The position numbers and the translations under genes are program-made. Of a stretch of 23,310 nucleotides of DNA, positions 1 through 23,310 are shown piece after piece (within the stretch, counting starts at the first letter, position 1; each line of letters opens with the position of its first letter). This stretch comes from a virus: positions 1 to 23,310 of the IMG/VR virus record IMGVR_UViG_3300014325_000044; one strand, given 5' to 3'. The notes beneath the pieces were generated by a model. That model was given only the letters and a program-made list of their open reading frames with translations. It had not been told where the DNA came from and made no database searches.

Positions 1-978
1 AAAGTCGCGAACCTTGATATCGTGGGGAGCAATGTGCTTGCCATAGGTGTAATCTTTGTTGAGAACCACATGAATATAATGCTCAAGGCCAACGTTTGCG
101 TTTGAATAGACTTCTATGATCTTGATAGCATTGCCAATCACCTGGAAGAAGATTATGACTGTCTCATCTCGCATACCAAGATCCCAGGCTGTGTGCACCT
201 TGAAGCTTGGCTCCCATGGCACTTCGCATATATGCCCTTCAAGCTCAAGCTTGTTGAGATATTTGGAATAGTAAGCACCAAGCGCGCCTGTAGAGAATGA
301 ACAGTAATATTCTTGCGCTACCATATCAGGGGACATGAGTCCTTCTTTGACCTCTTTATCTATCGCTTCAGATGAGATGACCTGCGTGTCTTCTACTGTG
401 CGTAGATCACAGAACCAGTCTGGTGACTGTTGGGCCACAAGATAGATCTGGTGGAAGAAGTTATCTCCAAATGGAGTGGAGATGAACACCGCCCATCCAT
501 CATTGGCCACAAGAACGGGGCGTATGGTCGCGTACACTGCTTCATGCTGGAAAGCATACTCAGAGAACACAACGCCCTTAGGATTTGATCCTCGTAACGA
601 ATCGTAGTTATCTGAGCCTAGGAAGTAGATACGTGAGCCGTTGGTGAACTCAATAGACATCTCTTGGATATTAATAGCCTTCACAAGTTCTGTCGGAAGA
701 TAATCGAGGAATCGTTTGCCTTCGGTAGTAATACCCTGAAAGAGGACTAAGCGAGCCTGCCGAAAAGTAGGGAGTATGTAGAAATAAGACCCTATGTTTC
801 TGATGGCCATCCGGATCATAAGATTGAAACAAGCGACATCTTTTCCTGCGCGTCTATGCCAGACAAGCACAGCTCTTTTGATGCCCTTCTTCTCAATAGC
901 TTCAAAAAGAGGACGCTGATAGTCACGAGCCTTAAACTGATCGAGTTTGATTCTAGTTTCGAATGATTGCTCAGACAT
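1..978 (-). CDS. terL: Terminase large subunit (partial, 3' end outside window)
   Basis: Motor of DNA packaging: the ATPase pumps DNA into the prohead and the nuclease cuts the concatemer. The first 326 residues are present, starting MSEQSFETRIKLDQF at 978. The Walker A-type motif WHRRAGKD is at residues 40-47 and the Walker B/catalytic Glu motif GVVFSEY is at 135-141. A nuclease-domain motif, AWDLGMRD, has Asp near 266, and APHDIKVRD at the cut edge matches the second conserved nuclease block. The start overlaps the end of the preceding small-terminase gene by 8 bases, so translation is probably coupled. The protein is truncated only by the window edge. Identification is confident from motifs. 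Confidence 0.95.
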   Translation of the reverse strand, partial: MSEQSFETRIKLDQFKARDYQRPLFEAIEKKGIKRAVLVWHRRAGKDVACFNLMIRMAIRNIGSYFYILPTFRQARLVLFQGITTEGKRFLDYLPTELVKAINIQEMSIEFTNGSRIYFLGSDNYDSLRGSNPKGVVFSEYAFQHEAVYATIRPVLVANDGWAVFISTPFGDNFFHQIYLVAQQSPDWFCDLRTVEDTQVISSEAIDKEVKEGLMSPDMVAQEYYCSFSTGALGAYYSKYLNKLELEGHICEVPWEPSFKVHTAWDLGMRDETVIIFFQVIGNAIKIIEVYSNANVGLEHYIHVVLNKDYTYGKHIAPHDIKVRDF

Positions 979-1483
979 CGGTCATTTCTATAAGCTGGTA
1001 AGTCTTGCCACCAGTAGATGTTTGTTTAGGATCTGTTCGTAGAGCGGCGTGATATTTGTTAGCATCATCCCAATATTTGAGATAAAGATGCATGGTATAC
1101 ATCGTAGACTTCTCTGAAAGCTCCCGCATCATCATCCCTTCTTCACGTTTAACTCCAATAAGCATCATAGCTATATCGTAGTCTTCTTTGAATTCAGGAT
1201 ACTTCAAGCACCAATTTTCAGGGGTTGTTGGATGAATATCATTTATGAGCCAGAACTTTGCCGATGTAAGTCTTCGTGAATAGGGATTCTCGAGTTCTTG
1301 CTGTGCGTAAAGTTTGAAAGCTTTTCCGAAGTTCAGAATTGCTTCTTTCGAATGGCCTTTTTGATTCGAATAGTCACCGCGAGCTTCTTTTTCTTCGCGC
1401 CACTTGGACCTATAGGATTTTCTTGCTGGCTGTTCGAGAGGCGTGGTAGGATTGGAATTTTTCGTATTTCTAGGGGGTTTCAT
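971..1483 (-). CDS. terS: Terminase small subunit candidate
   Basis: Probable DNA-recognition partner of the large terminase, 170 aa. Its position directly before terL is the main evidence. It shares an ATGA overlap with rusA upstream and overlaps terL downstream, so the three form one translational unit. The N-terminus (residues 1-45) is basic and low in order, rich in Lys, Arg and Ser. The rest is predicted helical with many charged residues, and the C-terminus contains KYWDDANKYHAAL, which would suit interaction with the large subunit. I see no unmistakable helix-turn-helix, so the role rests on context and size. Confidence 0.65.
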   Translation of the reverse strand: MKPPRNTKNSNPTTPLEQPARKSYRSKWREEKEARGDYSNQKGHSKEAILNFGKAFKLYAQQELENPYSRRLTSAKFWLINDIHPTTPENWCLKYPEFKEDYDIAMMLIGVKREEGMMMRELSEKSTMYTMHLYLKYWDDANKYHAALRTDPKQTSTGGKTYQLIEMTDV

Positions 1484-1863
1484 TCTGCCTCCCTGAAGAT
1501 AAATTCAGTTCGTGGACGTTGTCCGTAGACTCTCTGTGCAACTATTTTATATATAATCGCGTCGTCTTTGTAAAGTAATCCGATGCAAGTATCTTCAATA
1601 AGTTTGACGAGATTCGAGCAATCGGGCTTGGATTTGGTGGGCGTTCCCTCGAGAGATAAGCGGTTTTTGGCTCGCTTGGGTATTGGCATAAAGAAAGTTA
1701 CTTCTAAAATCAGGGGTCCCTCGAAGAATGGACGATCTCCATGCTGATTGCGAATATTGAGACCCATAATTAATTTCAAATGTTTCTGTGTGTCATAAAG
1801 CCTGCCACCATTAATGCCAGCTCTGGCCCATGCGACAGGAACACCATCGAGAATATATTTCAT
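1480..1863 (-). CDS. rusA: RusA-like Holliday junction resolvase
   Basis: Endonuclease that resolves branched DNA before packaging, 127 aa. The start MKYILDGVPVAWAR at 1863 is chosen because AAGGAG lies 6 bases upstream. A longer frame to 1917 has no ribosome site and would begin upstream of the promoter. The family core is present: the Pro-Asp motif PDCSNLVKLIED (residues 80-91) and YKDDAII (98-104). In E. coli RusA the equivalent block is Asp-Leu-Asp-Asn; here the second Asp is Ser (S83), while D81, D91 and D100/D101 remain. This is either a lineage variant or a change in metal binding. The gene precedes terS with a 4-base overlap. Confidence 0.88.
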   Translation of the reverse strand: MKYILDGVPVAWARAGINGGRLYDTQKHLKLIMGLNIRNQHGDRPFFEGPLILEVTFFMPIPKRAKNRLSLEGTPTKSKPDCSNLVKLIEDTCIGLLYKDDAIIYKIVAQRVYGQRPRTEFIFREAE

Positions 1864-1867
1864 GTTC

Positions 1868-1891
1868 TGCTCCTTGTGAGGGAGTATAACA
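1868..1891 (-). promoter_or_regulatory. Extended -10 promoter and ribosome site of the packaging operon
   Basis: Read on the minus strand, TGTTATACT (1891-1883) is an extended -10 element (TG, one base, TATACT). AAGGAG follows at about 1873-1868 and the rusA start at 1863. No good -35 is seen, as expected for an extended -10 promoter. The implied transcript start near 1876 gives a leader of only about 13 bases. Confidence 0.5.
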
Positions 1892-1948
1892 TAAATCCGC
1901 CCTGAGAAACCATGCACTGGAAATCAGAGCGGATACAATTAAACCCTA

Positions 1949-1971
1949 TTAGGACTCAACAGGAATCCTAA
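1949..1971. repeat. Inverted repeat TTAGGA / TCCTAA
   Basis: Perfect 6-bp arms with an 11-base spacer in the gap between the helicase terminator and the rusA promoter. It could be an operator for the packaging operon, but nothing else supports that. Confidence 0.3.
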
Positions 1972-1994
1972 CGAATCATAGTATAGCCTAGAAT

Positions 1995-2025
1995 AAAAAG
2001 ACCCCCAAGCAGCGATGAATGGGGG
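1995..2025 (-). terminator. Intrinsic terminator after the replication operon
   Basis: On the minus strand a CCCCC/GGGGG stem (2025-2021 with 2006-2002) is followed by TCTTTTTATTC. It lies about 75 bases past the helicase stop and separates the replication genes from the rusA-terS-terL unit. Confidence 0.7.
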
Positions 2026-2098
2026 CCACACATTTAAACATCGGGACTGGAGATAATCACTTAACCAGATCCGTTATGCTCGGAGATAGTGTATCAGA

Positions 2099-2941
2099 TT
2101 AAAATTCGTCCTCAAAGTCTTCAAACAACATAAGTTCTTTAACATAGTTAGAATAAATAAATCCTGTTGGGCCAAAGCGATTCTTAGCAATAATGATCTC
2201 GGCAAGAGCAGGATTGTCAGTGCCTGGATTCCACATTACGTCACGATAAAGCATAATAACTTTATCTGCATAGTTATCGAGAGATCCCCATCGATTTATC
2301 TCTTCAAGCCAAGGGCGCTTATCCATACGGGTTCTCATTTCAGCGTAGAGATGCGAGGCCACAACTATGGTAATCTGTGCTTCTTTTGCATAGATTTTAA
2401 GTTGCTGATTGATTTCTTCCATCTCCTGAAAGCGAAAATCATACTCTTTTTTAGTGCGCATCCACTGGATTGGATCAATGAAAACAAGTCGAGGCTGAAT
2501 TTCTTTTAATTGTACGATTATATCTTCGACAAACTGTGATGGCTGATCTTCCACAAACAGAGCATGCTCAGCGAGACTTGCGCCAACGTGGGTCATTTCT
2601 ACCCATTCTTTAGAACCGATGGTCGCATTGTCTATTTTAATGAAAGGGATACCTGATTGCTGTGATATCATGCGCCAAGTTATTTCATTTCCATTCTCAT
2701 CGAAAGAAATAAACACTGTTTTGATGTCGCGGGATGCCAGGGCAGCTGCTCTAAACATAAAGCTACTTTTCCCTACCTCAGAACTTCCAGCAATCACCCA
2801 CAGTTCTCCAGGGCGAAAGCCATTTGTCATTATATCTAATTTCTTCAATCCCAAACCAGGATACACAACACCTTTTGCAAAAGGTTTAACGTCAGCCAGA
2901 TGCTGAAATGCATCCTTCAAATTATTCTCGAGACTCTTCAT
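2099..2941 (-). CDS. DnaB-type replicative helicase (RecA-like core only)
   Basis: ATP-driven hexameric helicase for phage replication, 280 aa. Family signatures in order: Walker A GSSEVGKS (52-59), the catalytic-Glu strand VFISFDEN (76-83), Walker B RLVFIDPIQ (151-159), ASHL (195-198), the DnaB-like block RWGSLDNYADKVIMLYRD (217-234), and AKNRFGPTG (252-260). The protein begins about 30 residues before the core, so the usual DnaB N-terminal domain is absent. Single-domain helicases of this kind occur in phages, and loading may depend on the preceding protein. The start overlaps the upstream winged-helix gene by 20 bases. A KaiC/RadA-like ATPase is less likely given the RWGSLDNYAD block. Confidence 0.88.
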   Translation of the reverse strand: MKSLENNLKDAFQHLADVKPFAKGVVYPGLGLKKLDIMTNGFRPGELWVIAGSSEVGKSSFMFRAAALASRDIKTVFISFDENGNEITWRMISQQSGIPFIKIDNATIGSKEWVEMTHVGASLAEHALFVEDQPSQFVEDIIVQLKEIQPRLVFIDPIQWMRTKKEYDFRFQEMEEINQQLKIYAKEAQITIVVASHLYAEMRTRMDKRPWLEEINRWGSLDNYADKVIMLYRDVMWNPGTDNPALAEIIIAKNRFGPTGFIYSNYVKELMLFEDFEDEF

Positions 2942-4136
2942 GTTGTACCTTAGATGATGCTGTTAATATCTCTTGTTTTAACTCGTCTGAAAGCGGAAGG
3001 AATTTGAGGTAGTGCTGACTTGCTTCATGCAGCGGCTTTTTGCTGTAAACTGTTGGAGTTGCTTTGTCATTATCAACCCAAATAGCAGCTCTATTTACTG
3101 TAGAGCCTATTACTTTTTTATCAACGTTTTTCTGCTTAAATGCAGTCTTTTTAGGCGGAATAGCAGGATCTTCTCGAGAAGCCAGACGTTGCACATTCTC
3201 AAATCCAGATGGGATTGATATCTGATCTTCTCTTTCTTGTTCGTATGGCTCTTTATTCAAGGGCTTTATGACATGCTCATTGCTTCTATGCTCAGTCATT
3301 CCCCTTGTAGGTCCGGGATTTGCTGGAGAAACTCCTAATGCAAAAGCGAGATCGCCTGCTAATTTGGTGTTTGGAGTCAAATTTCTATCCAGATCGTATT
3401 CTAAAGCAACTTTGAGTATGTAAGCGAATGCGTTATCAATCGTTTCTTTACGTTGAGAATATTGCTTGTTGGCATGATCGATTGCTTGGTCAGTGCAGGC
3501 GCTGAGCTGGCACTGCTGAAATAGATTGAGAGGCGCATTGATCCTCTGCACCGCGAGAGGTATGCCCTTGTTCATAGATACTCCTCTTACAATCTGTAAG
3601 TTAGTATATTTATAAATATATCTTAATATCTCTAATCGTCCGGTGATGACGACTGAGAGGCTCTTTGCAGAGGATACCAAAGCTGCTCTTAAAATGAATC
3701 CCGATATAGATTTGAACATGTGGCGGAGCCTGAAAAGCATGTCCGGGTTGTTGGTGAAGAAAGAAGAGATCCTATACACACAAGATGCTCCAAGCCTAAA
3801 GCGCTTACTGATAATGCCAAGATTGGCCAGCTTCGTAGTAGACTTTTGGACTGTGTCCTCATGCATGCCATAGCGCTTAGCTATAGTTTCATGAGTAGGA
3901 TAAATAACATCGTACCTAAAATGATAATGAAAGAGCTCATCAAAGACCTTGCGGTCGGCAGGAGCGAGTGCTGCAAATGAACCTTCTGGATCGAGTCTGA
4001 ATTGCTCATCAAGAGGGTAAGAAGTTACATCTTGACAGAAATTATTTTCTGAACTAGATTGGATATCAGATGAAATATTTGAAATCTTTGCAGATTGTAA
4101 CAGTCTTTCAATGATTGAAATTGTCTCGTGATTCAT
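2922..4136 (-). CDS. Winged-helix replication protein (initiator or helicase loader candidate)
   Basis: 404 aa. A winged-helix DNA-binding region lies at about residues 57-123: ALAPADRKVFDEL, then PTHETIAKRYGMHEDTVQKS as helix-turn-helix, then LGIISKRFR as the wing. The middle (about 125-265) is helical with hydrophobic patches. The C-terminal third is charged, Pro/Lys-rich and probably flexible, as in phage replication organisers that recruit a helicase. The gene overlaps the DnaB-type helicase by 20 bases, which supports a replication role. The start at 4136 has a very strong GGAGGAGGAG site upstream and an ATGA overlap with a 17-codon leader ORF. The function is inferred from domain plus context. 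Confidence 0.65.
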   Translation of the reverse strand: MNHETISIIERLLQSAKISNISSDIQSSSENNFCQDVTSYPLDEQFRLDPEGSFAALAPADRKVFDELFHYHFRYDVIYPTHETIAKRYGMHEDTVQKSTTKLANLGIISKRFRLGASCVYRISSFFTNNPDMLFRLRHMFKSISGFILRAALVSSAKSLSVVITGRLEILRYIYKYTNLQIVRGVSMNKGIPLAVQRINAPLNLFQQCQLSACTDQAIDHANKQYSQRKETIDNAFAYILKVALEYDLDRNLTPNTKLAGDLAFALGVSPANPGPTRGMTEHRSNEHVIKPLNKEPYEQEREDQISIPSGFENVQRLASREDPAIPPKKTAFKQKNVDKKVIGSTVNRAAIWVDNDKATPTVYSKKPLHEASQHYLKFLPLSDELKQEILTASSKVQHEESRE

Positions 4137-4186
4137 ATGACTCCTCCTCCAGGTCGAATCATGTTTTCACTGCTTGTTAATTTCAT
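4133..4186 (-). CDS. 17-aa leader ORF coupled to the replication gene
   Basis: Short ORF MKLTSSENMIRPGGGVI with its own AGGAG site 8 bases before ATG. It ends in TGA inside the ATGA that starts the winged-helix gene. Its Gly-Gly-Gly codons (GGA GGA GGA) are also the ribosome site of the downstream gene, so ribosomes translating the leader would occupy and then release that site. This looks like a translational-coupling leader rather than a protein with a function of its own. Confidence 0.5.
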   Translation of the reverse strand: MKLTSSENMIRPGGGVI

Positions 4187-4251
4187 AGTTGTGACTCCTG
4201 TTGTTGTTTTGTGAAGGTGTCCTTACAGACAAGTAAATCATCCGGTAAAAA

Positions 4252-4284
4252 TTATCCTCAGACATAAAAAGCTGAGGATTTTTT
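4252..4284. terminator. Bidirectional intrinsic terminator
   Basis: ATCCTCA (4254-4260) pairs with TGAGGAT (4273-4279) around a 12-base loop. T6 follows on the plus strand, and the minus strand reads AATTTTTACC after the stem. It can stop minus-strand transcripts from the 4395-6131 genes before the replication operon. Confidence 0.7.
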
Positions 4285-4298
4285 ACTTTCCCCCAGAG

Positions 4299-4317
4299 AA
4301 CTCCTCCGGGGCAGCAT
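4299..4317. repeat. GC-rich hairpin without T-tract
   Basis: On the minus strand CCCC-G-GAG pairs with CTC-T-GGGG (one G-U pair) around a 5-base loop. No T-run follows on either side, so it is not a standard terminator. It may be a structured leader element of the replication operon. Confidence 0.35.
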
Positions 4318-4363
4318 ACATTTGAGTAGTCTTAATACTCGATGTAACAGTTTAAAGATATGA

Positions 4364-4390
4364 GGGTTGGTTTACCAGCCCTTTTTTCTT
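4364..4390 (+). terminator. Plus-oriented intrinsic terminator at the 3' end of a minus gene
   Basis: GGGTTGG (4364-4370), loop TTTA, CCAGCCC (4375-4381), then TTTTTTCTT. The T-tract is on the plus strand although the neighbouring gene (stop at 4395) runs the other way. On the minus strand the order is stop codon, A-rich tract, hairpin, with no strong T-tract. Confidence 0.6.
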
Positions 4391-4394
4391 TTTC

Positions 4395-4598
4395 TTAATC
4401 TTTTTTACTACAACACACATGCGGCAGATTCGGAATGGGTAACCAGTGAGTTGCATTCCTTGGGCTCAGTATCTCATCCTTCCCAAACTCTTCAGACAAG
4501 ATCATATCCTCATCCATAAGCATGATTCTCTTGCCATCAGTGTATAAGAATGGCTTGGGTGGAAATGGGTCTTCTGGCTTAAATTTGATCCATGTCAT
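4395..4598 (-). CDS. DUF551-like small phage protein, copy 1
   Basis: 67 aa, function unknown. The N-terminal MTWIKF, the middle PFLYTDGKR and the C-terminal ATHWLPIPNLP match the layout of small phage DUF551 proteins, which end in a Thr-His-Trp-x-Pro-hydrophobic-Pro motif. A paralogue with the same three blocks lies at 5117-5311. AAAGGA stands 6 bases before the ATG. The C-terminus adds two Cys (HVCCSKKD). It sits in a row of small minus genes between the regulator and the replication operon and is probably expressed early. Confidence 0.7.
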   Translation of the reverse strand: MTWIKFKPEDPFPPKPFLYTDGKRIMLMDEDMILSEEFGKDEILSPRNATHWLPIPNLPHVCCSKKD

Positions 4599-4698
4599 GA
4601 CTAGTCCTTTTATTTAAAGTGGTTACACTATTGCCGACAGTATTTTAATAACAGTACCACTAACATCCACTAACACATCTTTGGATTCGTTTTGGGAG

Positions 4699-4797
4699 TT
4701 ATTTTTCAATAATGTCTGAAATGTCGTTGATCGAATGATTAGATGATTCCGGTTTGTGTTTATTCTTGAGCCGTCTGTGATTTGATTTTTCCGACAT
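4699..4797 (-). CDS. 32-aa basic hypothetical protein
   Basis: Begins MSEKSNHRRLKNKHKPE and ends DISDIIEK. An excellent AGGAGG site lies 6 bases before the ATG, which is the main reason to call it. The N-terminal half is strongly basic (Arg, Lys, His) and the C-terminal half is acidic and helix-forming, a layout seen in small nucleic-acid-binding or regulatory peptides. It lies between groES and the first DUF551-like gene, on the same strand. No homologue is recognised. Confidence 0.55.
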   Translation of the reverse strand: MSEKSNHRRLKNKHKPESSNHSINDISDIIEK

Positions 4798-4817
4798 AGA
4801 TCCCCTCCTATACTATT

Positions 4818-4844
4818 AGACCCAGATTAATCTGGGTCTTTTTT
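4818..4844 (+). terminator. Perfect 22-base palindrome with plus-strand T-tract
   Basis: Arms AGACCCAGA and TCTGGGTCT around TTAA (4818-4839), then T6 on the plus strand reaching into the groES stop codon. On the minus strand it reads stop, A-tract, hairpin, with no T-tract after it. It works best as a plus-direction terminator. Confidence 0.65.
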
Positions 4845-5133
4845 ATTCTATAACACCCAATACTGCATTTTCAGCAATCACTGAATAAGTATCATCCAAC
4901 AATGTGTCAGCATGGCGCATGAAGTATATCTTGTCGCCTACTGCAACATCAACGGGGATCAGAGCACCATTTTGGTAACTTCCAGGACCCACTGCGATCA
5001 CTGTGCCAATAGGAGGCATCTCCCCAGCCACAGGATCCACATTCGTGATAAGACCCGACTCAGTCTTCAGCTCTGTTAAAACTTCTCTCTCAATCAAAAT
5101 TCTGTTGCCTAATGGCCTAAAATTCTTGAACAT
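4843..5133 (-). CDS. groES: GroES-type co-chaperonin (Cpn10)
   Basis: 96 aa, full length for the family. It would cap the host GroEL and adapt the folding chamber, probably for capsid protein, as T4 gp31 does. Core matches: FRPLGNRILIER (5-16), GTVIAVGPG (43-51), PVDVAVGDKIYF (60-71), and VIAENAVLGVIE at the end. The mobile loop spans about 23-41. Its GroEL-contact tripeptide is Leu-Ile-Thr (28-30) in place of the usual Ile-Val-Leu, and it is followed by a Pro/Glu-rich stretch. The start overlaps the preceding DUF551-like gene by 17 bases, and AAGGAAGAG precedes the ATG. Identification is firm; its partner is inferred. Confidence 0.92.
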   Translation of the reverse strand: MFKNFRPLGNRILIEREVLTELKTESGLITNVDPVAGEMPPIGTVIAVGPGSYQNGALIPVDVAVGDKIYFMRHADTLLDDTYSVIAENAVLGVIE

Positions 5134-5311
5134 TCTCTTCCTTTGGTAAAGTTATTGGCATCCAATGCGTAGCATCTTCAAGTGGAAGATATGCTTGTGC
5201 GGCAATGGCATCATTATCAGAATCGGCACATACCACTCTATTTCCGTCCGTATAAATAAAAGGGAAAGATGGTATTTTTTCTTTTCTGTTGAGTATTTTA
5301 ATCCATTCCAT
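5117..5311 (-). CDS. DUF551-like small phage protein, copy 2
   Basis: 64 aa, function unknown. It shares MxWIK, PFIYTDGNR and ATHWMPI with the copy at 4395-4598, so the two are paralogues that have diverged strongly in the middle. The ribosome site AAAGGAAAAGA lies directly before the ATG. Its 3' end overlaps the groES start by 17 bases, which couples the two genes. Confidence 0.7.
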   Translation of the reverse strand: MEWIKILNRKEKIPSFPFIYTDGNRVVCADSDNDAIAAQAYLPLEDATHWMPITLPKEENVQEF

Positions 5312-5424
5312 TCTTTTCCTTTCTCATAAATAAGTTAGACTTGCTTCGTATGTATCTTAATAACCACTTTGTGCTAGCGCATACTACTCATTTTGGTTTT
5401 CAGGTATATCCCCTAATGTGTTGT

Positions 5425-5456
5425 GGGTCGGTCTAGTACAACCGGCCCCTTTTTAT
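5425..5456 (+). terminator. Plus-oriented intrinsic terminator
   Basis: GGGTCGGT (5425-5432) pairs with ACCGGCCC (5441-5448, one G-U) around an 8-base loop, followed by CCTTTTTATTTT. It abuts the stop codon of the minus gene at 5458. No T-tract follows in the minus direction. Confidence 0.65.
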
Positions 5457-5457
5457 T

Positions 5458-5742
5458 TTATGCAGATGGCTTGCACTTGATCCATTGCTTATCGAATGTA
5501 GGATCCTTGTAGCAAATGTACACTTCCCCTATAGAATCATTCTTTTCAATAACCCAAATCTGAAGATGCTCAACATTATCTATATCGGCAATCTTCGGAG
5601 CTCGATTCGCTATGATAGGAGCATTACTATGATCAAATTTCTGAGCTCTAAGAACCCTCATCTTATAATCATTTATATTCCATCGATGAAATACATATCC
5701 AATGCCTGCTCCTACTATCACTCCTGCACCAAACCATTCCAT
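5458..5742 (-). CDS. Small N-terminally membrane-anchored protein
   Basis: 94 aa, not recognised. A Gly-rich hydrophobic segment FGAGVIVGAGIGYVF (residues 4-18) ends at a His-Arg pair and is the likely membrane anchor. The remaining 75 residues form a soluble domain with predicted strands (LQIWVIE, EVYICYK) and a basic end. AAGGATAAATT precedes the ATG. It follows a 55-aa membrane-protein gene by 9 bases, so the two probably share a transcript and perhaps a membrane location. Confidence 0.7.
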   Translation of the reverse strand: MEWFGAGVIVGAGIGYVFHRWNINDYKMRVLRAQKFDHSNAPIIANRAPKIADIDNVEHLQIWVIEKNDSIGEVYICYKDPTFDKQWIKCKPSA

Positions 5743-5751
5743 AATTTATCC

Positions 5752-5919
5752 TTATTTATCCCATCGCCAGTCTGCAAGCTCATGAAAGAATCCCTCTTCA
5801 ATCTCTCTCTCATCCTGCATGAATTGCTTTGTTCGAAGTGGCGCTTGCGCCTCCTGAACCTCAGTCCGTTGGTTGATGGTCACCAAGAGCACTGCAATGA
5901 TTATGACTTGTACTATCAT
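5752..5919 (-). CDS. 55-aa small membrane protein
   Basis: Starts MIVQVIIIAVLLVTINQR, giving one transmembrane helix at residues 2-15, then a charged tail (QDEREIEEGFFHELADWRWDK) rich in Glu and Trp. The start ATG overlaps the stop of the helix-turn-helix gene as ATGA, and AAGAAGGAAGCAGA lies just upstream. The topology would suit a small envelope or lysis-control protein, but no family is recognised. Confidence 0.7.
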   Translation of the reverse strand: MIVQVIIIAVLLVTINQRTEVQEAQAPLRTKQFMQDEREIEEGFFHELADWRWDK

Positions 5920-6131
5920 TCTGCTTCCTTCTTCTCTTGCTCATCAAGAAATTTAACTATTCTAGCCAATGTTACTGGGTGCGGCTTCTTCTTACCCTCT
6001 ATAAAGTCCTTGAATGTATCCTGGTGGATTTTTAGCGCTCTGCCATAGCATCTATAGCTTTGTGGGAAATAGAGAAAGTGCTTGAGCATTCGAGCGCGTA
6101 TTGCTTCCAAATCGTAGACTGATTTCAACAT
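5916..6131 (-). CDS. Helix-turn-helix regulator (Cro/repressor-like candidate)
   Basis: 71 aa when started at 6131 (MLKSVYDLEAIRARML), where AGGA lies 5 bases upstream. An upstream ATG at 6167 lacks a ribosome site and would precede the predicted transcript start. The core YGRALKIHQDTFKDFIEGKKKPHPVTLARIV... has the shape of an XRE-type domain: a helix, the IHQDTFKDFI recognition unit, the Gly-Lys-Lys-Lys-Pro turn and a further helix. The C-terminus is charged. Its promoter overlaps a palindrome, suggesting autoregulation, and it sits divergent to the plus-strand early genes like a lambda-type switch protein. Confidence 0.7.
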   Translation of the reverse strand: MLKSVYDLEAIRARMLKHFLYFPQSYRCYGRALKIHQDTFKDFIEGKKKPHPVTLARIVKFLDEQEKKEAE

Positions 6132-6138
6132 TATATTC

Positions 6139-6196
6139 CTAGAATTACTAGATTTTTTATGCAGCATAGTCTAGACTGTTGCACAGGTTTAGTCAA
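6139..6196 (-). promoter_or_regulatory. Regulator promoter with overlapping CTAG operators
   Basis: On the minus strand TTGACT (6196-6191), a 17-base spacer and TAGACT (6173-6168) make a good sigma70 promoter for the helix-turn-helix gene. The perfect palindrome AGTCTAGACT (6168-6177) covers the -10. A second site, CTAG-AATTA-CTAG (6139-6151), lies downstream. Since the first palindrome also provides TAGACT on the plus strand, one bound protein could affect both divergent units. Confidence 0.55.
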
Positions 6197-6205
6197 AGGA
6201 AAATC

Positions 6206-6379
6206 ATGAAACTATGTGCTCTATGTCATACAACAATGGAAGAAGGAATCTATGGGCCTTATTGCTCATGGAAGTGTGGCGATCTCTTTGATGCGACAGC
6301 ACCAGCAGAATTGATCTCTAAGGTGTATAAAGAAGCGAGAGAATATGATGAAATTCAATTTACCAATGAGGAGAAATAA
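6206..6379 (+). CDS. Small zinc-ribbon-like protein
   Basis: 57 aa, starting MKLCALCHTTMEEG at 6206, where AAAGGA lies 5 bases upstream; a longer frame from 6179 has no such site. Four Cys are arranged C4-x2-C7 and C20-x3-C24 (CSWKC), enough for one zinc site. The C-terminal half is acidic and helical. It is the first gene of the plus early operon and its stop overlaps the ERF start (TAATG). The role is unknown; a DNA-metabolism accessory is the natural guess from its neighbour. Confidence 0.7.
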   Translation: MKLCALCHTTMEEGIYGPYCSWKCGDLFDATAPAELISKVYKEAREYDEIQFTNEEK

Positions 6380-6942
6380 TGAAAGAAATAACAGCAGCCC
6401 TTATAAAGGCGCGTAAGAACTTTAAGCCCCTTGTCTTCGATAGGGACGGCGCACGCAATGGCTATGCCACCTATGGCGCTATAAAGCACTCGGTAGAAGA
6501 TGCGTTGGCTCATGAAGGTATGAACATCCATTTCGAGCCAGATCTTGTGGCAGGGGCTAGAATTGTTCGCATGGTAATAGCTCATGCACCAAGTGGAGAG
6601 ATGATTCGTGGAGCACAGGAACTTATCGATGATCCCAACTCTCCCATCAAGGATGCTAATCAGAGATATGGCTCTGCCTTGACCTATGCCATGAGAAATC
6701 TAGCACGAGCATTGCTTGGTTTGCATGCTGAAGATGGCGATCTGGATGATTATGGTGATGCGCCTAAGGCAGCACAAGCTTCAGAAAAGCAAGTGAAGTT
6801 CCTATTAGGGCTCTTGCATGCCAAAGGTGATGCGCAAAAAGACTTTACCGATCGCATCATGAAAAAGTATAACGTTGGCAATTTGTATGATCTCAGTGCA
6901 CGAGATGCAAGTGAAGTGATAGAGGCTTTAACTAAGAAATGA
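6379..6942 (+). CDS. erf: ERF-family single-strand annealing protein
   Basis: 187 aa. ERF proteins bind single-stranded DNA and anneal homologous strands, for recombination or genome circularisation. Family features: LIKARKNFKPLVFDRDG (about 8-24), the YGAIKHSVEDALAHEGM helix region, HAPSGEMIRG (69-78), then QRYGSALTYAMRNLARALLG (95-114), which is the Gly-Ser-Ala-x-Thr-Tyr-Ala block followed by an acidic DGDLDD. The C-terminal part (about 135-187) is a separate helical domain, EKQVKFLLGLLHAKG onward, as often follows ERF. It starts 1 base inside the zinc-ribbon stop and overlaps the next gene by ATGA. Confidence 0.85.
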   Translation: MKEITAALIKARKNFKPLVFDRDGARNGYATYGAIKHSVEDALAHEGMNIHFEPDLVAGARIVRMVIAHAPSGEMIRGAQELIDDPNSPIKDANQRYGSALTYAMRNLARALLGLHAEDGDLDDYGDAPKAAQASEKQVKFLLGLLHAKGDAQKDFTDRIMKKYNVGNLYDLSARDASEVIEALTKK

Positions 6943-7142
6943 AACATTCAACCTACGACAATTGCCATTATTCAGATCAATGCAAATGCGAAGAATGTGA
7001 AGAGGTTAGAGCAATAGCTTCTATTGATATCGATATGCTAGGGCCCATAACCGATCCTGAGGATAAGTTAAAGTTCGAGCAGGTTTATGGATCTCAGGTT
7101 AATGCTTTAAGATCTACTATGAATAAACAAGAAGTGAGGTGA
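6939..7142 (+). CDS. Small Cys-rich protein
   Basis: 67 aa, not recognised. The N-terminus CHYSDQCKCEECEE has four Cys and one His in 12 residues, a likely metal-binding cluster. The rest is acidic and predicted helical. The start overlaps the ERF stop as ATGA, so translation is probably coupled. It may modulate or partner ERF. Confidence 0.65.
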   Translation: MKHSTYDNCHYSDQCKCEECEEVRAIASIDIDMLGPITDPEDKLKFEQVYGSQVNALRSTMNKQEVR

Positions 7143-7211
7143 CATATCAATACCTAAAAAGAATTCAGCGTAGTTTAGGGGCGAAAGCAGTGTTTTTATT
7201 ATAGGAATGAT

Positions 7212-7754
7212 ATGAAGAAACTCTTACTTATAGCGTTATCAGTGTGTGGACTGAACGCAATGGACAGACAATCAGCATTGATGGTGCCAAGCAGACTGGG
7301 CAATGTAGCGTTGCTCCATGATGATGAGAATGGCTTCCGTGTCTTGAGAGAACAAGGCGAAGTTGTTCCAGTCCAGCGGGCAAACATGGACAAAGAGCTC
7401 CGTGGCCTCAAGAATGAGAAGCTGATGGGCTTAGTCAAAGCTGGTGGCTACCTCAAGCTGAACCAGATGGAAAATGATGGTGAATACACTATCAAAGCTG
7501 GCCATAGACTTCCAGGTGGCGGTCTCTTTGGTGCATATGCGGGAAGCGCTCTTGGCTTTTTCGCAGTGAATCTATTGGGTCAAGGCCTCATAGGTTGCGT
7601 GTCAGTGCCAGTCAGCATCTTTTGTACTCCAGCGGCTGGTGTGGCAGTGCATGCTGCTTTGAATAAAGTGGTAACTCCACTCATTCAGCCCCTTGCATGG
7701 ACTGTTGGAACCGCAACAGGCATAGCAGCTGGTGTGGCAACAGGTCCAGTTTAA
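7212..7754 (+). CDS. Secreted or membrane protein with signal peptide
   Basis: 180 aa. Signal peptide MKKLLLIALSVCGLNA with cleavage likely before MDRQ. Residues about 20-98 form a soluble region with short strands and Lys/Arg helices. Residues about 98-180 are Gly/Ala-rich and hydrophobic (GGGLFGAYAGSALGFFAV, PVSIFCTPAAGVAVHAAL, TVGTATGIAAGVATGPV) and should insert into or line a membrane, in a bacteriocin- or pore-like way. AGGAATGAT precedes the ATG. It follows a 69-base gap with no clear promoter. No family is recognised; host-type export to the envelope is the only safe statement. Confidence 0.75.
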   Translation: MKKLLLIALSVCGLNAMDRQSALMVPSRLGNVALLHDDENGFRVLREQGEVVPVQRANMDKELRGLKNEKLMGLVKAGGYLKLNQMENDGEYTIKAGHRLPGGGLFGAYAGSALGFFAVNLLGQGLIGCVSVPVSIFCTPAAGVAVHAALNKVVTPLIQPLAWTVGTATGIAAGVATGPV

Positions 7755-7762
7755 TCGATTAA
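7751..7762. repeat. 12-base perfect palindrome
   Basis: TTAATCGATTAA is fully self-complementary and contains the stop codon of the preceding secreted protein. It could be a protein-binding site; the AT-rich context makes chance possible. Confidence 0.3.
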
Positions 7763-7768
7763 TATAGT

Positions 7769-7789
7769 GCTGGGGCCTTGTGCCCCGGC
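7769..7789 (+). promoter_or_regulatory. Strong hairpin before a two-helix membrane protein
   Basis: GCTGGGGC pairs with GCCCCGGC (one G-U) around CTTGT. No T-tract follows, so it is not a normal terminator. It ends 11 bases before the ATG at 7801 and could limit ribosome access to that gene, which fits a lysis-type protein whose dose must be controlled. Confidence 0.4.
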
Positions 7790-7800
7790 TGGAATAGACC

Positions 7801-7977
7801 ATGAATGAAATAGTAGAAGCAATAAAACTCTCCACAAGCATGATCGTGCCTCTCATGGCTATATACATGTTTGCGCCTACTACCAAAGACCCTATCTTTG
7901 ATGGAGCAGCAGCTCTTGCTATTGGTATAGGCTTTGTCACATCCGTACATCTTTATTTTTGGATGAGCGGCCTATAA
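7801..7977 (+). CDS. 58-aa membrane protein with two hydrophobic helices (holin candidate)
   Basis: The two hydrophobic segments are STSMIVPLMAIYMFA (about 11-25) and AAALAIGIGFVTSVHLYFW (about 36-54), joined by a short turn with Lys, Asp and Pro. Size and topology fit small two-helix phage holins, but no endolysin is seen nearby, so this is only a structural resemblance. The ribosome site is weak (GGAATAGACC) and a strong hairpin lies just upstream. The stop is 9 bases before the next small secreted ORF. Confidence 0.6.
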   Translation: MNEIVEAIKLSTSMIVPLMAIYMFAPTTKDPIFDGAAALAIGIGFVTSVHLYFWMSGL

Positions 7978-7986
7978 TAGGAAAGT

Positions 7987-8109
7987 ATGAAAAGCATTCT
8001 TATATTATTGGCATTGTCAGTTGGCATAATCCACATGGCAATCGATCAAGAAGAAGAAATTATTCAGCAAGAAAGCAGACCTGTTGAACCAAAGGAAAGT
8101 AATGGATAA
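7987..8109 (+). CDS. 40-aa exported peptide
   Basis: Signal peptide MKSILILLALSVGIIHMA followed by IDQEEEIIQQESRPVEPKE, an acidic mature part of about 22 residues. AGGAAAGT precedes the ATG. Its stop overlaps the start of the second ERF-like gene by 8 bases. The leader resembles those of the proteins at 7212 and 22544. With so short a mature part it may be a membrane-tethered or periplasmic peptide. Unknown function. Confidence 0.6.
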   Translation: MKSILILLALSVGIIHMAIDQEEEIIQQESRPVEPKESNG

Positions 8110-8854
8110 TAAAGATTTTCTTGAAATAGTAGATAGCATTCGCGCCTTGAGCCTTAAGCTGGATGAGCATTTAAAGAATGCTATTCCCGTTGAAGAGCCG
8201 TATGAGTCCAAGGAAGTGGACAAGCTCTATGCAGCCTTGGCTAATGCGCAGCCAAAATTGCCCCCAATCAAAAATACTAAGATGAACCCATGGTTCGATA
8301 GCCCCTATGCTGACATCTTTGAAATAGCACGAAAAGTATATCCAGTCCTTGGACCTGAAGGATTGAGTATTAAGCAGCCAAAACGGGTCACGAGCGATGG
8401 CGCAACGATATTGTACACTAGGCTTTGCCATAGCTCTGGTCAATGGACGGAGTCACGGTTACGGGTGATTCCTCCAAAGAATGATATCGATAGCTTCCGC
8501 TCCACATTAAACGCTCTTCGGGCCACTGAGATTCTCTCTATTCTTGGAATAGGGGTATCCAATGATCCGTTGGATGATGATGGCGAGATAGCTATGATAG
8601 AAGCCCGTTCTGGTCTGGCTAAAGTTCCTACCTCAAAAGATGTAGAGACTAAAAAACAAGATGCTGAAGTGATCACCAAAGAGCAGCGCCAAGAGCTTGA
8701 GTATGAGATGGGTGACCATACAGATTTGGCCTCAGAGATGATGGATAGATGCCATGTGCGCTCTCTTGCTGATATTCCTAAGTCTCAGTTTAGGAATGCC
8801 ATTACGTTCATTAGAAAGAATGTGCAGGCGCGAGAAGGCAAGGATATAAAATAA
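8102..8854 (+). CDS. Second ERF-like annealing protein (divergent)
   Basis: 250 aa from the ATG at 8102, which has AAAGGA 5 bases upstream; the 8084 start has none. Residues about 40-165 follow the ERF plan: LYAALANAQPKLPPI, SPYADIFEIARKVYPVLGPEGLSI, TRLCHSSGQWTESRL (107-120), an Arg-Ala-Thr block, then LGIGVSNDPLDDDGE. The Gly-Ser-Ala-x-Thr-Tyr-Ala sequence of the first ERF protein is replaced by STLNALRATEILSILG. The C-terminal 85 residues are charged and helical. It may be a paralogue with altered DNA binding. It ends the plus early operon. Confidence 0.75.
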   Translation: MDNKDFLEIVDSIRALSLKLDEHLKNAIPVEEPYESKEVDKLYAALANAQPKLPPIKNTKMNPWFDSPYADIFEIARKVYPVLGPEGLSIKQPKRVTSDGATILYTRLCHSSGQWTESRLRVIPPKNDIDSFRSTLNALRATEILSILGIGVSNDPLDDDGEIAMIEARSGLAKVPTSKDVETKKQDAEVITKEQRQELEYEMGDHTDLASEMMDRCHVRSLADIPKSQFRNAITFIRKNVQAREGKDIK

Positions 8855-8883
8855 AAACCCCCGACAGCGTGACTTGTCAGGGG
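8851..8883 (-). terminator. Terminator of the tail-fibre operon
   Basis: On the minus strand CCCC-U-GACA pairs with UGUC-G-GGGG (one U-G pair), followed by GTTTTTATTTTA. It stops the minus operon that begins at 18169, and its T-tract reaches the stop of the converging ERF-like gene. In the plus direction no T-tract follows. Confidence 0.75.
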
Positions 8884-8933
8884 ATCATTAGAAAAGGATA
8901 TGGGTACGTGATGAAGCCTAGTTAAACCCAGGG

Positions 8934-8971
8934 CAGAGATTTAAAGGCAAACTCCACCCTGGTAAAAAAGG
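8934..8971. repeat. CCAGGG / CCCTGG inverted repeat
   Basis: Six-base arms in the convergent gap 8855-9023, with a loop of more than 20 bases and TAAAAAAGG on the plus side. It is too loose for a standard terminator. The rest of this gap holds only a second weak repeat, CAGAAT/ATTCTG, near 8994-9015. Confidence 0.3.
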
Positions 8972-9023
8972 AAAGTGGTAGTAGTAATGTGCCAGAATCA
9001 TACCTCAAAATTCTGATGCTTGT

Positions 9024-10679
9024 CTAGGACCTAAAATAATACCCCGTCACTGATATCTGGCTGTTGTTATGAAACGCAGTATTATCCAAGTTTACTTGAG
9101 TAAGACCAGATCCGCCTGCCTGAGGGATAAGATTTGTAGTACCAATTTCATTCAATTGCCAAACAAATGTATAGCTGGCAGGGAATGTAACATCCGTACA
9201 GGCAAATTGGCCAAATTGCACCGTAAATACCCCAGAGCTTGCAAAGGGCAATCCACCGATCCGAGCAACACCTGTTTGAGCACCCTTACTCGTCAGCACT
9301 AATCCGCCAGCATAGAAGACTATATTTCCCACCGATTGGTATATACCTTCTTGCACGGCATATGTTATACCGGTACTTGATCCGCCAAATGATAATGTTG
9401 GCGTCCAGCTTAATGCGCTAAATGAGTTACCACCAAGTTGGCCATTATTATCAACAACAACGACATCTTGAGTAGCACCAACGGCAACATTATAAACGCC
9501 GGCCATAAAGGCTTTATTTTGTTGGCCTGCGCCACTGCCTTGAGTACCAATACGAATGACATTGGACTCAGTTATGGCACCTGAATTGCCCAAGATTATA
9601 TTGCTCGATTCGCTCGAGGTATATGAAGATCCTGCTGATTTGCCTACAAGAATATTATTGGATCCGGTAGTTATGGTACTACCAGCTTGATAGCCAAGTG
9701 TTGCATTACTTGATCCGGTAGTGAGCGCATTAAGTGCTGATGATCCAATCCCTACGTTTGTTAAACCACCAGCCAAAGAAGGTAATGCTGATCCAAGAAC
9801 AAGATTACTGAGATTAAAATCTAACGTTTCCGTTGATCCAGAACCTGCAAATACAGGAGTTGCATGCGCAGTAACAATGTTAATGTTATTGGCACTTGGA
9901 CTAATTGCGCCTCCGGTATTGCCAGTAATTGTTTCAATAGCAGTAGGCGGAGTTGATGAAAGCGAAATAGTGACAGTGCTTCCGGATCCTGAAGTAGTAA
10001 TGCCGGTACCGCCATGAATGGTTAAGGCACCTGCGGCTGGTACCGCTGTTCCAGAATCAGTTGGGAAACTATCAGCTACAGCAGCAGAAGAAGCTATGGT
10101 TATTGTATTATGACCATTGGTGACCGATATTCCTGAGCCTGCGGTGACAGTATGCCATATAGGAGCGCCAACAGAAGATGATATTAAAACCTGGCCATCA
10201 GACCCTTCTGAAGAAAAAATAACTCCACTAGAATTCGATTGCACCACCCCTTGCCCAAGAGCACTAAAGGTAGGCGCATTCGTTACCGTAAGATCAGTTG
10301 TTGTAACTGAAGTGAGCGTAATATTAGCATCAAGATTATAGGTAACAGTGGCGCCAGAACCGGAAGTGGTAATATTACTACCACCCGCCATAGTTATTGC
10401 ACCACCGGATGGATTGGCATCAGCACCATCAGTGTGGAATGTTAATGGGCTTGAAGATCCGCCAGTAATTTGCACCCAAGTAGCCACCTGAGCATCTTTA
10501 TTAACAAGTTTCCAGACCCCTTCACTGACTTGGTTAAGCCATTCATCACCTTCATTGAAGTTGAAGTAGTCATTAACTGTCGGGTCGCGTTGTTGAATAA
10601 CAAAATTCGTTGGAGAAATAGGCTCAACGCCTAAGTAGGCGAGAGGGTTGTTCCCACTTCTTCTATTGGCTTGAGCCAT
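9024..10679 (-). CDS. Tail fibre with YadA-like head repeats and a receptor-binding-type tip
   Basis: 551 aa, probably a trimeric fibre that contacts the host surface. Residues 1-75 form a compact attachment domain (VIQQRDPTVNDYFNFNEG, EGVWKLVNK). Residues about 75-310 are Gly/Ser/Thr-rich shaft with repeated ITTSGSGxTVT units. Residues about 315-380 match left-handed beta-roll head repeats (SNATLGYQAGSTITTGSNN, then NIILGNSG and NVIRIGTQG). Residues about 425-551 are a separate beta domain ending in YYFRS, similar in outline to phage tip domains. It is the last gene of the minus operon, 3 bases after the 64-aa membrane protein. The receptor is unknown. Confidence 0.8.
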   Translation of the reverse strand: MAQANRRSGNNPLAYLGVEPISPTNFVIQQRDPTVNDYFNFNEGDEWLNQVSEGVWKLVNKDAQVATWVQITGGSSSPLTFHTDGADANPSGGAITMAGGSNITTSGSGATVTYNLDANITLTSVTTTDLTVTNAPTFSALGQGVVQSNSSGVIFSSEGSDGQVLISSSVGAPIWHTVTAGSGISVTNGHNTITIASSAAVADSFPTDSGTAVPAAGALTIHGGTGITTSGSGSTVTISLSSTPPTAIETITGNTGGAISPSANNINIVTAHATPVFAGSGSTETLDFNLSNLVLGSALPSLAGGLTNVGIGSSALNALTTGSSNATLGYQAGSTITTGSNNILVGKSAGSSYTSSESSNIILGNSGAITESNVIRIGTQGSGAGQQNKAFMAGVYNVAVGATQDVVVVDNNGQLGGNSFSALSWTPTLSFGGSSTGITYAVQEGIYQSVGNIVFYAGGLVLTSKGAQTGVARIGGLPFASSGVFTVQFGQFACTDVTFPASYTFVWQLNEIGTTNLIPQAGGSGLTQVNLDNTAFHNNSQISVTGYYFRS

Positions 10680-10682
10680 ATT

Positions 10683-10877
10683 TTATTCCTTTTTATCAGT
10701 CTTTTTAGGATGAAAGTTTATATCTTTACCAATCTCTTCTTCGACAATCTCTTCTGCAACATCCTCAACCATCTCTTCAATAGTTGGGCTATTCTTTAAA
10801 ATATAGCGTGCACTGAATCCCACGCCTAATGCTACAACCGCGATGCCAATTTTAAGAACGATAGAAGATATATCCAT
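10683..10877 (-). CDS. Small transmembrane phage protein
   Basis: 64 aa. One helix, IVLKIGIAVVALGVGFSARYIL (about 6-27), then an acidic stretch (PTIEEMVEDVAEEIVEEEIG) and a basic tail. Short proteins with this single helix plus acidic amphipathic segment are common next to tail genes in tailed phages; function unknown. A holin is possible but one helix and the tail are not diagnostic. AAGGATAGATC precedes the ATG. Confidence 0.75.
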   Translation of the reverse strand: MDISSIVLKIGIAVVALGVGFSARYILKNSPTIEEMVEDVAEEIVEEEIGKDINFHPKKTDKKE

Positions 10878-10880
10878 GAT

Positions 10881-11477
10881 CTATCCTTTTAATTTAGCAA
10901 CAAATTCCCTGTTTACCGGTTCATCTTTCAAAGCATGTAGCATGCCTTGTAATGACAATCGCTCTTCAGCAGAAATATCTGCAGGAGCTACCGCTGCTCG
11001 ATTGTATACTGATTTAAATAATGATTCTTTCTGATGAGTATTCACATTCTTATCATCAAAATCACCAGTATTAACTTCTTTTTTTATTTTGGACCATTGC
11101 ATAATCTCACGCACTCGGTCTTTTGCTACTTGTTCACCAGAAGCTATATAAAAAAGAAGCTCATCTTTATCAACAAGCAATCTATCCTTGTCGAACCCGA
11201 TTGCTGATTTGAGCTTTTCTTCTACTTCCTGAAGATCAATCTTTTTGCGTCTCAGGCTGAATGTAAGAGTAACGAGCTCATCAAAGTGTACAGTCTGTTC
11301 ACGTACTGCCTGCCAATATTTGGATGCATTGGTAGGGAACTTAAAATCATTGAGCACCGCAAAGCGCGCCTCCGTATCGGTGCGAAATATCTGGCGCTTA
11401 TGCCATGCATCATGAAGTTCGTCTTTAATTGCTTCAAGTTCAGGATTGAGGGCGATAATGTGCTTGAGTTGATTCAT
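10881..11477 (-). CDS. Helical phage protein of unknown function
   Basis: 198 aa, almost entirely helical and charged. Notable blocks are ELHDAWHKRQIFRTDTEARFAVL (about 20-42), FPTNASKYWQAVREQTVHF (47-65), AKDRVREIMQWSKIKKEV and DVNTHQKESL-type sequence near 145. Similar layouts occur in virion-region proteins of diverse tailed phages. Its place between the Kelch fibre and the membrane protein makes a tail-assembly or fibre-chaperone role possible, but nothing in the sequence proves it. The start overlaps the Kelch gene's stop by 1 base (TAATG). Confidence 0.65.
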   Translation of the reverse strand: MNQLKHIIALNPELEAIKDELHDAWHKRQIFRTDTEARFAVLNDFKFPTNASKYWQAVREQTVHFDELVTLTFSLRRKKIDLQEVEEKLKSAIGFDKDRLLVDKDELLFYIASGEQVAKDRVREIMQWSKIKKEVNTGDFDDKNVNTHQKESLFKSVYNRAAVAPADISAEERLSLQGMLHALKDEPVNREFVAKLKG

Positions 11478-12667
11478 TAAGTCACCGTAAATGTAACAAC
11501 AACGTTGCCGCCGCTATGATAAAGTTCTGTTGTTGCTGTAGGAGTAGTTCCCGCTCCTGTCCAGCCACCAAAAGCCAATACCGAAGCTGCTGTAATGGAA
11601 CCAGCCCCTGGCCCACCACGCGCAGTGTTCATGTTAGACTTTGTAGTCCATGAATTACCACTTACGCTATAAAGCTGAGTTGTTTTAATATCAGTACCAC
11701 CACCGCCGGTAGTTCCTGCAATGCAAAGCTGAAGATCGCTTGTTAATTTAGCGCCTCCACATTCATATGTTGCGGTATTTAAATTTGTTTTGTTGGTCCA
11801 ACTATTGCCGCTCAATTGATAGATTTCGGTTTTATTACTATCGGCAGCATTAAAACCACCAAATGACAATGCATTATCAGTATCAATATCAGCTCCAGAA
11901 AGACCATAGCGAGCATTGTTCATAGCCGTTTTAGCCGTCCAACTATTACCTGCAAGACTATATAGTTCTGTTGTTGCCACTGGAACAGTAGTATTGCCAC
12001 CAAATGATAAGGCTGCATCTGTAGTGAGTCCTGCGCCTCCTAACAATCTACGAGCAGTATTCAAAGCAGTTTTCGTTGTCCAACTATTTCCAGCAAGACT
12101 ATATAGTTCTGTGACCGCAGACGATGTCACAATCAAGCCTCCAAATGACAATACAGCATCAGATGTTAAACCTGCGCCGGCCAATTGAGAACGTGCAGTA
12201 TTAAGTGCAGTTTTAGTAGTCCAAGTATTTGCACCAACATCATAAAGTTCTGTAACAGCGGAAACTGCTCCCGTGTTACCACCAAATGACAATACATTAT
12301 TAGTGGTGAGTCCAGCTCCACCAAGTTCAGCCCTAGCTGTATTCATAGATTGCTTAGTAATCCACGTTTCTGGAACGTTTCCATATCCCCTAAAGGCAGT
12401 ATTCGTACTATTGAACCAATCTTGTCCAACAATCGGAGAGGCCGGGTTAGAAGCAACTGAATCCATGCGGCTATTATAGGTAGCAAAGGCAGGATCTGCT
12501 GATGTAGTTGCTGTAAAAAATTGACCTGTAGTTCCGGCAGCAGTCACTGCTACCGCACCAGTACCATTACCTACTAAAACACCATGGGCGGTCAGAGTTG
12601 TATCCCCTGTGCCGCCATTTGCCACTTCAATAGGAATATTTGAATTTATTGGGTTTATAGTAGCCAT
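11477..12667 (-). CDS. Kelch-repeat tail fibre (six-bladed propeller candidate)
   Basis: 396 aa. Residues 1-98 are a GGTG-type fibre module almost the same as the adjacent 106-aa protein. Then six repeats of about 46-50 residues follow, each with N-[ST]-W-T-x-K, a small x-MNTAR helix-like turn, an L-S-F-G-G strand and a T-E-L-Y strand. This is the Kelch beta-propeller pattern. The protein ends VVVTFTVT, matching the KTFTVT end of the 106-aa protein. It looks like a propeller placed inside a fibre-tip module, probably for binding a protein or glycan on the host. Kelch domains are unusual in tail fibres. Confidence 0.8.
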   Translation of the reverse strand: MATINPINSNIPIEVANGGTGDTTLTAHGVLVGNGTGAVAVTAAGTTGQFFTATTSADPAFATYNSRMDSVASNPASPIVGQDWFNSTNTAFRGYGNVPETWITKQSMNTARAELGGAGLTTNNVLSFGGNTGAVSAVTELYDVGANTWTTKTALNTARSQLAGAGLTSDAVLSFGGLIVTSSAVTELYSLAGNSWTTKTALNTARRLLGGAGLTTDAALSFGGNTTVPVATTELYSLAGNSWTAKTAMNNARYGLSGADIDTDNALSFGGFNAADSNKTEIYQLSGNSWTNKTNLNTATYECGGAKLTSDLQLCIAGTTGGGGTDIKTTQLYSVSGNSWTTKSNMNTARGGPGAGSITAASVLAFGGWTGAGTTPTATTELYHSGGNVVVTFTVT

Positions 12668-12987
12668 TACGTCACCGTAAAGGTTTTAACCGCCGAACCA
12701 TTATATCCTTTGAATAGACCACTCGTTGTATTGAACCAAACCTGGCCAGTTACCGGTGATCCAGGATCAGCCGAGACTGCATCAAATCTACTAACATAGG
12801 TCTGAAAGGTAGGATCTGCTGATGTAGTTGCGATTAATATTTGACCAGTAGTTCCTGCTGCAGTCACTGCCACTGCACTTGTAGTATTACCCACAAGCAC
12901 GCCATGAGCAGTAAAAGTCGCTGCACCAGTTCCACCTTTTGCCACTTCGATAGGTATATTCGAATCGATTGGATTAATAGTTGCCAT
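12667..12987 (-). CDS. Short fibre module, Kelch-free paralogue
   Basis: 106 aa. It aligns with residues 1-98 and the last 6 residues of the following Kelch fibre: shared MATINPI, SNIPIEVA, GGTG, TAHGVLVGN, AVAVTAAGTTGQ, ATTSADP, the SP..GQ.WFN block, and the TFTVT end. It therefore carries both flanks of the propeller but not the propeller. It may form a mixed trimer with the Kelch protein, or be the ancestral form. Its stop overlaps the Kelch gene's start by 1 base. Confidence 0.78.
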   Translation of the reverse strand: MATINPIDSNIPIEVAKGGTGAATFTAHGVLVGNTTSAVAVTAAGTTGQILIATTSADPTFQTYVSRFDAVSADPGSPVTGQVWFNTTSGLFKGYNGSAVKTFTVT

Positions 12988-12988
12988 A

Positions 12989-13825
12989 TTATACCACCGT
13001 CCAGTTACCCCATCCGGAAGTTACCCGCCAGACAGTATTTGCAGTTTTACATACTAATTTCAACGTATCGCCAACGGCTGAGCTAGTTAATGTTCCTGTT
13101 GCACCAGATGTTGTATTAGTGTTCCCAATCAATATTTGCTGCCCAGATGCTTGCGTGAATTGTGTGCCTGTTGCTGTGTTCTCATTAGCCACTTCTATGA
13201 TGTCGCCAACCGCAGAAGTAGTTGGCAATGCAAGGGCAAGAGTTCCTGCCTTATTGCAGAAATAGCCATTGTTAACCACAGCTGTTTGATTGGCAGATAT
13301 TACAGACCACGTTACATCATTTGGAACAACTTTAAAGCTAGGAACGGCAGAAGCGCCATTTGAGGTGAGCACGAAACCAGAAGTCGATAGTCCTGTTGAA
13401 GCAACTTGCAGAGCACCCGTAGCTGTTGTTCCCGCAACCACAGGAGCATAAGCAGTCGTCATCGTTGCTACACCAGTTCCGCCATTGGCAACAATCAAAG
13501 TTCCACCAAGGGTCTCAGTTGATGTAGCACCAGCAAAAGTAAGGCCAGTTGTTCCGCCAGTGAAGGTGAAACTATTGCCCGTCAGGCCACCACCAGAATC
13601 ACCAGTGATGGTTATTGAACTTGCAGCAGGAGCTTGAAATGTAGGTAACGAAGCGCCACCAGTACTTGTTAAAATGAACCCTGATGTTCCCAAACCCGTT
13701 GAGGCAACTTGTAATGCACCCGTTGCTGTAGTACCTGCGCAGACAGGAGCATAGGCCGTGGTCATGGTAGTTACACCAGTTCCACCTTCTGAAACGATTA
13801 TGGGCCGAATCTGTTTATAAGCCAT
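12989..13825 (-). CDS. GGTG-repeat tail fibre with internal duplication
   Basis: 278 aa. Residues about 10-63 and 110-163 are a near-perfect duplication: GGTGV.TMTTAYAPV.AGTTA, then LQVASTGL.TSGF and a SxPSF-like end. Between them lies a Ser/Thr/Gly strand region. The C-terminal 110 residues (NDVTWSVISANQTAVVNNGYF to SGWGNWTVV) form a beta domain like those on many phage fibre tips, with a repeated VGDxI/VGDTL pattern. The ATG overlaps the upstream gene's stop (TGATG). Confidence 0.8.
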   Translation of the reverse strand: MAYKQIRPIIVSEGGTGVTTMTTAYAPVCAGTTATGALQVASTGLGTSGFILTSTGGASLPTFQAPAASSITITGDSGGGLTGNSFTFTGGTTGLTFAGATSTETLGGTLIVANGGTGVATMTTAYAPVVAGTTATGALQVASTGLSTSGFVLTSNGASAVPSFKVVPNDVTWSVISANQTAVVNNGYFCNKAGTLALALPTTSAVGDIIEVANENTATGTQFTQASGQQILIGNTNTTSGATGTLTSSAVGDTLKLVCKTANTVWRVTSGWGNWTVV

Positions 13826-15210
13826 CAGAACACCTCGTAGGAAACTGAATTACCCATTAATTCTATCGATGAGTAGTTGGTGTTCATCACGTAGGTAGTA
13901 GCACCATCAATATTGACCGCACCACCAACTGTCGTCACGGTTATATTATTTGTAGCTGCGAGGCCAACTTTGTCTTTAACAATATATGTTCTACCAGTTG
14001 TGGCAGCATTAGGAAATCTGAGCGTTACTGCACCGCCTGTCACATCAACTGCAATATATTCATCCGTAGTGAGAACTGTGTAAGGAGAAGCTGCAAAATT
14101 AACTGCTGTGTAAGTCAGACTTGTTGTTCCAGTTGCTGCAATCGTAATTGTATTCGCGCCTGGCGTAACACTTATTCCTGTGCCAGCAGTAATCGTTGCC
14201 GTCCCGAGCTCATCCGCAGTGCCACCAGTACCCATGGTCACCACCTTCGCAGTGGATCCCACGTTCACGCCATCGATGCCACCAATGAAGCATTTATTCT
14301 GCTGCATATCGCCAGAACCAGAAATACCTATGCGAATAGTGTTATTATCGCCAATAACACCAACGTTTCCGATGATGATATTGTAGCTCTCATTTGTGGT
14401 ATATGCTGAACCGGCAATGAGACTAATCGGGCCACCACCAGATTCATCAACGCCACCAGCAATAAAGTTGCCTACACCAGAAACAAGATTAAGAGCAGTC
14501 GAATCGCCCAGAATACAATTACCATCACCTGTGGTTAATGCCGAAGCACAGTTAATTCCAAGGAGTGTATTATTGTTACCCGTGCTGATTAAAATACCAG
14601 CCATTGCACCGACAGCCGTATTATTTGAACCAGTAGTTGATGCTCTTAGGGCTGCAAATCCGAACGCTGTGTTTGATCCAGTGTTAACGCCACCTGTTTG
14701 ATTTTGAAGTGCTCCCCAACCAACTCCAGTACTCTCAAACTGATCAGTAAAAGTAAGTTTTAAAGTATTGCCTGATCCATAAAAGTTAACAGTACTCTGA
14801 TCAACATAATTAGCACTTGTTAAGTTATCTACAACTACATTGAGAACATTAGCAACTGGCGTTGCACTGCCACTATTAGCATCATAGGTTGTAGCAAAAC
14901 CAGAACCATCAATGGTCACCGTATTGCCAGACCCACTGGTTGTTATTCCACCCGATCCAAAAATATTGAGAATATTACCCGAAGGAACCGCAGATCCACT
15001 ATCCTCATCAAATTGAGTTGCTACTAAGCCAGAGACCTCAAACGTTAATGTATGCGTCGCAGGATTGCCAGTAACGGTGATAAAAGTACCGCCCAGCGTG
15101 TTTATATTACCAAATGCATCTGGTGGAACCGGGCCCCCACTATTACCTGTAAGAGTAACTATGAATGGACCACCACCACTTGAGTTAAAAAAGCGTCCTA
15201 TTTGTGAAAT
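13825..15210 (-). CDS. YadA-like head-repeat tail fibre, apparent ATT start
   Basis: 461 aa if started at the ATT at 15210. The open frame runs back to the TAA at 15220-15222 region, and no in-frame ATG exists before it; the next GTG is 97 codons in (14919). AAGGA lies 6 bases before ATT, the normal spacing, and the N-terminal SQIGRFF, GGGPF and TLTGNSGGPVPPDAFGNIN blocks are typical of fibre proteins, so the upstream part is real coding sequence. Residues about 158-300 carry YadA-like beta-roll repeats (NTAFGFAALRASTTGSNNTAVG, NTIRIG). The C-terminal 150 residues form a strand-rich tip. Either ATT is used, as in infC, or one base is wrong. Confidence 0.8.
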   Translation of the reverse strand: MSQIGRFFNSSGGGPFIVTLTGNSGGPVPPDAFGNINTLGGTFITVTGNPATHTLTFEVSGLVATQFDEDSGSAVPSGNILNIFGSGGITTSGSGNTVTIDGSGFATTYDANSGSATPVANVLNVVVDNLTSANYVDQSTVNFYGSGNTLKLTFTDQFESTGVGWGALQNQTGGVNTGSNTAFGFAALRASTTGSNNTAVGAMAGILISTGNNNTLLGINCASALTTGDGNCILGDSTALNLVSGVGNFIAGGVDESGGGPISLIAGSAYTTNESYNIIIGNVGVIGDNNTIRIGISGSGDMQQNKCFIGGIDGVNVGSTAKVVTMGTGGTADELGTATITAGTGISVTPGANTITIAATGTTSLTYTAVNFAASPYTVLTTDEYIAVDVTGGAVTLRFPNAATTGRTYIVKDKVGLAATNNITVTTVGGAVNIDGATTYVMNTNYSSIELMGNSVSYEVF

Positions 15211-15219
15211 GGTCGTTCC

Positions 15220-15573
15220 TTATTGGCCCGTTTCCGTACCGTAAAAGACTGTAACATAGACAGCACCAAGAGTCGGAGCTCCTGCAAGATCACGGACATA
15301 AATTCGTGTACCTTCAGCGATATACCAACCCTGTTCACGAGTTTTATTTGCAGTGATATCGATGATCATATAGCCCTGAGTAGGAAGTATCCAATGATCA
15401 TTGATACCATCAAGTGAAAAAAGAACTGCAACATCGGTTAAATTTTGTATGTATAAAAGTCTAATTGGATGTTCAAAGGCAGTCCCAACTCCCATATAGC
15501 TTCCGCTTACAGAGCCGAATGCCAATGAACGTAGCGGTTCTGCCAGTAACCTAATTGCTAATGAATAATTCAT
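15220..15573 (-). CDS. Small virion protein, beta-rich
   Basis: 117 aa. Begins MNYSLAIRLLAEPLRSLAFG; the core RLLYIQNLTDVAVLFSLDG, then ILPTQGYMIIDIT and GTRIYVRDL, ending VYVTVFYG, is a small beta-sandwich pattern seen in many phage virion genes. It shares its overall plan (strand with Asn/Asp turn, a Pro-x-x strand, a VYV strand) with the next gene at 15586-15921, so the two may be related. AGGAGATGCC precedes the ATG. Likely a decoration or tail-adapter protein; exact location unknown. Confidence 0.7.
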   Translation of the reverse strand: MNYSLAIRLLAEPLRSLAFGSVSGSYMGVGTAFEHPIRLLYIQNLTDVAVLFSLDGINDHWILPTQGYMIIDITANKTREQGWYIAEGTRIYVRDLAGAPTLGAVYVTVFYGTETGQ

Positions 15574-15585
15574 GGCATCTCCTGA

Positions 15586-15921
15586 TTAATTTGGAAGCGT
15601 ATAATAGCCACTCAAATAGATATTACCGGTTCCTGCGGTGCCCTTAACATACACAACTTGTCCCTTAGCAAAGAGAGCAACTTTGTTGTTAGGAGAAGAG
15701 TTTGTTTGAGCAGGAACATCTAGGGTTGAATTGGCTAAAACAACATCATTATCTGTTGAACCATCATAGCTCAACGTAACATTTTGATTCGAAGCGTTCA
15801 TAACTCGAACTAAAAAGCAGGCCTGATCAAGACCTGCCGCATTAATTGCTTGATATGTACCGCTCACGGTAGATGAATCTATGTTGGTAAGCGCAATCGC
15901 TTTAACTTTGTTCAGTGCCAT
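15586..15921 (-). CDS. Small virion protein, beta-rich
   Basis: 111 aa. MALNKVKAIALTNIDSSTVSG, then FLVRVMNASNQNVTLSYDG, NSTLDVPAQ, ALFAKGQVVYVKG and GNIYLSGYYTLPN: alternating strands and Gly/Asn turns, probably a single beta-sandwich. Its start lies inside the end of the preceding 80-aa gene (20-base overlap), with AAGGAG 9 bases upstream. Placed with other virion genes in one operon. No specific role can be given. Confidence 0.7.
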   Translation of the reverse strand: MALNKVKAIALTNIDSSTVSGTYQAINAAGLDQACFLVRVMNASNQNVTLSYDGSTDNDVVLANSTLDVPAQTNSSPNNKVALFAKGQVVYVKGTAGTGNIYLSGYYTLPN

Positions 15922-16144
15922 TCGTTACTTCTCCTTGAACCTCTGGAGCGGGTGCTGCAGCAGGTTGCGCTGGTTTAGCTTTCTCAACAGCATTTTTAGA
16001 CATTTCTAGAATATGCTCGAGCACCTTGAATGCCGCATCATATGCTTCACCAAATGTACCACCCTTAGGCGCTACGAAAGTGTAAAGACGGTCTGATTTG
16101 GCAACATTAAAGTGAATATTTCCATTAACTTCTTGGATTTCCAT
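15902..16144 (-). CDS. 80-aa virion-operon protein with Pro/Ala tail
   Basis: Residues 1-55 form a compact domain: strands NIHFNVAK and RLYTFVAP, then GGTFGEAYDAAFKVLEHILEM as helix. Residues 56-80 are Ala/Pro/Glu-rich and probably disordered. AAAGGACGTC precedes the ATG. It is the first gene after the hairpin that follows the 647-aa fibre, and its end overlaps the next gene by 20 bases. Not recognised beyond a phage-type small protein. Confidence 0.65.
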   Translation of the reverse strand: MEIQEVNGNIHFNVAKSDRLYTFVAPKGGTFGEAYDAAFKVLEHILEMSKNAVEKAKPAQPAAAPAPEVQGEVTNGTEQS

Positions 16145-16163
16145 GACGTCCTTTCTGAGACTT

Positions 16164-16205
16164 AAAACTAACCTGCACCATACTTTAACATAAAGTGCAG
16201 GTTAG
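16164..16205 (-). terminator. 11-bp perfect hairpin after the long fibre gene (weak terminator)
   Basis: CTAACCTGCAC and GTGCAGGTTAG are perfect arms around a 16-base loop; the minus strand then reads TTTTAAG. It starts about 20 bases past the fibre stop and lies before the next gene of the same operon, so partial termination or RNA-end protection is likely. A similar hairpin with a 16-base loop stands at 22491-22526. Confidence 0.5.
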
Positions 16206-16225
16206 CGTCAGAGCAGATGATTAAT

Positions 16226-18169
16226 CTATGCAGCGCAGGTCACGTTGGTCCACGTTGATGCTGCTGTCGCAATGTAAATACGCGATGTAGCACCAGCTGG
16301 ATCAGTACGTATGTACATATCACCGGCAACCAAGGCAAGACCATTTGAAGGAGCGCCTGATCCAGTCATGATACGAATACCGGCAGCCACAAATTGTAAT
16401 GCGCCAACAGAAGCGGTTGAAGTTGATCCAATGACCAAATTCCCACCAGTTACTGTAGCTACGCCATTAACATTAAGAGTTGTTTTTGCATCAGCATTAC
16501 CAATATTGACAGCCTGAGTACCAGTTGTAGCAGTACCTGTCGCAATATTGACTGTTTGTGTACCAAGAAGAAGATTTCCAGTCGCAATGTTAACAACTTT
16601 AGCAGCACTAGCGCTTGTATTTGCACCGCCTGTAGCGATGTTAACGGTATCAGTAACCGCGGTAGTAATCGCAGTACCAGAAATAGTTGTTGCGCGAGAA
16701 GCTGCAGGAAGTGAGTTGCCAATTGATATAGCAGTCACACGTGGGTTATCGCCCATATGTAATGCAGCTGCACCAGCAGTGCCAGCACCAGACAAGATGT
16801 TAACGGTTGCAGTAGAAGCGGTAGCGCCATTCTGGATAGAAGTTGTCTGTGCGCCAGCGTTAACACCATTCGCAATGAGTACACTAGAAGCGGCAGTTGA
16901 ACTACCAATAGTGATAGTTGCTGTTTGAGCTGCATTACCCAAACGGATAGGCATATCAACTTGACCGTCAACTATCACACCGCCTGTACCAGCTATAAGT
17001 TCGATACCACCTGCAGTATCAAGAGCTGTGAGCACAATGGCATCAGCAACCGCTTCAGAAGCCGCAAGCCGTATAGATCCGCCTGTATTTGCAAGAGAAA
17101 TATCAAGGCCAGAACTTGCGCCTGCGCATACGATTTCAATACCACCAACGGTAGAAAGAAGCTCGATAGAGTCAGCAGCTGCTTGAGTAGACTCAATAAG
17201 CGTTTTAAGGGCCGTTACTGAGCGTAGACCACCAGCAGGAGCTGAAAGATCAATCGCTGTCGCAGAAGCCAATCCTGTTGCTGTGAGCTGTATGCCACCC
17301 ACATCAGATAGAAGCTGAATAGATCCAGCACCAGTACCTTGGTCAGCATAAATTTTGATAGTTTCTGAAGTACCGCCATTAGCATGGAGATAAAGCGCAA
17401 GAGCTGCGTTTTCAGTAGAACTCAGATTGATAGAAGAACCAGTAGCCGTAATATTAATATCTTCACCGGCAGATGCGCCTGATGCAAGAATATCAACACC
17501 ACCAATAGTAGAGTTCAATACAATCGCAGATGCGCCATTAGCAGTAGAAGTAAGAGCGATTGCTTTAGCAGCATCAAGGGTAATACCACCAGCATTCGCA
17601 TTAACATCGATAGCTGATGTAGAAGTTGATCCAGTTGCTTGGAGTGTCACACCACCAACATCTGAAAGCAGTTCAATAGAGGTAGTAGCTGTGCCTTGTT
17701 TAGACTGAAGAAGAATTTGCTCACTCGTGCCACCATTAGCAGTAAGCGATATAGATGGGGCAGCATTGAGTGTCGATGTCAGATCAATAAGAGCAGCAGA
17801 AGTAAGATCCAAGTCACCAGTAAAGGTAAGCGTTCCTGTCACATCAAGGTTGCCAAGGGTAGTATCACCAGTCACGGTCAAGGTATCATCAGCAGTCACT
17901 GCACCTTGAAGGTCAGAAGTTGTGGTAACGATCAAGGAAGCAAGCGTGGTAGCTCCAGAAGAAGGAGCAGTTGCCCAGTTAGCCAATCCCGCAGCAATAG
18001 AGGTGATCACATACACCGCATTAGAGGTGGTATCAATCCATTGGGTACCTATCTCAGCGATATCCGAGGTGGTTGGGGCACGTTTGGATACAATACTCAG
18101 AGGAGCCAAGTTTTGTAACGCATTCGAAAGCCCATATCCAACATTTGTTCTAGTATTTTTTACAGCCAT
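16226..18169 (-). CDS. Long repetitive tail fibre, beta-helix type
   Basis: 647 aa from MAVKNTRTNVGYGLSNAL at 18169, where GGAG lies 5 bases upstream; the open frame continues to 18280 without a ribosome site. Residues 1-75 form an attachment domain (APTTSDIAEIGTQWIDTTSNAVYVI). The shaft has two repeat classes: xSIxLLSDVGGxxLxATG and related units at about 160-430, and VNIATGxxxxGTQ units at about 540-600. The C-terminus (GDMYIRTDPAGATSRIYIA) is a short cap that recurs in many phage fibres. Composition is extreme in Ala, Thr and Ser. It is the first gene of the minus fibre operon. Confidence 0.8.
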   Translation of the reverse strand: MAVKNTRTNVGYGLSNALQNLAPLSIVSKRAPTTSDIAEIGTQWIDTTSNAVYVITSIAAGLANWATAPSSGATTLASLIVTTTSDLQGAVTADDTLTVTGDTTLGNLDVTGTLTFTGDLDLTSAALIDLTSTLNAAPSISLTANGGTSEQILLQSKQGTATTSIELLSDVGGVTLQATGSTSTSAIDVNANAGGITLDAAKAIALTSTANGASAIVLNSTIGGVDILASGASAGEDINITATGSSINLSSTENAALALYLHANGGTSETIKIYADQGTGAGSIQLLSDVGGIQLTATGLASATAIDLSAPAGGLRSVTALKTLIESTQAAADSIELLSTVGGIEIVCAGASSGLDISLANTGGSIRLAASEAVADAIVLTALDTAGGIELIAGTGGVIVDGQVDMPIRLGNAAQTATITIGSSTAASSVLIANGVNAGAQTTSIQNGATASTATVNILSGAGTAGAAALHMGDNPRVTAISIGNSLPAASRATTISGTAITTAVTDTVNIATGGANTSASAAKVVNIATGNLLLGTQTVNIATGTATTGTQAVNIGNADAKTTLNVNGVATVTGGNLVIGSTSTASVGALQFVAAGIRIMTGSGAPSNGLALVAGDMYIRTDPAGATSRIYIATAASTWTNVTCAA

Positions 18170-18232
18170 TTTTACTCCAGTAGTTAGAAATTTCTCACAC
18201 TCTAACCTGGGAAATTTACGAAAGCTAATTAT

Positions 18233-18261
18233 TTGACATTTCGTATAGATTGATATACAAT
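18233..18261 (+). promoter_or_regulatory. Near-consensus sigma70 promoter
   Basis: TTGACA (18233-18238), a 17-base spacer, TACAAT (18256-18261). Transcription would start near 18268, and AGGAG precedes the ATG at 18297. ATATAC is repeated around AATT across the -10, a possible operator. This is the clearest promoter in the window. Confidence 0.75.
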
Positions 18262-18296
18262 TATATACATGTAGAAACAATCTAATAGGAGATGAA

Positions 18297-18626
18297 ATGA
18301 GCGTTAATAAAGACCTAGTTAAGAATCTTCATGCAGCAGGGAAGAAATTCTCAGAAGCTAACAATGAGTTGATGCAGAAGCTTGATGAGATACAGAAGAA
18401 GCTTCCTGATAATGGGATTCTGGCTGACATGACAGACTATCAAATAGAAGAGCTCAAGGGCCTATTTGATGATGAGAAGGCGTTAATAGAAGGTGTATAT
18501 GCGTGGACCAAATACATAGAAAAGAACATTGAAAATGTCGGTAAGATTTATTTTATGCTTGGTGGTGTTGTTGGCAGGCATAATTCTTTCGAGCTGTTCT
18601 GCGAGAGAAAGAAGAATGGAAAATAA
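18297..18626 (+). CDS. Coiled-coil protein of unknown function
   Basis: 109 aa. Helical and heptad-like in residues about 5-36 (LHAAGKKFSEANNELMQKLDEIQKK), then an acidic helix region DYQIEELKGLFDDEKALIEG. AGGAG lies 5 bases before the ATG and a strong promoter lies upstream. The last 30 residues (from about VGKIYFMLGG) are unlike the rest and overlap, in another frame, a lipoprotein-type signal sequence. The true C-terminus could therefore be affected by overlapping coding or by a frameshift. No family is recognised. Confidence 0.65.
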   Translation: MSVNKDLVKNLHAAGKKFSEANNELMQKLDEIQKKLPDNGILADMTDYQIEELKGLFDDEKALIEGVYAWTKYIEKNIENVGKIYFMLGGVVGRHNSFELFCERKKNGK

Positions 18627-18783
18627 AGAAGAAAAAGATCAAAAAGTGCTCATGGTCAGATTGCCTCTAGAAGTGCACTCAGAAGCCAAGAGCATGGCGG
18701 CTAAAAAGAACATTACATTATCGACCTATGTGCGTAGGGCGTTACATGTAGCAATCAAGACAGACAAAGACAGAGGTTTATAA
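18535..18783 (+). CDS. Possible lipoprotein-signal ORF continuous with the RHH domain
   Basis: Alternative start in the frame of the ribbon-helix-helix gene, 82 aa. MSVRFILCLVVLLAGIILSS then Cys21 is a textbook lipoprotein signal: basic residue, hydrophobic core, lipobox Leu-Ser-Ser-Cys. It is embedded out of frame in the 3' end of the 109-aa gene, an arrangement known for phage outer-membrane spanins. A lipid anchor followed by a DNA-binding domain makes little sense, so this may be chance, or two products may arise from one frame. The ribosome site is weak. Confidence 0.3.
   Translation: MSVRFILCLVVLLAGIILSSCSARERRMENKEEKDQKVLMVRLPLEVHSEAKSMAAKKNITLSTYVRRALHVAIKTDKDRGL
18616..18783 (+). 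CDS. Ribbon-helix-helix DNA-binding protein
   Basis: 55 aa from MENKEEKDQK at 18616. The strand VLMVRLP, helix LEVHSEAKSMAAKKN, turn ITLS and helix TYVRRALHVAI match the Arc/CopG ribbon-helix-helix fold, which binds operators as a dimer. The start overlaps the previous gene by 11 bases; only a purine-rich stretch (GAGAGAAAGAAG) serves as ribosome site. It may autoregulate the promoter at 18233, where a direct ATATAC repeat lies on the -10. A longer form from 18535 is listed separately. Confidence 0.7.
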   Translation: MENKEEKDQKVLMVRLPLEVHSEAKSMAAKKNITLSTYVRRALHVAIKTDKDRGL

Positions 18784-18801
18784 TTCATTAGGGAATGTAC
18801 T

Positions 18802-19098
18802 ATGGAAATCAGAGAAATATCACGACGTAGAGGCGCATGGATTAACGTTGCCTCAGAATTCTATCAAATTCAAATTCAGCGCAAAGCTTTAGAGAAGCAA
18901 GAAGAAGAACTTAAAAAAAGATTACTTGAGCTCTCAGACAATCGTCCTTCGACTGGCGGTGGACTACTCTTCACTGTCTCATTCAGAAAAGGCAGTGTGG
19001 ATTATAAAGCGATCCCACAACTCAAAGGATTGGATCTAGAGCCATTCCGTGGACCAGAAGTGGCATCCTGGAAGATCCAGAAGTTGGAAGGCAAATGA
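18802..19098 (+). CDS. Phage DNA-recombination-associated small protein (candidate)
   Basis: 98 aa. An N-terminal helix with Lys/Glu/Gln heptads (IQIQRKALEKQEEELKKRLLEL), then GGGLLFTVSFRKGSVDYKAI and LKGLDLEPFRGPEVASWKI. The final pattern, Gly-x-Val-Asp-Tyr-x-x-Ile-Pro-x-Leu followed by Asp-Leu-Glu-x-Phe/Tyr-Arg, recurs in small phage proteins often encoded near YqaJ-type exonucleases. No such exonuclease is in this window. GGGAATGTACT precedes the ATG. Its stop overlaps a 27-codon membrane ORF (ATGA). Confidence 0.6.
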   Translation: MEIREISRRRGAWINVASEFYQIQIQRKALEKQEEELKKRLLELSDNRPSTGGGLLFTVSFRKGSVDYKAIPQLKGLDLEPFRGPEVASWKIQKLEGK

Positions 19099-19178
19099 GC
19101 ATCATAGACGATATCATCTGTCTTATTGGGGTCTGGGGTCTGCTAGTATGGTGGGCTACAAACCACGACGAGACCTAG
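19095..19178 (+). CDS. 27-aa single-helix membrane peptide (candidate)
   Basis: MSIIDDIICLIGVWGLLVWW then ATNHDET. One hydrophobic helix with three Trp, ATGA-coupled to the preceding gene, so no separate ribosome site is needed. Its 3' end overlaps the converging 639-aa virion gene by 23 bases. Short Trp-rich membrane peptides occur in phages, but at this length chance cannot be excluded. Confidence 0.4.
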   Translation: MSIIDDIICLIGVWGLLVWWATNHDET

Positions 19179-21075
19179 CTGATGATTCATGGCTCTGTTG
19201 CTGTTCGAACTTCAGTGCTTGCTTATCAACTTTACCCAATCTAGCAGCGGCTGCTTTAGTGCTGCCTTTGGCAGCTTCTTTAGCAGCTTTGCCCAATTCC
19301 GCCCAAGCGCCTGGAGTATTGCGTAAGAACTTATAGGTCTGATAAAGTTCTTGTGATGCTAATCCAGCTATACCACCAGCCGTAGCTCCCATGCCTGATA
19401 ATCTACCGACTGCCGCGCCTGTTGCTGCAAGTGGGAATCTACCAAGAAGAGTGCCAAGAGTTAAGCTTGAATAGTTACCGCGATTATAAAGATCTTTTAT
19501 AGTGCTTACGATAGATTCGCCATTCTTAAGTCCACGCCATATTTGATTGGCTTGTTCATATTCTTTAGCGCCTGGTATCTTGAGGCGTAGACCCTCTTTG
19601 ACGATTGCTTTATCGAGTCCGGAATTAAAATCACGCAGAATCTTTTGGCCGCGCTTAGACAGATCAACTTCTCTAAGAAACTCATTGATAGACTTATTGG
19701 TCTTAACTGCATCTGTAAGTTTAATCTTATCGAATTGAGTTTTCTCTAAGAATTGCTGCATCTCATCGAAAAGCTTTTTATTAGTAGGATTAGTTGAATA
19801 TTGAAAAGCTTCATCTCTTAAAGCCCTAGCAGAGTTCTTAACATCAGGTATGTTGATTTGAGCCTGACCATCATTACCCGGGAATCCTTCATAGCCTTTT
19901 TTAGCTACTTCTTTCAAATTAGCACGCGCATTATTAAATAACGCTGATGGGGCCATAGTAAATAGTAACTCAGCAACATTTTGCTCTATATCTCCACCGC
20001 CAAGACCTTTAGCAATATTCTTACCTGCTATACCAGACCCAGTAGATATCGCTGCCATTTTAGGTGTAAGGCCGCCAAATCCAACAAGACCAAGACCTTT
20101 ATTAATAGAATCTCTTACTAAAGCAGCCTCTTTTGATTGAGGTTCTAAATAATCTTTAGGAAGAAGTTTTCCGACTACTTTCTTAATGTTTTTGGTTGAA
20201 GGAATATAATCAAGGAATGGCTGATTATCGATGCCTTTTCCAAAATCTTCTCTAATCTTTTCTTGGTTTTCAGGAGACTGTGATCCTATAACTTTATTCA
20301 ATGCCCATTTGCGTGGACCTTCAGCCGCTTGTGCTAAATCACTTGCAACAATAGGAAGGCCTGCTCCTGCAAGACCCACTGCTTGTCCACCGATTTGAGC
20401 TAACGGAGCTGCTGCTTCGACAGTGCCACCGAGTAGGTTTCTCAATAGTTCACCAAGCCTACTCTCTTGTTGTTGTCCCTGCTGACCTTGTTGCATTTGC
20501 TGTTGTTGAGCGCCACCAGAAAGGAAATTCGATTGAGGCTGAGATCCCTGTCCTTGCATTTGCTGCTGTCTCTGACCTTGTCCCATGACGTGATCAATGC
20601 CAACGCCAAACTGTTTGCGTAATGCTTGATCAATACGCTCTAGGCCTTCTTTTCTTGCCTCAGCACTAGCGTCTGCTTTAGGAACTACTGCATAAGGAAG
20701 AATCTTTTTTAATCTTTTATCAAGCTCGCCGGCATATTGTTCATATGCATCTTTATCCGCTCCTGTGCCGCCACCAAATAGACGTCCAAACCAACTACTT
20801 TTATCAACATTGCCACGCTCATTAAGATCTTGTAGATTATTTAAAACCTCATGGGCTTGCTGTGGCCTTTCATCTCGCCCAAGCGACTGAAATTCGCCTT
20901 GTTTCATTAAGCCATTAATCAAAGTGCTTTGAATCTTTGGATTAACATAGGCAATCCCACCGGGTAGCCCAAGAGATCTTAGTATTGAATCCTGAGAAGC
21001 CTTCTCTCGTTCTTCGTAGAAGTTTCTTTTTCCCATCCCTTGCCGAGAGCCTGTAGAAGGTAATCTTATAGCCAT
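19156..21075 (-). CDS. Large internal virion or DNA-ejection protein candidate
   Basis: 639 aa. The N-terminal 155 residues are charged and helical. A Gln/Gly-rich linker (about 160-205, e.g. QQQQMQQGQQGQQQ) follows. Ala/Gly-rich hydrophobic stretches come next (AAAPLAQIGGQAVGLAGAG, about 222-240; LAATGAAVGRLSGMGATAGGIAGL, about 555-580), with a helical C-terminus rich in Lys, Ala and Gln. Large Ala-rich helical proteins with amphipathic segments beside a second such gene are typical of podovirus ejection proteins. No lytic transglycosylase motif is seen. The start overlaps the upstream gene's stop (TAATG). Function inferred from composition and context. Confidence 0.6.
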   Translation of the reverse strand: MAIRLPSTGSRQGMGKRNFYEEREKASQDSILRSLGLPGGIAYVNPKIQSTLINGLMKQGEFQSLGRDERPQQAHEVLNNLQDLNERGNVDKSSWFGRLFGGGTGADKDAYEQYAGELDKRLKKILPYAVVPKADASAEARKEGLERIDQALRKQFGVGIDHVMGQGQRQQQMQGQGSQPQSNFLSGGAQQQQMQQGQQGQQQESRLGELLRNLLGGTVEAAAPLAQIGGQAVGLAGAGLPIVASDLAQAAEGPRKWALNKVIGSQSPENQEKIREDFGKGIDNQPFLDYIPSTKNIKKVVGKLLPKDYLEPQSKEAALVRDSINKGLGLVGFGGLTPKMAAISTGSGIAGKNIAKGLGGGDIEQNVAELLFTMAPSALFNNARANLKEVAKKGYEGFPGNDGQAQINIPDVKNSARALRDEAFQYSTNPTNKKLFDEMQQFLEKTQFDKIKLTDAVKTNKSINEFLREVDLSKRGQKILRDFNSGLDKAIVKEGLRLKIPGAKEYEQANQIWRGLKNGESIVSTIKDLYNRGNYSSLTLGTLLGRFPLAATGAAVGRLSGMGATAGGIAGLASQELYQTYKFLRNTPGAWAELGKAAKEAAKGSTKAAAARLGKVDKQALKFEQQQSHESSARSRRGL

Positions 21076-21833
21076 TATGTTCTTGCTCCAAATGTTACAG
21101 GAGTTCCCATATTGCCTCCAGGAAGCATGCCTGTTGTTCCAGGTATAGCCATTCTACTCCAAGGTTTTTTCATGAGACCAACTGCCTGTCCAAGTTTCTT
21201 CAAATTTCCAATGGCTTGATCGCGTCTTTCTGGATCCATGGCAAATTTCTGTAACTGACCTGCAAATTCACTACCCCACCCAGGTTGAGATTCTCTTGGA
21301 TTACCTGTAGCAGTTTGCTGTCCGAGTGCTGCAATGCTTATATCCTGATTACGGCGTTGCATATTATAATCTTGTTGCTGAGCAGCAAGATCACGTTCTA
21401 GGCCTGCTCTAGCACGTCCAACTTGTTTGTCAAAAACATCAGATCCAGCTCCACCAGTCAAACCATGTAACCTTTCAACAATTGATGGAATGCCTTCTTC
21501 TTCAAAATTCTTTATAGCGCTTTCTCGAATGGGTTGAAAGTCAAAATCATTAGACCCAAGGCGTTGAAATGCTTTTTGTGATACTTCATTTGCTAAATTC
21601 TGTATTTCAGGAATATAGTTTGAAATTAATTCAAAGTCTTCATCCGTAGCTTCACCTTTATTTGCCCGCTCTATTGCCGCTTGTAAAACATGAGATGATG
21701 CGCCAATAATCATTCCGGGATACCCACCAGAAACACCTTCTAGTGCACCCGTAGCCCCAGCTGCTATATATGGTCCTATTTGATCCCATTGCTCTTTAAG
21801 CCATGGTCCCCATCCCGTTGCTTGTAATGCCAT
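21075..21833 (-). CDS. Internal virion or DNA-ejection protein candidate
   Basis: 252 aa when started MALQATGWGPWLKEQW at 21833, which has AAGGA 6 bases upstream; earlier in-frame TTG/ATG codons (21851, 21848) lack a site. After a Trp-rich start come a Gly/Ala stretch (YIAAGATGALEGVSGGYPGMIIG, about 22-44) that may be membrane-active, then helical charged sequence and a Gln-rich segment (LAAQQQDYNMQRRNQD). The C-terminus is Gly/Pro-rich. It forms a two-gene unit with the 639-aa protein and probably works with it. Divergent from the 21923 gene. Confidence 0.6.
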   Translation of the reverse strand: MALQATGWGPWLKEQWDQIGPYIAAGATGALEGVSGGYPGMIIGASSHVLQAAIERANKGEATDEDFELISNYIPEIQNLANEVSQKAFQRLGSNDFDFQPIRESAIKNFEEEGIPSIVERLHGLTGGAGSDVFDKQVGRARAGLERDLAAQQQDYNMQRRNQDISIAALGQQTATGNPRESQPGWGSEFAGQLQKFAMDPERRDQAIGNLKKLGQAVGLMKKPWSRMAIPGTTGMLPGGNMGTPVTFGART

Positions 21834-21853
21834 TTTCAATCCTTCCATCAAGA

Positions 21854-21882
21854 TTACAAATTTGTTGCCCTTATCTTAGAAT
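21854..21882 (+). promoter_or_regulatory. Candidate promoter for the 21923 gene
   Basis: TTACAA (21854-21859), 17-base spacer, TAGAAT (21877-21882). The -10 is good and the -35 poor. It lies in the divergent gap and is followed by AGGAG before the ATG at 21923. Confidence 0.4.
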
Positions 21883-21922
21883 GGGAACTCAAGTTTTTCT
21901 ATCTTTTTTTAGGAGCACAGGG

Positions 21923-22456
21923 ATGGCTATCAATAGACCAGGCAATATTGGTGCGTTTTTACCAACGACTATTGCGTTTGATGAAGAGACAATTCGAAAT
22001 CTAGACTTAAAGAGCGATGAGTTTCGTGAATTTTTGATCGCAATGCTTCAGGCATACAATAAAACTGCCTTAGTAGTTAATACCAAAGAAAGCGCCTATT
22101 ACTATCTTGATCAGTTCGTTACGAGTGGCTTATACTTCCCAACGACTACCAATTTGAGCACTACGCAAGGAAGGCCTATTGCCCGTGCTGTGGTTAATTT
22201 TGGCGCATTACCCAATGCAGGAGTCAAATCTGTCGCTCACAATATTCCTTCATTCCCCGATCCAACAAGCGCGGTACATATTTATGCTGCTGCTACTCAG
22301 CCAAGCACTGCCTGGATTCCTATTCCTTTTGCGTCGCCCGTACTTAATAAAAACATTCAGTTGGATGTAGACCCAGTAAACGTGAATATAACCACAGGTA
22401 TCGACTATAGCGCCTACACCGAGTGCTATGTGGTGATTGAATATATCCTGGCTTAA
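21923..22456 (+). CDS. Phage virion protein with a GALPNxGxKSVAH motif
   Basis: 177 aa from MAINRPGNIGAFLPTT at 21923 (AGGAGCACAGGG upstream); an open stretch from 21803 has no start signal. Residues 20-70 (SDEFREFLIAMLQAYNKTALVVNTKESAYY) form a helical coil-like module. The C-terminal domain has VVNFGALPNAGVKSVAHNI, HIYAAATQP, IPIPFASP, then VNVNITTGIDYSAY and YVVIEYILA. This set recurs in tail or head-tail structural proteins of many tailed phages. It is alone on the plus strand among minus virion genes. Confidence 0.7.
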   Translation: MAINRPGNIGAFLPTTIAFDEETIRNLDLKSDEFREFLIAMLQAYNKTALVVNTKESAYYYLDQFVTSGLYFPTTTNLSTTQGRPIARAVVNFGALPNAGVKSVAHNIPSFPDPTSAVHIYAAATQPSTAWIPIPFASPVLNKNIQLDVDPVNVNITTGIDYSAYTECYVVIEYILA

Positions 22457-22490
22457 TGTTAGCTTGGCGTTGCCTTCAATACTACTCTCA

Positions 22491-22526
22491 GCTACCTGCG
22501 TACCCACCTTAGAATGCGCAGGTAGC
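22491..22526 (+). promoter_or_regulatory. 10-bp perfect hairpin with 16-base loop
   Basis: GCTACCTGCG (22491-22500) and CGCAGGTAGC (22517-22526), with no T-tract on either strand. It lies 34 bases past the virion stop and 17 before the next ATG. Arms and loop length resemble the hairpin at 16168-16205, so both may be RNA processing, stabilising or protein-binding elements. Confidence 0.5.
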
Positions 22527-22543
22527 ACCCAAAAAGGAACGCT

Positions 22544-23056
22544 ATGCGAATATTGTTGTTTCTTTTGATATCGGGTTCTTTGGTTGCAATGGAGCCGTTA
22601 GAAACGCTTGATGAAGCCCTCAAAGATGTAGTAATCGACAATGCTCTCAGTACTCTCACTACCACAAACCAAGCTAATAGAATCATTGATGTCTTTTTCA
22701 ATGGCAATGGCGATCGCCTCAAAGAGAAAGTCGTTCCTAAACTCTCGCAAAAGCTCGTACAAGCACGTGAAGAAAGCCCTAAACTCCTAGGCAGATTGCC
22801 CAACATAATCAATAATACTCTGCAAACCGGGAATGTTCTTGTTGTACGATCAGAACGCTCTCCAAGCTCAGAAGAAGTCTTTGCGTTTGCTGAACGAATG
22901 CTCACTGCTTCTCTTCATGAAGTCATTGAAGAAAGGGAGCTTGAACTAAAATCATCTGAGAAGAAGAAAACCTGTCTCGGTATTGTTGCTATTGCTGAAG
23001 GTGTAGGAATAGTAGCCGCATCTCTTGCAGCGATCCTGTTAGCAATTTACCACTAA
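22544..23056 (+). CDS. Secreted protein with C-terminal membrane anchor
   Basis: 170 aa. Signal peptide MRILLFLLISGSLVA, then MEPLETLDEALKD. The mature part is helical with several Lys/Arg/Glu-rich amphipathic stretches. It ends in a stop-transfer segment: ELKSSEKKKTC followed by LGIVAIAEGVGIVAASLAAILLA (about 145-167). The product should be anchored in the inner membrane with its body outside the cytoplasm. AAAAGGAACGCT precedes the ATG. No family recognised; candidate envelope-modifying, superinfection-exclusion or spanin-like protein from topology alone. Confidence 0.7.
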   Translation: MRILLFLLISGSLVAMEPLETLDEALKDVVIDNALSTLTTTNQANRIIDVFFNGNGDRLKEKVVPKLSQKLVQAREESPKLLGRLPNIINNTLQTGNVLVVRSERSPSSEEVFAFAERMLTASLHEVIEERELELKSSEKKKTCLGIVAIAEGVGIVAASLAAILLAIYH

Positions 23057-23057
23057 T

Positions 23058-23310
23058 CTATTCGAATCTACTTGAAGTATTTCCTACATAAAACATGAAT
23101 GCATGTATCTGTAATGCACTCCATGCAATATTAGTATTTCTCATTTGAGAGTCTGAGAATATCAAATTAAACTGCACCACTTCACCATTCAAGTTTGGAT
23201 ACATAGAATGCCATACTCTGGTTTGTGATTGCTCGAGTGGATAAAACTGCACAGGATATGGCTTAGTTTCTACCATAAGTGTTTCAAGAATCTCTGGAGA
23301 AGAAGAAGCG
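23058..23310 (-). CDS. Virion structural protein, C-terminal fragment
   Basis: The frame is open to the right edge, so at least 83 residues of a larger protein are present. The end reads QTRVWHSMYPNLNGEVVQF, then IFSDSQMRNTNIAWSALQIHAFMFYVG, with SSRFE at the stop. Trp-His-x-x-hydrophobic plus the Gln-hydrophobic strand pattern resembles C-termini of large tail or head-completion proteins in tailed phages. Its stop lies 1 base past the converging gene's stop. The internal ATG at 23276 is not the true start because the frame and its composition continue upstream. Confidence 0.6.
   Translation of the reverse strand, partial: ASSSPEILETLMVETKPYPVQFYPLEQSQTRVWHSMYPNLNGEVVQFNLIFSDSQMRNTNIAWSALQIHAFMFYVGNTSSRFE

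Follow-up and report, generated by a model that had tools for sequence, protein, structure and literature searches.

A probable AUU initiation codon in a fibre-like structural gene of a virus and its recurrence in the gene family

Results

The record examined is a virus sequence of 23,310 bases, referred to here as the window. On its minus strand, a fibre-like structural gene occupies positions 13825 to 15210, comprising 461 codons counted from an ATT at 15208 to 15210 and ending in a stop codon at 13827-13825. It is preceded by a gene for a 117-amino-acid protein (15220 to 15573, minus strand) and followed by a gene for a 278-amino-acid protein (12989 to 13825, minus strand), the ATG of which overlaps the fibre stop codon as TGATG. 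The TAA stop codon of the upstream gene (15220 to 15222, minus strand) is in frame with the fibre gene and is overlapped by a Shine-Dalgarno sequence, AAGGA (15217 to 15221, minus strand), located six bases 5' of the ATT. The junction reads ...GGC CAA TAA GGA ACG ACC ATT TCA CAA ATA GGA, in which ACGACC forms the spacer between AAGGA and ATT. The original prediction of a 461-codon frame opening with ATT at 15210, with AAGGA at six-base spacing, was confirmed. The AAGGA duplex (-6.2 kcal/mol) is within the range for the ATG genes of the window, and RNA folding near the ATT is ordinary (z = -0.49). There is no ATG, GTG or TTG in the fibre frame before an internal GTG at 14917 to 14919 (minus strand), which had been placed about 97 residues in and lies exactly 97 codons from the ATT, as codon 98; the first ATG of the frame is further downstream. 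Genes neighbouring the fibre gene begin at ordinary ATG codons preceded by Shine-Dalgarno sequences, and a usable ATG was present in each of the other well-defined window genes that were checked.

In relatives, too, the same fibre gene follows a member of the 117-amino-acid protein family. In the IMG/VR members of that family the next gene mostly opens with M-S-Q at the equivalent codon, and the synteny and junction seen in the window are common to dozens of loci. The original prediction had suggested alignment to related phages as a check on the start. The window ATT aligns without gaps to the start codon (the M of M-S-Q) of 13 relatives, an ATG or a GTG in the same synteny, and S2 and Q3 are invariant in this alignment; at locus L001, for example, the junction is TAAGGAGAAAAA-ATG-TCACAAATA, compared with TAAGGAACGACC-ATT-TCACAAATA in the window. 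Over the stretch from the ATT to GTG 14919, protein identity to L109, L231, L091 and L008 is 54-58%. Differences from relatives fall mostly at the third codon position (34/28/63 at positions 1/2/3 versus L231, for instance), and this third-position-biased divergence extends right up to the ATT. Because the 97 preceding residues are conserved and the differences lie mostly at codon position 3, GTG 14919 is judged to be internal to the gene and the residues ahead of it to be real coding sequence. Given the ungapped alignment, and the recurrence of ATT described below, the placement of the start at ATT 15210-15208 is well supported.

Translation could nonetheless begin inside the gene, either at GTG 14919, which is a canonical start, or at a near-cognate codon such as the ATA found at codon 4 in both the window and L136, a relative described below. 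However, initiation at GTG 14919, which has a weaker Shine-Dalgarno sequence, would lose 97 conserved residues, and the ATA at codon 4 is some 13-15 bases from the Shine-Dalgarno sequence. Homologues starting inside, at the position of 14919, had been named as evidence that would overturn the ATT start; we looked for them among the relatives and found none. We regard an internal start as scarcely credible.

A frameshift joining the fibre frame to the preceding gene had likewise been raised. None is present; the two frames share phase, a point that the original prediction lacks, and a fusion would need readthrough of the TAA. Such readthrough would join the 117-amino-acid protein to the fibre in a frame of 583 codons, which is continuous across the TAA in the window, and in many relatives, too, the two genes share phase here. 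Phase varies within the family, however: in L013, L016, L027, L030 and others the fibre gene does not share phase with the upstream gene, nor does it in the other two ATT-bearing members, L136 and L248, and readthrough is therefore not a family feature. Furthermore, the codons between the TAA and the ATT spell a Shine-Dalgarno sequence, and relatives carry ATG or GTG at the position of the window ATT. In-frame readthrough is accordingly very improbable.

Searching every fetched locus with a profile identified 93 distinct family members, the window included, with a start before Ser-Gln. Their start codons are ATG in 81, GTG in 8, TTG in 1 and ATT in 3; ATA, ATC, CTG, ACG, AAG and AGG starts were absent from all 93. 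One GTA and one ACA were left out of the tally, since each lies inside a gene that has an in-frame canonical start farther upstream. The ATT members are the window, L136 and L248, so that the substitution proposed for the window recurs in L136 and probably in L248. L136, which is on the same contig as L173, was found by homology search and not by searching for ATT. Its start, ATT AGC CAG ATA, overlaps the TAG of the upstream gene, 75 codons separate it from the next canonical start, and we consider this ATT start firm. L248 was found via a chance internal match and offers a second candidate, a GTG at codon 9 (8 codons in) with AGGA before it, which makes the case ambiguous, and its ATT start is probable. 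A homology vote over 1,869 open reading frames gave good support to a non-canonical start in two cases only, the window (47 of 47 aligned homologues) and L136 (28 of 29). A direct scan of the viral collection for ATT, ATC or ATA before Ser-Gln returned one real case only, the L136 contig. Non-ATG starts are more frequent in the fibre family (12/93) than in the upstream neighbour family (6/153; Fisher p 0.012), a modest difference in which the window itself is counted. At positions 1990-2010 of L136, the overlap takes the form AATTAG, in which the T of the ATT also makes the TAG of the upstream gene; a G in its place would let the upstream frame run on.

We considered whether the window ATT is a single-base sequencing or assembly error for a true ATG. 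The ATG of L001 is one base away from the ATT in otherwise very similar surroundings (ATGTCACAAATA versus ATTTCACAAATA), the window was chosen because of its ATT, and errors or mutations do exist in related contigs, such as a frameshift in L042. An exact-pattern search around the ATT for a second contig of the same virus found none, in a collection that may omit near copies. On the other hand, the same ATT occurs, the window aside, in 2 of 92 family members (1 of 92 without L248), for which the chance, with errors at 1e-4 per base, is ~5e-6 for two of 92 and ~3e-3 for one. Errors would be expected to damage this start codon in other ways as well, and no such damaged codon occurs among the family members tallied. 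Since ATT recurs in one gene family, a sequencing error is unlikely; for this contig, it is possible. The L042 frameshift, at 3649-3800, breaks a gene of the 117-amino-acid family and could stem from mutation or from misassembly.

A true mutation could instead have silenced the gene, leaving ATT as a dead start, with the fibre no longer made and neighbouring fibre genes substituting for it. One mutational step is enough to abolish a start codon, and the window contains several other repeat-rich structural genes. Yet all 461 codons of the frame remain open, with the conserved N terminus and the Shine-Dalgarno sequence both retained, and random start loss would mostly yield ATA, ACG, AAG and similar codons, whereas only ATT occurs. 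We consider a dead start improbable.

The ATT codons of the window and L136 could be inherited from a shared ATT ancestor or could have converged; the trees and protein comparisons are consistent with both. An 89-row tree, built without the start residue, pairs the two at 98/83 support; in a 30-row tree the support is 47/82. The loci fetched included no close relative of the window. Their upstream proteins are just 35% identical, while other relatives, which have ATG, reach 64% identity to the upstream protein of the window. A strict single ATT ancestor for the pair was dropped, given the fall in support from 98/83 to 47/82 on changing rows.

Discussion

To our knowledge, standard gene finders accept ATG, GTG and TTG only, and genes starting at AUU are therefore shortened or missed. 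In this respect the fibre gene resembles sigR of Streptomyces, whose non-canonical GTC start was missed by gene callers; the two differ in codon and role, and for sigR repression by IF3 has been demonstrated experimentally.

The original prediction gave infC as the known example of an AUU start, but it is not alone. In E. coli, AUU starts are known for infC and pcnB (PMC9410913, citing Binns and Masters 2002 for pcnB), and in S. aureus cvfC1 also starts at AUU (PMC13009471). The fibre gene has an AUU at the position of its homologues' AUG, a normally spaced Shine-Dalgarno sequence and no usable canonical start nearby, and on this comparison it appears to be a further AUU-initiated gene alongside infC and pcnB. 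As in infC, the AUU would be read with a Shine-Dalgarno sequence and is expected to be weak and IF3 sensitive. Unlike the fibre gene, a phage structural gene with no known tie to IF3, infC encodes IF3 and uses its AUU for autoregulation. With pcnB and cvfC1, the fibre gene shares an AUU start outside infC. Those genes are cellular and have experimental evidence behind them (low output for pcnB and a conserved extended Shine-Dalgarno sequence for cvfC1), whereas the fibre gene is supported by sequence comparison. Our literature search, of partial coverage, turned up no AUU start in a phage structural gene. In a survey of 61,358 ancestral AUG starts, 1 switched to AUU, compared with 363 to GUG and 113 to UUG (PMC5622118), an AUU baseline that is lowered by annotation bias; against it, two or three ATT codons among 93 members of one family stand out.

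The position of the start, the Shine-Dalgarno sequence, the close juxtaposition of the upstream gene and the recurrence of ATT in the gene family are direct observations, and from them we infer that the fibre gene probably initiates with fMet at AUU. Ribosomes ending the 117-amino-acid gene, or arriving afresh, would bind the AAGGA that overlaps the UAA, and initiator fMet-tRNA would be set on the AUU that follows the six-base spacer. The usual initiator tRNA takes part in re-initiation together with IF2 and IF3, and excess IF3 affects re-initiation less when a Shine-Dalgarno sequence is present (PMC2268962). The 461-residue fibre-like protein would then be made at a lower rate than from AUG, as expected because IF3 represses, without abolishing, starts other than AUG, GUG and UUG (PMC5472188). 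Such low output may be tolerated or favoured, and the modestly higher non-ATG use of the family (12/93, the window included, versus 6/153) speaks for its being useful. It is plausible that ATT controls the dose of one fibre and that initiation here is sensitive to IF3. More tentatively, ATT may be a weak start, either maintained or repeatedly evolved, in one phage structural gene family, setting the amount of one fibre relative to its neighbours and tying that amount to IF3 or to coupling with the gene upstream; we hold this broader proposal to be possible but doubtful. If the start is used, it would offer a natural and testable example of a virion protein whose amount is set by the strength of its start codon.

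Identification of the product as a tail fibre is likely, on the basis of beta-rich repeats and weak PHROG matches, of the protein itself to a virion structural family and of a paralogue to a tail spike family. Searches of Pfam and PDB with the fibre-like protein gave no match, and structure prediction gave only poor models (mean pLDDT 49.0 and 50.5). In tblastn, phage records yielded nothing, whether the query was the complete gene, an N-terminal segment or the upstream gene family, and neither did host genomes searched with the upstream protein family. A terminase search of host genomes detected distant relatives only, in mixed bacterial assemblies. Among terminase relatives, L086 and L089 are in a Simkaniaceae (Chlamydiota) metagenome-assembled genome at 35-36% identity. 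In L019, from a virus with a related terminase, an in-frame TGA at 2464-2470 interrupts the fibre-like frame, with repeat-like coding on both sides.

Two other genes of the window may be mentioned. A GroES-like co-chaperonin is virus encoded at 4843-5133 on the minus strand (Pfam Cpn10, E 1e-14). In the structural region, a 396-amino-acid protein (11477-12667, minus strand) combines Kelch repeats with a MATINPI-type N terminus that is common to the neighbouring 106-amino-acid gene.
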